A stretch of 64,000 bases of DNA from Prevotella sp. (GTDB lineage Bacteria; Bacteroidota; Bacteroidia; Bacteroidales; Bacteroidaceae): positions 62,001-126,000 of the forward strand of contig SUYI01000003.1 in assembly GCA_015060485.1 (NCBI GenBank), written 5' to 3'. Position 1 is the stretch's first letter; every line of letters begins with the position of its first letter. Made by a program: the position numbers and the translations under genes. The notes beneath the pieces were generated by a model. It searched no databases, was not told the DNA's origin, and saw only the letters and a program-made list of their open reading frames with translations. Positions 1 through 64,000 of the stretch are shown one piece after another.

Positions 1-1
1 A

Positions 2-3000
2 TTGACCAACACCAATGTCCACATCCATCGAGGAGGCCTTGTAGGCAACTACTGCTATGCCGGTGGCTTGGGTGCTCCGGCTACCGTTAGCGGAACGACC
101 TATGTCGGACTGTATGGCGGTGAGGTCAGTAAGGATATCTATGCCGGCGGTACGAGTGGTGCCGTGGAAGATAAATTCAAAGTGGGAGCCTATAGTTCAA
201 CCAATCCCAACGGCTTTACAGCGGGTACCAATGCCTATATTGCCGGTGGTACTTGTCGTAACGTATATGGCGGTGGCTGGGAAGGAAGTGTGGGCTATAC
301 CAAAATGGAGAATGGCGTAGTGTCAGAAGATATTCCTGGCGAGACTCATGTGGTCATTGGTATCCGTAAGGACCAGACAGAAGATAAGCTTCTTGCAGAT
401 TTGCAGAAGGTGTTGGGCGTGAGTGCTACTAAGGATGACTATGGCTTCTACTGTGGCGAACCGGCCATTCAGCGTAATGCCTATGCTGGTGGTGAGGGTG
501 GAGCAGTCTTTGGCACTGCAAATATTACAGTTAACAACGGTTATATTGGCTATGTCTATTTAAAGGCAAACGAAGAACTTGATGATGAAGGTAATATTAT
601 TTCCGCTGCATCCTCGACCAAGGATCGTTATGAAATGAAGTACGACGATGAGACTTATTATGTTAATGGTGAATATAAGGGTAAGAATCGTCTGGTTGGT
701 TGCGGAAATGTCTATGGTGGCGGGTACGACGACAACAGTAGTGTCGATATCACCAATGTCACTCTTTGGGGCGGTATCATCCGCAACAGCGTATTTGGCG
801 GTGGCGAGATTGCCACTATTGGGCGCGGTGCTACCGAAGAAAGTGGTGATGCCAATTCAGAACGCGTGCTGAAAGCTATCTATAAGGCGGGCGAGACCCA
901 TATCTATATGTACAACGGTCATGTGTTGCACAATGTGTTCGGTGGTGGTAAAGGATATAATGAGCTGGGCTATGGTCGTAAGAACCAATACTATACTGAC
1001 GGCTATGTGTTTGGAAAGACCCGCGTCAATATTTATGGCGGTGAGGTCGGTACTGCTGATGCTGTAGCTAATAGTAAGGGTGGATACGGTAATGTCTTTG
1101 GTGGCGGCGATATTGGTTACGTCTATAGTCCGAGTTACTTTACTACCAGTAGGGAGACAAGTAATGAAACGGGCTCTCCCAACCACTACTATTATAAAGA
1201 TGGTGATGGCCATCTGACCGAAGACTGTAGTGTGGTGGTATCCCCCAGACTGCAAGTTCGACCTAGCCATTCTGTCCCCTATGGCGGGGAAACGTATGGT
1301 CCCTATGACTATGTACCGACAGAATATCTAAACACACTAAAGTCTAAGAAGACTTCTTCCACAGGATGGGAAGATCTTTATACTGGCGACGGTAAGACAG
1401 AAGACGACAAGGTAGAGCGTGGAGTGCATATCTATAATGCAGTGTTTGCCGGTGGTAACGTGTCATCGAATAGTGATCAGGCCTACGCTAACCAAATAAC
1501 CGTTTTTGGTAATGCTACGGCAACACTCAATGATGTCTATCACCAAGACTTTATCACGGTGGGTACAGAGCATACCGGTGGACTCTATGGTGGTGGTAAC
1601 CTGTCGGTGGTGGGTGGCTACCGAGAGCTGAACATCACGAACTATGGTACCGACTACTATGGCATGAATGAGCAGATCACATTGGCTGAGTACGATGAAC
1701 TGACCAACCGTGAGCGCGCCTATTTCCAGTTGGAGTATCTTTGTCAAATAGGCTACTCCGATGGTACAAACACTTATACTGCAGGCACATCCCGTATTAC
1801 GGAAGAAAAATATAAAAACGACATCGATGATGAACATAAGAAATATGTTTGTCAACAAGCCTATGACAGTTATACCATAGGTGCATCCATTACGATAGAA
1901 GAATACAATGCTCTGGATTCTGAATATCAGAAGCCGGAGTACTGGAAACCATACTGGGAACGTTTCGGTTTCTGCTCCATCTATGCCGGTCGTCTGTTAA
2001 ATACTGTTCAGCGTGCCGACTTCTGTGGCGTGTTTGGCAGTCGCCTGGTGTTGCAGGGTGCTGTCGACCGTGTGGCTGATGTAGGTGACAAGACCGCATA
2101 TACCATCAACCGTGTGGGTGAGTTGTCGTTGAACAAGCAAAGGTCGGCTGTTGTGGGTGAAACCGACGTGAAGGATGGAACCGATCCCAATGATGAGGAT
2201 TACAAGGATCCAGAGAATGCCTTACATGGTAACTACTTTGGTATCTATAGCGTTGTGAACTATTTGGGTGCGCTGACCAGTGATGTGCATTTTAATGATC
2301 CTCGCAAGATAGTAGAATATGATGCAGTAAGTGGGAAAAATATAGCCAAAGTGGTAGACAAGGACAAGTCTTATTACCAATGGAAAATTGAAAAACAAGG
2401 AAAGCGTGAGCGCAACAATGGCTATAGTGAAAATCAGGTAGCCTTGGCTTCTGGTGTGTATTTGGAACTGACTACGGAGAAGAGTACTGAGAAGAAGAAG
2501 GACTACGGCCTGATTACCGGTGTCGTTGAGCTTGCCCTTATCAATGTGAAACAGGATAATGAGGGTGGTGGATATGTATATGCCAAGAATAAACATGGTA
2601 TGGCAAGTTCACAGTCCTATAGCGATTTCTTGCTCAACCATTATAACAAGATTACAGGCAACCTCGCATATTCCAATCGTGCTTATACATACGACGAGAA
2701 CGATCGTCAGCCCATAGAGACTTCCGGTAACTTCATCCACCGCTCAAAGCCTATCATTGACGACTGCTATCCTAACAATGGTGTATATCAGAAAGTAGGA
2801 ACGGAAGATGGCTACGACAAGTCGCCCGCCCACTATTGGTATATCAAGGGTTCGGTATATATCTATGAGCAGGAGGTTTCTGCATACGCAGGCTCTGCAA
2901 CGGCCTATTCGAAGGAAGTGAAGATTCCGCTTACCATAACAGCAGCCTCGCAAGGTAAACTGAAGTTGCTCAACGTACAGCCTAACCTCTTTGCATATTG

Positions 3001-6000
3001 GAGTAATACTGAGCAGACGACGAAAATAGGTGAGGATGGTGTGAAAGTGAACAACGGTAGTGAAACTTACCATTTGAACGACGTCATCACCTGGTGGGAC
3101 TGGAACCGGTTGACACAAAATGAACAGAAGTACTTCGTCCGAGAGACGATTACCAATGTGGATACCTGTAAGATAAATGGTGTAGACTATCCGAAGGGTA
3201 CGTATGCCATGTTGCCTGGCCAAACAACTGAGGTTGAGGAATATGTTACGGAACACAAGGTGTACGACAAGAAGGGTAAACTGGTTGAATCATTCGATTA
3301 TATGTTCCGTTCTTCGAACAATATCAGCAGCACTACAGGTTATGTGCTTACCTTCGACATGGACAGCCCGAAAGACTGGGATGATTACTATACATATATC
3401 AATCCAAGTAATCATAATAGTGATGGTCTTGCAGATAAAATCTCGAAAGAAGCGTATAAAGCCCTGTCTGACGAGAATAAGGCTAAATATATAGAAGGTC
3501 CTACGTTTAAACTGAAGAATGGAACTTCCACCTTGTATGGTCAGCGTGAATATGAAGCGGATGAAATCATTCGAGGCGACGTCTATGAAGATTATCAAAC
3601 GGCTAAGGATCATTTGGGGGACAATCCACCAAAGCAGGCGGTGGTGACCCGGGCTTACGTGGCTAAGCAGACTATTGGCGATATAGAGGCGGGTAGTGCC
3701 ATTTCAGCTACGGCTTATGGCGCATTAGCAGATAAGAGCAATTATGAGAAAGCCTTGCTCTGTACCGGTACTGTTCAGCTGGGTGAGAACGAGTATTTGC
3801 TGAATGGCGACCTCATTGCCGATGATAACGCAACGGTTGAGAATATTGCAAAGAAATATCAAGACTACATCGCCACATTGCAAAACAGGGAACCTGTAAC
3901 ACTTGAGGAAGCTCTTGAGTACGTCAGTGAACGCCTGACTGAAGCATATTATTGTGAGGAATCGGGTTACTATGGTGGTACGTATTTTGATGCAAGCATC
4001 AATTATCCAGCCCTTAAGTCGTGGTGCGCACTGCCTGACGATCGCGATAACTTTACCTTTAACTATGATGCCTTCGACGTATTGGTAGACCCGGATTATC
4101 ATGGCGAAGGTTATACTGAAACATATTACAAGAGTCCTTATAGCGATCAGAAATCGGTAGATTATAGAGCCTATTATACTGGAGGAGCAGATGGTACAGA
4201 AACAATGGTTATCGGAACTCGCACATTGCAAAAAGGTGACGATATTTCTCGTGAAGAATATGAAGCTCTGACGAATGAGCAACAGTACTATACCCGCGTT
4301 ACCTTGGCTCCAGGCCAAGAGAAGGTGTATTTCGCCAAGGAGGACTTTATCGAAGCAGGAACTCCGTATGCGAGGGGACAGGAAATCACAGAGAAAGACT
4401 ACAGTTCGATTACCAGTACGACTAATAAAGCGAAGATCAAGGAAGTCTCTACGACAGGAGAAACTGGCAGTGCTACATTGATTAAATATTATCTATACGA
4501 CGATGGAACAGGACATTGGCCAGCGACTGACACTTTCATAGATGAATCGACATTCAATAATAGTTTGACAAACCAGCAGAAGAACTTCTCCATTCAGGGT
4601 ATGGAGCCCACGGAGCGTACCACCCTTTATGTATCGCGTGAGTCATCGGTGAAAGATGTGACGAAGGAGAAGGTGATTACCGTCGTCTACCAATACAACT
4701 ACTACGAGGAGGATGCGGATGGTGCTGGCGTCAGCCGCGTCAATGAGCTGCATGTGGTGAACATTCACTTGAAGCTGGAGAGTGGCGCTCCTGAGGTCGG
4801 TACGCTTTATGCACCGCCTATCGTGCTGCCAGGCAATACCGTACAGCTGAAAGCTCCGTCGGTCAACCCCGGACTCTACGAACCTATCAGCAATGGATGG
4901 GAGATATTCACCAGCGAGAACGATGCCAACAATCACCGTAATGGTAAGGCTTTTGTCAACAAGGAAACACCGCTCTACTGGTATCAGAACGAGAAGGTGT
5001 GGGTGGCCTACTACACGAAGACCTATTTGGGCAAGACCTATTCGAACCCCGTGACCCTCAGCGTGGCTAACTACCACGACTTGGGTGAAGTGCTGGAAGA
5101 CAAGGAACATCACTTGTATGTCGATCATCCTGACGTGATGCGCAATAGTAAGGTATACATCAACGATGAGACTAACGGACTCAAGCAGCTTACTGACTTC
5201 TTTAACCTGAGCCTGCTCGACACAAAGCCCACAACGGGCGATTTGGCGGGACATGAGTTGCTTGACGAGCATGTAAGAGGCTGCGCTGATCTGGATATTA
5301 TCCTGCATACTGACTTGAAGAACACGGGAACGTGGTATCCAATAGGTTATGGTAAGAATGAATGTTTCAGTGGTATTCTTCACGGCGACGGCTATACCAT
5401 CAGCGGACTGACAGAATCGTTGTTCGATCAATTGTGTGGTGACGTATATAACCTCGGTGTTACGGGTTCGTTCAGAACTGCCGGTATAGCCAATTCTGGA
5501 GAAGGATATGTAGAGAACTGCTGGATCAATACTACAGCCACGAGTGTCAACAACGTGAAGGCCTTTATTGGCAATCCGACGGATGCAACCCGTAAGCAGG
5601 TAGTGAATTGCTATTATCCGAAGACTAAGAATTATGCAACAGGTGAGGCCCGTCCGGCAACAGACCAGGAGTTCTATAACGGTACGGTGGCCTATAACCT
5701 GAACGGCTTCTATCTGAACAAGCGCTACTACGACAACGCGTCGTGGGAAGGGGGTAAGGACGACGCCTACAGATATTTGAAGAAGGAAGATGACGAGTCG
5801 TTTAGCCAGGGCTATTATCCGACGACCGGAAATACGATCTATAAGCCTGAAAATGGCAGCTTCTACTATGTAGAGAACCGCTATGGCGCTATTCCTGATG
5901 CGAATGGCAATTACGACAATGACTTCCTTTATGCTGATGGAAAGATTCCTGAAGCGAAGGATGTACGCGTGAGAACCGTTACCGAGGGGACTGCCTCTGT

Positions 6001-7705
6001 GAACAGGTATGCCCCCGTCTGGCCTACTGATTATCTCTTCTTCGGACAGACCTTGACGTATGGTCATACTGGGGAGCACGACGATTTACCGACACACTTC
6101 ACAGACGACAATCACGTCTATCGTGCCCCAGCTTACTATCGCTCGAAGGATATGGGTGTTGCCCACTTCAACCCGAAGGCTGTTCTGGCAGCCTACTCGG
6201 CTCCTAAGTCCATTGAGGACAATGATTTGAAAGCGGCTTATCCGAACATGACGGCTATCGACTTTGCAGGGCATAACGACAACACCTACAAGTTAGCTCT
6301 CAACAACAATCTGTTCTATCAGCCGCTGCTCGACGATGCCGGTCTGGTCAGCGTGGGCAATTATGGCGAGACAGCTAACCTGCTGGTTTATGCTCCGGCA
6401 CGAACAGCAACATCGGGCTACGCTAATCAGGCTACCTACGATGTGCTGACGGGATACTTCAAAGAACCGGCATTCAGCACCTATTATACGGACGATGACT
6501 ATAAACGCGTGGCTCCTTACACGGCTGGTGCTGTGGTTGGTCACCTGGTGACAAGTGATATGAGAACCCTTAACGATCACCTGCTGGTCGACAAGGCAGA
6601 CTTCAACTGTCCTATCTCTTACACGATGGGTGATGGCTTCCGTATGTGGTATCAGCGTGTACCTCTCGCCAAGGAGTTTGTTGACATGACGAAGGGATGG
6701 CAGGGCATCAGCATCCCGTTCACGGCAGAACTCGTCACGACCAACCAGAAGGGCGAGATTACGCACTTCTATGAGGGTAGCACCACAGGACATGAGTACT
6801 GGCTACGCCAATATCGGAAGATGACTGTTGAGGCTGAGGATGCTACGGCAGACATGTATTATCCTACGACTGGCGAAACCATCGATAAGACGTACACGAA
6901 CAGTTTCCTATGGGATTATTACTATAAGGGTAATCATAGTCAGAACGACGCAAATAGCGACAAGTATAAGGAGTATTATAAAGCGAAGAAATTTGACGAT
7001 GGTACCTATGTACAGAAGTACTCGGGTTATCCAAAGCTGACAAAGGGCATTCCGTACCTCATCGGATTACCTGGTGCGACATACTATGAGTTCGACCTGA
7101 GCGGTAATTTCGAGGCTCAACACACGGGCGAAACAGCCCCTGTGAAACTTGGCAGTCAGACCATTACCTTCGTTTCAGCAGCAGCTGTGCCAATTAGTGT
7201 GAGCGATACGGAGTTGGATGACAATGCCGCTGGACCATACAAGGGATACTACTTCATGCCGAATTACCTGAATATCGAGGTGGAGGCACCGACGACGAGT
7301 ACCGATCCTAATTACTATGTACTGGCCAGCGATGGTGGCAGTTATGAGAAGGTGGAAACTGGTAAGAGATCTGTTACGGCCTTCCGCACCTACTTCTCGT
7401 CAGGCAAAGCCATCACCCGTAGCATCAAGTTCAACAGACTTGGCTCGCAGTTTGGCGGTGAGGAGCAGGAGCCGCAGGACAACGTGGCTGAAAGCATCGA
7501 CTTCCGTGTGGGCAGGCACAAGGTCATCGTCACGTCGAACATGCTGTCGACAACCGATGTGGGCATCTACAATGTCAGCGGACAGTGCATCGCCACGTTC
7601 GACATCGAGCCGGGTGAGACCATCGAGACGCCGATCCACACCAGTGGTGTCTACATCGTTCGTGCCGCCCACGGCCACTACACAGGTAAGGTGACGATTA
7701 AGTAG
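2..7705 (+). CDS. Giant Gly-rich repeat surface protein with probable T9SS-type C-terminal sorting domain; 5' end lies outside the window
   Basis: Open frame from the left edge. Many repeats of the form NVFGGGxxGxV/NVYGGG. C-terminus VGIYNVSGQCIATFDIEPGETIETPIHTSGVYIVRAAHGHYTGKVTIK resembles a type IX sorting domain. Confidence 0.8.
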   Translation: MTNTNVHIHRGGLVGNYCYAGGLGAPATVSGTTYVGLYGGEVSKDIYAGGTSGAVEDKFKVGAYSSTNPNGFTAGTNAYIAGGTCRNVYGGGWEGSVGYTKMENGVVSEDIPGETHVVIGIRKDQTEDKLLADLQKVLGVSATKDDYGFYCGEPAIQRNAYAGGEGGAVFGTANITVNNGYIGYVYLKANEELDDEGNIISAASSTKDRYEMKYDDETYYVNGEYKGKNRLVGCGNVYGGGYDDNSSVDITNVTLWGGIIRNSVFGGGEIATIGRGATEESGDANSERVLKAIYKAGETHIYMYNGHVLHNVFGGGKGYNELGYGRKNQYYTDGYVFGKTRVNIYGGEVGTADAVANSKGGYGNVFGGGDIGYVYSPSYFTTSRETSNETGSPNHYYYKDGDGHLTEDCSVVVSPRLQVRPSHSVPYGGETYGPYDYVPTEYLNTLKSKKTSSTGWEDLYTGDGKTEDDKVERGVHIYNAVFAGGNVSSNSDQAYANQITVFGNATATLNDVYHQDFITVGTEHTGGLYGGGNLSVVGGYRELNITNYGTDYYGMNEQITLAEYDELTNRERAYFQLEYLCQIGYSDGTNTYTAGTSRITEEKYKNDIDDEHKKYVCQQAYDSYTIGASITIEEYNALDSEYQKPEYWKPYWERFGFCSIYAGRLLNTVQRADFCGVFGSRLVLQGAVDRVADVGDKTAYTINRVGELSLNKQRSAVVGETDVKDGTDPNDEDYKDPENALHGNYFGIYSVVNYLGALTSDVHFNDPRKIVEYDAVSGKNIAKVVDKDKSYYQWKIEKQGKRERNNGYSENQVALASGVYLELTTEKSTEKKKDYGLITGVVELALINVKQDNEGGGYVYAKNKHGMASSQSYSDFLLNHYNKITGNLAYSNRAYTYDENDRQPIETSGNFIHRSKPIIDDCYPNNGVYQKVGTEDGYDKSPAHYWYIKGSVYIYEQEVSAYAGSATAYSKEVKIPLTITAASQGKLKLLNVQPNLFAYWSNTEQTTKIGEDGVKVNNGSETYHLNDVITWWDWNRLTQNEQKYFVRETITNVDTCKINGVDYPKGTYAMLPGQTTEVEEYVTEHKVYDKKGKLVESFDYMFRSSNNISSTTGYVLTFDMDSPKDWDDYYTYINPSNHNSDGLADKISKEAYKALSDENKAKYIEGPTFKLKNGTSTLYGQREYEADEIIRGDVYEDYQTAKDHLGDNPPKQAVVTRAYVAKQTIGDIEAGSAISATAYGALADKSNYEKALLCTGTVQLGENEYLLNGDLIADDNATVENIAKKYQDYIATLQNREPVTLEEALEYVSERLTEAYYCEESGYYGGTYFDASINYPALKSWCALPDDRDNFTFNYDAFDVLVDPDYHGEGYTETYYKSPYSDQKSVDYRAYYTGGADGTETMVIGTRTLQKGDDISREEYEALTNEQQYYTRVTLAPGQEKVYFAKEDFIEAGTPYARGQEITEKDYSSITSTTNKAKIKEVSTTGETGSATLIKYYLYDDGTGHWPATDTFIDESTFNNSLTNQQKNFSIQGMEPTERTTLYVSRESSVKDVTKEKVITVVYQYNYYEEDADGAGVSRVNELHVVNIHLKLESGAPEVGTLYAPPIVLPGNTVQLKAPSVNPGLYEPISNGWEIFTSENDANNHRNGKAFVNKETPLYWYQNEKVWVAYYTKTYLGKTYSNPVTLSVANYHDLGEVLEDKEHHLYVDHPDVMRNSKVYINDETNGLKQLTDFFNLSLLDTKPTTGDLAGHELLDEHVRGCADLDIILHTDLKNTGTWYPIGYGKNECFSGILHGDGYTISGLTESLFDQLCGDVYNLGVTGSFRTAGIANSGEGYVENCWINTTATSVNNVKAFIGNPTDATRKQVVNCYYPKTKNYATGEARPATDQEFYNGTVAYNLNGFYLNKRYYDNASWEGGKDDAYRYLKKEDDESFSQGYYPTTGNTIYKPENGSFYYVENRYGAIPDANGNYDNDFLYADGKIPEAKDVRVRTVTEGTASVNRYAPVWPTDYLFFGQTLTYGHTGEHDDLPTHFTDDNHVYRAPAYYRSKDMGVAHFNPKAVLAAYSAPKSIEDNDLKAAYPNMTAIDFAGHNDNTYKLALNNNLFYQPLLDDAGLVSVGNYGETANLLVYAPARTATSGYANQATYDVLTGYFKEPAFSTYYTDDDYKRVAPYTAGAVVGHLVTSDMRTLNDHLLVDKADFNCPISYTMGDGFRMWYQRVPLAKEFVDMTKGWQGISIPFTAELVTTNQKGEITHFYEGSTTGHEYWLRQYRKMTVEAEDATADMYYPTTGETIDKTYTNSFLWDYYYKGNHSQNDANSDKYKEYYKAKKFDDGTYVQKYSGYPKLTKGIPYLIGLPGATYYEFDLSGNFEAQHTGETAPVKLGSQTITFVSAAAVPISVSDTELDDNAAGPYKGYYFMPNYLNIEVEAPTTSTDPNYYVLASDGGSYEKVETGKRSVTAFRTYFSSGKAITRSIKFNRLGSQFGGEEQEPQDNVAESIDFRVGRHKVIVTSNMLSTTDVGIYNVSGQCIATFDIEPGETIETPIHTSGVYIVRAAHGHYTGKVTIK

Positions 7706-7708
7706 GAC

Positions 7709-9034
7709 ATGAGTCAGTTCGACAAACCTACCCATCACAATATGCAACGCCGCATGGTTACGCATAACTACATGCTGCCGGGCATCTATCACATTACGAT
7801 TCATGTGGCAGAAAGTTTGGGGCAGCCATTAGGCCATGTAGAAGGCTCGCTGCAGATGCCTGACGATAGTCAAAACGGTCCACATGTGGCGCTTACTCCG
7901 GTAGGTAATATGGTACGTGAAGAACTACTTAACAGCATCACTGCCAACTATCGCATGATAACTGTCGATACATTTGTCATCATGCCAGACCATCTGCACG
8001 CACTCATAGACGTAACGGCACCCATTGTCAGCAAAAACGGCCGTCCCACTCATCTCGGGCAGGTCATTGCCGGCTTCAAGAAAGGCTGTAACCGCCGTTA
8101 TTGGGCAATGACGGGACAAGGCGTTCCGACGGGTGAACCGTCGAGCACCCGTATGCCATCAGGCGCCATGGTGTCTGGCGGTCCTTCTACGGTGTCTGGC
8201 GGTCCTTCCGTTTCTACGGTGCCTGGCGGTTCTTCTACGGTGTCTGGCGGTTCACCCGCCAGAAATGAAAAACGCGTCCCCTCCAGTGGCACCACCGGCC
8301 GCCCGCCGCTTTTTGCCTATGGTTATTGTGACGTGCAGCCAATTACCCCTGAACAGCTTGCCACCCAGCGCACTTATATCAAGGGCAACCCTCGCAGCCG
8401 CTTGCTTCGCAGCAGCCATCGCGCCACGCTGACAACCTGCCGCACGGGCCATATCACTGCTCTCACGCCCTCAGCCCTTCGCGGCTATCTACAGCGGGAA
8501 TGTCCGCCCAAGCACGCTACTATAGAAGCCCTTTCAGCCATAGAGTGCCGTCTGCTTCTTGCAGACGGAAAAGTTTCCCTTGATACCTACGGCAACCGCC
8601 AGCTGCTAGACAGTAGTCTGCTCCCTGTGGTCTGCCACCGCAAGGATGTGCAAAGCTTTACAGTACAGAAAACGCGGTGCATGGAAGAAGCAGCCCGTGG
8701 CGCAGTCCTCGTTAGTGCCTGCATCTCACCTCGCGAACGCGAGATTATCAACGAAAGTGTGAATCACGGTTTTCCCGTGGTTCTCATTGCCGACAACGGA
8801 TTTCCCGAGCGCTACCACCCGTCAACAGAACGTATAAACATGTGTGCTGAAGGGCGCCTGCTATTAGTTACCCCTTGGCAATACCAGTATCGTGGCAAGA
8901 ACGAACAGGTCACTGTTCCGTTCTGCAAGGCGATGAACTGTGTGGCTCAGGCCCTCTGCCGCACGAAAGATGACTGGTGGAAAGCTTTTCGTCCTCTTTT
9001 TTACTCCCTTATCTTTGCCCCCTTTTTTATATAA
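7709..9034 (+). CDS. REP-associated tyrosine transposase (RAYT, Y1_Tnp-like) fused to a putative SLOG/DprA-like C-terminal domain
   Basis: N-terminal HUH-type motif in VIMPDHLHALIDV and the RAYT-like TYIKGNPRSRLL motif. C-terminal ARGAVLVSACISPREREIINESVNHGFPVVLIADNGFPERYHPSTERINMCAEGRLLLVTPW resembles a Rossmannoid SLOG/DprA-like fold. Confidence 0.7.
   Translation: MSQFDKPTHHNMQRRMVTHNYMLPGIYHITIHVAESLGQPLGHVEGSLQMPDDSQNGPHVALTPVGNMVREELLNSITANYRMITVDTFVIMPDHLHALIDVTAPIVSKNGRPTHLGQVIAGFKKGCNRRYWAMTGQGVPTGEPSSTRMPSGAMVSGGPSTVSGGPSVSTVPGGSSTVSGGSPARNEKRVPSSGTTGRPPLFAYGYCDVQPITPEQLATQRTYIKGNPRSRLLRSSHRATLTTCRTGHITALTPSALRGYLQRECPPKHATIEALSAIECRLLLADGKVSLDTYGNRQLLDSSLLPVVCHRKDVQSFTVQKTRCMEEAARGAVLVSACISPREREIINESVNHGFPVVLIADNGFPERYHPSTERINMCAEGRLLLVTPWQYQYRGKNEQVTVPFCKAMNCVAQALCRTKDDWWKAFRPLFYSLIFAPFFI
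8170..8263 (+). repeat. In-frame tandem repeat of about 21 nt (GGTGTCTGGCGGTYCTTCTAC, 4 units, one with a 6-nt insertion) ending in a hairpin
   Basis: Units at 8170-8190, 8191-8217, 8218-8238 and 8239-8263. The last forms TCTGGCGG-TTCAC-CCGCCAGA. Confidence 0.9.
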
Positions 9035-9061
9035 TAACCTGCACGCGCGGATTTTGTCTTA

Positions 9062-9102
9062 AATAATTTGGATGTTTCACGAGAAATACGTAACTTTGCA
9101 GC
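9062..9102 (+). promoter_or_regulatory. Bacteroidetes-type promoter upstream of the leader/DUF1016 region
   Basis: TAACTTTG (TAnnTTTG -7 consensus) in cgTAACTTTGcagcg, with an upstream TTTGG about 20 nt away. Confidence 0.55.
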
Positions 9103-9192
9103 GTATTATGTACTTACATTAAGAAGACGGAACGAGAAATCACCCCGAAGAAAGTCCGAATGGGAACATATATTAACACAGCAAACCGCGAT

Positions 9193-9262
9193 ATGACACA
9201 AGATATGAGCAAGAAGATAATGACACGGAATATGGAAAGCTTGGAGAATTCAGGCCGAATTC
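9193..9262 (+). repeat. 70-bp direct repeat copy 1, upstream of the DUF1016 gene
   Basis: atgacacaagatatgagcaagaagataatgacacggaatatggaaagcttggagaattcaggccgaattc; 68/70 identical to 10536-10605 by eye. Confidence 0.95.
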
Positions 9263-9292
9263 GAAGGGATTAGAAGATAAAAAAGATAAAGA

Positions 9293-10558
9293 ATGAATTT
9301 CGAATCACTGATAGGAAGCATTAATCAAGTGCAGGATGCACTTCAGGCGCAGGCCGCACATGCAGTTAATCTCTCACTGACTGCACGCAACTGGCTTGTG
9401 GGCTACTATATAGTGGAATTCGAACAACAGGGTGAAGATCGGGCGAAATACGGTGAGAACCTCCTGAACAATATTGCGAAAGAGTTGTCTCGCAAGGGAC
9501 TGGAAGCTCGCAGATTACGTGAGTATCGACAGTTCTATCGTGTCTATCCGCAAATAGGGAACAATGTGATAGATTATCTTAAAAAGAATGCTGTTGCAGG
9601 TCTGTCTATAAATGATTCACAGATTTGGCGGTTGCCGACCGCCAAATTGCAAGTTGCAGATAATCAGTCAAATACAATTCGGCAGACAGCGTCCGCCAAA
9701 TTACAAGAGCAAGGTTCACTACAAGAGGAAATTTGGCGGTTGCCGACCGCCAAATCTTCAGAGGAGCCTTGGCAGACCCCTGCTGATTGGTTGTTTAATA
9801 GGCTGTCCGCCACTCACCTCGTATTTCTCTCAAATATCAAAGAACCTCTAAAGCGTGCGTTCTATGAACAGGAAACCATTCGAGGTTGTTGGACGATAAA
9901 GGAATTGGACCGTCAGGTCTCTTCACTTTATTACGAGCGCATGGGGTTGTCGAAAGACAAGAAAGCGCTTCACCGTCTGACAGCAAAAGACAGCAGGCAG
10001 TTATCACCTCGTGAAATACTGCACAATCCTGTGACTATAGAGTTCTTAGGACTACAGCCTCAGGATGTATATACCGAGACCAAGTTGGAGACAGCCATCC
10101 TTAACCACTTGCAGCAGTTTTTGCTGGAGATGGGACGTGGCTTCTGCTTCGAGGCTCGTCAGAAGCGAATCCTGATAGATCAGGACTATTTCAAGGCTGA
10201 CCTCATCTTCTATCATCGCATCCTGAAGTGCCATGTTGTTATTGACCTGAAGATTGACCGGTTCCGTCACGAGTATGCATCACAGTTGAACCTCTATCTT
10301 AACTACTATAAGCATGAGGTGATGCAAGAAGATGATAATCCGCCAATTGGCCTGTTGCTTTGTACCGACTATGGAGAAACAACCGTTAGATATGCGACGG
10401 AAGGTCTCTCGCAGAATCTCTTCGTCAGTAAGTATCGCCTTCAGTTGCCTTCAGAAGAAGAATTCTATAAATATTTAGTTGAAAACATTTCTGAGCAAGA
10501 TTATATAGATTATAAAGAAGAACAAAAGAAGATAAATGCCACAAGATATGAGCAATAA
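9293..10558 (+). CDS. DUF1016/YhcG-family PDDEXK nuclease
   Basis: N-terminal ARNWLVGYYIVEFEQQGEDRAKYGENLL and C-terminal YFKADLIFYHRILKCHVVIDLKIDRF fit the YhcG family with D...DxK nuclease residues. Confidence 0.9.
   Translation: MNFESLIGSINQVQDALQAQAAHAVNLSLTARNWLVGYYIVEFEQQGEDRAKYGENLLNNIAKELSRKGLEARRLREYRQFYRVYPQIGNNVIDYLKKNAVAGLSINDSQIWRLPTAKLQVADNQSNTIRQTASAKLQEQGSLQEEIWRLPTAKSSEEPWQTPADWLFNRLSATHLVFLSNIKEPLKRAFYEQETIRGCWTIKELDRQVSSLYYERMGLSKDKKALHRLTAKDSRQLSPREILHNPVTIEFLGLQPQDVYTETKLETAILNHLQQFLLEMGRGFCFEARQKRILIDQDYFKADLIFYHRILKCHVVIDLKIDRFRHEYASQLNLYLNYYKHEVMQEDDNPPIGLLLCTDYGETTVRYATEGLSQNLFVSKYRLQLPSEEEFYKYLVENISEQDYIDYKEEQKKINATRYEQ
9623..9784 (+). repeat. Three in-frame 54-nt tandem units, each beginning with a 25-nt palindromic element
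   Basis: ATTTGGCGGT-TGCCG-ACCGCCAAAT at 9623-9647 and 9731-9755; degenerate ATTCGGCAGACAGCGTCCGCCAAAT at 9677-9701; spacing exactly 54 nt. Confidence 0.95.
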
Positions 10559-10605
10559 GATAATGACACGGAATATGGAAAGCTTGGAGAATTCAGGCCG
10601 AATTC
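10536..10605 (+). repeat. 70-bp direct repeat copy 2, overlapping the DUF1016 3' end and the next ORF start
   Basis: Near-identical to 9193-9262; two substitutions. Confidence 0.95.
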
Positions 10606-13600
10606 AAGGCGAATTCTCGCTGAATTCATGGCGAATTCACGCTGAATTCTCGGGCTTACGGCTCGCCCTTGACGACATTACGGCTCGTCGTCAACGAGAT
10701 TACGGCTCGTGCGCCACGACATTACGGCTCGTCGTTATCCTGCTCCTGATGATGGTTGTGGGAGTGAATGGGGTGAAGGCACAGGGTATCTATTATATTG
10801 CCAGTGAATACGATTCATATAATAACGAAAATACGCAATACAACATTAATGGTAATATTGCAAACCACTGCTATCTTGTTCCTGCAAAGGGAGAGGATCT
10901 AGACAACAAAGAGTTAGCATATTATAAGTATAGTGATTATGGCTTTGCACAACCATATATAACTACATTTCGAACCAACCAAGATAATAATTCTGTTTGG
11001 ATACTTAAGCATATAACAGGAGATACCTATCAAATCATTCATGCTTTGACGGGAAAATATATGGAATATGCTGTACCTGATGCAAACAAAAGTACAAGAA
11101 GAGTTGTTCACTTGGTTGAACTAACAGAAACTCAAGCATCAGCCAACAGCAATACTCGATTTGAGGTAACGACAAATAGTAGTGGAACAAATTTTGTGCC
11201 TAATGCTTTGACTAGTGCAGACAATAGATACTTAAATGTATGTACCCATAATTATGAACAGTATTATGGCCATTCTAGTAAAGACAACAGTGGAGGCCTT
11301 ATTGGTGTGTGGTCAGCATCGAATGGTCTCTCTCTATGGCATTTTGAAGATGCGACCCTTCCAGCTTCTTCTATTACCATCAGCGATGTCAACCCAGAGA
11401 ATAATAAAGTAACGGTAACGGTTCCAGGCTGGTTGGCTCCGGGTTACAACATACGCTATACTATTGGTGACGGCCCACAAGCTACCCCTACGGCAACAAC
11501 AACTACTTACATAGAAAACCAAAGTGGAAAGGATAATGAAATTTTAATAAACCAGGCCGGTACACTCAAGGTGGTGATTGAACGTTATGGCGTGGTGCTG
11601 ACAGAAGTTGCGGAAAAAACAGTAAGTCCAGTACCCTGTGCAACACCGGAGATTAGTTTCGACTATACTACTTCAAAAGTCACAATCACTTGTGCCACTA
11701 CGGGTGCTACTATCTATTATACTACAGATGGTTCCACTCCAACCACATCGAGTACCGAATACACAGCACCATTCGCTATTACCGCCATGACTACCGTGAA
11801 GGCGATAGCTACTTGTACCGACTTCCCTAACTCAGAAGTGGCGACTCAGACCATTAGCCTGGTGCCATCCCCATCAATCTTATTCAATACAAGCAATAAG
11901 GTTGAGATGGTGACGAATGTGGGGGGGGCATCTATCTATTACACCACTGACGGTTCGGAGCCTTCTGCTACCAATGGCACAAAATATACGGAACCCTTTG
12001 ACGTTGCAGACAATGTAACGACGATCAAAGCTGTCACCGTTACCTCCACAGACGCGAGCATCGTCACGACATTCACTCCTCCCGTGATACCAGGCTCTAC
12101 TCATATCCGACTGATTCAGAGCCAAGGCGACGAATGGACAACGGGGGATAATCAGGGATGTCATTACTATATGGTTCCCGGTAGCAGCGACGGAGTGAGT
12201 ACGACGAGCCTGCTTGGCCCCAGTATGCAATGGCATTGCTTGAGTGCAGGCGTGGAGGGTGACGTACAGTATTACTATATCGTCAATCAAAACGGGAAAT
12301 GGTTGTGCTATGATGGAACCAGCGTAAAAATGGCTTCCTTTGACAACACAAATGCCAATCAGTTTAAGTTCCAACTGACACCCTATCCCGCAACAGGCAC
12401 TCCGACAGACTATAACATCGTGCCTTATGGACTGACCACAGGCAATATGTATGTCACCAAGGACAATGCCACTTCAGCAGCCTTAGCTTTAGGCAGTACG
12501 AATAGTGACGCAAAGGCCCGTTGGAAGTTTATCAAGACGGACGCACTGAACAAGACCGCTCCCTTCTCGCTCTCCGATGAAAGCAAGAGCTTTTTCTATA
12601 AGATAGGCAGTAAGGGTAGTGATGGTTATTACATAGTGCCACCCACAGGTGAAGCAACAGCTGTCACCGCGTCGAACGAAACAACTGATGATGCAGGGAA
12701 AAACAAGAGCTGGTTCATAGAACTGGCAGAAAGCCCTACTACCGACGATTGGCTAACGTATTATTACATCAGAAATGCGGTGACGGGCGAATACCTGTAT
12801 TTCACCAAGGAGGCTATTGGGACAGAAGCCGCTTTCGAGATGCGTAGCACCGAGATACATAGTGCCGTAGAGGACGTTAGCGAGGAGAGTTGTTATCAAT
12901 TCACTTGGGCTCGGGGCACAACTACCGATGCCTATTATGTGATTCCTAAGAAGCTTGTCAATGAAAATCCTGACGAGGTCGGTTCTGTGAATTGGGAAAA
13001 CAGTGTGCTGAGCACAGCTTCAGCCAGAGGAACAGGCAGTAGTGCCTGGACCATTACCACGACGGATGCTTTCTGCTTGGATCCTGTAATATCAATGGAT
13101 GAAGATGGTGTTGTCACACTGACGTGTGCCACGAATGCTTCGGAGATTTATTATTGTTCCAACGGTGATGCTCCTGTGGTGCCCGGCGAGATTGGTACGT
13201 TGCCAGTGGATCCGACACGTCTCTATACCTCAGCGTTCTCGCTGGATCTGGATGCGGAGGCAATCAAGGTCTATGCGGCACTGAAAAATGACCATACTGC
13301 CATATCGAACTTAGTGACACAAACGTTAGCCCAATGTGAGACACCGACGGGTACATACTTAGGACCACAGGGCAGTTTGGCCATGGCGACAACAACGGCG
13401 GGTGCTGACATCTATTATACCATAGACAATACCGATCCGGCGTTGGTAGAGAGTACCAGCCATGCTGCAGAGCCTGAGGTGGTGTTCGAAACCAACAAGA
13501 GGTCGAAGGTCTTTGCGAGGGCAGCGAAGCACGGCATGAGAAAGTCGGAACCCTACCAGCTGGAGGTGGTGTTTATGCCTACCATCGAACTGAACGAGAG

Positions 13601-14834
13601 CTCTTTCAGTTATACCGGTGGTGCCATCACGCCTACCATTAAGAGTGTAAAGATAAAAGGAGAAGCGGATGCAATTCCAGCTAGTTATTATGTCATGACA
13701 GACTTGGCGGATAACACGGAAGCTGGTACTGGCAGGTTCAGCATTGTTGAAACCGGTAGTGCACCGTATAAGATATTTGGTACATCGGACTTTAAAATTA
13801 GCAAGGCAGCACTGACGACGGTGACACTATCTGATGATACATTTGAATATAACCACAAGCGCCAGATTACCAATGTCGTCAGTGTAAAGGCTGGTACGGT
13901 GACCGTTACTAATCCTGAAGACTATACCGTCAGCGGTAATATGGGACAGGATGCAGGTGAATACACCGTGACAGTGAAGGCGAATGATGACTCGAACTTT
14001 AGCGGAACTGCCACAGCTACGTTTACGATTACAAAGAAGTCGCTGAAGAGTGATGATATCACCGCCACGATGAAGAAAGAGAAGAACGGTGAGACGTTTG
14101 AATATGTGCCTACCATCAAGGATGGTTACGCAACGCTGGAAAAGGACGTGGACTATACGATGAGCGGCCCTACTGAAACGACTGATGGCTATAAGGAATT
14201 TACCTTTACGGGAAAGGGTAACTTTAAGTCTGGGACGGAGGAAAGCAGATCGCTGGTGTTTGTCGATCTGACGTTAGAGCCGGTAAAGAACAGCAACGAC
14301 TATGCAGCAACTTTCGTGGCTAAGGGTAATATGGCGATGCCGCATGGTATGACCCCCTACATCGTGACCGGAGTAAACAACTCAAGGAATACGGTGATAT
14401 TGAAAGAATTGGAGTATGTCCCCAATGGGGAGCCTATTCTGATGCTCGATGCCAAACAGGCATACGGATTCGTCAAGGAGAACACAGACCTGAGTAATGC
14501 TGACGTGACGGCTAATAAGCTGAAGTTAACAGCAGCGTCGACTCATTTTGACACAGGAGCGATCTATCTGTTCTATAAAGGTGAATTCGTGCTCAATGCT
14601 GAAGGCGATTTGACAGCAGGTAAGGTCTATTTGGACTTAAGTGGTACTAATGGCAATCAGGCCCCTCAACTTAGCATCGTCAGAGATGAAGAAACGGGAA
14701 TTTATGAAGTTGAGGGTAAGGTGGCAGAAGTAAGAGATGTTTGGTATACCCTTGATGGTCGACGCCTTAACGGTCAGCCTACCAAGCCGGGACTTTATAT
14801 CAAGAATGGAAGTAAGACGATTGTAAAAAGGTAA
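10536..14834 (+). CDS. Large secreted surface protein with CHB_HEX_C-like and MBG-like repeats and a C-terminal sorting-like domain
   Basis: Repeated ATIYYTTDGSTPTTSSTEYTAPF modules; signal-peptide-like TLRLVVILLLMMVVGVNGVKAQG; C-terminus VWYTLDGRRLNGQPTKPGLYIKNGSKTIVKR. Start codon uncertain. Confidence 0.75.
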   Translation: MPQDMSNKIMTRNMESLENSGRIQGEFSLNSWRIHAEFSGLRLALDDITARRQRDYGSCATTLRLVVILLLMMVVGVNGVKAQGIYYIASEYDSYNNENTQYNINGNIANHCYLVPAKGEDLDNKELAYYKYSDYGFAQPYITTFRTNQDNNSVWILKHITGDTYQIIHALTGKYMEYAVPDANKSTRRVVHLVELTETQASANSNTRFEVTTNSSGTNFVPNALTSADNRYLNVCTHNYEQYYGHSSKDNSGGLIGVWSASNGLSLWHFEDATLPASSITISDVNPENNKVTVTVPGWLAPGYNIRYTIGDGPQATPTATTTTYIENQSGKDNEILINQAGTLKVVIERYGVVLTEVAEKTVSPVPCATPEISFDYTTSKVTITCATTGATIYYTTDGSTPTTSSTEYTAPFAITAMTTVKAIATCTDFPNSEVATQTISLVPSPSILFNTSNKVEMVTNVGGASIYYTTDGSEPSATNGTKYTEPFDVADNVTTIKAVTVTSTDASIVTTFTPPVIPGSTHIRLIQSQGDEWTTGDNQGCHYYMVPGSSDGVSTTSLLGPSMQWHCLSAGVEGDVQYYYIVNQNGKWLCYDGTSVKMASFDNTNANQFKFQLTPYPATGTPTDYNIVPYGLTTGNMYVTKDNATSAALALGSTNSDAKARWKFIKTDALNKTAPFSLSDESKSFFYKIGSKGSDGYYIVPPTGEATAVTASNETTDDAGKNKSWFIELAESPTTDDWLTYYYIRNAVTGEYLYFTKEAIGTEAAFEMRSTEIHSAVEDVSEESCYQFTWARGTTTDAYYVIPKKLVNENPDEVGSVNWENSVLSTASARGTGSSAWTITTTDAFCLDPVISMDEDGVVTLTCATNASEIYYCSNGDAPVVPGEIGTLPVDPTRLYTSAFSLDLDAEAIKVYAALKNDHTAISNLVTQTLAQCETPTGTYLGPQGSLAMATTTAGADIYYTIDNTDPALVESTSHAAEPEVVFETNKRSKVFARAAKHGMRKSEPYQLEVVFMPTIELNESSFSYTGGAITPTIKSVKIKGEADAIPASYYVMTDLADNTEAGTGRFSIVETGSAPYKIFGTSDFKISKAALTTVTLSDDTFEYNHKRQITNVVSVKAGTVTVTNPEDYTVSGNMGQDAGEYTVTVKANDDSNFSGTATATFTITKKSLKSDDITATMKKEKNGETFEYVPTIKDGYATLEKDVDYTMSGPTETTDGYKEFTFTGKGNFKSGTEESRSLVFVDLTLEPVKNSNDYAATFVAKGNMAMPHGMTPYIVTGVNNSRNTVILKELEYVPNGEPILMLDAKQAYGFVKENTDLSNADVTANKLKLTAASTHFDTGAIYLFYKGEFVLNAEGDLTAGKVYLDLSGTNGNQAPQLSIVRDEETGIYEVEGKVAEVRDVWYTLDGRRLNGQPTKPGLYIKNGSKTIVKR
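10589..10649 (+). repeat. Six GAATTC sites at exact 11-bp spacing
   Basis: GAATTC at 10589, 10600, 10611, 10622, 10633 and 10644. Confidence 0.95.
10656..10731 (+). repeat. Four copies of TTACGGCTCG at exact 22-bp spacing
   Basis: Copies start at 10656, 10678, 10700 and 10722. Confidence 0.95.
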
Positions 14835-14840
14835 CAAGAT

Positions 14841-17800
14841 ATGAAACATACGATAAGGATTATCACTTTGTTAATAACGCTCCTCATGGGTGTAACCGGT
14901 GAGGCATGGGCATTAAACGAAACGGATATCATAACAGACGTCCTGCCAGCGGAAGCCAGTGATGCAGGCTGTACGGTTTCGGTGAAATCTATAGGTACCG
15001 ATGGCAAAACGGTGACCATTACGGTAACGCCCTCTGTTGGTTACTATGTCACGAAGGAGAACGTGGTGGCATATCTGTTGGCGCCCACCTCTTCTGCTGC
15101 CCCTCGTCGTGCTGTGCCCATATCAGATCCCCTGGAGATTACTGGTGCTAATGGAATTCAGACAGGTGAAACTGATTATTCTTTCGTGGTGCCTGAAGGC
15201 TATGCAGGAGCAAAGGTCACCGTCACCTTCACCCAGAAGGGAGTAGCCACAGCCGTTGTGAAGGCCAACGACCTGACTTACAATCAGACAGCCCAGGAAC
15301 TTGTAACCACCACAGTTGAGGGTGGAACTGTCCAGTATCAGGTGGATGCTATCGATGCGAATGGTTTTGCAGAGACTATCCCAACTAAAACAGCCGTAAA
15401 GAGAACTTCAGGAACCAATGAAGTAACGTCATACAAGGTTTATTATAAGATCGTCCCCGATGCAGGTTTTTCTGCACCAGAATTTGATGCAGAGAAGGAT
15501 TATGTCGAGGTAACGATCAAACCCGCCAAGTTGACCAAGGTGACACTATCGGAAACAGCGAAGCAACATACTGGTAGTGGACTGACATTTGGTGTCAAGG
15601 AAGTGAAGGCAGGCAATCTAACTGTTCCTGCCGAAAGTTATACCGTGTCAGGTAATACGCAGACAGCAGTAGGTAGCTATCAAGCCACCGTTACCGGTAC
15701 AGGCAACTATGAGGGAGAGGTTAAAGCTACATACCAGATAGTAGCGAGCAATGTTATACTTGTGACTTCTGCTACACAGGCAACTGAATTAGATGGACAC
15801 TACATCTTAACCGAGAATGTCACCGCCGACGTGTTTGCAAACTTGTATGACGGTGATTTCACAGGTGTTCTTGATGGCGATATGTACACCATATCAGGGC
15901 TTTCACATGCCTTGTTTAATAAAATTAACGGTGGTACGGTCAAGAATGTTATGCTCGACGGTGTCAACATTACATCTGGAACGAATGTTGGTGCCATAGC
16001 CAATGAGGTGATAGGTCAGTCAAATAAAAAAGCTTGCATTTACAATTGTGGTGTTTTGTCAGGCAGTGTTAGTGGTTCTGAAAAAGTCGGTGGCTTGGTT
16101 GGCGTATTAGGCCAAATAGGAACAACCGATGCAGATAAAGCTAATTGTTATGCTCGTGTCATCAATTGTTTTAACTATGCAGACATTAAAGGAGGTAATT
16201 ATAAAAGTGGCATAGTAGGTTATAACTGTTATGCTACAAATACAGATAATTTACGCTCTATGGTGATGAACTGTATGTTCTATGGCGATATATTGAATGT
16301 CACCAGTGGTGACCATGTTGCTCCTATCTATGGTGGTACTCTTATATCGAATAAAGACTCAAAAGGTGTTGGCAACTACAATTATTTTCGTGCAGAGGCT
16401 ACTTATATAGAGAATCAGAAAACTGGTGTTACCTATGATTATAACTGCGCGTTGATGGCCGAGACTCGTTACCTGCAGCGCTTTGAGTTCTTCCGCCATT
16501 TGCTGAATGCTCATCGTGAGGTAGCCGCTTGGTGGGCAACGGACGATAGAGCAAACAAAGACCAGATAATGAAATGGGTGCTGGAACCTTCGCAGATAGG
16601 TAGTTCTACGCCTTATCCCATTCTGAAACGCCCTGGCAAATATCCTTCAGTTGTAAATATCGATGCTGAGCATGCCGTCATAGGCAAGCCTCGTAATCAA
16701 GGAGGCAAGTTGGGGGAACTGATAGTGAATATTCGGATGGGAGATGGTGGCGCTGTCTTTGGACCTTCCTCAACAGCTTCCATAACAACAAATAGATTGA
16801 CACTTAACATTACTGATAAAGATACCCTGCACTATAATTTTAACTATTATAAGGTGCAGTTACCTTATTATAATGATGTGGGTACTGGAAACTACAGGTT
16901 AGGTAGTGATGGCGGAGAAAAAACGAGTAGCCGTGTCGTGACGGGTTGGAAGATTGTCGACATCAAGGGTGGAACGCCAGGAACCTTTACTAATACCGGT
17001 GCTGACGTGACGTATGATGAAGAAGGCAATATCGCCACTATGCCTTTCAATTTTGCCGACCGTAACTGCACCAACAAAGATCTATATAGCGAAAGCGGAC
17101 GCGTGTTCAACCAAGGCGCCTATTGGGATGTACCTGAAGGAGTAACGGAAATAACGATAGAACCTTATTGGGCCAAATGCGTCTATTTGGCTGATGCCTA
17201 CGCTGATGTGGTCTATAACACATCTATGACCACTCCCAATAATGTGAAAACAGTCGGTGGGGGACAAATATATACAAATGGTGGTGAGAACCAATTCAAT
17301 GGGCAGAAAGTCTACACCGCCCTGACCGGTGATAACGGTGCCATAGCCTCTAACGTTCTTGGAACTAATCAGAATCACACCGTCTATGACTATGCCGTTG
17401 TGCTGGTGGGCAATTTCCATCATTATAATACTATCGAAGGTGGCAATAAACCCTATACCGTCACCTCTGTCGATCTTGATGGTGACAACGAACCCGATTA
17501 TTCCTTCATGCTCCGCTTCGACAGCCGAAAGACTTTTCATCCAGTGAGATACGACTTCCTAAACTTGGTGGGCCTCGGTATGGCGCAGAAATCTACTGGT
17601 GGAACTGGTTCTTATAACTTTGGTATCATGCAGCCCAAATATTGGTTTGAGACAACCAACACATCGCTTTTCCGAGTTACCCAGTTTGAGTATGACCGCA
17701 GCGACCGTGTTGCAGCTCCCTATATTGTGCAGGGCGGTGTGATGGAACAATGGGTAAGTGGACAAAGTGCTGGTGCTGCTAATAAAACTACTTATTTTCA

Positions 17801-20786
17801 TGTTGGTGGAAATGTGTGGTTTAAGGAATTCCATCGTGGTACTCACCAAGACCAGAATCTTACGTCCAAGCACCCGCCCGTGTCAGTTACTGGTGGTGAT
17901 TTCGACGAATTTTATCTCACTGGCCTTTATAAGGCTGTCACAACTCAAGATGACAATGCGGAGTGCTATATCAGCGGGGGACGTTTTGGTATCGTTGCTG
18001 GTACAGGGTTAGAAGGTATTGGTGATGCCTCAAAACATACAAATGGAAATATAACTTGGCAGGTTAGCTATGCAGACATCAGAGAGTTCTATGGTGGCGG
18101 TATCAATGCAAAGTCTCCTATACAAGGCAATATCACTACAATCATCAAGGGTAGTCATGTGAAGACTTTCTGTGGTGGTCCTAAATTTGGTGACATGTGG
18201 ACAGGACGCACGGTGAAGACCACAGCTACGGATTGTGAGTTTGGTACCTATTTCGGTGCAGGCTATGGTGGTAACTCCTTTAGTCGTCAGACCCCATATA
18301 ATTATAATAATCAGATGAATATCAATTGGAACAAATGGGTCAAAGGAGAAATTAGAGCGGAAACCGATAATAATTTTACTGGATATAAGCGAGAATACAA
18401 AAAGGTAACTTCAGGAAATAGAGGTATATTCGAAGGTGTCTCTACTCAATTTAACTACCAGTTCCTACCTATGTCAGCTAATGCTGATAACTGTGCGCGT
18501 CTTTTTATTGAATATGTGACATTTTCTTTGGCAAAGACGAAAAATGTGACCTCCAATCTGACTGGCTGCACCATTACAGGCAACTTTTATGGTGGTGGTA
18601 GTCTTGGTAAAGTTGAAGGACCTGTTACTTCAACGCTGAGGGGTTGTACAGTAAACGGCAGTGTCTTTGGTGCAGGTTATTCGGCGTCCTTACCAACCGT
18701 TGCCGTAGATAGTATAGGATTTAGAGTTGAGCCTTATTACTATGATGCTTTGGGCTCCTATCGTAAAGGAGTAAAGGGTCCGACAACTAATTATACATGG
18801 GACTATAAGACTACTGTAAATAGTACAGCTACAGCCGTTGATACCACTAAACATGTTCTTTATACGTCAGAAGACCTTAATACTCTTGGTACTGTGACAG
18901 GTAAAGTGACACTGAACATAGAGGAAGGTACTACGATTACTAATGATGTATTCGGTGGCGGTGAGTCGAGTAACTCAACTGACAGTGTGGTGGTAAACAT
19001 CAAGGGCGGTACGATGAGGAATGTCTATGGAGGTGCCAGTGCGGCTAATGTTGGAAAACTTGCCGTTGTCAACCTTACAGGTGGAATTATCACGAATGAT
19101 GTCTTTGGCGGAGGAAAAGGTCGATTGGCGGTTGCTGCTGTAGGAGAAGAAGGGAAGCCAGGCTATATACCTGCAGTCACTGAAGTAAAGGCTACGGTAG
19201 GTAAGACTCTGGTGAATCTAAATGGAACGCACTATACAGACAATGGAGTGGAGGTTTATCCTGACTCGTGTAAAGTGTTGGGCAGGATCTTTGGTTGTAA
19301 CGATATTAATGGTTCACCATTGGATACCGCAACAGTGCATATCTATAAGACGGCAGGTGCATCAAGGACTGCCAAAAAGGATTTGGATGACATTGTTGAA
19401 AGCAAACATCATTATCATTTACAGGCAGTTTATGGTGGTGGTAATCTGGCAGCATTTGAACCAACTGATAAGTCTGAGACTTCGACCGCAACAACCCACG
19501 TCATCATCGATGGTTGTGATATGACGAGTATCCGACAGGTGTATGGTGGTGGTAATGCAGCATCGACTCCTGCTACAAAAGTCGAGGTGAATGGTACTTA
19601 TGAAATAGAAGAACTATTCGGAGGTGGTAATGGAAAGGATGAACTGCCTGATGGCAGGCCGAACCCTGGTGCCAACGTTGGCTACTACAATTATTCTACT
19701 TACAATACAGAATCTGGTAAGTGGGTTGATAATACTGATGCTGACACAAAGGAAGAACGTCAGAAAACAGACTCCCCCTACCTTTACGGTACAGGCGAAG
19801 CGAATGTGAAAATCTATGGTGGCTTGGTACACCGCGTCTTTGGTGGCTCGAACACGCTGGGTAATGTGCGTAAGACGGCCTTGACACTATTGGATGGACA
19901 GGAAGACTGCGAATTTAAAGTGGATGAGGCCTACGGTGGTGGAAAGAGTGCACCGATGGACGGTGCTGCCCAGTTGGAGATGGCGTGTATTCCGGGCTTG
20001 AAAGCAGCATACGGCGGTGCTGAGGAGGCTAACATCAATAATGATGTGACGCTGAACATCACCAACGGAACATTCTACCGCGTGTTTGGTGGCAACAACG
20101 TGCAGGGTACCATCTCTGGCAAAATCACGGTGAATATCGAAGAGACAGGCTGTCGCCCTATCATTATCGGGCAATTGTATGGCGGTGGAAACCAGGCTCC
20201 CTATACAGCTGCTGATGGAGAAAGCGGACCCACGCTGAACATCCGCTCGTTTACCAGTATCGGTGACGTGTTCGGTGGTGGTTATGGTAAGACTGCTGTG
20301 GTGACGGGTAATACTACGGTGGACATCAATGTGTGTGAAGGAAAATACTATGATAAAGAGACACAGGAAGACCTGGGTGAAACGACGATTCACTTTACGG
20401 AGTTTGAGCGTGAAGATAATGGTGATTTTGTAGACGACGGAAACGGTAATCGTAAGTCAAAGAATGTAGATATTGATATATATCTGCCTCCGCATACCGC
20501 AGGTCAGATAGGTGCTATTAATAACGTTTTTGGTGGTGGTAATGCCGCCAAGGTCATTGGAAATACTACTGTGAACATCGGAACGAAAACAGGTGAGGAG
20601 GTTGAGATTTTTTCTCTACCTGTAAAAGACAGCGCAAACAGAGAACCTTCGGATCCAGGCTGGGTACCTACTTATGAAACGAAGGAGGTAAAAGGAGTCA
20701 ATATCGTAGGTAACGTCTATGGCGGAGGCAACGAGGCTAATGTGACGGGAAGCACGAACGTGACGATAGGTAAGAAGGCTGAATAA
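14841..20786 (+). CDS. Giant secreted GGG-repeat surface protein, probably beta-solenoid
   Basis: Signal peptide MKHTIRIITLLITLLMGVTGEAWA; many NVFGGG/VYGGGN repeats; paralogous in style to ORF 2-7705. Confidence 0.8.
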   Translation: MKHTIRIITLLITLLMGVTGEAWALNETDIITDVLPAEASDAGCTVSVKSIGTDGKTVTITVTPSVGYYVTKENVVAYLLAPTSSAAPRRAVPISDPLEITGANGIQTGETDYSFVVPEGYAGAKVTVTFTQKGVATAVVKANDLTYNQTAQELVTTTVEGGTVQYQVDAIDANGFAETIPTKTAVKRTSGTNEVTSYKVYYKIVPDAGFSAPEFDAEKDYVEVTIKPAKLTKVTLSETAKQHTGSGLTFGVKEVKAGNLTVPAESYTVSGNTQTAVGSYQATVTGTGNYEGEVKATYQIVASNVILVTSATQATELDGHYILTENVTADVFANLYDGDFTGVLDGDMYTISGLSHALFNKINGGTVKNVMLDGVNITSGTNVGAIANEVIGQSNKKACIYNCGVLSGSVSGSEKVGGLVGVLGQIGTTDADKANCYARVINCFNYADIKGGNYKSGIVGYNCYATNTDNLRSMVMNCMFYGDILNVTSGDHVAPIYGGTLISNKDSKGVGNYNYFRAEATYIENQKTGVTYDYNCALMAETRYLQRFEFFRHLLNAHREVAAWWATDDRANKDQIMKWVLEPSQIGSSTPYPILKRPGKYPSVVNIDAEHAVIGKPRNQGGKLGELIVNIRMGDGGAVFGPSSTASITTNRLTLNITDKDTLHYNFNYYKVQLPYYNDVGTGNYRLGSDGGEKTSSRVVTGWKIVDIKGGTPGTFTNTGADVTYDEEGNIATMPFNFADRNCTNKDLYSESGRVFNQGAYWDVPEGVTEITIEPYWAKCVYLADAYADVVYNTSMTTPNNVKTVGGGQIYTNGGENQFNGQKVYTALTGDNGAIASNVLGTNQNHTVYDYAVVLVGNFHHYNTIEGGNKPYTVTSVDLDGDNEPDYSFMLRFDSRKTFHPVRYDFLNLVGLGMAQKSTGGTGSYNFGIMQPKYWFETTNTSLFRVTQFEYDRSDRVAAPYIVQGGVMEQWVSGQSAGAANKTTYFHVGGNVWFKEFHRGTHQDQNLTSKHPPVSVTGGDFDEFYLTGLYKAVTTQDDNAECYISGGRFGIVAGTGLEGIGDASKHTNGNITWQVSYADIREFYGGGINAKSPIQGNITTIIKGSHVKTFCGGPKFGDMWTGRTVKTTATDCEFGTYFGAGYGGNSFSRQTPYNYNNQMNINWNKWVKGEIRAETDNNFTGYKREYKKVTSGNRGIFEGVSTQFNYQFLPMSANADNCARLFIEYVTFSLAKTKNVTSNLTGCTITGNFYGGGSLGKVEGPVTSTLRGCTVNGSVFGAGYSASLPTVAVDSIGFRVEPYYYDALGSYRKGVKGPTTNYTWDYKTTVNSTATAVDTTKHVLYTSEDLNTLGTVTGKVTLNIEEGTTITNDVFGGGESSNSTDSVVVNIKGGTMRNVYGGASAANVGKLAVVNLTGGIITNDVFGGGKGRLAVAAVGEEGKPGYIPAVTEVKATVGKTLVNLNGTHYTDNGVEVYPDSCKVLGRIFGCNDINGSPLDTATVHIYKTAGASRTAKKDLDDIVESKHHYHLQAVYGGGNLAAFEPTDKSETSTATTHVIIDGCDMTSIRQVYGGGNAASTPATKVEVNGTYEIEELFGGGNGKDELPDGRPNPGANVGYYNYSTYNTESGKWVDNTDADTKEERQKTDSPYLYGTGEANVKIYGGLVHRVFGGSNTLGNVRKTALTLLDGQEDCEFKVDEAYGGGKSAPMDGAAQLEMACIPGLKAAYGGAEEANINNDVTLNITNGTFYRVFGGNNVQGTISGKITVNIEETGCRPIIIGQLYGGGNQAPYTAADGESGPTLNIRSFTSIGDVFGGGYGKTAVVTGNTTVDINVCEGKYYDKETQEDLGETTIHFTEFEREDNGDFVDDGNGNRKSKNVDIDIYLPPHTAGQIGAINNVFGGGNAAKVIGNTTVNIGTKTGEEVEIFSLPVKDSANREPSDPGWVPTYETKEVKGVNIVGNVYGGGNEANVTGSTNVTIGKKAE

Positions 20787-20802
20787 CGGATTATAAAATG
20801 AC

Positions 20803-21381
20803 ATGTCCATGATGCTAAAGAAAACGACACTACTACTCTTTTTTTCCTTTTTCATAGGAAGCGCTTCCTATGCGCAGCATATCGCTGTCAGCAATAATCT
20901 GTTGTTCGATGTGGCTGGAGCGCTATCAGCAGGCGTAGAGGTGCCTCTTTCCAATATGACGTCGGTAGAAGCCTATGGTAGTATACGTCCGTGGAAACGT
21001 AGTGATGAAAGTGTGCACAAGCACTGGCTGGTGCAGGCGCAGTACCGCATCTGGCCTTGTCAGGTAATGAACGGATTCTTCTTCGGACCATACGCACACT
21101 TCGGGGAGTATAACCTGGGCAACCAGACGGTGCTCTTCGGACTGCTGAAAGGATTGAAGCCGTACCGCTATGAAGGATGGCTGGCAGGTGCCGGCATCGG
21201 CATTGGTTATGAATATGCGCTGGCCAAGCACTGGAACATCGGTGCGGAGATTGGTGCGGGCTATACCTATATTAAATATAAGAAGTACAACTGCGAGGTG
21301 TGCGGCACTCAGAAAGATGATGACGTGTACCACTACGTGGGTATCTCGCGGTTGGGACTGAGCCTTATCTACGTCTTTTAA
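20803..21381 (+). CDS. DUF3575-family outer membrane protein of a fimbrial locus
   Basis: Signal peptide; VSNNLLFDVAGALSAGVEVPLSNMTSVEAYGSIRPW...; position upstream of a DUF3868-like gene and fimbrillins. Confidence 0.75.
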   Translation: MSMMLKKTTLLLFFSFFIGSASYAQHIAVSNNLLFDVAGALSAGVEVPLSNMTSVEAYGSIRPWKRSDESVHKHWLVQAQYRIWPCQVMNGFFFGPYAHFGEYNLGNQTVLFGLLKGLKPYRYEGWLAGAGIGIGYEYALAKHWNIGAEIGAGYTYIKYKKYNCEVCGTQKDDDVYHYVGISRLGLSLIYVF

Positions 21382-21401
21382 CCCTAACAAGCTATTACGA
21401 C

Positions 21402-22874
21402 ATGAATAGATCATACAAACAGTTCGATTCCCTACGCTACAGCATACTATTGCTGATAGCAGGCCTTCTGCCCGCTGTCGCCTTTTCGAAGGACAAGAAA
21501 CCGAAAGACAATCCGAAGGCTTATGAATATGTGATGAAGGTAAATCGCTCGGCGCTGGCTGTGGTGGACAGCAATGTGGTGGTGTCGCTGCAGATGACCG
21601 CCATACAGGACGTGCCGGCCATGCAGTCGGTGGTGCTGATACCCGAACTGGAGGATACGCTGACCCAGCGTAGTGTGGTGCTGCCCATGATATTCCTGAA
21701 CAGCAGCAACCAGCAGATTTATTTCGAGCGCCACCTGAAGGACGAGTATCCTGATGCGCTGGCCCTTCATAAGAAGCGTGGCGAGAATCTGGACATCGAC
21801 TATCTGCGGACGGTGAAGTATGAGCCGTGGATGGAGAATGCCGTACTGAAACTGCTGAAGCAGAGCTGTGCATGCAACAATCAGAAGAACAGGGGTGAAC
21901 TGCTGTTGGGATCGTTCAACAAGAAGAAGCCTGAAATACAGCTGTTCCCCATTTATCTGGTGCCACCGGCAGACAACAGTCAGAAGGTGCGCGAGGAGAA
22001 AGGCTCGGCCTTCCTGTGCTTCGAGGTGAACAAATGGGACATCAAGCCCGACTATCTGACGAATCCCGTGGAGTTGCAGAAGATATTCAACTCGGTGAAT
22101 ATGGTGAAGAGCGATTCGGACGTCACTATCCGAAAGATGACGTTCGAGGGTTATGCCTCGCCGGAAGGTCCCAACGACCGCAATCTGGTGCTCAGCCAGA
22201 ACCGTACGGAAGCCTTGAAGAATTACGTGAGTATGACTCACTTTACCAAAGGCATCAAGGTGGAGTCGAGCGGAAAGGGCGAGAACTGGGAGGGATTCAT
22301 CAAATATCTGAGGAACCATCCCAATACCCCACAGCGCGACCGACTGCTGGCCATTGCCCTGAGCAACAAGACGCCCGACGAGAAGGAGCAGCAGATGCGT
22401 AAGGAGACTCCTGAGGGATTCCTCTATGCGGTGAGAAATGCCTTCCCGTCGCTACGCTGCACGAACTATACCGTCGTATATACCGTCCGTCCGTTCACCC
22501 TCGAGGAGTCGGAGCGTGTCTTCGAGACGCGTCCCGTCAACCTGAACCTGAACGAGATTTACCGTCTGGCCGACAAGTATGCCAGCAATGAGGAGAAGTA
22601 CTACTCCATCATGCGCAAGGCATCGCTGATTTTCCCCAACGACTCGTACATCAACCTCACGATGGCATTTCTGGCCATCAAGCGTGGAGCGGCCGACGAG
22701 GCTGCTGAATACCTGAGTAAGGTGAAGGCTAGTCCGGAGAAAACACTGAACGAGGGTATCGTGGCCTATATGAAGGGTGACATGGGCCGCGCCGTGAAAC
22801 TGGTGCAGCAAGCCTCGCAAAAGGGACTGTCGCAAGCTGCCCAACAATTAAAGGAATTCGAAAAAATAAAATAA
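21402..22874 (+). CDS. DUF3868/OmpA-like protein of a fimbrial locus
   Basis: N-terminal domain after a signal peptide; OmpA-like MTFEGYASPEGPNDRNLVLSQNRTEALKNYV. Confidence 0.7.
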   Translation: MNRSYKQFDSLRYSILLLIAGLLPAVAFSKDKKPKDNPKAYEYVMKVNRSALAVVDSNVVVSLQMTAIQDVPAMQSVVLIPELEDTLTQRSVVLPMIFLNSSNQQIYFERHLKDEYPDALALHKKRGENLDIDYLRTVKYEPWMENAVLKLLKQSCACNNQKNRGELLLGSFNKKKPEIQLFPIYLVPPADNSQKVREEKGSAFLCFEVNKWDIKPDYLTNPVELQKIFNSVNMVKSDSDVTIRKMTFEGYASPEGPNDRNLVLSQNRTEALKNYVSMTHFTKGIKVESSGKGENWEGFIKYLRNHPNTPQRDRLLAIALSNKTPDEKEQQMRKETPEGFLYAVRNAFPSLRCTNYTVVYTVRPFTLEESERVFETRPVNLNLNEIYRLADKYASNEEKYYSIMRKASLIFPNDSYINLTMAFLAIKRGAADEAAEYLSKVKASPEKTLNEGIVAYMKGDMGRAVKLVQQASQKGLSQAAQQLKEFEKIK

Positions 22875-22894
22875 CTCAATATTCTTAGTAAACT

Positions 22895-24403
22895 ATGGCA
22901 CATTCAAACAAATTGTTTTATGCGTTCCTGTTAGCCGTTGCCATCCTGTGCGGTTGTAGCCAACGCGAAGAGGCGGAAAATGGCGGTCCTACAGACAATA
23001 GCCAGACGGGGGCGGCCTATGTACAGTTCGTGTTACAGGCCAACGGCACGGCCATGTCGACGACCCGTTCGCCAGAGGACAGCTACAGCTACGTGCAGGG
23101 TACGGCCGAGGAGTATAAAGTGAACACGGCACGTGTGTATCTCTATGATACGACGACCAAACTGTTTGTCAAGAGTGTCCAGCTCACGGGGCTGACACGG
23201 TCGGGTACCGATGCTTCAGGGAATATCATCTACGAGACAGAGCGTGTGTCGGTACCACAGGGCACCTACGACATCTTTGTGGTGGCCAACAGCGACCGGG
23301 AGATCAAGAAAGATACTGAGGAGGAATTTCTGGGTGACATCGACAACAACACGTATGCACGAGGAGCCGTCGAGGACATCTCTGCAGGCATCATGATGGC
23401 GAACCGTGCATCGGACAATCTGGGCACCGTCATCGTCAACAATAAGGATAACAAGGATAATGTCGTCGGTATCAAACTGGAGCGTGTCCTGGCTCGTCTC
23501 GACATTGCCAAGGGTGCAGAAACATTCCCGCTGACAGATGATAACAGTCGACAGTATGCCAGCGTTACTCTCGACGGGCACTACGTGGTCAACCTGACCA
23601 AATCGTTCTATACCTTCCGTCATACTGCCGTGCTGAACGACCTGACAGAACCGCAATGGAACATCAATGAGCATTTCGGCAAGGTGAACGATGTGAACGG
23701 CTATGTCGTCGATCCGTATTTCTTCAAGAAAACCATCAATGCTACAGGTTTCACAAACCAAGATAAGTACTACGAGCACTACTTCGGCGACTATAGCAAT
23801 CCGAAAGCGGTGACGTGGACATCGTTTAAGCCCGTCGGAGAAACGCCTCAATATAATACGATGTACTGTCTAGAGAACTGCATGCTGGCACCGGCCCAGA
23901 AAAACGGCTACTCGACAGGTGTCATCTTCAGGGCTAAGTTCGAGCCGTACAACAACGTATATCGCAAGGCTGCTGACGGCTCGCTGGAACTGATTACCGA
24001 CAAGAGCAAGTACCCCGAGGTGTTGTATTACTTCAACTACAATTTCTACGACTCGCCTGAGGCTTTGGCTGCGGCCATCGGTATTGCATCGATGACGGGG
24101 GTTAACCTGGATATGTATAATGCGCGGAAGTTTGAGAAATCGGACGACGGATACCGTTGTTACTACACCTATTGGATTCGTCACTATGACAACTACAAAG
24201 CGACGGAAATGGGTGTGATGGAATTTGCCGTAGTCCGCAACAACCTCTACCGCATGCTCATTACCAATGTCTCTGGTCTTGGACCTGGAGAGCCCGACCT
24301 GCCCGTCGATCCGGACATCCCCGACGAGGGAGAGACATTCCTGAAAGTTGTTCTAAACGTGAAACCATGGATTGTAAGAGACCTCACCAATATCGTGCTT
24401 TAA
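22895..24403 (+). CDS. Mfa1-like fimbrillin lipoprotein
   Basis: Lipobox LCGC; VNTARVYLYDTTTKLFVKSVQL; VVDPYFFKKT motif typical of Bacteroidales fimbrillins. Confidence 0.75.
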   Translation: MAHSNKLFYAFLLAVAILCGCSQREEAENGGPTDNSQTGAAYVQFVLQANGTAMSTTRSPEDSYSYVQGTAEEYKVNTARVYLYDTTTKLFVKSVQLTGLTRSGTDASGNIIYETERVSVPQGTYDIFVVANSDREIKKDTEEEFLGDIDNNTYARGAVEDISAGIMMANRASDNLGTVIVNNKDNKDNVVGIKLERVLARLDIAKGAETFPLTDDNSRQYASVTLDGHYVVNLTKSFYTFRHTAVLNDLTEPQWNINEHFGKVNDVNGYVVDPYFFKKTINATGFTNQDKYYEHYFGDYSNPKAVTWTSFKPVGETPQYNTMYCLENCMLAPAQKNGYSTGVIFRAKFEPYNNVYRKAADGSLELITDKSKYPEVLYYFNYNFYDSPEALAAAIGIASMTGVNLDMYNARKFEKSDDGYRCYYTYWIRHYDNYKATEMGVMEFAVVRNNLYRMLITNVSGLGPGEPDLPVDPDIPDEGETFLKVVLNVKPWIVRDLTNIVL

Positions 24404-25365
24404 CGCTGCTCCTGGCTGTTGTGGGCTTTCTGGCGTTGACGTCCTGCACATGGGTGAAGGACGAGAGCGACGACTGTCCCTATGGCTTCTGGCTCCAGTT
24501 GCGCTATTCATACAACATGCTGGACGTGGATGCGGCACCGAAGTACGTCACGGACGCCCATGTCTATGTCTATGATATGGATGGCAACTTTGTGAAGCGC
24601 ATCTTTGTCACACAGGATGTGCTGAGGGCCCGTAACTATCGTGTCGAGGTCGACGGACTGCCCGAGGGCGACTATCAGTTTGTGGTATGGAGCGGAATGG
24701 GCAACAGCCAGTATGCGGTATCGGGTGATACAAAGACCATCGACGACTTCCGCTTGGCCCTGGCAGGGGCATCAGGGGGTTCAGCCACAGAACTGCCTGC
24801 CCTGTATCACGGCTATCTGTCGAAAGTGCATTACGACGACTCGTATGCGGTGCATGAGGTGGAACTGATGAAGAATACCAACCTGCTGGCTTGTCTCGTC
24901 GTCTCTGTGGATAACTCGGTTGATACCGATCCGGCTGACTATGCGATGGAGGTCATGGCGGCCAACGGCACGATGGATGCCTATAACCAGCTGGCGTCGG
25001 ATGAAGCGATTACCTATAAGCCATTTGTCAAAGAACCTGTAACAATCGACGATCCTGACTATGGCACGCTCAGTGGTATCAAGTTCAATATCACGACACT
25101 CAGACTGATGACAGACAGCGACAGTCGCATCATTCTCCATCAGAAGAGTACAGGGAAGGTCGTCTTTAACATCTCGTTCCCAGAATATATCGGGATGATA
25201 GGTGCCCTCTATACGAATATGGGGCGTCAGATTACTGCACAGGAATATCTGGACCGACAGGATTTCTATACTATCGTGTTCTTCCTTTCGGCCGATTTCG
25301 AGCAGTTGATACAGCTGCAGGTCAACAGCTGGAGACTTAGAGCAAGTAATCACTTAAAACTATAG
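24367..25365 (+). CDS. FimB/Mfa2-family fimbrial anchor lipoprotein
   Basis: Lipobox LTSC; DCPYGFWLQLRYSYNML...VTDAHVYVYDMDGNFVKR...GDYQFVVWSGM; 37-nt overlap with the preceding gene. Confidence 0.75.
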   Translation: MDCKRPHQYRALTLLLAVVGFLALTSCTWVKDESDDCPYGFWLQLRYSYNMLDVDAAPKYVTDAHVYVYDMDGNFVKRIFVTQDVLRARNYRVEVDGLPEGDYQFVVWSGMGNSQYAVSGDTKTIDDFRLALAGASGGSATELPALYHGYLSKVHYDDSYAVHEVELMKNTNLLACLVVSVDNSVDTDPADYAMEVMAANGTMDAYNQLASDEAITYKPFVKEPVTIDDPDYGTLSGIKFNITTLRLMTDSDSRIILHQKSTGKVVFNISFPEYIGMIGALYTNMGRQITAQEYLDRQDFYTIVFFLSADFEQLIQLQVNSWRLRASNHLKL

Positions 25366-25366
25366 C

Positions 25367-26818
25367 GTGTTGAAACGGTTGGGGAAGACATATTGTGTAT
25401 GGCTGATGATGCTTGGCATGACCTTGCTCACTGCCTGTGAAAGCGACAGGGAGCAGTACGAGGTGTCGCCAGCAACCATTGAGCAGCTGGGCGATTCGGT
25501 CAACCTCTCGTTGAGGCTCACGGTGTCGACACGGGCCAACCCCATGGATGAGTATTATTTCCACAACGAATATATCATCAGTCAACTCTATATCTATTTC
25601 TTTGATGCTGAGACCAAGGAGTTTTATTCCAGAGTAGCCATCAATGGATTGTCTAAAGAAGAGTCCCACTACGACACGCAATACGATGTTACATACTTCT
25701 TCGATACCGTCAAATTGCGTGCCGGAGTGTATGACATATTTACGATAGCCAACTACGATTACGCTCCGGAGAAGGTGAAAGATGAAGGGGAACTACTGAA
25801 CCTGGTCGACAGTCTGACTTACCAAGAAGGTATCGAGGCGAACATGCCCGACAAGGGACCTGTGATGACTAACCGGGCCACATCGCACTTAGCGGTAAAT
25901 TTGGTGCCATACATTAATAAGTACTATGTGCTGCAGGTGGAACTGGAACGTGTCATCGCAAAACTGCAAATCGGTGTGTCGCAGAATACCTTCCCGTTGA
26001 CGCACGACCAGCGGAAGTATGCCGATATCAATATCACGAACTACAAACTGGTGAATATGAACCGGCGCTACTACCTGTTCCTGCATCGTGATAAACTGTC
26101 GGCACTCACCAGTCAGCCTGTATTCACACTGCCCTATCATTTCGATGACTATAGCGAGAGTGGTGAGGAGTATATCGTCGATCCGTATTTCTATGAGAAG
26201 ACACCTACTGCCACCAGAGCTGCAAGATTCGCACAGTATTATAAGTCGTGGTTTGGCGATTTTACAACAGCAGACTTTGCTTCTATGCCGTCGGCAGATA
26301 ATCATGGATATGCCTACATCCTGGAGAATACGGCATTTAAGAGCTGTCAGAAAAACGGCTATTCCCCAGGTATCGTATTCAAGGGGGCTGTCAGTCCGGT
26401 ATTTGTCTATCTCTACGACTTTAATCAGCAGATGCTCAAGGAGGAATATCGCCCCGAATACTGGCCAAAGACCATTTACTTATATAATTATAACTTCTAT
26501 GGTTCTATCCAGGCTGTCAATGTGGCCAGTGGGCTCGGTCTCGATGAGCTGCAGAATTACACCGATGCCCAGCTGAAGCCTTATGGTATCAAGAAGTGTA
26601 TGTTCAATATGGGTGTCTATGAGACTTATTACACATATTGGATACACCATCACAGCAATATCGACGACCCCATGGGTCCCATGGAATATGGCGTCGTTAG
26701 GAATAACTTCTACAAAATGACGATTACGGGAATCAGCGGACTCGGTAGCAGCGTAATCACACCCGAGATCTTACGCGATAACTATCCGAATTCCTACGCT
26801 GACGTGGTCGTCAACTGA
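25367..26818 (+). CDS. Second Mfa1-like fimbrillin lipoprotein, GTG start
   Basis: Lipobox LTAC; IVDPYFYEKT motif and overall similarity to 22895-24403. Confidence 0.75.
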   Translation: MLKRLGKTYCVWLMMLGMTLLTACESDREQYEVSPATIEQLGDSVNLSLRLTVSTRANPMDEYYFHNEYIISQLYIYFFDAETKEFYSRVAINGLSKEESHYDTQYDVTYFFDTVKLRAGVYDIFTIANYDYAPEKVKDEGELLNLVDSLTYQEGIEANMPDKGPVMTNRATSHLAVNLVPYINKYYVLQVELERVIAKLQIGVSQNTFPLTHDQRKYADINITNYKLVNMNRRYYLFLHRDKLSALTSQPVFTLPYHFDDYSESGEEYIVDPYFYEKTPTATRAARFAQYYKSWFGDFTTADFASMPSADNHGYAYILENTAFKSCQKNGYSPGIVFKGAVSPVFVYLYDFNQQMLKEEYRPEYWPKTIYLYNYNFYGSIQAVNVASGLGLDELQNYTDAQLKPYGIKKCMFNMGVYETYYTYWIHHHSNIDDPMGPMEYGVVRNNFYKMTITGISGLGSSVITPEILRDNYPNSYADVVVN

Positions 26819-26834
26819 AGCGACCTTTTTTCCC

Positions 26835-27236
26835 TTAATAGCGCTTCTTGAACCAGATGAGGTTCAGCAATAGACCAAACACCGCCCCTAAGGTGACACC
26901 GACGGAGTTGGCGGCGAAGTCGAGCCAGTCGCCATTGCGGTGACCACCGGTGCAGTAGGCCTGGAGCAGTTCGAGCACACCGCTCATCAGGATAGGGGCC
27001 AGGAAGGCCCAGAAGAACAGCATCTCGTAATCGAGACGGCTGTGGCTGCGCAGGTACTCGATCCAGATGACGCTGCACGTGCCGCCATACATCACCAGGT
27101 GGGTCCACTTGTCGATAAACGCCACATCATCGAACGGAGTCTCAGGGAAGATGGGGGTCAGCGACAGAATCCAGACAAGGACGATACAACATACTGAAAA
27201 TGGATATTTTTTAGTATAGCGGGCCATTTGTTGCAT
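26835..27236 (-). CDS. VanZ-like membrane protein
   Basis: WTHLVMYGGTCSVIWIEY...SGVLELLQAYCTGGHRNGDWLDFAANSVGVTLG is a VanZ-family pattern. Confidence 0.8.
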   Translation of the reverse strand: MQQMARYTKKYPFSVCCIVLVWILSLTPIFPETPFDDVAFIDKWTHLVMYGGTCSVIWIEYLRSHSRLDYEMLFFWAFLAPILMSGVLELLQAYCTGGHRNGDWLDFAANSVGVTLGAVFGLLLNLIWFKKRY

Positions 27237-27252
27237 ATTTATTTGTTATTTT

Positions 27253-27310
27253 GGCTGCAAAAGTACGAAAAATAGCTGAAAGTTCATAATTATTTCGTAC
27301 TTTTGTAGCC
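27253..27310. promoter_or_regulatory. Divergent mirror-image promoters in an inverted repeat
   Basis: GGCTGCAAAAGTACGAAA (27253-27270) and TTTCGTACTTTTGTAGCC (27293-27310); each arm has a TACTTTTG -7 box on opposite strands. Confidence 0.75.
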
Positions 27311-27313
27311 GAT

Positions 27314-28693
27314 ATGAGTAAGAATGAGATGTCAAAGTTGAAAAGGGTCAGCTTCGGAAGTCAGCTGGGCGTGATTCTGGCGACAGCGGGTTCGGCGGTC
27401 GGACTGGGTAACGTGTGGCGCTTTCCGTATATGACCGGACAGAATGGTGGTGCTGTGTTCATCATCATCTATGTGGTGTGTGTGCTGCTGTTGGGCATTC
27501 CATGTATGATCAGCGAATTCATCGTGGGGCGTCACGGACAGGCTAACACGGCCCGGGCCTATAGGAAGATGGCGGGAGGAAGGCCATGGGCCATCATCGG
27601 CTACTTGGGGGTGCTGACGGGATTCCTCATCACGGGCTACTATGCAGTGGTGGCAGGATGGTGCGCACAGTATATCTGGGCTTCGCTCATTGGCCACATG
27701 ACGGGCTCGCCAGAGTATTTTAAGGAGTACTTTGTCACCCTGAGCAGCGACCCGGTGAAACCGGTGCTATGGGCGGTTATCATGCTGGGACTGACGTACC
27801 TGATTATCGAAAAGGGCGTGCGCGACGGCATAGAGCGGGCCTCGAAGGTGATGATGCCTACCTTATTTATATTATTACTGGTCATCGTGGTGGCATCGTG
27901 TATGCTGCCCGGAGCTGAGAAGGGCATCGACTTCCTCTTCAAACCGGACTTCTCGAAAATCAATAGCGACGTGTTCCTGGGGGCACTGGGACAGGCATTC
28001 TATTCGCTGAGCATCGCCATGGGCTGCCTGTGTACGTATGCCAGCTACTTTGCAAAGGATACGAACCTGACAAAGTCGGCATCGCAGATAGCCGTCATCG
28101 ACTGTCTGGTGGCCATACTCGCTGGTCTGATGATATTCCCGGCAGCATTCGCCGTGGGGGTGAATCCTGACTCAGGGGCTTCGCTGGTGTTTATCACCCT
28201 GCCGAACGTGTTCCAACAGGCTTTTGCAGGTGTTCCGGCATTGGGGTATATCATCTCGCTGGTGTTCTTTGCCCTGCTGACACTGGCAGCACTGACCTCG
28301 CTCATCTCGCTGCACGAGGTGTCGACGGCATTCCTGCACGAGGAACTGGTCATCACACGTAAGAAGGCGGCATTCATCGTGACGGTATCGACCATCATCA
28401 TCGGAACACTGTGCTCGCTGTCGCTGGGCGCTGTCGACGGACTGACGGCATGGGGCAAGACACTGTTCGACTGCTTCGACTTCGTCACGGGACAGGTATT
28501 CCTGCCCATCGTGGGATTCCTGACATGTATCTTTATCGGTTGGGCGGTGCCTCACCAGGTGGTGCGCGACGAGTTTACCAATTGGGGAACGCTGCGCGGA
28601 CGGTTCTTCCACCTCTACATCTTCCTGGTGAAGTACATCTGTCCACTGGCCATCTTATTCATCTTCCTGCATCAGCTGGGACTGCTGAATTAA
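27314..28693 (+). CDS. Neurotransmitter:sodium symporter (NSS) family transporter
   Basis: GVILATAGSAVGLGNVWRFPYMTGQNGGAVF signature. Confidence 0.93.
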   Translation: MSKNEMSKLKRVSFGSQLGVILATAGSAVGLGNVWRFPYMTGQNGGAVFIIIYVVCVLLLGIPCMISEFIVGRHGQANTARAYRKMAGGRPWAIIGYLGVLTGFLITGYYAVVAGWCAQYIWASLIGHMTGSPEYFKEYFVTLSSDPVKPVLWAVIMLGLTYLIIEKGVRDGIERASKVMMPTLFILLLVIVVASCMLPGAEKGIDFLFKPDFSKINSDVFLGALGQAFYSLSIAMGCLCTYASYFAKDTNLTKSASQIAVIDCLVAILAGLMIFPAAFAVGVNPDSGASLVFITLPNVFQQAFAGVPALGYIISLVFFALLTLAALTSLISLHEVSTAFLHEELVITRKKAAFIVTVSTIIIGTLCSLSLGAVDGLTAWGKTLFDCFDFVTGQVFLPIVGFLTCIFIGWAVPHQVVRDEFTNWGTLRGRFFHLYIFLVKYICPLAILFIFLHQLGLLN

Positions 28694-28746
28694 ATGAGAA
28701 ATGAGTAGTGAGTAATGGCGGGCCGATGGTCCTAAATGGGGAGTGA

Positions 28747-29637
28747 GTGATGAATAGGAACGACCGTAGGATAGCATTGGGAGCAGTGTGTGTCGGACTG
28801 CTGGCCTTGCTGGGCCTCTGGCTCGGCGGAGAGACAGCACCAGACACCACGAATGCCATTGCCCCCACCGACTCTACCCCTACTATCCCTAACCACCCTA
28901 CCTCCCCTAACAACCCTACCACCCCTACCACCCCTACCAACCCTACCAAAACTCCCTCTCCTTACTATACCGTCCCTTCGCACGCCGTCGAACGTTTCCC
29001 CTTCGACCCCAACACTGCTGACAGCACACAACTGCTGCGCCTGGGCCTGCAACCCTGGCAGGTAAGGAATATCTATAAATACCGTGCCCATGGCGGCATA
29101 TATCGCAAAAAGGAGGACTTCGCCCAACTCTACGGACTGACCGTCAAACAGTATCGCGAACTGGAACCCTATATCCGAATTTCCAAGGACTACCTGCCGG
29201 CGTCAACGCTGGTGGGTAACCGGGATCTCTATCCCGTTAAAATCGGCGAAAATGAACACATCGTGCTCAATACCGCTGATACGACGGAGTTGCAGCGAGT
29301 GCCTGGCATCGGACCGTACTACGCCAAAGAAATAGTGCGCCGCGGAAAGTGGCTGGGAGGCTATGTCAGCGTCGACCAGCTGGACGAGATAGAGAACTTC
29401 CCACAGGAGGCCAAGAAGTATTTCGTGATACAGGATGCCACGCCCAAGAAGCTGAACGTCAACAAGCTTGGTCTGCAGGAGTTGCGCAAGCATCCGTACA
29501 TCAACTATTACATGGCAAAGACCATCGTGGACTATCGCCGCTTGCACGGACCTATCAAGAGTCTGGAGGATTTGCACCTCTCGAAGGACTTCCCGCCGGA
29601 GGTCATCCGTCGCCTGTCACCATACGTGGAATATTAA
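28747..29637 (+). CDS. ComEA-like helix-hairpin-helix DNA-binding protein
   Basis: FDPNTADSTQLLRLGLQPWQVRNIYKYRAHGG, LNTADTTELQRVPGIGPYYAKEIV and LNVNKLGLQELRKHPYINYYMAKTIVDYR HhH modules. Confidence 0.85.
   Translation: MMNRNDRRIALGAVCVGLLALLGLWLGGETAPDTTNAIAPTDSTPTIPNHPTSPNNPTTPTTPTNPTKTPSPYYTVPSHAVERFPFDPNTADSTQLLRLGLQPWQVRNIYKYRAHGGIYRKKEDFAQLYGLTVKQYRELEPYIRISKDYLPASTLVGNRDLYPVKIGENEHIVLNTADTTELQRVPGIGPYYAKEIVRRGKWLGGYVSVDQLDEIENFPQEAKKYFVIQDATPKKLNVNKLGLQELRKHPYINYYMAKTIVDYRRLHGPIKSLEDLHLSKDFPPEVIRRLSPYVEY
28887..28949 (+). repeat. In-frame 9-nt tandem repeat (CCCTAMCMA-like, 7 units) encoding a Pro/Thr linker
   Basis: CCCTAACCA CCCTACCTC CCCTAACAA CCCTACCAC CCCTACCAC CCCTACCAA CCCTACCAA. 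Confidence 0.9.
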
Positions 29638-29644
29638 AAGGGGA

Positions 29645-29721
29645 CTAAAGGAACACCAAAGGAGGTCTAAAGGAGCACCAAAGGAGGCCTAAAGGAGGTC
29701 TAAAGGAGCACTAAAGGAAGA
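29645..29721 (+). repeat. 11-nt tandem repeat, 7 units, between the comEA-like gene and dgt
   Basis: CTAAAGGAACA CCAAAGGAGGT CTAAAGGAGCA CCAAAGGAGGC CTAAAGGAGGT CTAAAGGAGCA CTAAAGGAAGA. Confidence 0.95.
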
Positions 29722-29738
29722 TAAAAACATAAAAAGAG

Positions 29739-31082
29739 ATGATGGATTGGAAAAAACTGATATCGAACAAGCGGTTGGGGCAGGAGTCCCGTCATATAGA
29801 AAGACACGATGACCGCACGGAGTTTAAACGCGACTACGACCGCATGATTTTCTCGGCACCGTTCAGACGGTTGCAGAATAAGACGCAGGTGTTCCCATTG
29901 CCGGGCAGCGTATTTGTGCATAACCGACTGACTCACTCGCTCGAGGTGGCCTGCGTCGGTATGTCGCTGGGTAATGACGTGGCACGACGACTGATAAAGG
30001 AACGTCATCCGGAACTGCGTGGCACGCTGTTCGAGGAAATCGGACAAATCGTGTCTACAGCCTGTCTGGCACACGACCTAGGCAATCCGCCCTTCGGACA
30101 CTCTGGCGAAAAGGCCATCCAGACATTCTTTACCGAGGGGGCAGGACGCTTCCTGAAAGAGAAGGTGTCGCCGGCATTCTGGTCGGACATCACGCACTTC
30201 GAGGGTAATGCCAATGCGTTCCGTCTGCTGACGCACCAGTTCCGAGGACGTCGCCCTGGAGGCTTCGTGATGACGTATTCTACCATTGCCAGCATCGTGA
30301 AGTATCCTTATTCGTCGATGGCGCCCAGCAAGAAGGGTAAGTTCGGCTTCTTCATCAGCGAACAGCAGAACTACCGGCGTATTGCCGATGAATTGGGCAT
30401 AATTTGTACATCGAAGCCGGGAGAACCCTTGCGTTATGTGCGCCATCCGCTGGTATATCTCGTCGAGGCGGCTGATGATATATGCTATGAGATCATGGAC
30501 CTGGAGGATGCACATAAACTGAAGATACTGTCGTACGAAACGGTATCGCGACTGTTCCTCGACTTCTTCGATGAGGAGACACAACGGCGTATCCAACAGC
30601 GTATCGTCGACGAGCAGCTGACGGATGAAAACGAACAGGTGGTCTATCTGAGGGCTTGTGTCATCGGTAAACTGGAGAACGAGTGCGCAAACTCATTCGT
30701 GGAACATGAGGAGGAAATTCTGAACGGTACTTTCGAGGGCAGCCTGATTGACCATATCAGTCCCATGCAGCGAGATGCCTACAAGCGGTGTGCAAAACTG
30801 TCGGTACAGAAGATATACAAAAGCCGTCCAGTGCTCGATGTGGAACTCTCCGGTTACCAGATCATGGCGACACTCATGGATAAGATGACGGAGGCGGTGA
30901 TGAATCCGGAGCGTTACTACTCCCAGCAGCTCATTGGCCGCGTGTCGTCGCAGTACGACATCAATGCCGACGACCTCGAGACGCGCCTGATGGCGGTCAT
31001 CGACTATATCTCGGGCATGACGGACGTATATGCCCTCGACGTCTATCAGAAGATCAACGGCATATCCCTGCCCATCATCTGA
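29739..31082 (+). CDS. dgt: Deoxyguanosinetriphosphate triphosphohydrolase (HD-domain dNTPase)
   Basis: FSAPFRRLQNKTQVFPLPGSVFVHNRLTHSLEVACVG...CLAHDLGNPPFGHSGEKAI. Confidence 0.93.
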   Translation: MMDWKKLISNKRLGQESRHIERHDDRTEFKRDYDRMIFSAPFRRLQNKTQVFPLPGSVFVHNRLTHSLEVACVGMSLGNDVARRLIKERHPELRGTLFEEIGQIVSTACLAHDLGNPPFGHSGEKAIQTFFTEGAGRFLKEKVSPAFWSDITHFEGNANAFRLLTHQFRGRRPGGFVMTYSTIASIVKYPYSSMAPSKKGKFGFFISEQQNYRRIADELGIICTSKPGEPLRYVRHPLVYLVEAADDICYEIMDLEDAHKLKILSYETVSRLFLDFFDEETQRRIQQRIVDEQLTDENEQVVYLRACVIGKLENECANSFVEHEEEILNGTFEGSLIDHISPMQRDAYKRCAKLSVQKIYKSRPVLDVELSGYQIMATLMDKMTEAVMNPERYYSQQLIGRVSSQYDINADDLETRLMAVIDYISGMTDVYALDVYQKINGISLPII

Positions 31083-31115
31083 CCTTTGCCCTTCGACTTT
31101 TGTCCTTTGACTTTG

Positions 31116-33356
31116 CTATGGCCATTGAACTTTCAAGTGGTGGAGCATGGTAGTGCTTTCACCACCTGATGAACCTGTATGCTGAATGTGGATACCGCCA
31201 AAGCTGTTAGGAGTGACATAGGCAGAAAGCAATACTTCATGGGGCAGGGTAGAACCTGCAGGTTGCGGGGTCTTCGTTGTGACGTGGGCAGTCAATCGAT
31301 TCCCGATGAAATCGATGGAAATGGCGCATCCGGTGCGATAGCAGGTGGAGGAGACTGGTTCCGTCAGTGGAGTGATATTTCCATGCTCGTACTTCACCAG
31401 ATAGAAGTCTACTGCCTTGGCATGTTTCGTAGTACGGATGATGCGGAGTCCATAGCCGGTGAGCGTCTGGGTGTCGAACTTCAGACAGACGTCCATATAC
31501 TGCCCAGTAGCGGATCCGAAGCCTTGACCAGCCGTCTTGGTGGGGTCTACAAGCAGCGTCAGGTGCATGTCGCCATAGTTACGTTCAGCAGGGGTGTACA
31601 TGATGCGGGCACCACGCTGGGCTTGCAAAAGCCCCATTCCAACGGCACCGTTGAAACCTTCCTTGTATTCCCACATGGGTTTGTGGGAATCGAACGACCA
31701 CGGATAGTCTGCCGTATCCTGGGGCTTATAGCCATCGACAGTCCAATAGCCTGACAATACCCGTGGCTGCCACTGGCAGGGGAAATCATGAAAATCTGTC
31801 TCTATGCTTTTTGTCTTCTTTTGGCGTTTAATGACCTTTGGCGCATCCACACGGAGGGTGTCGCCTGCCAGACTGCCATGCAGCTTGGGTACAATCAGGG
31901 CACTAAGCGTGTGGCCGTTGTCGGCATCGGATAGTTTGTACACAGGATAGGCTAATGCCTGTGGATCAGCTGTGACTACACTGACGGGAATATCGTCGCG
32001 CAGCCAGATGATCACGGACTCATCATAGCGGTCTTGCAAGTCTAGGTCGTAGCTTAGCTGTGCCACACCTTTCTTGATTTGAAGCGCTGGCTTGCGCAGA
32101 AAGGCGGGTGCAGGCAGAAGGCGCGGATGAACGGTCAGGTGGCATGCTGCCTCCCGACCGTCGGAAGTGCTGGCCATCACACAGAAATCGACGGTTTTAC
32201 CGCTTTGGTTCGTTGGAACGACCTGTACGGAATCTCTGCCTATAGGTATCAGTGTGACATAACGCTCATGATAGTCTGTTACCCGCCATTTCACCGATGC
32301 TGAGTCGCTGCAAACGAGTGTCAAAGAATTTTCGCCAGTGCGCAACTCTGCTTCGTGTTGACTGATGTTCAGATAGGGAATGCCTTGTGAAATGAGCTGG
32401 ACAGTGTCGGGTAGGACAATGGTGTTCTGAGGTTGGCGGCTGCCTATTTGATAGGGCTTGCCGTTTAGCGTGAAGTTTCTCTGATAGCAGCGGAGCCAGG
32501 GTTGCGGATAGGCCGTCCAACCTACATAGATGTTGTCGGAAGGAGCGTGGTAGCGACAGTCGATGACGATGACGGGACCGCCTTGTTTGCAGAAATACAT
32601 CTCACGATTCTCGCCCTTCACATTGAAATCGCAGTCAATGAATAAAGCACCCTTGCCAAAGGTGCTCCAGAAAGGCTTTTGTCCATAAAGGTCGAAGTGG
32701 CAGTGACGATAGGTGGCAGTTCCGTTCAAAGCATCGTCGGTACATTCGAAATGACAGTCCTCATAATAGGAGTCACGGGCTCCATTAAGCGGATTCAGGT
32801 TAAGGCGACTGATGAAGCGTACCCGTTTGGCGACGAGCTGACGACCATGAACATAACCTACGTGGGCCTGAGTGATGGCATCACTGCGTTTGGGTCGATT
32901 CAGCAGAGGGTTCAGGGGATAGACGAGGTCGACATTGCAGTAGTTACCCATAGTGAGATTCTCAACAGTCAGCGAGTCGCACCAGAAGTCGAACATGGTG
33001 AAATTACCAACGGCTCCCTGGGTTTGTCCACGTTGGGAGGCTAGGACGACATCGTGAGGATTTTCGCCCATTCCAACGAGGTAAAGACGCGGACAACGTA
33101 CAACCAAGCCAAAGGGCTCTCGACCATTTTTACCCACTTTGACTGTGGAGTCGTCCGGATCGTCAATCCAATAGACACCAGGCCGGATGTATACGGTGGT
33201 GCTGTCGACGAAATGGGGGCTGGCCTCTTGGAAGGTGCGAAACGTGAAAGGAGTATTGGCACGAGCCTCTGCATCGACCATGAGGTGGAGGCTATCAAGG
33301 CGTTGGGCATGCGCGAATAAGGGCATAAGAGCCCCTAACAGGAAAAGTCGTAGCAT
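31116..33356 (-). CDS. Secreted right-handed beta-helix protein, pectinesterase/pectate-lyase-like
   Basis: Signal peptide; pectinesterase-like TFRTFQEASPHF...TVYIRPGVYWIDD...LTVENLTMGNY...HCHFDLYGQKPFWSTFGKGALFIDCDF. Confidence 0.6.
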   Translation of the reverse strand: MLRLFLLGALMPLFAHAQRLDSLHLMVDAEARANTPFTFRTFQEASPHFVDSTTVYIRPGVYWIDDPDDSTVKVGKNGREPFGLVVRCPRLYLVGMGENPHDVVLASQRGQTQGAVGNFTMFDFWCDSLTVENLTMGNYCNVDLVYPLNPLLNRPKRSDAITQAHVGYVHGRQLVAKRVRFISRLNLNPLNGARDSYYEDCHFECTDDALNGTATYRHCHFDLYGQKPFWSTFGKGALFIDCDFNVKGENREMYFCKQGGPVIVIDCRYHAPSDNIYVGWTAYPQPWLRCYQRNFTLNGKPYQIGSRQPQNTIVLPDTVQLISQGIPYLNISQHEAELRTGENSLTLVCSDSASVKWRVTDYHERYVTLIPIGRDSVQVVPTNQSGKTVDFCVMASTSDGREAACHLTVHPRLLPAPAFLRKPALQIKKGVAQLSYDLDLQDRYDESVIIWLRDDIPVSVVTADPQALAYPVYKLSDADNGHTLSALIVPKLHGSLAGDTLRVDAPKVIKRQKKTKSIETDFHDFPCQWQPRVLSGYWTVDGYKPQDTADYPWSFDSHKPMWEYKEGFNGAVGMGLLQAQRGARIMYTPAERNYGDMHLTLLVDPTKTAGQGFGSATGQYMDVCLKFDTQTLTGYGLRIIRTTKHAKAVDFYLVKYEHGNITPLTEPVSSTCYRTGCAISIDFIGNRLTAHVTTKTPQPAGSTLPHEVLLSAYVTPNSFGGIHIQHTGSSGGESTTMLHHLKVQWP

Positions 33357-33368
33357 GTTTGGTTTGTT

Positions 33369-34361
33369 TTAGTCTTTGTTTTTGTAAATCAGCTTGTTAG
33401 CGCCGGATGTTAACTCCAGTTCCTCGCGGTGTGCTTGGATGAACGAATCGATATGGCGCTTGCGCTTGCTCTCGAAAATCTCGTCGATGGCAATCAGGAT
33501 ACCTGTCTCCTCGACGTCGCCAAAACCATAGTTGATGGCAGTACCGAAGAGTTTCATGGTGGGTGAGAGTCCCATATAGGCATTGACCAATGGTGGGATG
33601 TTATAGCCCAATTTGCGGATTTCGCGGTTCAGCACCATATAATCTTCCTTAAAGGAATTACCACAGAAGAGTGCTTCCAATTCGGCTGGGTCGGTTTCCA
33701 GTTCCAACGGTTTCATCGGAATAATCAGTCGCTCCTTGTCGTCGAAATGTTTCTTGAGGAAGAAAAGAATCATGTCGCGCCCCTTACGAATGTAAGAGGG
33801 ATACATGGTCATCTTGCCAAAGTAATATTTCACGGAAGGACGGATGACGGTCAGCGCACCCAGACCATCCCACAGGTTATCGAGGGCAAACAGACTCTTG
33901 GCTCCCATCCTGGATGACTGGTAAGGGATGGCAACGAATGAACGTCCCAATTCTACGGTCCAGGGAGCATAGTCCTTCAAGAATTTCTCTGAGAAATGGA
34001 ACATGTGACTTGTGGCCAAAATGGGTTGTCCTTGTGCGTCGTACTGCCAGTCGGACCCTAACAGATAGCGATAACCACCGATAATCTCTTCTTCGTCGGG
34101 ATTCCATACGATGAGTTGTTTATAACAGTTCTCGCAGGTGTCGAACTCGTCAATATCTACGGGCTTGCCCGTTCCTCCACCGGCCTCGCGGAATACGACT
34201 TCACGCAATCGGCCAATTTCCTGCATCACATTGGGGGCATTATGCGCCGTGATGATGTAGATCTCGTTGTTGCTCTTGTTGGTCATTCGCAACTGCTTGT
34301 CGGGTGTCAACTCACTCTTGAGGACTTCCTTGCTGATGGGGGCGATGATGGGCTGTTCCAT
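33369..34361 (-). CDS. GNAT-like N-acyltransferase, probable glycine-lipid biosynthesis (GlsB-like)
   Basis: REVVFREAGGGTGKPVDIDEFDTCENCYKQLIVWNPDEEEIIGGYRY...VELGRSFVAIPYQ resembles the OlsB/hemolysin-type acyltransferase family; paired with a PlsC-like gene. Confidence 0.65.
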   Translation of the reverse strand: MEQPIIAPISKEVLKSELTPDKQLRMTNKSNNEIYIITAHNAPNVMQEIGRLREVVFREAGGGTGKPVDIDEFDTCENCYKQLIVWNPDEEEIIGGYRYLLGSDWQYDAQGQPILATSHMFHFSEKFLKDYAPWTVELGRSFVAIPYQSSRMGAKSLFALDNLWDGLGALTVIRPSVKYYFGKMTMYPSYIRKGRDMILFFLKKHFDDKERLIIPMKPLELETDPAELEALFCGNSFKEDYMVLNREIRKLGYNIPPLVNAYMGLSPTMKLFGTAINYGFGDVEETGILIAIDEIFESKRKRHIDSFIQAHREELELTSGANKLIYKNKD

Positions 34362-34380
34362 TGAATGTTTAGTTTAGAGA

Positions 34381-35223
34381 TTATAGTTTAGAGAAAGATG
34401 CTAAGGAATATACTTGGTCTTGGACATATTGAGCCCATTCCAATGGTGTCCTGCTCTTGTCGAAAGTCTGCCAGGGGATGGGCTTGCCAATGGTAATCTG
34501 GAAAGTTTCCCCTACATTCTTATACATTTCGTCGACGAGGAAGAGCATGGCGAGGTTAAAAGGCAGGAAACGGTCGGAGAAATTAGCTAACCGATAGAAA
34601 AAATCGGAGTTATGGCCACTGAAGTGGATGGGTATCACGTCACGCTGGTACTCTACACTCTTGGAAATAAACGTCTTCGACCAGGGAATATCTCTGATTT
34701 CCTTCTTTCGTCTGCGAGAGCAAATACCTGCAGGAAACATCAGCATATGATTGTCGCTTTCGAATCCTGCCTTCACTATAGCGGGGAAATTGCGGCTTTG
34801 ATGCCCGGTTTTGTTAATGGGGATGCAAAGTGGTGCTAGTCCCGGCAGATACATGAGCAGGTCGTTGACCAAATAGCGGAACCGTGAATCGAAATGACGC
34901 CCGATGATAGCTCCCAAAGCTACACCGTCGGCTCCTCCTAAGGGGTGGTTGGACACGATAGTATAGAGATGGCCATCGTCTTTAGGGGGAAGGTTTTCCA
35001 TTCCCTCTACCTGAAGGGTCATCTGCAGATACTCTACACAGGCTTCCAACCAAGGAGTGCCAACTTTGTCGCGTGCGTCCCAAAGGAAACCATTCACCTG
35101 ATCTTGGTGTGCTATGCGCTTGAGCCACGAAACGAGCGGACTTGGTATCCATTTGGCCTTAGAACCCATCTTATTCTTGAGTATCTGATCAATGTCGATG
35201 GTCTTTTCAGTAATTTCTGCCAT
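34381..35223 (-). CDS. PlsC-like O-acyltransferase, probable glycine-lipid biosynthesis (GlsA-like)
   Basis: VSNHPLGGADGVALGAIIG (acyltransferase HxxxxD-like region) and MFPAGICSRRRKKEIRDIPWSKTFI. Confidence 0.65.
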   Translation of the reverse strand: MAEITEKTIDIDQILKNKMGSKAKWIPSPLVSWLKRIAHQDQVNGFLWDARDKVGTPWLEACVEYLQMTLQVEGMENLPPKDDGHLYTIVSNHPLGGADGVALGAIIGRHFDSRFRYLVNDLLMYLPGLAPLCIPINKTGHQSRNFPAIVKAGFESDNHMLMFPAGICSRRRKKEIRDIPWSKTFISKSVEYQRDVIPIHFSGHNSDFFYRLANFSDRFLPFNLAMLFLVDEMYKNVGETFQITIGKPIPWQTFDKSRTPLEWAQYVQDQVYSLASFSKL

Positions 35224-35251
35224 TTCTCTATTAATTGTCCTTTACAACTTG

Positions 35252-35259
35252 CAAAGTTA
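35252..35259 (-). promoter_or_regulatory. Minus-strand -7 promoter element for the acyltransferase pair
   Basis: CAAAGTTA, reverse complement of TAACTTTG, about 30 bp upstream of the 35223 start. Confidence 0.5.
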
Positions 35260-35337
35260 ATGATTTTATTTATAAATGATTGCACTTTTTCGAAAAAATG
35301 TGCAATAAAGTTACTTTTTATAAATTATTCACTAAAA

Positions 35338-35370
35338 AAAGTGGAGAAAAGTGGGGGATTGTGGGGGAAA
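35338..35370 (+). promoter_or_regulatory. MraZ-type operator: three GTGG boxes at 10-bp spacing upstream of mraZ
   Basis: AAAGTGG-AGA-AAAGTGG-GGG-ATTGTGG-GGG directly upstream of TATCTTTG and mraZ. Confidence 0.75.
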
Positions 35371-35375
35371 TTAAT

Positions 35376-35383
35376 TATCTTTG
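35376..35383 (+). promoter_or_regulatory. -7 element of the dcw operon promoter
   Basis: TATCTTTG matches TAnnTTTG, 31 bp upstream of the mraZ start. Confidence 0.7.
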
Positions 35384-35413
35384 CACCCAAATTTAAAAAT
35401 ATAAGAGGTACAC

Positions 35414-35866
35414 ATGCGTTTTTTAGGTAACATAGAGGCCAAGATTGACGTGAAGGGACGTGCTTTCCTTCCCGCTGCCTTCCGCAAGGTTTTGCAGGCA
35501 GGCGGTGAGGAACGCCTTGTGTTGCGCAAGGATGTGTTCCAGTCCTGTCTGGTGCTTTATCCTGAGAGCGTGTGGAATGTACAGATGGATTTACTGAGGG
35601 CCCGTCTGAACCGATGGAACCGACAGGAGCAGCAGGTGTTCCGTCAGTTTGTGTCGGAAGTAGAGTTGCTGACCCTTGATGGCAATGGCCGTTTCCTGAT
35701 TCCCAAGCGCTATCTGCGTATGGCAGAAATCGATCAGGATATCAAGTTCGTCGGCATGGATGATACCATAGAAATCTGGAGCAGCCGCAAGGTTGAAGAA
35801 CAACAGATGAAGCCGGAAGATTTCGGCAACGCCCTCGAACAGCTCATGATGGTGGAGCAAGAGTGA
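35414..35866 (+). CDS. mraZ: Transcriptional regulator MraZ
   Basis: MRFLGNIEAKIDVKGRAFLPAAFRKVL; first gene of the dcw cluster. Confidence 0.93.
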   Translation: MRFLGNIEAKIDVKGRAFLPAAFRKVLQAGGEERLVLRKDVFQSCLVLYPESVWNVQMDLLRARLNRWNRQEQQVFRQFVSEVELLTLDGNGRFLIPKRYLRMAEIDQDIKFVGMDDTIEIWSSRKVEEQQMKPEDFGNALEQLMMVEQE

Positions 35867-35887
35867 ACTTTCCAGTAACGCATAACA

Positions 35888-36826
35888 ATGATAACGACCG
35901 CTGAAACATACCACGTTCCTGTTCTCTTGAAAGAGAGCGTCGACGGGCTGGACATCCAGCCCGACGGCATTTATGTGGATGTCACTTTTGGCGGAGGCGG
36001 CCATTCAAAGGAAATCCTGTCGCGACTGGGGATGAATGGTCATTTGTATAGTTTTGACCAAGATGCCGATGCGGAGAAAAATATCGTTGATGATGATAGA
36101 TTTACCTTCGTTCGTAGCAACTTTAGATATATCAGTCAGTGGATGCGCTACTATGGTGTGGATCAGATAGACGGTCTTTTGGGTGATCTGGGTGTGTCGA
36201 GTCACCATTTCGACGACGAGACCCGCGGGTTTTCCTTCCGTTTTGATGCCCCGTTGGATATGAGAATGAACAAGCGCGCAGGACAGACTGCGGCAGACAT
36301 CCTCAATAATTATAGCGAGGAGCAGTTGGCCGATGTGTTCTATCTCTACGGAGAGTTGAAGAACGCCCGTCGCATTGCCAAGGCCATCATCGGTTACAGG
36401 AACAGGCAGCATATAGAAACTACAAGTGAATTGCTGACGGCACTGGGTGTTGACGTGCAACAGGATAATTCTCAATTGTCAATTGTCAATTCTCAATTGA
36501 AGAAAGACATGGCCCGTTTGTATCAGGCCTTGAGAATAGAGGTAAACCACGAGATGGACGCCTTGCGTGACATGCTGAAAGGGGCTACCAACCTGCTTCG
36601 TGTGGGAGGACGGCTGAGCATCATCACTTACCATTCGCTGGAGGACCGTATCGTGAAGAATGTGATGAAGGCTGGCAATGCCGAGGGTAAGGTGGAGCAG
36701 GATTTCTTCGGACGCACCTCGTCGCCCTATCGGTTGATCAACAAGGTCTCGACGCCCACAGAGGAAGAACAGCAGCGCAACCCCCGTAGCCGTAGCGCAA
36801 AACTGAGAATAGCAGAAAAAGTGTAG
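35888..36826 (+). CDS. rsmH: 16S rRNA m4C1402 methyltransferase RsmH (MraW)
   Basis: HVPVLLKESVDGL...YVDVTFGGGGHSKEIL...LLGDLGVSSHHFDDETRGFSFRFDAPLDMRMN. Confidence 0.95.
   Translation: MITTAETYHVPVLLKESVDGLDIQPDGIYVDVTFGGGGHSKEILSRLGMNGHLYSFDQDADAEKNIVDDDRFTFVRSNFRYISQWMRYYGVDQIDGLLGDLGVSSHHFDDETRGFSFRFDAPLDMRMNKRAGQTAADILNNYSEEQLADVFYLYGELKNARRIAKAIIGYRNRQHIETTSELLTALGVDVQQDNSQLSIVNSQLKKDMARLYQALRIEVNHEMDALRDMLKGATNLLRVGGRLSIITYHSLEDRIVKNVMKAGNAEGKVEQDFFGRTSSPYRLINKVSTPTEEEQQRNPRSRSAKLRIAEKV
36466..36500 (+). repeat. Five-unit 7-nt tandem repeat inside rsmH
   Basis: TAATTCT CAATTGT CAATTGT CAATTCT CAATTGA, encoding part of DNSQLSIVNSQLKKD. Confidence 0.92.
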
Positions 36827-36827
36827 T

Positions 36828-37256
36828 ATGGAAGAAGACAAGATAAAAGAAGAAAAGAAACAAGAGGAGAGTTCACTCAAAGAGACGATCCAACTCATTA
36901 AGGAATCGGCCAGCGAGGAAGATCCTAAACCCTCCAGTCAGTTGAACCTACGTACCATATTGGGTGGTGATCTGCTGACAACAGAGGTGGTTCGCTCGCA
37001 AATATGGCTGTTTGTGCTGATCGTGCTCTTTTCCATTGTCTATGTTGCCTTCCGTTATCAGTGTCAGCAGGACATGATTGCCATCGACAAGTTGGAGAAA
37101 ACGCTGACTGGTGCCAAGTACAAGGCATTATCCTCGTCGAGTACGCTGACTGAGAAATGTCGTGAGAGCCGCGTGTTGGACATCTTAAAACAAAATCAGG
37201 ACTCGCTGTTGCATCAGGCCGACCAGCCACCCTACATCATAGAAATTCCGGAATAA
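36828..37256 (+). CDS. ftsL: FtsL-like division protein
   Basis: Single TM segment, charged cytoplasmic N-terminus and position between rsmH and ftsI. Confidence 0.65.
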   Translation: MEEDKIKEEKKQEESSLKETIQLIKESASEEDPKPSSQLNLRTILGGDLLTTEVVRSQIWLFVLIVLFSIVYVAFRYQCQQDMIAIDKLEKTLTGAKYKALSSSSTLTEKCRESRVLDILKQNQDSLLHQADQPPYIIEIPE

Positions 37257-37266
37257 GCAAGAAAAG

Positions 37267-39399
37267 ATGAGTAGTTTTAATAATGACAAGGTGATGCCAC
37301 GCTATATGATGATTGCAGTGTTGCTGACAATCATCGGAATTGCTGTTATCGGCAAGGCCCTCTATATCATGACTGCCAAGAAGCAATATTGGACGGAGGT
37401 GGCCGACCGTCTGAAGCGAGACAGCGTCAGCGTGAAACCCAATCGAGGCAATATCCTTAGCTGTGACGGACAGTTGATGGCTACCTCCATTCCGGAATAC
37501 AAGATTTTCATTGACTTCCAGGCTGCTGCTTTCGCAAAAGATGACTCGCTGTGGCTTGACAAGGTCGATTCGCTGTGCGACGGATTGCACAGAATATTCC
37601 CCAAGAAGAGTGCAGCGGAGTTTAAGCATGACTTGGAAGAAGGTCGTCACAAAGTGAACAAAGACGGCAGCAAGGGCTCGCGCTGGTGGAATATATGGCC
37701 CCGTCGTATCGACTATAACACCTTTGTGGAGGTCAGCGAGTTGCCTTTCCTGAATATGCCTCGCTATAAGAGTGGTTTTACTTATGAGACTTATAACTCA
37801 CGACGCCGCCCGTTCGGTTCGTTGGCGTTGCGTACCATTGGTGGCTTGTATGGTGCCAAGGACTCAGCCTACTATGGCTTGGAACTCTCGAACGACTCCA
37901 TCCTTCGCGGCATTCCCGGTATTACCGGTCGTCGCAAGGTGCTGAACAAATACATGAATATTCCCGTAATGCTGCCTGTCGATGGTTGTGATATTGTGAC
38001 CACTATTGATGTTAATATGCAGGATCTGGCAGAACGCTCGTTATTGGACATGCTGAGAAGGCCTGAGGTTCATGGCGAGATGGGTGTGGCCATTCTGATG
38101 GAAGTGGAGACAGGTGACATCAAAGCCATTGTTAATATGATGCGTACGGAGAACGACCAATATATTGAAGCCGTCAACTCTGCTATTAGCTATCGTTGTG
38201 AGCCCGGTTCTGTGTTTAAGACCGCTTCTATCCTAGTAGCCCTTGACGATGGAGTACTGGGCAAGAACCCTCAAGATACCAGTTATATCATTCATACAGG
38301 TGGCGGTGTCATGCCGATGTACGGCCGCGAGATGAAAGACCACAACTGGCGACGTGGAGGTTATGGAGATATTAATGTGGCCCGTACGTTGGAGGTCAGT
38401 TCGAATATCGGTGTCAGTCATGTCATCGACAAGTTCTACCATAACGAGGCAGAGCGCTATGTGAAAGGACTCTACCGTGTAGGTATTGGTGAAGACCTGA
38501 AACTGCAAAACATCCTTCCCGGTTATCGTCCCCCACTCATTCGTATGCCAAAACGTAAGAAAAACGGACGCTATGATGACAATTGGTATGCTACCACGTT
38601 GCCTTGGATGTCGATAGGCTATGAGACGCAGATCGCCCCCATTAATACAGTAACATTCTATAATGCTATTGCTAATAACGGTAAGATGATGCGTCCGCGC
38701 TTTGTCAAGAAGGTTGTGAAAAATGGTGAGACTATCAAGGAGTTTGAGCCAGAGGTTATCAAGGAACGCATTGCCCGTCCGGAGGCCCTCAAGACACTGC
38801 AGACTATTTTGGAACATGTGGTGAGTCAGGGCTTGGGTCGTAAGGCTGGTTCCCAGCTGTTCAAGGTTGCCGGAAAAACAGGCACCGCCCAGGTGTCGCA
38901 AGGAAAGTCGGGTTATAAGAGCGGTGTGGTACAATATTGGCTGTCGTTTGCAGGCTATTTCCCTGCTGACAATCCCCGTTATTCATGTATCGTATGTATC
39001 AAGAAGTCTGGACTGCCTGCGTCGGGTGGCGGTATGAGCGGTGTCGTGTTCCATCATATTGCTGAGGGTGTGATGGCCCGCCACTTGAAATTGAGCGTAG
39101 ACGATGCACATGACGAACACTCTGTTGTGATTCCTGACGTGAAGAATGGTGATATTACATCGGCCAATTACATATTAGGTGAGTTAGGTGTAAACAATCG
39201 CGTAAAACAGTCTGCAAAGGTATATGGTGAGAATGTCACTCCAGATGTTACAGGTATGGGAGCCAAAGATGCTGTCTATTTGTTGGAGAGTCGGGGACTG
39301 AAGGTTAAGGTGCATGGTCGTGGCAAGGTAAAATCACAGAGCTATCCTGCCGGTAAGGCCATTGTCAAAGGTAGTGAGTGTGTGTTGGTAATGCATTAA
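37267..39399 (+). CDS. ftsI: Penicillin-binding protein, FtsI/SpoVD type, with C-terminal PASTA-like domain
   Basis: Transpeptidase motifs SVFK ([12 protein letters not shown]) and KTGTAQ; C-terminal [26 protein letters not shown]. Confidence 0.93.
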
Positions 39400-39418
39400 T
39401 TATTATAATAAGGTATAT

Positions 39419-40879
39419 ATGAAGCTGATAGAACTATTGAAGTATGTGAATCCTACGGCCATTATTGGTAATCAGGAGGTGGACATCACGGGCGTGAACA
39501 TTGACTCCCGTAAGATAGAGAAGGGACATCTTTTCGTAGCTATCAAGGGAACACAGACCGATGGCCATCGCTTTATTCCCAAGGCTTTGGAGTTGGGTGC
39601 TGTTGCCGTGTTGTGTGAAGACCTGCCCGTGGAGCAGCAGGCGGGTGTCACCTATGTACAGGTTGCGTCAACGGAAAAATCTGTTGGTTCTGTTGCCACA
39701 GTATTCTTTGGTGAGCCTTCAAAACATTTGAAGTTGGTTGGTGTGACAGGAACTAACGGTAAGACCACTATTGCCACCTTATTATATAATATGTTCCGCA
39801 AGTTCGGACACAAATGCGGACTGCTTTCTACTGTGTGTAACTATATTGAGGACGAGGCCATCCCTGCAGACCATACTACGCCAGACCCCATAGAACTCAA
39901 TAAGTTGTTGGCTCAGATGGTGAAAGTGGGTTGTGAATATGCCTTTATGGAGTGCTCAAGTCATGCCATTGCCCAAAAGCGTATTGGTGGACTGACGTTT
40001 GCCGGAGGACTGTTTACCAATCTGACGCGCGACCATTTGGACTATCACAAGACTTTCGAGAACTATCGTGATGCCAAGAAAGCCTTCTTCGACGGGCTAT
40101 CGAAGGAAGCCTTTGCTATTACCAATGCCGACGACAAGAACGGCAGTGTGATGGTTCAGAACTGTAAGGCACAGGTGAAGACTTACAGCACGCGGACGAT
40201 GGCCGACTTTCGTGCCCGAATTATAGAGTGCCATTTTGAGGGTATGTATCTGGAGATTGACGGTCGTGAGGTCGGTGTGCAGTTTATTGGTAAGTTCAAT
40301 GTCAGTAATCTGCTGGCAGTCTATGGTGCTGCGGTGATGCTGGGCAAACAACCAGAGGATATTCTGTTAGTACTCAGTACGTTAAAGAGTGTTGCTGGCC
40401 GATTGGAACCCATTCGTTCCCAAGAGGGCGTGACAGCCATTGTGGACTATGCCCATACCCCTGATGCCTTGGAGAATGTGCTTAATGCCATTCATGAAGT
40501 ATTGGATGCTAAGGGCGGTCAGATTATCACCGTTTGTGGCGCTGGCGGTAACCGCGACAAGGGCAAGCGTCCGTTGATGGCTCAGGAAGCCGTGAAGCAG
40601 AGTGACCGCGTTATTATCACTTCTGATAATCCCCGTTTCGAGGAACCTCAGGACATTATCAATGATATGTTGTCAGGACTCACTCCCCAGCAGATGAATA
40701 AAGTGTTGAGTATAGTGGACCGTAAAGAGGCTATTCGTGCAGCTTGTATGATGGCTCAGAAAGGTGATGTCATCCTCATTGCCGGAAAGGGACATGAGGA
40801 CTATCAGGAAATCAAGGGTGTGAAGCACCATTTCGATGACCGAGAGATAGTAAGAGAGATTTTTGGCCTTTCGTATTAA
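39419..40879 (+). CDS. murE: UDP-MurNAc-L-Ala-D-Glu ligase MurE
   Basis: [19 protein letters not shown]; dcw position between ftsI and mraY. Confidence 0.92.
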
Positions 40880-40913
40880 CCTTATACCGTAATAACGAAA
40901 AAAAAGAGAAAAT

Positions 40914-42188
40914 ATGCTATACTACATTTTCCGATTTTTAGAACAATATAATATCCCTGGTGCACACCTTTGGTCGTACATATCATTCCGTTCGTTGTTG
41001 GCATTGATTTTGTCGTTGATCATCTCGGCATGGTTTGGCGAATACTTTATTAAATGGATGAAGCGCCGCAACATTTCCGAGACGGCCCGCGATCCGAGTA
41101 TCGACCCGTTTGGCGTGGAGAAGAAAGGCGTTCCCACCATGGGAGGTATCATCATTATCGTAGCCATTTTGGTACCTGTATTGTTATTAGGACGTATGCG
41201 AAATATCTATCTCTTGTTGATGATTGGAACTACCGTCTGGCTTGGTTTCCTGGGTTTTATGGACGACTATATCAAGATTTTCCGTAAGAATAAGGATGGT
41301 CTGAAGGGAATCTATAAGATTGTGGGTCAGGTGTCCATAGGATTCATTGTGGGCCTGACGCTCTGGCTCAGTCCTGATGCCGTAGTTCGTGAGAACGTGT
41401 CGGAACCACACCAACAGAAACAGGAGATAGTAGTGAAACACAAGGCGGAAGCCGTTAAGTCGTTACAGACTACGATACCTTTCATCAAAAACCATACACT
41501 AAATTACTCCAGCATCATGGCCTTCCTGGGCGAGTATAAGGTTGCTGCAGGATGGGTGCTGTTCGTCATTATGACCATTTTCGTTGTTACTGCTGTGTCA
41601 AATGGTGCCAACCTGAACGACGGTATGGATGGCATGTGTGCGGGAAATTCAGCGATTATAGGTGCTGCGTTGCTGATATTCTGCTATATCTCGTCGCATA
41701 TCGTGTATGCGGCCTATTTTGACATTATGTATATTCCTGGTTCTCAGGAGCTGGTGGTATTCCTCTCGGCTTTTATCGGTGCAATGATAGGTTTCCTTTG
41801 GTATAACGCCTTCCCTGCTCAGATTTTCATGGGTGATACCGGATCGTTGACCATTGGCGGTATCATTGGCGTCTGTGCTGTTATCATCCACAAGGAACTG
41901 ATGCTGATTATCCTTTGTGGCATCTTCTTTGTAGAAAGCCTGAGTGTGATTATCCAGACACAGTGGTTCAAGATACAGAAACGTAAGGGTAAGCGTGTGC
42001 GTGTGTTCCGTGCAACCCCTATTCACGATACTTTCCGTAAACTTGATTCACAACTCGACGCAACCAGTACCTATATTTTGAAAGGCTGGCCCCATCGTCC
42101 ATTCCACGAATCGAAGATAACCATTCGTTTTTGGATTACTACCATTATATTAGCAGCATTAACAATTATTACGCTTAAGATAAGATAA
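40914..42188 (+). CDS. mraY: Phospho-MurNAc-pentapeptide transferase MraY
   Basis: GVPTMGGIIII, NLNDGMDGMCAG and MGDTGSLTIGG motifs. Confidence 0.95.
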   Translation: MLYYIFRFLEQYNIPGAHLWSYISFRSLLALILSLIISAWFGEYFIKWMKRRNISETARDPSIDPFGVEKKGVPTMGGIIIIVAILVPVLLLGRMRNIYLLLMIGTTVWLGFLGFMDDYIKIFRKNKDGLKGIYKIVGQVSIGFIVGLTLWLSPDAVVRENVSEPHQQKQEIVVKHKAEAVKSLQTTIPFIKNHTLNYSSIMAFLGEYKVAAGWVLFVIMTIFVVTAVSNGANLNDGMDGMCAGNSAIIGAALLIFCYISSHIVYAAYFDIMYIPGSQELVVFLSAFIGAMIGFLWYNAFPAQIFMGDTGSLTIGGIIGVCAVIIHKELMLIILCGIFFVESLSVIIQTQWFKIQKRKGKRVRVFRATPIHDTFRKLDSQLDATSTYILKGWPHRPFHESKITIRFWITTIILAALTIITLKIR

Positions 42189-42190
42189 AG

Positions 42191-43522
42191 ATGAGTAAAA
42201 TAGCCATATTGGGAGCTGGTGAGAGTGGAGCAGGTGCCGCCGTACTGGCTAAGAAGCAAGGCTTCGATGTGTTTGTCAGTGATATGTCGAAAATTAACGA
42301 CAAGTATAAGAAGCTGATGGATGACCACCAAATCAGTTGGGAAGAAGGCCAGCATACGGAAGAGAAGATTCTCGATGCCGACGAGGTTATCAAGAGTCCT
42401 GGAATTCCAGATTCTGCCCCGATGATTGTCAAGATTAAGGAGAAGGGTGTTCATATCATCAGTGAGATAGAGTTTGCTGGCCGTTATACCCATTCGAAGA
42501 TGATTTGTATTACCGGCTCTAATGGTAAGACTACGACCACCAGTCTCATCTATCATATCTTTAAAGAAGCAGGCTATGATGCGGGGTTGGCAGGCAATAT
42601 CGGTAACTCTCTGGCTCTACAGGTTGCCGAGAATCCGCATGACTACTACATCATTGAGCTGTCATCTTTCCAACTGGACAACATGTATGACTTCCGTGCC
42701 AATGTGGCTATTCTGCTGAACATCACTCCGGATCATCTGGACCGTTACGATTTCAAGATGCAGAACTATGTGGATGCCAAGATGCGTATCATCCAGAACC
42801 AGACGCCCCAGGATGCCTTTATTTATTGGAACGATGACCCCATTATTAAGAGGGAGTTGGAGAAGTATGACATCAAGGCCATCCAGTATCCTTTCTCAGA
42901 ATTGAAAGAGAAAGGTAGTATCGGTTACATCGAAGAAGGGCAATACAAGATTGAACAGCCGGAGCCGTTTAACATGGAACAGGAGGCCTTGAGCCTGACA
43001 GGAAAACATAATATCTATAACTCTCTGGCAGCAGGTATTGCTTCTGATGTTGCAGGTATCAAGAAAGAGGTCATTCGCAAGTCACTCAGCGATTTCCCCG
43101 GTGTAGAACATCGTTTGGAAAAGGTGTGCGTGGTACGTGGCGTGCAGTATATCAATGACTCAAAAGCCACTAATGTCGATGCCTGCTGGTATGCGTTGGA
43201 ATCGATGAAGACCAAAACCATTCTGATTATCGGTGGCAAGGACAAAGGTAATGATTACGACCCCATCAAGCCGCTCGTCCGAGAGAAATGTGCTGGGCTA
43301 GTGTATCTGGGAGCTGATAACCAGAAACTGCATGATAACTTCGACTCGTTAGGCATTCCTGTCCGTGATACCCATTCCATGAAAGAGTGTATCGATGCCT
43401 GTTATGAGATGGCCGAGCCGGGTATGACCGTTCTGTTGTCACCCTGTTGTGCTTCATTCGACCTGTTCAAGAATATGGAAGACCGTGGCGAGCAATTCAA
43501 GGAGCTGGCTCGAAATCTCTAG
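42191..43522 (+). CDS. murD: UDP-MurNAc-L-Ala D-Glu ligase MurD
   Basis: ITGSNGKTTTTSLIYHIF, VEHRLEKV...YINDSKATN, LLSPCCASFD. Confidence 0.93.
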   Translation: MSKIAILGAGESGAGAAVLAKKQGFDVFVSDMSKINDKYKKLMDDHQISWEEGQHTEEKILDADEVIKSPGIPDSAPMIVKIKEKGVHIISEIEFAGRYTHSKMICITGSNGKTTTTSLIYHIFKEAGYDAGLAGNIGNSLALQVAENPHDYYIIELSSFQLDNMYDFRANVAILLNITPDHLDRYDFKMQNYVDAKMRIIQNQTPQDAFIYWNDDPIIKRELEKYDIKAIQYPFSELKEKGSIGYIEEGQYKIEQPEPFNMEQEALSLTGKHNIYNSLAAGIASDVAGIKKEVIRKSLSDFPGVEHRLEKVCVVRGVQYINDSKATNVDACWYALESMKTKTILIIGGKDKGNDYDPIKPLVREKCAGLVYLGADNQKLHDNFDSLGIPVRDTHSMKECIDACYEMAEPGMTVLLSPCCASFDLFKNMEDRGEQFKELARNL

Positions 43523-43564
43523 GATTACCTAGGAAATCTAGGATAACCTAAAAAGTAAAATGAA

Positions 43565-44815
43565 ATGAACAAGAAAATAGGCAATATCTTCAAGGGCGAC
43601 AAGGTCATCTGGATGGTGTTCTTCTTCCTCTGCATGATTAGTATCGTGGAAGTGTTCTCTGCTTCCAGCGGACTGACCTATAAAAGCCAGAACTATGTAG
43701 GTCCTATCGCTTATCATGCCTTTACCATTTTGGCAGGTGTAGTGGTAGCCATCATTACGTTGAATATTCCTTGTCGGTATTTCAAGTTGATGACTCCCTT
43801 CCTGATATTGATCTCTGTGGTGACGCTGCTATGGGTGCTCCTGGCAGGAACAAAGGTGGGCGATGCCGGTCGATGGATTAATCTTTTTGGTTTTACCTTC
43901 CAACCGTCTGAGATTGCCAAAGGAACCATTGTGTTGGCGGTGGCGCAGATTCTAGCCGCTATGCAACGGGAAAATGGTGCTGACAAGAACGCCTTCAAAT
44001 GGATCCTCTGGATATTGTTGCCTGCTTGTCTGTTGATTGGTTTGGAGAACCTCTCTACAGCAGCGATGCTCTTTGCTGTGGTTTTCTTGATGATGTTTAT
44101 CGGACAGGTTCCGATGAAACAATTGGCCAAGTTGGCGGCCGTCATTATTGTGATAGGCGTTTTCGCTTTGTCTATGGTGATGTTAGTTGGTCACGATATC
44201 AGCGACGAAGAGAAACAGTTGACCAAGACGGAACAGTTGGACCAGCCTAAGACCAAAAAGAACTTCGTTGAAAAGATGTTCCATCGTGCCGACACTTGGA
44301 AGAGTCGTATTATGAAGTTTGGCAAGCCTAAGCCGACACCTCAGGAATACGACCTCGATAAGGATGCCCAGGTGGCTCATGCCAATATTGCCATCGTGTC
44401 AAGCGGTGTCATCGGTAAGGGTCCAGGCCAAAGCACTGAACGCGATTTCTTGTCGCAGGCCTTCTCAGACTTTATCTATGCCATCATCATCGAGGAGTTA
44501 GGCATCTTAGGTGCCTTCGCTGTGATGTTCCTCTATATTGTGCTACTCTATCGCTGTGCCCGCATTGCCAGTCGTTGCGAGAATAATTTCCCCGCTTTTC
44601 TGGCTATGGGTCTCGGCTTACTGTTGGTCATCCAGGCCACTTTCAACATGATGGTGGCTGTCGGATTGGCACCTGTTACCGGACAGCCTCTGCCGCTGAT
44701 TTCCAAGGGAGGTACGTCGACCATCATCAATTGTGCTTATATTGGAGCCATTTTGAGCGTCAGCAGATCAGCAAAAATGAAGAAAGCGAAAGAAAATGAG
44801 GTAAAGATAGCATGA
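43565..44815 (+). CDS. ftsW: Peptidoglycan glycosyltransferase FtsW
   Basis: SEDS-family topology; QPSEIAKG, GVIGKGPGQS, PLISKGGTS motifs. Confidence 0.93.
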   Translation: MNKKIGNIFKGDKVIWMVFFFLCMISIVEVFSASSGLTYKSQNYVGPIAYHAFTILAGVVVAIITLNIPCRYFKLMTPFLILISVVTLLWVLLAGTKVGDAGRWINLFGFTFQPSEIAKGTIVLAVAQILAAMQRENGADKNAFKWILWILLPACLLIGLENLSTAAMLFAVVFLMMFIGQVPMKQLAKLAAVIIVIGVFALSMVMLVGHDISDEEKQLTKTEQLDQPKTKKNFVEKMFHRADTWKSRIMKFGKPKPTPQEYDLDKDAQVAHANIAIVSSGVIGKGPGQSTERDFLSQAFSDFIYAIIIEELGILGAFAVMFLYIVLLYRCARIASRCENNFPAFLAMGLGLLLVIQATFNMMVAVGLAPVTGQPLPLISKGGTSTIINCAYIGAILSVSRSAKMKKAKENEVKIA

Positions 44816-44831
44816 TTTGACGGAAAATTTG

Positions 44832-44839
44832 TACTTTTG
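44832..44839 (+). promoter_or_regulatory. Internal dcw promoter -7 element upstream of murG
   Basis: TACTTTTG (TAnnTTTG) in aaatttgTACTTTTGcacgg, 25 bp upstream of the likely murG ATG. Confidence 0.5.
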
Positions 44840-44863
44840 CACGGTATTCAAGAGACAACGCTT

Positions 44864-45979
44864 ATGAACGACGAATTAAGAGTGATAATCAGTGGTGGCG
44901 GCACGGGAGGCCATATCTTCCCTGCCGTGTCTATTGCCAATGCCATCAAGGCTATGCACCCTGATGCCAAGATACTGTTTGTAGGAGCTTTGGGACGCAT
45001 GGAAATGCAACGCGTGCCAGCTGCTGGCTACGAAATCAAGGGTCTGCCTATTCAGGGCTTCGACCGCAAGAACCTGTTGAAGAATGTGAAGGTGCTCTAT
45101 AAGATATGGAAGAGCCAGCGAATGGCAAAGAGCATCATCAAGGAGTTCCGTCCGCAGGTTGCTGTCGGTGTGGGTGGCTATGCCAGTGGTCCGACGCTAA
45201 ACAAAGCCGCAGCGATGGGTATTCCCTGTCTTATTCAAGAGCAGAACTCTTATGCAGGCGTTACCAATAAGTTGTTGGCAAAGAAAGCCGCCAAGATTTG
45301 TGTAGCTTACGAGGGTATGGAGCGTTTCTTTCCTGCCGAGAAGATTTTGTTGACAGGAAATCCCATTCGTCAGCAGTTGTTGGAGACTACCCAGACGAAA
45401 GCTGAGGCTCTTCGTTCCTTTGGCTTGGATGCCACGAAGAAGACCGTTCTGATTGTAGGTGGTAGCTTGGGAGCACGTACTGTCAACGAGAGTGTAATGA
45501 AACACCTTGATGCCATCCGTCAGAGCGCTGTTCAGTTTATTTGGCAGACGGGTAAGTACTATCACACCCAGATTACGGAACAACTGGCTAAAGAGCCGAA
45601 AACAGACAACCTTGTTGTAACCGATTTTATCAGCGATATGGGCGCTGCTTATAAGGCTGCTGATTTGGTGGTCAGTCGTGCTGGTGCCGGCTCAATTAGC
45701 GAGTTCTGTCTGTTGGGCAAACCTGTGATTCTGGTACCGTCTCCGAATGTGGCCGAAGATCACCAGACCAAGAACGCTCTTGCTTTGGTGAACAAAGATG
45801 CAGCCCTTTATGTAAAGGATGTAGAGGCTCCGGCATTGCTTATTCCCTTGGCCATAGATATCGTTCGGGACGATGCCAAGTTGAAGAGTCTCAGTGAGAA
45901 CATTCTGAAGATGGCATTACCTGCTTCAGCGGAGATTATTGCCAAGGAAGTGATAGCTCTTGCCTGTCAAAAATGTTAA
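44864..45979 (+). CDS. murG: MurG glycosyltransferase (track ORF begins at an upstream TTG at 44837; ATG at 44864 preferred)
   Basis: MNDELRVIISGGGTGGHIFPAVSIANA; SRAGAGSISEFCLLGKPVILVPSP. Confidence 0.93.
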   Translation: MNDELRVIISGGGTGGHIFPAVSIANAIKAMHPDAKILFVGALGRMEMQRVPAAGYEIKGLPIQGFDRKNLLKNVKVLYKIWKSQRMAKSIIKEFRPQVAVGVGGYASGPTLNKAAAMGIPCLIQEQNSYAGVTNKLLAKKAAKICVAYEGMERFFPAEKILLTGNPIRQQLLETTQTKAEALRSFGLDATKKTVLIVGGSLGARTVNESVMKHLDAIRQSAVQFIWQTGKYYHTQITEQLAKEPKTDNLVVTDFISDMGAAYKAADLVVSRAGAGSISEFCLLGKPVILVPSPNVAEDHQTKNALALVNKDAALYVKDVEAPALLIPLAIDIVRDDAKLKSLSENILKMALPASAEIIAKEVIALACQKC

Positions 45980-45988
45980 GAAGAGAAT

Positions 45989-47365
45989 ATGGAATTAAAA
46001 GATATCAAATCAGTATACTTTGTTGGGGCCGGCGGCATTGGCATGAGTGCCCTTGTACGCTACTTCATTCATCACGGATTGGTCGTAGGAGGCTATGACA
46101 AGACGCCAAGTACCCTGACTCGTCAGTTGGAAAAAGAGGGAGCACTCATTCATTATGAGGAAAATGTCGATGAAATACCCCATGCCTGTCGCAGAGCCGA
46201 TTCGTGTCTGGTAATCTATACGCCAGCCATTCCTGAGGACCATCAGGAAATGAAATACTTCCGTGAAAATGGCTTCGAGATTCAGAAGCGTGCTCAAGTG
46301 TTGGGAACATTGACTCGTCAGCATAAAGGACTTTGTGTGGCAGGAACCCATGGTAAGACGACGACATCGACGATGTGTGCCCATATTATGCACCAAAGCC
46401 ATCTGGACTGTAACGCTTTCCTTGGAGGCATTTCGAAGAACTATGGTACCAACTACATATTGTCCGATTCTGACTATGTGGTTATTGAAGCTGACGAGTT
46501 CGACCGCTCGTTCCATTGGCTGTCGCCCTATATGACAGTCATTACATCGACAGATCCTGATCATTTGGACATCTATGGCACCAAGGAGGCTTACTTGGAG
46601 AGTTTCCGTCACTATACGGAGCTGATTCAGCCTAGAGGTGCCCTAATTATTCATCGCGGTCTTGAGATGAAGGAAAATCTACCTGATGGTGTGCACCGCT
46701 ATGACTATTCGCTGAACGAGGGTGATTTCCATGCCGAGAACATCCGCATTGCCAATGGTGAAATTACGTTCAACTTTGTTTCGCCTATTGAGCCGGTAAA
46801 GAACGTTCAGTTGGGTCAGCCTGTTCCCATCAATATTGAGAATGGTGTAGCCGCTATGGCGATGGCTCAGTTGGCGGGCTGTACGGCAGAAGAGCTACGC
46901 ATCGGCATGAAGACCTACGGAGGTGTGGACCGTCGTTTCGATTTTAAGATTAAGAACGATCGCCATGTGTTTCTTTCTGACTATGCCCACCATCCGAAGG
47001 AGATTTACCAGAGTGCCCGCAGTATCCGTGAACTCTATCAGGACCGGAAGATTACGGCCATCTTCCAGCCTCACCTCTATACTCGTACCCGCGATTTCTA
47101 TCGAGATTTCGCTGAGGCATTGAGTTTGCTCGACGAAGTCATCCTCACCGAGATTTATCCTGCCCGTGAACTACCTATTGAGGGTGTCACTTCGCAGCTC
47201 ATCTACGACAACTTGCGTCCAGGCATTGAGAAGCAAATTATTCGCAAGGACGATGTATTGTCGTTTGTCAAGTCACGCGACTTCGATGTACTGATTGTAC
47301 TGGGGGCCGGTGACCTTGACAACATGGTGCCTGAGATAGCCAGAATATTGAACAGTAAGAAATAA
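45989..47365 (+). CDS. murC: UDP-MurNAc L-Ala ligase MurC
   Basis: YFVGAGGIGMSALVRYF; VAGTHGKTTTSTMCAHIM. Confidence 0.95.
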   Translation: MELKDIKSVYFVGAGGIGMSALVRYFIHHGLVVGGYDKTPSTLTRQLEKEGALIHYEENVDEIPHACRRADSCLVIYTPAIPEDHQEMKYFRENGFEIQKRAQVLGTLTRQHKGLCVAGTHGKTTTSTMCAHIMHQSHLDCNAFLGGISKNYGTNYILSDSDYVVIEADEFDRSFHWLSPYMTVITSTDPDHLDIYGTKEAYLESFRHYTELIQPRGALIIHRGLEMKENLPDGVHRYDYSLNEGDFHAENIRIANGEITFNFVSPIEPVKNVQLGQPVPINIENGVAAMAMAQLAGCTAEELRIGMKTYGGVDRRFDFKIKNDRHVFLSDYAHHPKEIYQSARSIRELYQDRKITAIFQPHLYTRTRDFYRDFAEALSLLDEVILTEIYPARELPIEGVTSQLIYDNLRPGIEKQIIRKDDVLSFVKSRDFDVLIVLGAGDLDNMVPEIARILNSKK

Positions 47366-47375
47366 ACATTCCGAC

Positions 47376-48137
47376 ATGAGTGTCAATTGGAAGAAATCAT
47401 TCATCATTCTGATAGATATCGCCCTAACCGTCTATCTTGTCTTCGCCATTACGGCTTTCAACCGTCCTGACGAACTTTCGAACGTGTGTTCCGAGGTCAA
47501 GATAGATATCAAGGAAGGCGTGGTGAAGGGATTTTTGAATCCAAATGACATCAAGTCACAACTTCAGCATGCACGTATCTATCCGTTGGGCGACCCGATG
47601 AGTCAGGTGTCAGGACGTAAAATAGAGGAGACACTACTCCAGAATCCTCTTGTAGAGAGTGCACAGTGTTACAAGACACAGACGGGCCGCGTGTTCATTA
47701 CCTTGTCGCAGCGCCTGCCGGTAGTTCGCGTGAAGGCAGATAACGGAGAAGACTATTATGTCGACACCCATGGTAATGTCATGCCAAACACACAGTATGC
47801 CAGTGACTTAGTTGTCGTGACAGGTCATGTCTCACGCAAGTATGCCAAGAGCGTGTTGCCCCGAGTAGGTAATTATCTTATTCAGAATAAGATGTGGCGT
47901 GCAGAAACGGAACAGCTGAATGTGCTGGCTGATGGCTCTATAGAATTGATTCCCCGTGTGGGCGATCATATCGTCTTCCTTGGTCAGCCAACAAATATCG
48001 AGAAGAAACTGAGTCGTCTGGAGAAATTCTATAAATACGGACTCTCCAAGGCTGGCTGGAACAAATATTCCTATATCAGTCTAGAGTTTGACAACCAGAT
48101 TATCTGTAAGAAAAACAAGAAAATAAATCAAATATAA
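47376..48137 (+). CDS. ftsQ: Cell division protein FtsQ
   Basis: N-terminal TM, POTRA-like region; located between murC and ftsA. Confidence 0.8.
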   Translation: MSVNWKKSFIILIDIALTVYLVFAITAFNRPDELSNVCSEVKIDIKEGVVKGFLNPNDIKSQLQHARIYPLGDPMSQVSGRKIEETLLQNPLVESAQCYKTQTGRVFITLSQRLPVVRVKADNGEDYYVDTHGNVMPNTQYASDLVVVTGHVSRKYAKSVLPRVGNYLIQNKMWRAETEQLNVLADGSIELIPRVGDHIVFLGQPTNIEKKLSRLEKFYKYGLSKAGWNKYSYISLEFDNQIICKKNKKINQI

Positions 48138-48143
48138 AGAGAG

Positions 48144-49598
48144 ATGCCAAAGGAATTTATCGTAGCTATTGAACTGGGATCATCGAAGATGACCGGTATT
48201 GCGGGAAAGAAGAATCTTGACGGCAGCATTCAGGTATTGGCCTGTGTCAAGGAAGATTCCTCTTCATGCATCCGCAAAGGTGTGGTTTACAACATTGACA
48301 AGACTGCCCAGTGCCTGACCAGCATCATCAGCCGTCTGGAGAAACAGCTCAAGACGGGTATCACTCAGGTGTATGTGGGTGTTGGCGGACAGTCTATCCG
48401 CTCTATTCGCAATCTCATTTCCAAGGACCTGCCCGCAGGAACGCAGGTTACTCAGGACATGGTGATTGAACTGATGGATTCAAACCGTAACATGAAATAT
48501 CCCGATCAGGAGATTCTCGATGCAGCTGTACAGGAATATAAAGTAGACTCTCAATATCAGCTTGATCCCGTTGGCATCCAGTGCTCGCGTATTGAGGGTA
48601 ATTTCCTGAACATCCTGCAGCGCAAGGCATTTTATAAGAACCTGAACAAGTGTTTCGAGACTGCCGAGATCAATGTGGCAGAGATGTATCTCGCCCCGTT
48701 GGCATTGGCCGATAGTGTGCTCACTGAAGCTGAGCGTCGTTCAGGATGTGCCCTAGTAGATCTCGGTGCCGACACAACTACGGTCAGTGTTTATTTTAAG
48801 AACGTGTTACGCCATCTGGCTGTCATTCCGTTGGGTGCCAACAATATCACCAAGGATATTGCTTCGCTGCAGATGGAGGAGAGCGATGCCGAGAAGATGA
48901 AGTTGAAGTATGCTTCGGCTTTTACCGACAACAACGATATTGACAACAACATGAAGTACTCCATCGACCAAGATCGTCAGGTGGAGGTTCGTAAGTTCAT
49001 CGAGATTGTAGAGGGCCGTTTGGAGGAGATCATTGCCAACGTGTGGTGTCAGATTCCTGAAGAATACTGTGACAAGCTCCTTGGCGGTGTGATTCTCACG
49101 GGTGGGGGTTCTAATCTGAAGGATATCGAGAAAGCCTTCCAGAACTATACGCATATCGACAAGATTCGTGTTGCCAAGTTTGTTACCCAGACCATCGTCT
49201 CAACGATTGCCGATATCAATGCCCACGACGGCATGATGAATACGGTGCTTGGCTTGCTGGCTAAGGGTGACATCAATTGTGCTGGTAGCGATTTAGACTA
49301 CAATAACGACCTTTTTGCCAGCCAACGCCCGCAAATCACTCCTGAAACTCTGGAACAGCGTCGTGCCCGTCAGGCCTCAGAAACTCCTGCTGGTGTGGTT
49401 CGTACGGCTGACGAGATTCGTCGTGCTGAGGAAGAAGCACGCCAGAAAAAGGAAGAGGAGGAGCGTGTGGCCCGCGAGCAGGCCGAGGAGGAAGCCCGTG
49501 AGCAGGAGCGTATCCGTAAAGAAAATAGCACTTGGACAAAGTTGGGTCGCTGGCTAAAGAAAGCAGCTAACGAGATTGTCAAGGAAGAAGATGAGTAA
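48144..49598 (+). CDS. ftsA: Cell division protein FtsA with extended charged C-terminal tail
   Basis: FIVAIELGSSKMTGIAGKK...VDLGADTTTVSVYF...VILTGGGSNL; located upstream of ftsZ. Confidence 0.95.
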   Translation: MPKEFIVAIELGSSKMTGIAGKKNLDGSIQVLACVKEDSSSCIRKGVVYNIDKTAQCLTSIISRLEKQLKTGITQVYVGVGGQSIRSIRNLISKDLPAGTQVTQDMVIELMDSNRNMKYPDQEILDAAVQEYKVDSQYQLDPVGIQCSRIEGNFLNILQRKAFYKNLNKCFETAEINVAEMYLAPLALADSVLTEAERRSGCALVDLGADTTTVSVYFKNVLRHLAVIPLGANNITKDIASLQMEESDAEKMKLKYASAFTDNNDIDNNMKYSIDQDRQVEVRKFIEIVEGRLEEIIANVWCQIPEEYCDKLLGGVILTGGGSNLKDIEKAFQNYTHIDKIRVAKFVTQTIVSTIADINAHDGMMNTVLGLLAKGDINCAGSDLDYNNDLFASQRPQITPETLEQRRARQASETPAGVVRTADEIRRAEEEARQKKEEEERVAREQAEEEAREQERIRKENSTWTKLGRWLKKAANEIVKEEDE

Positions 49599-49605
49599 TT
49601 TCTTT

Positions 49606-49645
49606 GAAATATCGAAATAACGAAATGTCGAAATAACGAAAAAAA
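49606..49645 (+). repeat. 8-nt tandem repeat (5 units) in the ftsA-ftsZ gap
   Basis: GAAATATC GAAATAAC GAAATGTC GAAATAAC GAAAAAAA. Confidence 0.93.
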
Positions 49646-49651
49646 GAAGAT

Positions 49652-50980
49652 ATGGACAACAACATATTGCTCGATTTTGGCGAGCCGGAAAAAGAGAATA
49701 GCATCATCAAGGTGATTGGTGTTGGTGGTGGAGGCGGTAATGCTGTCAACCACATGTATCGCGAGGGCATCCACGATGTGACCTTCGTGTTGTGCAACAC
49801 CGACAATCAGGCCCTTAACGACTCACCCGTTCCTGTTCATCTGCAGTTGGGTAAGGAGGGCCTTGGCGCTGGTAACCGTCCTGAAAAGGCCCGTGCAGCT
49901 GCTGAGGAGAGTCTGGACGATATCAAGAATGTGCTGAGCGACGGAACGCGCATGGCCTTCATCACTGCCGGTATGGGTGGTGGTACGGGTACTGGTGCTG
50001 CTCCTGTCATTGCCCGCGTCTCGAAGGAGATGGGTATTCTGACAGTGGGTATTGTCACCATTCCTTTCCGTTTCGAAGGCGATCGCAAGATTGACCAGGC
50101 TTTGGATGGTGTCGAGGAAATGTCGAAACATGTCGATGCCTTGTTGGTTATCAACAACGAGCGTCTGCGTGAGATTTATCCGGAACTGACCGTGCTCGAT
50201 GCCTTTGGCAAGGCTGACGACACGCTCAGCGTGGCTGCAAAGTCCATTGCTGAGATTATCACCGTTCACGGACTTATCAACCTCGACTTCAACGATGTGA
50301 AGACTGTCCTGAAGGATGGTGGCGTAGCCATCATGTCTACTGGTTATGGCGAGGGCGAGGGCCGCGTCAAGAAAGCCATCGACGACGCGTTGAATTCTCC
50401 GCTGCTCAACGAGAACGACGTATTCAACTCCAAGAAGATCCTACTTAGCATCTCGTTTGCCGGCAATAAGGATGGCAGCGGTTCGCTGATGATGGAGGAG
50501 ATGAACGACGTCAACGACTTCATGGGTAAGTTCGGCAACGACTTCGAAATCAAGTGGGGACTAGCCACCGATCCTGAACTGGGTAAGAAGGTCAAGGTCA
50601 CTATTCTTGCTACTGGCTTCGGCATCGACCGTGTCGACGGTATGGCTAATCATCGTCAGCATCGCAACACCCAGGAGGAGGCCACTCGTATCGCTGCCGA
50701 GCAGGAGAAGGAGGCGCAGCGTCAGGACCGTCGTAACCGCTACTATGGTAGTGACGGACAGAGCAAGCGTTACAAGCGCCGTCCGCACATTTACCTGTTC
50801 CGTCCTGAGGACCTTGACAACGACGATGTTATCTCTGCCGTTGAACAGACCCCGACCTACAAGCGTACCCGTGAAATTCTGGACAGTATTTATTCGCAGG
50901 CCAGTGGCGAGGAACCCCCTCAGAAAGAAGAGGCTCCTCAGCAGGGTAACCCTGTGCAGGGAACGATTAAGTTTGGTTAG
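49652..50980 (+). CDS. ftsZ: Cell division GTPase FtsZ
   Basis: GGGGNAVNHMYREGI; MAFITAGMGGGTGTGAAPVIA tubulin signature. Confidence 0.97.
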   Translation: MDNNILLDFGEPEKENSIIKVIGVGGGGGNAVNHMYREGIHDVTFVLCNTDNQALNDSPVPVHLQLGKEGLGAGNRPEKARAAAEESLDDIKNVLSDGTRMAFITAGMGGGTGTGAAPVIARVSKEMGILTVGIVTIPFRFEGDRKIDQALDGVEEMSKHVDALLVINNERLREIYPELTVLDAFGKADDTLSVAAKSIAEIITVHGLINLDFNDVKTVLKDGGVAIMSTGYGEGEGRVKKAIDDALNSPLLNENDVFNSKKILLSISFAGNKDGSGSLMMEEMNDVNDFMGKFGNDFEIKWGLATDPELGKKVKVTILATGFGIDRVDGMANHRQHRNTQEEATRIAAEQEKEAQRQDRRNRYYGSDGQSKRYKRRPHIYLFRPEDLDNDDVISAVEQTPTYKRTREILDSIYSQASGEEPPQKEEAPQQGNPVQGTIKFG

Positions 50981-51933
50981 AATATCGCTTTTACAATCTG
51001 GCGCACGTTGTCCGTCTTAGCCATCGTATAGTAGTGGATGGCAGGTGCACCGTTAGCCAGCAGTTCGCGGCTTTGCGCGATAGCCCATTCTATGCCTACC
51101 TGATAGGCATCGAGTGGGCTCTTTGTTTTGCTCAGCTCGCTGACCAGTGCCTGTGGTATGTCAATATGGAACGAACGGGGCAGCAAGTCGATCTGTCGCT
51201 GGCTTGAGATGGGTTTCAGACCAGGAATGACGGGTACGGTGATGCCTGCCTTTCGCAACTGTTCTATGAAACGGAAATACTGGCTGTTGTCGAAGAACAT
51301 CTGTGTCACAATGTAGTCTGCACCTGCCTTCACCTTTTCCTTTAAATGCTGGATGTCTGTGTCCAGATTGGCGGCTTCATAGTGCTTCTCGGGGTAAGCT
51401 GCCACACCGACGCAGAAATCCGTCGACAGGCCGTTCTTCACAGTGGGGTCCAGGTATTGTCCTTCGTTCAGGTTGTGAATCATTTCCACCAGCTCTGAGC
51501 TGTGGCTGAACCCGTCTGTTTCAGGAATGAAGAAACGCTGTCCGGGGATAGCATCGCCACGCAGAGCTACGACGTTCTGAATGCCTAGGAAGTGCAAGTC
51601 CAACAGTTCACTCTCCACCCGTGAACGCGAGGCACCCCCACAGATGACATGCGGCACAATCTGCAGTTGTGGATAGCGACGCATGATGGCTGCTACGATA
51701 GCCACCGTACCGGGTCGCTTGGCCAGCGTCATCTTCGTGTATGTACCGTCAGCGTTGGGCACGTACTCCACCTCGTCGCGATGGCAGGTGACATTAATAA
51801 ACGGAGGTTCAAACTCCATCAGCGGGTCGATGCTGTCATAGAGTCGGGTGACGTCGCTGCCTTTCAGGGGTGGGACTAGTTCGAAGCTGGCAAAAGGCCG
51901 TTGTGAGCTATTCAGAATGTCGATAACTTTCAT
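50977..51933 (-). CDS. metF: Methylenetetrahydrofolate reductase
   Basis: FELVPPLKG...INVTCHRDE...GADYIVTQMFFDN...PVIPGLKPI. Confidence 0.93.
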   Translation of the reverse strand: MKVIDILNSSQRPFASFELVPPLKGSDVTRLYDSIDPLMEFEPPFINVTCHRDEVEYVPNADGTYTKMTLAKRPGTVAIVAAIMRRYPQLQIVPHVICGGASRSRVESELLDLHFLGIQNVVALRGDAIPGQRFFIPETDGFSHSSELVEMIHNLNEGQYLDPTVKNGLSTDFCVGVAAYPEKHYEAANLDTDIQHLKEKVKAGADYIVTQMFFDNSQYFRFIEQLRKAGITVPVIPGLKPISSQRQIDLLPRSFHIDIPQALVSELSKTKSPLDAYQVGIEWAIAQSRELLANGAPAIHYYTMAKTDNVRQIVKAIF

Positions 51934-51949
51934 ATTTTTTTCTTTTTAT

Positions 51950-51981
51950 CGTTATGACGTAATTACGTTATATCGTTCTGT
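51950..51981. repeat. 8-nt tandem repeat (4 units) between metH and metF
   Basis: CGTTATGA CGTAATTA CGTTATAT CGTTCTGT. Confidence 0.88.
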
Positions 51982-51985
51982 TGAA

Positions 51986-54900
51986 TTAATGGGCAATATA
52001 TTTTGATAACAGCTGCTCGCCTTCTGCTACGCTAATACCTCGTCGCTGGCAATAGTCTGTCAGTTGCTCCTCGTCAATGCGTCCCACAGAGAAATAGCGA
52101 GCCTCAGGGTGACAGATGAAGAGTCCGCAAATGGCCGTCGAGGGCTGTATGGAGTAGTGGTCAGTCAGCGTCACGTTCAGCTGGCGTTCAGCGTCCAGCA
52201 GGTCGAACACGATGCGCTTCAGCGAGTGGTCCGGACAGGTGGCGTAGCCGAAGGCGACGCGGAGCGGAGCCGTTCGGTGCGTCGCGACACTGTCGCGACA
52301 TACTGGACTTTGCGTGAGCCATTCTGCGCCGGCTTCTGTCAGTCGGGCACAGATGGCGTGGCTCATCAGTCGCTCAGCCTCGTCAGAAGGTTGCTGCTTG
52401 GGGCGGGCCACGATGGTAAAGAGGCCCAACGGGGTAGGGTGTTGTTCGTCGTAGTAGTCCGCTAAACACAGGTAGTGTCCTGTGGCGCTCTGACTGCGCA
52501 GCATGGGGAGAATGGTGGTGTTTTTCTCGCTGGCAGAACCAGCGAGCACATGATGGCCATCGGGCGAAGAACCAGCAATCACGATGTCGTTGCCGCGACG
52601 CTTGGCAGGCACGAAACGCAGCAGTGTCTGCACTTCAATCGTACCTTGCTCGATGGCGTGTTGCAGGTATTCCTTACCTTCGTTCAGCGTACGCTCTGCC
52701 TCTGGGTTTACCAGCAGCTGTTGCAGCGTTTCGCCTTTGAAACCCCAGAACAACAGGAACATGCGCCAGTCAATGAGCGGCAAAAGGTCAGCTACGTCAA
52801 CGGGTCCGGAATATTCGGACATTCCAGACAATCCGCTCAATTTGTGAAATTCGTGGTCGTTCAATACTGGTGCCTTGTGGTTGGCTTCTGCATAAGGTGT
52901 TAGTGGGGCGTGGTGCTCTTCGTAGGCATCACGCAGCGTCTGCTGTTCCGCCTTGATTTGTGCGATGGTCGCTGCAGCATCCATCTGAAGGTGTTTGGCC
53001 AGCAGCGACGTCTGCGAGGCATCGCCGCCATGCACCACACAGCCGTCGTACAACGGTGCCAGCTTGACGGCCGTATGCACTGGCGACGTGGTAGCACCAC
53101 CCACCACGATAGGCACCTGCAGTCCCTCTTTCTGAAACAGCTGGCACAGCAGTTCCATCTCCTTCAGCGACGGGGTGATGAGTCCGCTGATGCCTACCAT
53201 ACAGGGCTTCCGCTTCTTGGTTTCTTCCAGAATCGTCTCGCCAGGCACCATCACGCCTAGGTCTACGACGTCAAAGCCGTTACAGCCCAGCACGATGCCT
53301 ACGATGTTCTTGCCGATGTCGTGTACGTCGCCATTGGCGGTGGCCAGCACCACACATGGGCGTTCCGACTTTTGTACTCCCTGTTCCTCGTCGATGTACG
53401 GCTGCAGCAGGGCCACGGCATCCTTCATCACCTTGGCCGATTTCACCACCTGTGGCAGAAACATCTTGCCTTCGCCAAACAGCTGGCCGATGTGCTCCAT
53501 GGCCTGCATCAGTGGTTGTTCTATCACGTCGATGGGGCGTCCGTACTTTGCCAGCGCCTCAGGGATGTCGTCAACCAGATGGCTGTTGTCGCCTTTGCTC
53601 AGGGCATGCAGCAGCCGTTCTTCTATTGTCTTGTTGCGCCACGAGTCGGCAGTCGGGGCGGCTGTCGGGTGCTCGCTGGCAGAACCAGCGAGAACAGTGG
53701 CTGCCAGCGTAATCAGGCGCTCGGTGGCCTCGTCGTCCTTGTTCAGGATGACGTCTTCCACCGCCTTCAGCAGCGTGGGCTCTATGTCGTCGTACACCTG
53801 CAGCATGCCAGGATTCACGATGGCCATGTCCAGTCCTTCGCGTATAGCATGATAAAGGAATACCGAGTGCATGGCCTCGCGCACCTTGTTGTTGCCTCGG
53901 AAACTGAACGACAGGTTGCTCACACCTCCGCTGGTCTTCGCCAGTGGCAGGTGCTGTTTAATCCAACCTACGGCGCGGATAAAGTCCACACCGTATGTCT
54001 GGTGTTCCTTCAGTCCTGTTCCTACCGACAGGATGTTCACGTCGAAAATAATATCTTGTGGTAGGAAACCGATGTCAGTCAGCAACCCGTAGGCCCGTTC
54101 GGCAATGGCAATCTTGCGCTCATAGGTCGTGGCCTGTCCCTCCTCGTCGAAGGCCATCACCACCACGGCCGCACCCAGTCGGCGCAGTTCGCGGGCCTTG
54201 CTGAGAAAGTCCGCTTCACCATTCTTCAGACTGATGGAATTCACGATACACTTACCCTGTGCATTCTTCAGTCCTGCCAATACCGTCGCCCAATCCGACG
54301 AGTCAATCATCAGCACGGCACGGCTCACGCCAGGGTCGTTGGCCACGTATCGGCAGAAGGTCTGCATCTCCTGTTGGCTGTCCAGCATGGCATCGTCCAT
54401 GTTGATGTCGATAATATGTGCACCGCCCTCTATCTGGTTGCGCGCCACACTCAGCGCCTCGTCGTATTTCTTTTCGGCTATCAGTCGGGCAAACTTTCGC
54501 GAACCGGCCACATTGGTGCGCTCACCCACATTGGTGAAATTGCGTGTCTCTTTGTCTACCAGCAACGGTTCCAGTCCCGACAGCCACATGCGCTTGTCGG
54601 CAGCAGGCATCTGTCTGGGCTTTAAACCCTGCAGGGCCTCGCTGATGGCGCGGATGTGTTCCTCATCGGTTCCACAGCAGCCTCCCGCGATGTTCAGCAG
54701 ACCGTCCTCCGCCATCTGGTGCAGGTGACTGGCCGTATAGGAGGGCAGCTCGTCGTATTCACCCATTTCGTTGGGCAGTCCGGCATTGGGGTAGAGCGAC
54801 AGGTAGACGGGTATTCTGTCCGACAATTGCTCGACGAACGTCCGCAGGTCTGTCACGCCAAACGAACAATTCAGTCCGAAGCTCAACAGGTAAGGATAGT

Positions 54901-55606
54901 GGCTGATGCTGATGTAGAAAGCCTCCAGCGTCTGACCCGTCAGCGTGCGTCCGCTGCGGTCGTTGATGGTTGCCGACACCATCAGGGGCATCGCTGTGCC
55001 GCGACGTTCGTTGATGCGTTCGATGGCGTAGATGGCCGCCTTGGCGTTCAGCGCGTCAAAGCAGGTCTCCAACAGCAGCAGGTCCACACCCCCCGCTATC
55101 AGTGCCTCGGCCTGTTCCTCGTAGGCTGCCGCCATCTCGTCGAAGGCGATGCTCCGGCTGCCAGGGTCGTTCATGTCCGAGGCCAGTGAGAGCGATTTCG
55201 AGGTGGGTCCCATCGAACCTGCTACCCAGATGCGATGTCTGATGTCTGATGACTGATGGCTGAAGGCGTCTGCGGCTTGGCGGGCTATGCGGGCACCGGC
55301 CAGCGCCATCTCGCGAGCCTGTTCCTCGCAGCCGTACTCCTTCTGACTGATGCGGTTTGCCGAGAACGTGTTCGTTGTGATGATGTCCGCACCAGCCCCG
55401 ATATATTCCTCGTGAATCTGTCGGATTACCTCCGGAGCCGTCAGACACAGCACGTCGTTATTGCCCATCAGCGACACGGGCCACGCCTTCAGAGCCCCTT
55501 GGTGGTAGCTCTCTGCCGTTAGTCCCAGTGACTGAATCTTCGTGCCCATGGCACCGTCCAGAATCAGAATCCGTTCTCGTAAACTCGTTTCAATATTCAT
55601 TGACAT
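51986..55606 (-). CDS. metH: Cobalamin-dependent methionine synthase
   Basis: ILDGAMGTKIQ; GGCCGTDEEHI; VGERTNVAGSRKF; GDVHDIGKNIVGIVLGCNGFDVVDLGVMVP. Confidence 0.96.
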   Translation of the reverse strand: MSMNIETSLRERILILDGAMGTKIQSLGLTAESYHQGALKAWPVSLMGNNDVLCLTAPEVIRQIHEEYIGAGADIITTNTFSANRISQKEYGCEEQAREMALAGARIARQAADAFSHQSSDIRHRIWVAGSMGPTSKSLSLASDMNDPGSRSIAFDEMAAAYEEQAEALIAGGVDLLLLETCFDALNAKAAIYAIERINERRGTAMPLMVSATINDRSGRTLTGQTLEAFYISISHYPYLLSFGLNCSFGVTDLRTFVEQLSDRIPVYLSLYPNAGLPNEMGEYDELPSYTASHLHQMAEDGLLNIAGGCCGTDEEHIRAISEALQGLKPRQMPAADKRMWLSGLEPLLVDKETRNFTNVGERTNVAGSRKFARLIAEKKYDEALSVARNQIEGGAHIIDINMDDAMLDSQQEMQTFCRYVANDPGVSRAVLMIDSSDWATVLAGLKNAQGKCIVNSISLKNGEADFLSKARELRRLGAAVVVMAFDEEGQATTYERKIAIAERAYGLLTDIGFLPQDIIFDVNILSVGTGLKEHQTYGVDFIRAVGWIKQHLPLAKTSGGVSNLSFSFRGNNKVREAMHSVFLYHAIREGLDMAIVNPGMLQVYDDIEPTLLKAVEDVILNKDDEATERLITLAATVLAGSASEHPTAAPTADSWRNKTIEERLLHALSKGDNSHLVDDIPEALAKYGRPIDVIEQPLMQAMEHIGQLFGEGKMFLPQVVKSAKVMKDAVALLQPYIDEEQGVQKSERPCVVLATANGDVHDIGKNIVGIVLGCNGFDVVDLGVMVPGETILEETKKRKPCMVGISGLITPSLKEMELLCQLFQKEGLQVPIVVGGATTSPVHTAVKLAPLYDGCVVHGGDASQTSLLAKHLQMDAAATIAQIKAEQQTLRDAYEEHHAPLTPYAEANHKAPVLNDHEFHKLSGLSGMSEYSGPVDVADLLPLIDWRMFLLFWGFKGETLQQLLVNPEAERTLNEGKEYLQHAIEQGTIEVQTLLRFVPAKRRGNDIVIAGSSPDGHHVLAGSASEKNTTILPMLRSQSATGHYLCLADYYDEQHPTPLGLFTIVARPKQQPSDEAERLMSHAICARLTEAGAEWLTQSPVCRDSVATHRTAPLRVAFGYATCPDHSLKRIVFDLLDAERQLNVTLTDHYSIQPSTAICGLFICHPEARYFSVGRIDEEQLTDYCQRRGISVAEGEQLLSKYIAH
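52281..52299. repeat. Inverted repeat inside metH
   Basis: GTCGCGACA-C-TGTCGCGAC, encoding CRDSVA on the minus strand. Confidence 0.85.
52526..52546. repeat. 21-nt hairpin element in metH, copy A
   Basis: CTCGCTGG-CAGAA-CCAGCGAG, encoding LAGSASE on the minus strand. Confidence 0.95.
53672..53692. repeat. 21-nt hairpin element in metH, copy B, identical to copy A
   Basis: CTCGCTGG-CAGAA-CCAGCGAG, encoding LAGSASE on the minus strand. Confidence 0.95.
55234..55268. repeat. 7-nt tandem repeat inside metH
   Basis: GATGTCT GATGTCT GATGACT GATGGCT GAAGGCG; encodes the FSHQSSDIRH segment on the minus strand. Confidence 0.9.
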
Positions 55607-56919
55607 TTAGTTTTGCCTTTGAACGATTTCACCTTCATGCCCAGCTTGTCGGGCATAACGGCATTCAGCAGAATGCCTACGATGGCTGCAATAGCCAGGC
55701 CCGACAGATGGATGGGCCCCAGGGCGATATCGTCGTTGGCACCATATTTCACACCGATGGCAAGTACGAGGATGAGGGCTGCGACAAACACGTTGCGCGA
55801 ACTCTTCAGGTCGACCTTCTCCTCAACTAGGTTGCGCACACCAACGGCAGAAATCATACCATACAGGATGAGGCTCACACCACCGATGGTGGCAGCAGGC
55901 ATCAACTGTACCAGGCATGCAAACTTAGGACAGAAGGCCAGCACGATGGCCAGACAGGCTGCAATGCGTATCACCTTCGGGTCGAACACCTTGGTCAGGT
56001 TCAGCACACCTGTATTCTCGCCGTAAGTGGTGTTGGCTGGTGCGCCGAAGACGGATGCTACCGCTGTTGCCACACCGTCGCCCGTCAGCGTGCGGTGCAG
56101 GCCGGGCTCAGAGAGGTAGTCCTTGCCTACGGTAGAACTGATGGCAAACATATCGCCGATGTGCTCCATAATCGTTGCAAAAGCAATAGGCATGACGGCC
56201 AGAATGGTCGACAGCATCAGCGATGTGTTGCCGTCTTCAAACACAGCCAGTATCGTGTGGTCCTTCTCTATCGGGAAGCCCACCCATGCAGTCTCGCCAA
56301 GCGGTGAAAAGTCGACCTCACCCATACAGACAGCAACGACATACGACACGATGACACCCAGCAACACGGGAATAATCTTGACGATGCCCTTGCCCCAGAC
56401 GGACGCCACGATAACAGTCACTATCGACAGGATGGCCAGCAACCAGTTGGTCTGACAGTTGCTGATAGCCGATCCCGACAGCACCAGTCCAATGGCAATG
56501 ACGATAGGACCCGTGACGACGGGCGGGAAATACTGCAGAATCTTCTTCACGCCAAACGACCTGATCAGTGCCGCCATGACGAAATACATCAGTCCGGCAC
56601 ACGCCACGCCCAGACAAGCATAGTCCAACGCCAACGTCTCGGAGAGTCCTTGCGACATGCCCATCTCCTTCACCGAGGCATAGCCTCCGAGGAAGGCAAA
56701 CGAAGATCCCAGGAAGGCTGGCACATTCCACTTGGAAATAAAGTGGAAAATCAGCGTTCCGATACCTGCAAACAGCAACGTTACAGAAACATCCAAACCA
56801 GTAAGCAGCGGCACCAGCACCGTTGCCCCAAACATCGCAAACAAGTGTTGCACGCCCAGCACCATCATGCGTGGCATACCCAGCTGGCGCGCGTCGTAAA
56901 TAGCATTTTGTGGTTCCAT
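55597..56919 (-). CDS. uraA: Uracil/xanthine permease (NCS2 family), UraA-like
   Basis: MVLGVQHLFAMFGATVLVPLLTGLD; PVVTGPIVIAIGLVLSG; TTYGENTGVLNLTKV. Confidence 0.92.
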   Translation of the reverse strand: MEPQNAIYDARQLGMPRMMVLGVQHLFAMFGATVLVPLLTGLDVSVTLLFAGIGTLIFHFISKWNVPAFLGSSFAFLGGYASVKEMGMSQGLSETLALDYACLGVACAGLMYFVMAALIRSFGVKKILQYFPPVVTGPIVIAIGLVLSGSAISNCQTNWLLAILSIVTVIVASVWGKGIVKIIPVLLGVIVSYVVAVCMGEVDFSPLGETAWVGFPIEKDHTILAVFEDGNTSLMLSTILAVMPIAFATIMEHIGDMFAISSTVGKDYLSEPGLHRTLTGDGVATAVASVFGAPANTTYGENTGVLNLTKVFDPKVIRIAACLAIVLAFCPKFACLVQLMPAATIGGVSLILYGMISAVGVRNLVEEKVDLKSSRNVFVAALILVLAIGVKYGANDDIALGPIHLSGLAIAAIVGILLNAVMPDKLGMKVKSFKGKTKCQ

Positions 56920-56940
56920 ATCGTGTTATATTTCGTCCTG

Positions 56941-56948
56941 CAAAGGTA
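56941..56948 (-). promoter_or_regulatory. -7 promoter element for the uracil permease gene
   Basis: CAAAGGTA, reverse complement of TACCTTTG. Confidence 0.55.
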
Positions 56949-56983
56949 CGAATAAATGAGAAGAATACAAAACATTTCTTTTG

Positions 56984-57067
56984 TTTTATCAATCATTGCC
57001 TTAGATTTATCAAACGTCGCCTTAGTTTTATCAATCATCGTCGTGGATTTAACAATCATTGCCTTAG
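56984..57067. repeat. 21-nt tandem repeat, 4 units, upstream of the uracil permease gene
   Basis: TTTTATCAATCATTGCCTTAG / ATTTATCAAACGTCGCCTTAG / TTTTATCAATCATCGTCGTGG / ATTTAACAATCATTGCCTTAG. Confidence 0.95.
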
Positions 57068-57178
57068 TTTTAACTTTGCAAGCAACCTTCCTACCTTTTA
57101 CATAGGCGCTGGCAACCTTTTAGGCGGCACCTTCCTGTTTTTTACTACCAATCTCTTGCAACAAAGGGAAGGAAGTTT

Positions 57179-57241
57179 TAGTCCGTCCTTGCGGACTATG
57201 AGTCCGCTACAGACGGACTGCGAGTCCGAAGCCTTCGGACT
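57179..57241. repeat. Three consecutive AGTCCG...CGGACT hairpins
   Basis: TAGTCCG-TCCTTG-CGGACTA, AGTCCG-CTACAGA-CGGACT, AGTCCGAA-GCC-TTCGGACT, spaced 21-22 nt. Confidence 0.92.
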
Positions 57242-57297
57242 GGATGTTTGGGTTAATCGGACGGGTTGTGAGATGTGTAGGGCAGCGTGGCATGCTT

Positions 57298-58752
57298 CTA
57301 TGTGAGATGACTGGCTGTGGCTATACCAGACGCATCGATAGCCTCGTCGGCAATCTGCTCGGGCGATAGTTGGTCGTTGCGCTCGATGATGGTCTGGCTG
57401 TTGGCTTCCGACAGCCGTCGGTAGGCGTCCTCCAGCCGTCGGTAGGCATTCTCCAAACGTACTGCTGCACGATGGCGGAAGAAGATGAATAGTCCCAGTC
57501 CGAGGATGACAAGCAGCAACATGAAGAAAATGGTCAAGAAACGCTGATGCTGAAGGAAGGCCTTTTGCTCCATGAATTCCGACTCTTTTTGCTTGATGTC
57601 GTAGATGGTAGCCAATTCCAGTGCAGTGTTTCTGCGTTCCCAGACGATGGCTGAATCGAGTGCACTGCAAATCCATGCGCCGATGGCGATGACTGAGTCT
57701 ATGCGGTGGGCTCCCACATTCGCCTGGTATTTCGGTAACAGATAGGTCTGGATATTGTCCAGCGTCAGTTTCATGTCATAGCGGGCAAGCTGCTGTTCCA
57801 ATACGCTGAACTTGTCGGCAGCCTCGTCCCAGCGGCGGGCAGCTGTCAGGTAGCTCGTCGCCTCAATCTGTCCGTCGGCAGTCTTGGCATAGCGTGTGTT
57901 GTTGGCCACCCGGTAGGCCTGCAGCGCCTCTTCCTTACGTCCCAAGCCTTCCAGGATACAGCCGCGATAGAAGTTCAGTCGCGCCCATTGCTTGTCATAG
58001 AAGGCATCGTCAGCTTGCGGGTGCTGGCGATAGCGTTTCAAGATGCTGTCGAAACGGTCCGCCCATTCGTTGGCTTCTTTGTAGTTGTTGGTCTGTATAT
58101 AGGCATCGGTAATGGTGATGATACCCGCTATGGAACTGGTATAATCGGCAATGTTGTCGTCGGTATCAATAGTCTGTAGATAGCACTCGTAGGCCAGCGA
58201 ATAGCTGTTGGCAGCATCCTGTTTGTTGCCGAGTTTCAACTGGCAGTTACCCACGAAGGTCTGCAGGTTGGCATTGTCCGTGTTCATGGTGTAGTCACGC
58301 TCTTTCAGCAGCTGGATGGCAGGCATTGCCACACGCATCGTCCCTTCGTAGTCTAGTTTCATATTCAGCAGTCCTGCCAGTCGGTTGGCTGATTTGGCAT
58401 AATACTTCAATGCGTCGGCATCGTCGACAGGCTGGGCGATGGCGCGTTTCCACTCCATCTCGGCCATACGCATCTTACGCAACCGCGAGTAGGCATAGCC
58501 TCGCCAGTACGACGCTTTCAGCTCCGACAGCGATCCCGTCTGCTGGTGCAAATCGGCCAGCGACAGAATGCGTTCGTAGTCGTGTATCTTGTAGGCAGCG
58601 TTAATCAGACTGTCGCCTTCTGTTCCCAGATGGTCCGTCTGCTGCTGTTCGTTACACGCCGTCAGCACCAGCAGGACGCTGACCATCAGCGTCATCAGTC
58701 CTAAGCGGCGTTTCATGCGATACAAGGGTTGTCTCATATTTCTTGCTATCAT
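57298..58752 (-). CDS. TPR-containing lipoprotein with C-terminal TM and short coiled-coil tail; no recognisable output domain
   Basis: Lipobox LTAC; repeated TPR-like helices; TM FLTIFFMLLLVILGLGLFIFF; ends RLENAYRRLEDAYRRLSEANSQ...ASHLT. Confidence 0.65.
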   Translation of the reverse strand: MIARNMRQPLYRMKRRLGLMTLMVSVLLVLTACNEQQQTDHLGTEGDSLINAAYKIHDYERILSLADLHQQTGSLSELKASYWRGYAYSRLRKMRMAEMEWKRAIAQPVDDADALKYYAKSANRLAGLLNMKLDYEGTMRVAMPAIQLLKERDYTMNTDNANLQTFVGNCQLKLGNKQDAANSYSLAYECYLQTIDTDDNIADYTSSIAGIITITDAYIQTNNYKEANEWADRFDSILKRYRQHPQADDAFYDKQWARLNFYRGCILEGLGRKEEALQAYRVANNTRYAKTADGQIEATSYLTAARRWDEAADKFSVLEQQLARYDMKLTLDNIQTYLLPKYQANVGAHRIDSVIAIGAWICSALDSAIVWERRNTALELATIYDIKQKESEFMEQKAFLQHQRFLTIFFMLLLVILGLGLFIFFRHRAAVRLENAYRRLEDAYRRLSEANSQTIIERNDQLSPEQIADEAIDASGIATASHLT

Positions 58753-58758
58753 CTTCTG

Positions 58759-61700
58759 TTAATTCACTTCAATACACATCATCGTCAGGTCGTCGTTCGG
58801 ATCGGCGCCGTTGCGGTGGCGTTCCACCTCGGCGGTCAGTGTCTCGATGACTTGGCGGGCGCTGTCAAACTGCGTATGACGCAGGATGTCCAACAGGTGT
58901 TCGTCACCAAACTGTTCCTGCTGGCTGTTCTCGGCCTCGTTCAATCCGTCGGTATAGAAGAACAACGGGCGGCCCTTGATGGTGTCCAGTTCTTCACCCT
59001 CGAATTCTAGTCCAGGCCATAGACCGATGGGGGCGTTGGCATTCATCTCCAGGAAGTTCCCGTGGTCTGCGTCGCCGCCAATGACGGGTGGGTTGTGGCC
59101 TGCGTTACAGAACGACATGTGACCCGTCGTCAGGTTGATGACGCCAAGGAAGAACGTGACGAACATGCCGCTCTCGTTGTTATCGCCCGACAGGGTATTG
59201 TTCATCAGCGTACATATTTCGGCCGGAGCCATGCCTTGCGAGGCCAGTGTCTGGAACAGACTCGTGGCCTGGGCCATAAAGAGTGAGGCAGGCACTCCCT
59301 TGCCTGATACGTCGCCAATGGCAAAATACAGGCTGTCGTCTTTCAGCACGAAGCCGTACAGGTCGCCGCCTACCTCACGGGCAGGGGTCATTGCTGCGTA
59401 CATGTCGAGTCCAGAGCGTATGGGGAAGTCGTGGGGCACCATAGACATCTGTATGTCGCGGGCAATCTGCAGTTCACCCTCGATGCGTTCCTGGGCGGCC
59501 TTTATCTTCGACAGGCGCTTCGCAGCGCGCACTCTGTATATGGTGAAGATGATGAAGAAGACCACCATCGCCACGAAGATAATACCCATCCAGAACAGTC
59601 GCTGCTGCGACAGCTCGGCTTCCTGATGTGCTATCTTTTCTTCCTTCTGCTGCGTTTCGTAGATGACTGCCAACTCCTCGGCATCGCTGCGGTGCTGGTA
59701 CTCCAAAACAGAGTCCAGCAGTTCTATGATTTCTGTGGCTTTTTTGAGGGCTTCGTCCTTGCGCCCGGTTTCCATCAGTGCATTGAAGATTGACGCAGGA
59801 GTTTCACGCAGATAGTCTATCGATAGGGATACATCGCCGGACTTCTCCAGTGAGTCGGCAGTTGCCAACAGCTTAAGCAGCTTTTCCCACTGTTGGGTGA
59901 TGCTCATATAGGACATTTGGTCATAGAGACCGGTATAGCCCTTGGCATAGTCTGTATTCAGAAAGTCGCGGTAAACGGCAGCAGCCTCGTCAGGATGATG
60001 GGACATATATAGGCTGATGGCTTTGTTTTTAAGCATCCTGCCATAATAAGATTCATAGGTCTCCATGCTTGCATCGGTGCCAGCATAGCCTTCAAGTCCC
60101 TGTTCCATCATATTCAGCCAAGGGGTGATCTGGTCGTATTCATGTCGGTCAAGAAGTGTATTGATGTTGTTGGCGGCCATGACGATGCAACTCTCATGTA
60201 CGCCCCACTCTTCCGGATGGGCGATAGCCAACGCTAGGGCAGTTTCACGGGCTTTATTCAGCGTGACGGTTGCCTCTTTGTCGTGATGCAGTTTCCGTTG
60301 TCCGTAGCCGATGAGTCCCAGGTAGTTGTTCGCCCAGCATTGCCCCATGACGCTTGTATCCTGGCAGGCTTTCTGATAGGCATTGGTGGCTAAGCTGATG
60401 GCCTCGTCAACGTTGTTAGTGTTATAGTTGATGGTGATCAGCATGTTATGTGCCTTATAATACTGGTAGGACGCGTCCTTCGGCCAGTCGTCAGTGGCAA
60501 CAGCTTTCTTCAGGTACATCTGGGCCAAACGGAACTTCTCGCGGTCGTTATAGTAGTCGGCTCGCCAGTAGTCTGCTTCCTGGGGTGTCATGTCGGAGAC
60601 TTTAGCCAGACTGTCGAGACGTTCAAAATAGCGGGGGTCGTCGGCATAGCCCATATCGATAATCTGGCGTCTGGCCTGTCTTAACAGTTCTTTACGGGCC
60701 TCACTGCCTGGTTGCTTTTGTGTTTTGTCTGCAGGACCTTTACTGCACGCAACGATGCCCAGCGTCACCATCAGGATCAGCATTGCCGATAGTTGCTGGT
60801 ATCGGTGTTTCGACAGGTAGTTCCAAAGGGGGGTAAGCATCATAACTATGGATATGAAGATGAATAATAAGAGTATGCATGCCAACAGGTAGAAGTCCTT
60901 CATCAGCACGAAGTCCTGGCATACCAGTGCCAGACTCCATCCCGTACGTCCGAAAGGCATATAGAACACGTGGCTCTTCACCCCGTCGAACAGCAGTCCC
61001 TGCTGTCCCGTTTCTCCGCCAATCATCGCCCTGCCCAGTCGCATCAGCTCTGGGTGGTCGCCTTCCAGCGTGGGCGTCAGGATGCTCTCTGTCAGCAGCC
61101 GTGTGCTGTCAGGATGTACGATGTAGGTTCCACCTCTGCCCAGCAGCATGCAGTACGACTTCGGGAACGGATGACGGGCGAGGATGGTGTCCGACAACGA
61201 TTTCAGGGGCACGTCCACCGACAGCACACCAATGGTCTGCCCCTTGCTGTCGTACAGTGGCTGACAAAACGATGTCATCACCTCCTTCACGATGATGCCG
61301 TCGGTATTCGGTTCCGAGAAAGGTTCTATCCAGTATTTCTTGTTTAGCTGACGGGGAATCAGATACCAGTCCATGCAGAAGTACTGGTAGCCGTCGTCAC
61401 CCTCCTGTTCGGTCACGATGCTGTCGCCGCGATTATAGGAATAGGCCGAGAAATATTTGCCTTTCTCTTTGAAGAAGTACGGCTCGAACGATATGCTGCA
61501 GCCCTTCAGCATCGGGTGCTCCTGCAGAATCTGCTTACTCAAATCGAACATGGCGTCCGCACTGTCCAGCTTGTGTTCAATCAGCGATACATAGGTGTCG
61601 GCAGCAGTCTGAATGTCATTGATCATCACGAACGACTCTCTGACAGCCGACTTCAGCGACTTGACAGCGGTGTCCATGGTGTGGCGCTGCATGTAGGCGT

Positions 61701-61791
61701 GACTTTTATACAGTGCTACGCTGAAGCCCATCGCCAGCAATAAACCCACTGCTGCCAACAGCCATTCGTATTTCTTCATCAGCTCCTTCAT
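58759..61791 (-). CDS. dCache - TPR - PP2C (SpoIIE/RsbU-type) membrane phosphatase
   Basis: Cache-like FMINDIQTAADTYV...GVLSVDVPLKSL; TPR region; PP2C ARDIQMSMVPHDFP...GGDLYGFVLKDDSLYFAIGDVSGKGVPASLFMAQ...FFYTDGLNEA. Confidence 0.88.
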   Translation of the reverse strand: MKELMKKYEWLLAAVGLLLAMGFSVALYKSHAYMQRHTMDTAVKSLKSAVRESFVMINDIQTAADTYVSLIEHKLDSADAMFDLSKQILQEHPMLKGCSISFEPYFFKEKGKYFSAYSYNRGDSIVTEQEGDDGYQYFCMDWYLIPRQLNKKYWIEPFSEPNTDGIIVKEVMTSFCQPLYDSKGQTIGVLSVDVPLKSLSDTILARHPFPKSYCMLLGRGGTYIVHPDSTRLLTESILTPTLEGDHPELMRLGRAMIGGETGQQGLLFDGVKSHVFYMPFGRTGWSLALVCQDFVLMKDFYLLACILLLFIFISIVMMLTPLWNYLSKHRYQQLSAMLILMVTLGIVACSKGPADKTQKQPGSEARKELLRQARRQIIDMGYADDPRYFERLDSLAKVSDMTPQEADYWRADYYNDREKFRLAQMYLKKAVATDDWPKDASYQYYKAHNMLITINYNTNNVDEAISLATNAYQKACQDTSVMGQCWANNYLGLIGYGQRKLHHDKEATVTLNKARETALALAIAHPEEWGVHESCIVMAANNINTLLDRHEYDQITPWLNMMEQGLEGYAGTDASMETYESYYGRMLKNKAISLYMSHHPDEAAAVYRDFLNTDYAKGYTGLYDQMSYMSITQQWEKLLKLLATADSLEKSGDVSLSIDYLRETPASIFNALMETGRKDEALKKATEIIELLDSVLEYQHRSDAEELAVIYETQQKEEKIAHQEAELSQQRLFWMGIIFVAMVVFFIIFTIYRVRAAKRLSKIKAAQERIEGELQIARDIQMSMVPHDFPIRSGLDMYAAMTPAREVGGDLYGFVLKDDSLYFAIGDVSGKGVPASLFMAQATSLFQTLASQGMAPAEICTLMNNTLSGDNNESGMFVTFFLGVINLTTGHMSFCNAGHNPPVIGGDADHGNFLEMNANAPIGLWPGLEFEGEELDTIKGRPLFFYTDGLNEAENSQQEQFGDEHLLDILRHTQFDSARQVIETLTAEVERHRNGADPNDDLTMMCIEVN

Positions 61792-61825
61792 CTTACCTCT
61801 TACTTCTTACCTCTCACCTCTTCAT
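61791..61825. repeat. 7-nt tandem repeat spanning the junction of the binding-protein and phosphatase genes
   Basis: TCTTACC TCTTACT TCTTACC TCTCACC TCTTCAT. Confidence 0.9.
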
Positions 61826-62759
61826 TCAGTCCTACTACCTCTTTGTATGTCACCTGGCGCTTGATGAGTCCGCTTTCAAACATCAGCTGGCTGGCCAGCT
61901 TTACCATATCCTCACGCACACGGAACTCGCGCATTTTCGAGTCGCGGTCCACCTGCAAGCGCAGCACCTCTTTCAGCATCAGCTTCTGCAGCGCACGGTT
62001 CGTTTGGATGTGGTTCTGATTCACGTATTTCATCACAATCTCCAGCGCCTCGTCTTGGTGCGCTGCTGCCCACTCCCATCCGCGACGGCAGGCCATGACA
62101 AATTTCGATATAGTGTTTTGGTGCGTTAGGAAGTAGTCGCGCTTCACGTAGATGCCGTTCTCCTGAATGTTGTATTCGTGCTCGCTGAAGCGGTACAGGT
62201 ATTCCTCCGGCATCTGGAATCCGGCCTGCAACAGTTCGTAATACTCATTGTAGCTCACTACCATCGTTGCGTCGACAGCACCCGACAGAAATACGTTGAT
62301 GCCGCTCGTAAACGGTATCCACTCGTAGTTCAGACCCTCGCGTCGGCTCATCGCCATCAGCAGGTAGTTCGGGTCGCTGTTGAAGATGGCCACCTTCTTG
62401 CCCTTCATCTCAATCGGGTTCATGCACCACCGCGACACCAGAATGTTGCTGCTGTTCATCGATTCCTGGAAGATATTGACCAAGGGGATGCCCTGCGAAA
62501 TAAAGTCGATGGCCGACATCAGCGAGAAATTGGCAGCGTCACACTGGTCAGTCTGTAGACGCTGGAAGGCGGAACTGGTCAGCGTCGGGTGTTGAAGAAC
62601 CACATCAAGACCTAAATTGCTGAAAAAGCCCTTTTCCTGTGCCACATAGTAGCCCGCAAACTGCGCCTGGGCAGTCCATGCGGTGGTAAACACCAGCCGT
62701 TCACTGCTGGCGGTCACTGCCCACAACAAGAGCAGTAGCACCATGGTCATTTTTCTCAT
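61800..62759 (-). CDS. NMT1/THI5-like periplasmic substrate-binding protein
   Basis: Signal peptide; LVFTTAWTAQAQFAGYYVAQEKGFFSNLGLDVVLQHP. Confidence 0.85.
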   Translation of the reverse strand: MRKMTMVLLLLLWAVTASSERLVFTTAWTAQAQFAGYYVAQEKGFFSNLGLDVVLQHPTLTSSAFQRLQTDQCDAANFSLMSAIDFISQGIPLVNIFQESMNSSNILVSRWCMNPIEMKGKKVAIFNSDPNYLLMAMSRREGLNYEWIPFTSGINVFLSGAVDATMVVSYNEYYELLQAGFQMPEEYLYRFSEHEYNIQENGIYVKRDYFLTHQNTISKFVMACRRGWEWAAAHQDEALEIVMKYVNQNHIQTNRALQKLMLKEVLRLQVDRDSKMREFRVREDMVKLASQLMFESGLIKRQVTYKEVVGLNEEVRGKK

Positions 62760-62787
62760 TTTAATGGCCTGTTGTTAATTCTGCGTG

Positions 62788-62795
62788 CAAAATTA
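62788..62795 (-). promoter_or_regulatory. -7 element for the binding-protein/phosphatase operon
   Basis: CAAAATTA, reverse complement of TAATTTTG. Confidence 0.55.
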
Positions 62796-62859
62796 CCAAA
62801 AAAACTAGAGAAAAACGCACCTTTTCTGTTCTTTTTCTGCTCAGTCCGAATTTTTTTTG

Positions 62860-62867
62860 TAATTTTG
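62860..62867 (+). promoter_or_regulatory. -7 element for the histidine phosphatase gene
   Basis: TAATTTTG (TAnnTTTG), 30 bp upstream of the ATG at 62897. Confidence 0.6.
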
Positions 62868-62896
62868 CAAAAAGATTAATCAATAACAGAATTAAA

Positions 62897-64000
62897 ATGA
62901 AGAAACCTGTTTTACGTGAACTATGGATGTTGCTGTTGCTGCTGACGGCAACGATGGCGTGGAGTCAGAACCTGGCAGTGATGGACCAACTGAAGGCTGA
63001 TCCGAGACGTGGATACGGTAACGATTATCCTTACAGACAGACTGACGAAGTGAAACTGACCAAGGCGCCGAAGGGCTATCGGGCGTTTTACATCAGCCAC
63101 TATGCCCGCCATGGCTCGCGGTATTATTGGAATGCGTTTATGTATAAGGAGGTGGACTCGCTGCTGAAGGTGGCCCATGAGAAACAGCTGCTGACGCCCG
63201 CCGGTGAGGCGTTCAGGGAGAAGTTCGTGGCTGCGAAGGACGAGCTGCAGGCTGGCGTGAGCGAATTGTCGGAGCTGGGCTGGCAACAGCATCAGGGCAT
63301 TGCCCGCACTATGTACAACAACTTCCCCGAGGTGTTCCGCAAAGGGGGGAACGTGCTGACCATCTCGTCGCTGGCGGGACGCTGTGTCATCAGCATGGCG
63401 GCATTCTGTCAGGAACTGGTGCAGTGTAACCCGAAACTGGAAATCAGGGAACAGTCGTCGCGCATGACGTTGGACGGCGTGGTGCCTACCGACGGACAGA
63501 ATCCTGTGAAGCATAACTACCCGAAGGGCCTGAAGCCCCGCTACGAACAGCATCGCGACCAATTCAAAGGTGTCGATGTGCTGAGGGACCGCATCGCGCA
63601 ACGCATGTTTACGAGCACCGAGGGACTGCCGGGTCGTCTGCACCACACGACGAGCAACCTGATCAACCTCTACACCTCGCTGCCCAGCATCGGCCACGAG
63701 GGCATGATGGGCAACATCATTACCGACGAGGAGATTGCCGCAGAGTGGGAGGGGGGCAACCTGGGGTCGTACTCATGGGTGTTCGGACCCCATGTGCAGA
63801 TGATTCCTATCGTGGAGGACATCATTCGCAAGGCCGATGCCGTGCTCGATGGATCGAGCGACCACGTGGCCGACTTGCGATTCGGACACGACACGTGTCT
63901 GGGTCCGTTGACCGTGCTGATGGGCATCAATGGGGCCGACAAGGACCCCGAGGACCCCAACGAGGTGAAGTACTACTACCAGAACTGGGAGACGTGCAAG
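62897..64000 (+). CDS. Histidine-type (branch 2) phosphatase, MINPP/acid-phosphatase-like; 3' end outside the window
   Basis: Manual translation MKKPVLRELWMLLLLLTATMAWSQNLAVMDQLKADPRRGYGNDYPY...FYISHYARHGSRYYWNAF (RHG motif) and LRFGHDTCLGPL (HD motif). Open to the window end, so absent from the ORF track. Confidence 0.85.
   Translation, partial: MKKPVLRELWMLLLLLTATMAWSQNLAVMDQLKADPRRGYGNDYPYRQTDEVKLTKAPKGYRAFYISHYARHGSRYYWNAFMYKEVDSLLKVAHEKQLLTPAGEAFREKFVAAKDELQAGVSELSELGWQQHQGIARTMYNNFPEVFRKGGNVLTISSLAGRCVISMAAFCQELVQCNPKLEIREQSSRMTLDGVVPTDGQNPVKHNYPKGLKPRYEQHRDQFKGVDVLRDRIAQRMFTSTEGLPGRLHHTTSNLINLYTSLPSIGHEGMMGNIITDEEIAAEWEGGNLGSYSWVFGPHVQMIPIVEDIIRKADAVLDGSSDHVADLRFGHDTCLGPLTVLMGINGADKDPEDPNEVKYYYQNWETCK

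Follow-up and report, generated by a model that had tools for sequence, protein, structure and literature searches.

Tiny hairpin insertions in metH and other genes of ruminant-gut Prevotella

The metH gene and its palindromes

The window, the whole stretch of 64,000 nucleotides of a Prevotella sp. genome that was analysed, carries on its minus strand at 51986-55606 a metH gene, recognised from its ORF and by Pfam, which encodes a cobalamin-dependent methionine synthase of 1206 aa with the domains S-methyl_trans, Pterin_bind, B12-binding_2, B12-binding and Met_synt_B12 and hosts three palindromes. A preliminary description made from the sequence alone had reported identical 21-mers at 52526 and 53672, encoding LAGSASE in frame, and both were located on the minus strand, at 53672-53692 (copy 1) and 52526-52546 (copy 2), as CTCGCTGGCAGAACCAGCGAG with 0 mismatches; the metH reading at the two sites is HHVLAGSASEKNTT and ATVLAGSASEHPTA. 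On the metH strand copy 1 has the form ACTGTT-CTCGCTGG-TTCTG-CCAGCGAG and copy 2 the form CATGTG-CTCGCTGG-TTCTG-CCAGCGAG, each giving the peptide VLAGSASE, and a covariance model matched them at 53671-53696 (E 4.1e-5) and 52525-52550 (E 8.9e-7), respectively. Two matches to the 21-mer occurred in 0/100 dinucleotide shuffles of the window. The predicted folding energies of the two copies were -16.2 and -15.7 kcal/mol (z -3.7 and -4.6), and a search of the metH region against Rfam matched no known RNA family. The inverted repeat reported at 52281 as encoding CRDSVA was likewise found, as GTCGCGACA-C-TGTCGCGAC at 52281-52299, and by pattern match this third palindrome extends over 52280-52300 of the minus strand (TGTCGCGACAGTGTCGCGACG on the metH strand, peptide CRDSVAT) and is of the type TGTYGCGA-N5-TCGCRACA.

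Residue 638, at copy 1, falls in the linker between the Pfam matches Pterin_bind (361-598) and B12-binding_2 (662-734), while residue 1020, at copy 2, and the CRDSVAT site lie within the activation-domain match (938-1190), where the lengths of orthologs vary. Pfam boundaries and ortholog length differences thus agree with the earlier proposal that the palindromes occupy interdomain linkers or loops. In MetH they probably amount to added spacer residues and longer surface loops, and a role for the enzyme is unlikely. Most of the congeners sampled match this MetH up to a point near residue 915, and their C-terminal activation domain is apparently missing.

Another metH loop contains, on the minus strand at 55234-55263, a heptanucleotide tandem repeat, (ATCAGAC)n on the metH strand (TRF period 7, 4.3 copies; peptide HQSSDIRH), which varies between orthologs and represents a different repeat class at the same kind of site as the hairpins. 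In this genus metH loops and linkers (the window, L018, L020, L021, L023, L025 and L026) hold species-specific tandem repeats with units of 7 bp (STLNSQL, SPLTSHL, RDESLEL and HQTSDIR among the peptides) and 9 bp (ESYESY, EDTEDT), at sites homologous to the hairpin sites. In another gene for a protein with a homocysteine-methyltransferase domain (L063:153, in G000 C9, about 140 kb), the homologous counterpart of the metH heptamer loop is occupied by a hairpin element (QCADEFSSS). Tandem repeats with periods of 11, 22 and 33 bp occupy 10589-10733 and 29637-29719 of the window.

Architecture, abundance and pairing of the hairpin family

The metH palindromes belong to a large family of tiny hairpin insertions found in many ruminant-gut Prevotella. 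Aligned hairpins with 8-bp arms and a 5-nt loop share a tag and the loop while their stems vary, and LAGSASE therefore belongs to a family whose defining traits are tag, loop and pairing. The unit of about 27 bp comprises an unpaired 5' tag with the consensus A-C/G-T/G-G-T-G, an 8-bp stem whose sequence is largely free and whose inner end is usually GG/CC, a 5-nt loop with the consensus TTYNG, in most copies TTCTG or TTTTG, and a second arm that complements the first exactly; an A usually follows on the 3' side. A scan for perfect hairpins in 464 kb of this genome gave 45 stems of at least 8 bp with a loop of 5 nt against 9.7 expected, with little or no excess at other loop lengths, and 30 perfect hairpins with a TTNNN loop against 0 in a Markov control. 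A chance origin was rejected on the basis of the shuffles, the geometry excess, the Markov control and the free-pair test described below.

The exact 21-mer was absent from the rest of the 3.94-Mb genome and, with its two metH copies only, was rejected as a genome repeat. The preliminary description had taken its identity as evidence for mobility, a use that does not hold, as the 21-mer is confined to metH and it is the architecture that recurs, with other stems. It had also named the finding of the 21-mer nowhere else as grounds for abandoning the idea of insertion; the 21-mer is indeed found nowhere else, yet the architecture recurs, and because stems vary freely this was the wrong test.

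Two further copies of the main family are present on the plus strand of the window within one ORF of 442 aa, namely ACGGTG-TCTGGCGG-TTCAC-CCGCCAGA at 8243-8263 (covariance-model match 8239-8264, E 4.9e-5) and the weaker AGTGTG-AATCACGG-TTTTC-CCGTGGTT at 8758-8783 (E 0.015). A 21-bp tandem repeat at 8170-8253, GGTGTCTGGCGGTTCTTCTAC, looks like a repeated tag, left arm and loop, with the full hairpin at its end. A 422-aa ORF contains identical 25-bp hairpins, ATTTGGCGGT-TGCCG-ACCGCCAAAT, at 9623-9647 and 9731-9755, 108 bp apart, which are of the main family's size class and have a different loop.

The stretches sampled amounted to 864 kb for this genome and about 1 Mb for its sister G370. In the former the covariance model detected 35 elements at E<0.01, from which a load of about 160 per genome was extrapolated. 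Among 250 congeners 106 had at least one match and 31 had ten or more, with none or few in the others; about 30 candidates were scored per genome, and the high counts are lower bounds. The distribution among congeners is patchy, and perfect-stem copies occur in genera g10 and g17 of the family too. The literature searched, which consisted of open-licence papers, held no description of this family among in-frame palindromes of Prevotella or Bacteroidetes.

Pairing was assessed with the pattern TGTGN6GGTTYTGCCN6V, in which tag, loop and part of the stem are fixed and six pairs are left free, so that matches are chosen regardless of their pairing. The 28 matches in this genome comprised 26 different 6-mers, and at least five of the six free pairs were complementary in 26/28 matches; the paired fraction of the free pairs was 0.905, against 0.415 with shuffled partners (maximum 0.583), and the reversed pattern gave 0-1 matches per genome. 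A scan of 85,462 species with three free outer pairs found all three complementary at 59 of 80 loci, where about 1.25 were expected. All 59 were located in gut-type Bacteroidales MAGs, mostly of ruminant-gut Prevotella, and none of the loci from other phyla was fully complementary. The arms covary, the pair at stem position 1 being CG in 17, GC in 17 and UA in 9 (n=45). Covariation figures from alignment A1 are descriptive only, because A1 is partly made of elements picked for pairing, and the selection-free test is the pattern with six free pairs. With synonymous codons drawn at this genome's usage, the probability of full pairing, given the peptide, is at most about 0.012 for each sense phase-0 element, and the encoded peptides therefore cannot account for the pairing.

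The third metH palindrome is a member of a 21-bp sister subfamily, in which the stem is constant and the loop varies. TGTYGCGA-N5-TCGCRACA has, within 1 mismatch, 12 copies in this genome and 22 in G368, those of G368 being mostly identical (TGTTGCGACTCAGTCGCAACA), and its reversed control gave 0 in every genome scanned; an 8-3-8 hairpin alone is not rare, with 18 stems of at least 8 bp and a 3-nt loop seen against 9.7 expected in 464 kb. The peptides at the sites that were read include VCRDSVAT, VCCDDIAT, SRDTIAT and VATQSQQ. Relative to G378, L018 and other orthologs the metH copy is a lineage-specific insertion, which G370 shares in the altered form TGTCGCGAT-GGT-ATCGCAACA.

Empty sites, orientation and local copies

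Presence and absence in orthologs demonstrate the insertion of whole units. In an alignment of MetH homologs, the check proposed in the preliminary description, site 2 (52526) is filled in this genome and in G370, where the loop is TTTAG instead of TTCTG, and is empty in ten other orthologs; empty sites were also found in orthologs of two other genes, and the claim that the palindromes were inserted in frame as dispersed elements was borne out. At metH site 1 (53672) the stem is retained with altered sequence in four orthologs (CCCGCTGG/CCGGCGGG, CACGATGG/CCATCGGG, CCCGCAGG/CCAGCGGG and CTTGATGG/CCGTCGAG), each having one or two wobble or mismatched pairs.

In a gene of 1430 aa with five elements, one element is a 45-bp insert in this species with respect to nine empty orthologs. 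At another of its sites a 24-bp hairpin insertion occurs in G370 only and an antisense hairpin with its own tag in G378 only, and at a further one the arms are CTTGCTGG/CCAGCAAG in G330 and CTTGGCGG/CCGCCAAG in this genome. A third gene has a linker with stacked hairpins in this genome and G370, and partly in G330, and a short linker in the other orthologs; in its first hairpin three adjacent pairs show compensated differences between this genome and G370, and the loop has changed as well. Several adjacent pairs have changed at once in some stems at shared sites, for which template switching alone could be sufficient. The hairpins at L055 19024 and L096 19427 differ between this genome and G370 with net length unchanged and look more like local rewriting than insertion.

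Almost all copies reside in genes. Model matches comprised 33 sense, 5 antisense and 1 intergenic copies, 38/39 being in ORFs, and the sense bias among the 38 genic copies is significant (p = 4e-6). The independent set of 59 loci gave a similar picture, with 47 sense, 7 antisense and 5 intergenic (54/59 in ORFs). Of the 33 sense copies 27 are in codon phase 0, in which the peptide follows the pattern [ST]Vxx-G-[SF]-A-xx with small or turn-forming residues. As phase 0 yields flexible peptides, selection on the protein probably accounts for some of the bias in orientation and phase. Copies in all three sense phases, in antisense and in intergenic positions all occur.

Copies with the same stem form local clusters, as with CTCGCTGG twice in metH, CGGGGCGG three times in one gene and GTCAACGG four times in one region of G491, and neighbouring copies, viewed with regard to the inverted doublets of REP/REPIN elements, are mostly in the same orientation, as judged from the copies seen rather than from a systematic count. 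The excess of identical stems over that expected from composition was significant in G491 (13 pairs, 4.1 expected, p 0.003) and not in this genome (2 against 1.2). In several Prevotella MAGs (loci L164, L169, L184 and L231) the same hairpin, CTGGACGG-TTYTG-CCGTCCAG followed by a short run of T, closely precedes a gene starting MKHIIILGDGMAD; this arrangement is conserved across species and may reflect recruitment of the hairpin as a terminator or leader.

Origin of the hairpins and comparison with known systems

The palindromes are likely to be copies of a dispersed mobile hairpin, miniature and REP-like, that is tolerated in loops and linkers and whose stems are kept paired. Copies insert into genes and persist where the gained codons land in loops or linkers, and such persistence would explain much of the in-frame, phase-0 excess. 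Clean empty sites in orthologs show that new copies arise as whole units, and in several genes they lie close to a copy of identical stem. Conservation is confined to the tag, the loop and the pairing, from which we infer a structure-specific activity that moves or copies the elements by acting on a folded single strand of DNA or RNA; the complementarity of the arms may be kept by template-switch correction, by the immobility of unpaired copies, or by both. A further possibility, put forward tentatively and rather doubtful, is that the identity of the element resides in its fold, with a constant tag and loop and a free stem that can be rewritten, and that copying, which would work on folded transcripts or single strands and favour the same gene and the sense orientation, adds linker modules of seven codons.

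Hairpins could instead be made and maintained site by site with no mobile element, by short-range template switching in replication that copies arm onto arm, a process known to make perfect stems and compensatory changes (PMC8794818). The equal-length changes at L096 19427 and L055 19024, in which one arm only is like the sister sequence, fit this explanation, as do the three adjacent compensated pairs with the loop change in the third gene and the left arm CTCGCTG of metH site 2, which resembles CTCGC(T/C)GA at the empty site of relatives. It leaves unexplained, however, a tag and loop shared by many unrelated loci and a size fixed at 8-5-8, no local source is evident for the 45-bp insert, and occurrence is patchy between congeners; as an origin of the hairpins it is unlikely, and as a maintenance process template switching may well operate. 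A functional mRNA hairpin under selection at every position, such as one that binds a protein or makes translation pause, would agree with the covariation and with the sense bias, and both metH copies fold stably and some sites are kept in several species. Close orthologs nevertheless do without the hairpin at the same site, the host genes are unrelated and hold up to five copies in one, and metH gave no Rfam match, so that this explanation appears quite improbable.

Mobilisation by a RAYT, the Y1 tyrosine transposase of REP/REPIN elements, would be in line with the RAYT-type hairpin geometry named in the preliminary description, and small hairpins that carry a tag and number hundreds of copies are REP-like (PMC3733652, PMC3116915). 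The presence of Y1_Tnp (PF01797) does not track the elements, however, as G110 and G419 carry them with no Y1_Tnp match and the element-poor G412 has three; no tagged element lies in the 8 kb (L285) around the best Y1_Tnp match of this genome, and the elements are almost all intragenic. A RAYT link is accordingly very unlikely. Convergence at the protein level, the palindrome being a by-product of codon choice for a favoured linker peptide, would agree with the phase-0 bias and the small or turn-forming residues; it was rejected by the synonymous-codon test, conflicts with the copies in other sense phases, antisense and intergenic positions, and is scarcely credible.

As copies of a dispersed mobile hairpin, the palindromes point to a process, common across gut Prevotella, by which short and structurally constrained inserts are written in frame into ordinary housekeeping proteins. 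The family would be a source of protein linker evolution, a natural test bed for the origin and upkeep of perfect hairpins, and a target in the search for a structure-specific mobilising activity.

Hairpins generated by template switching have perfect, co-evolving arms (PMC8794818), as have the coding palindromes of Nematomorpha mitochondria (PMC6649704); unlike the Prevotella elements, neither shows a common tag and loop or a constant size, and neither is described as dispersed inserts. REP/REPIN elements with RAYT (PMC3116915) are also miniature hairpins in many dispersed copies, whereas the Prevotella elements are not associated with RAYT, are not extragenic, do not have a conserved stem and carry the tag A-C/G-T/G-G-T-G instead of GTAG at one end.

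The nearest known kind are the CGTC-tagged REPs, with an unpaired tag, a stem of 8-9 bp, a loop of 4-5 nt and complementary stem variation; they have no associated transposase, are mostly intergenic with some intragenic copies, and Bacteroidetes are among their reported hosts (Di Nocera et al. 2013, PMC3733652). Their tag is CGTC, TGTC or CCTC, the first two stem pairs are A-T and a CCA tail follows (PMC3733652). The Prevotella elements share the stem and loop size (8 and 5), but their tag is TGTG-like, they have neither the A-T pairs nor a CCA downstream flank, and their copies are almost all intragenic and sense with a nearly free stem.

Rickettsia palindromic elements lie within protein genes without abolishing their function (PMC6649704), and the CGTC repeats of Rickettsia conorii have been equated with RPE-4 and RPE-6 (PMC3733652). 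In-frame insertion in protein-coding genes is common to them and the Prevotella elements. Rickettsia palindromic elements are roughly 100-150 bp long, sequence-conserved repeats. The Prevotella units are of 21-27 bp with a variable stem, and the likeness to Rickettsia drawn in the preliminary description is an analogy only, since size and sequence conservation differ. The small dispersed repeats of Nostoc, said to have been described by Elhai et al. in 2008, are reportedly hairpin repeats of 21-27 nt; they are cyanobacterial, and their likeness to the Prevotella elements is one of size and hairpin form. We call the Prevotella family REP-like miniature hairpins, unusual in their free stems and in their genic, sense, in-frame habit.
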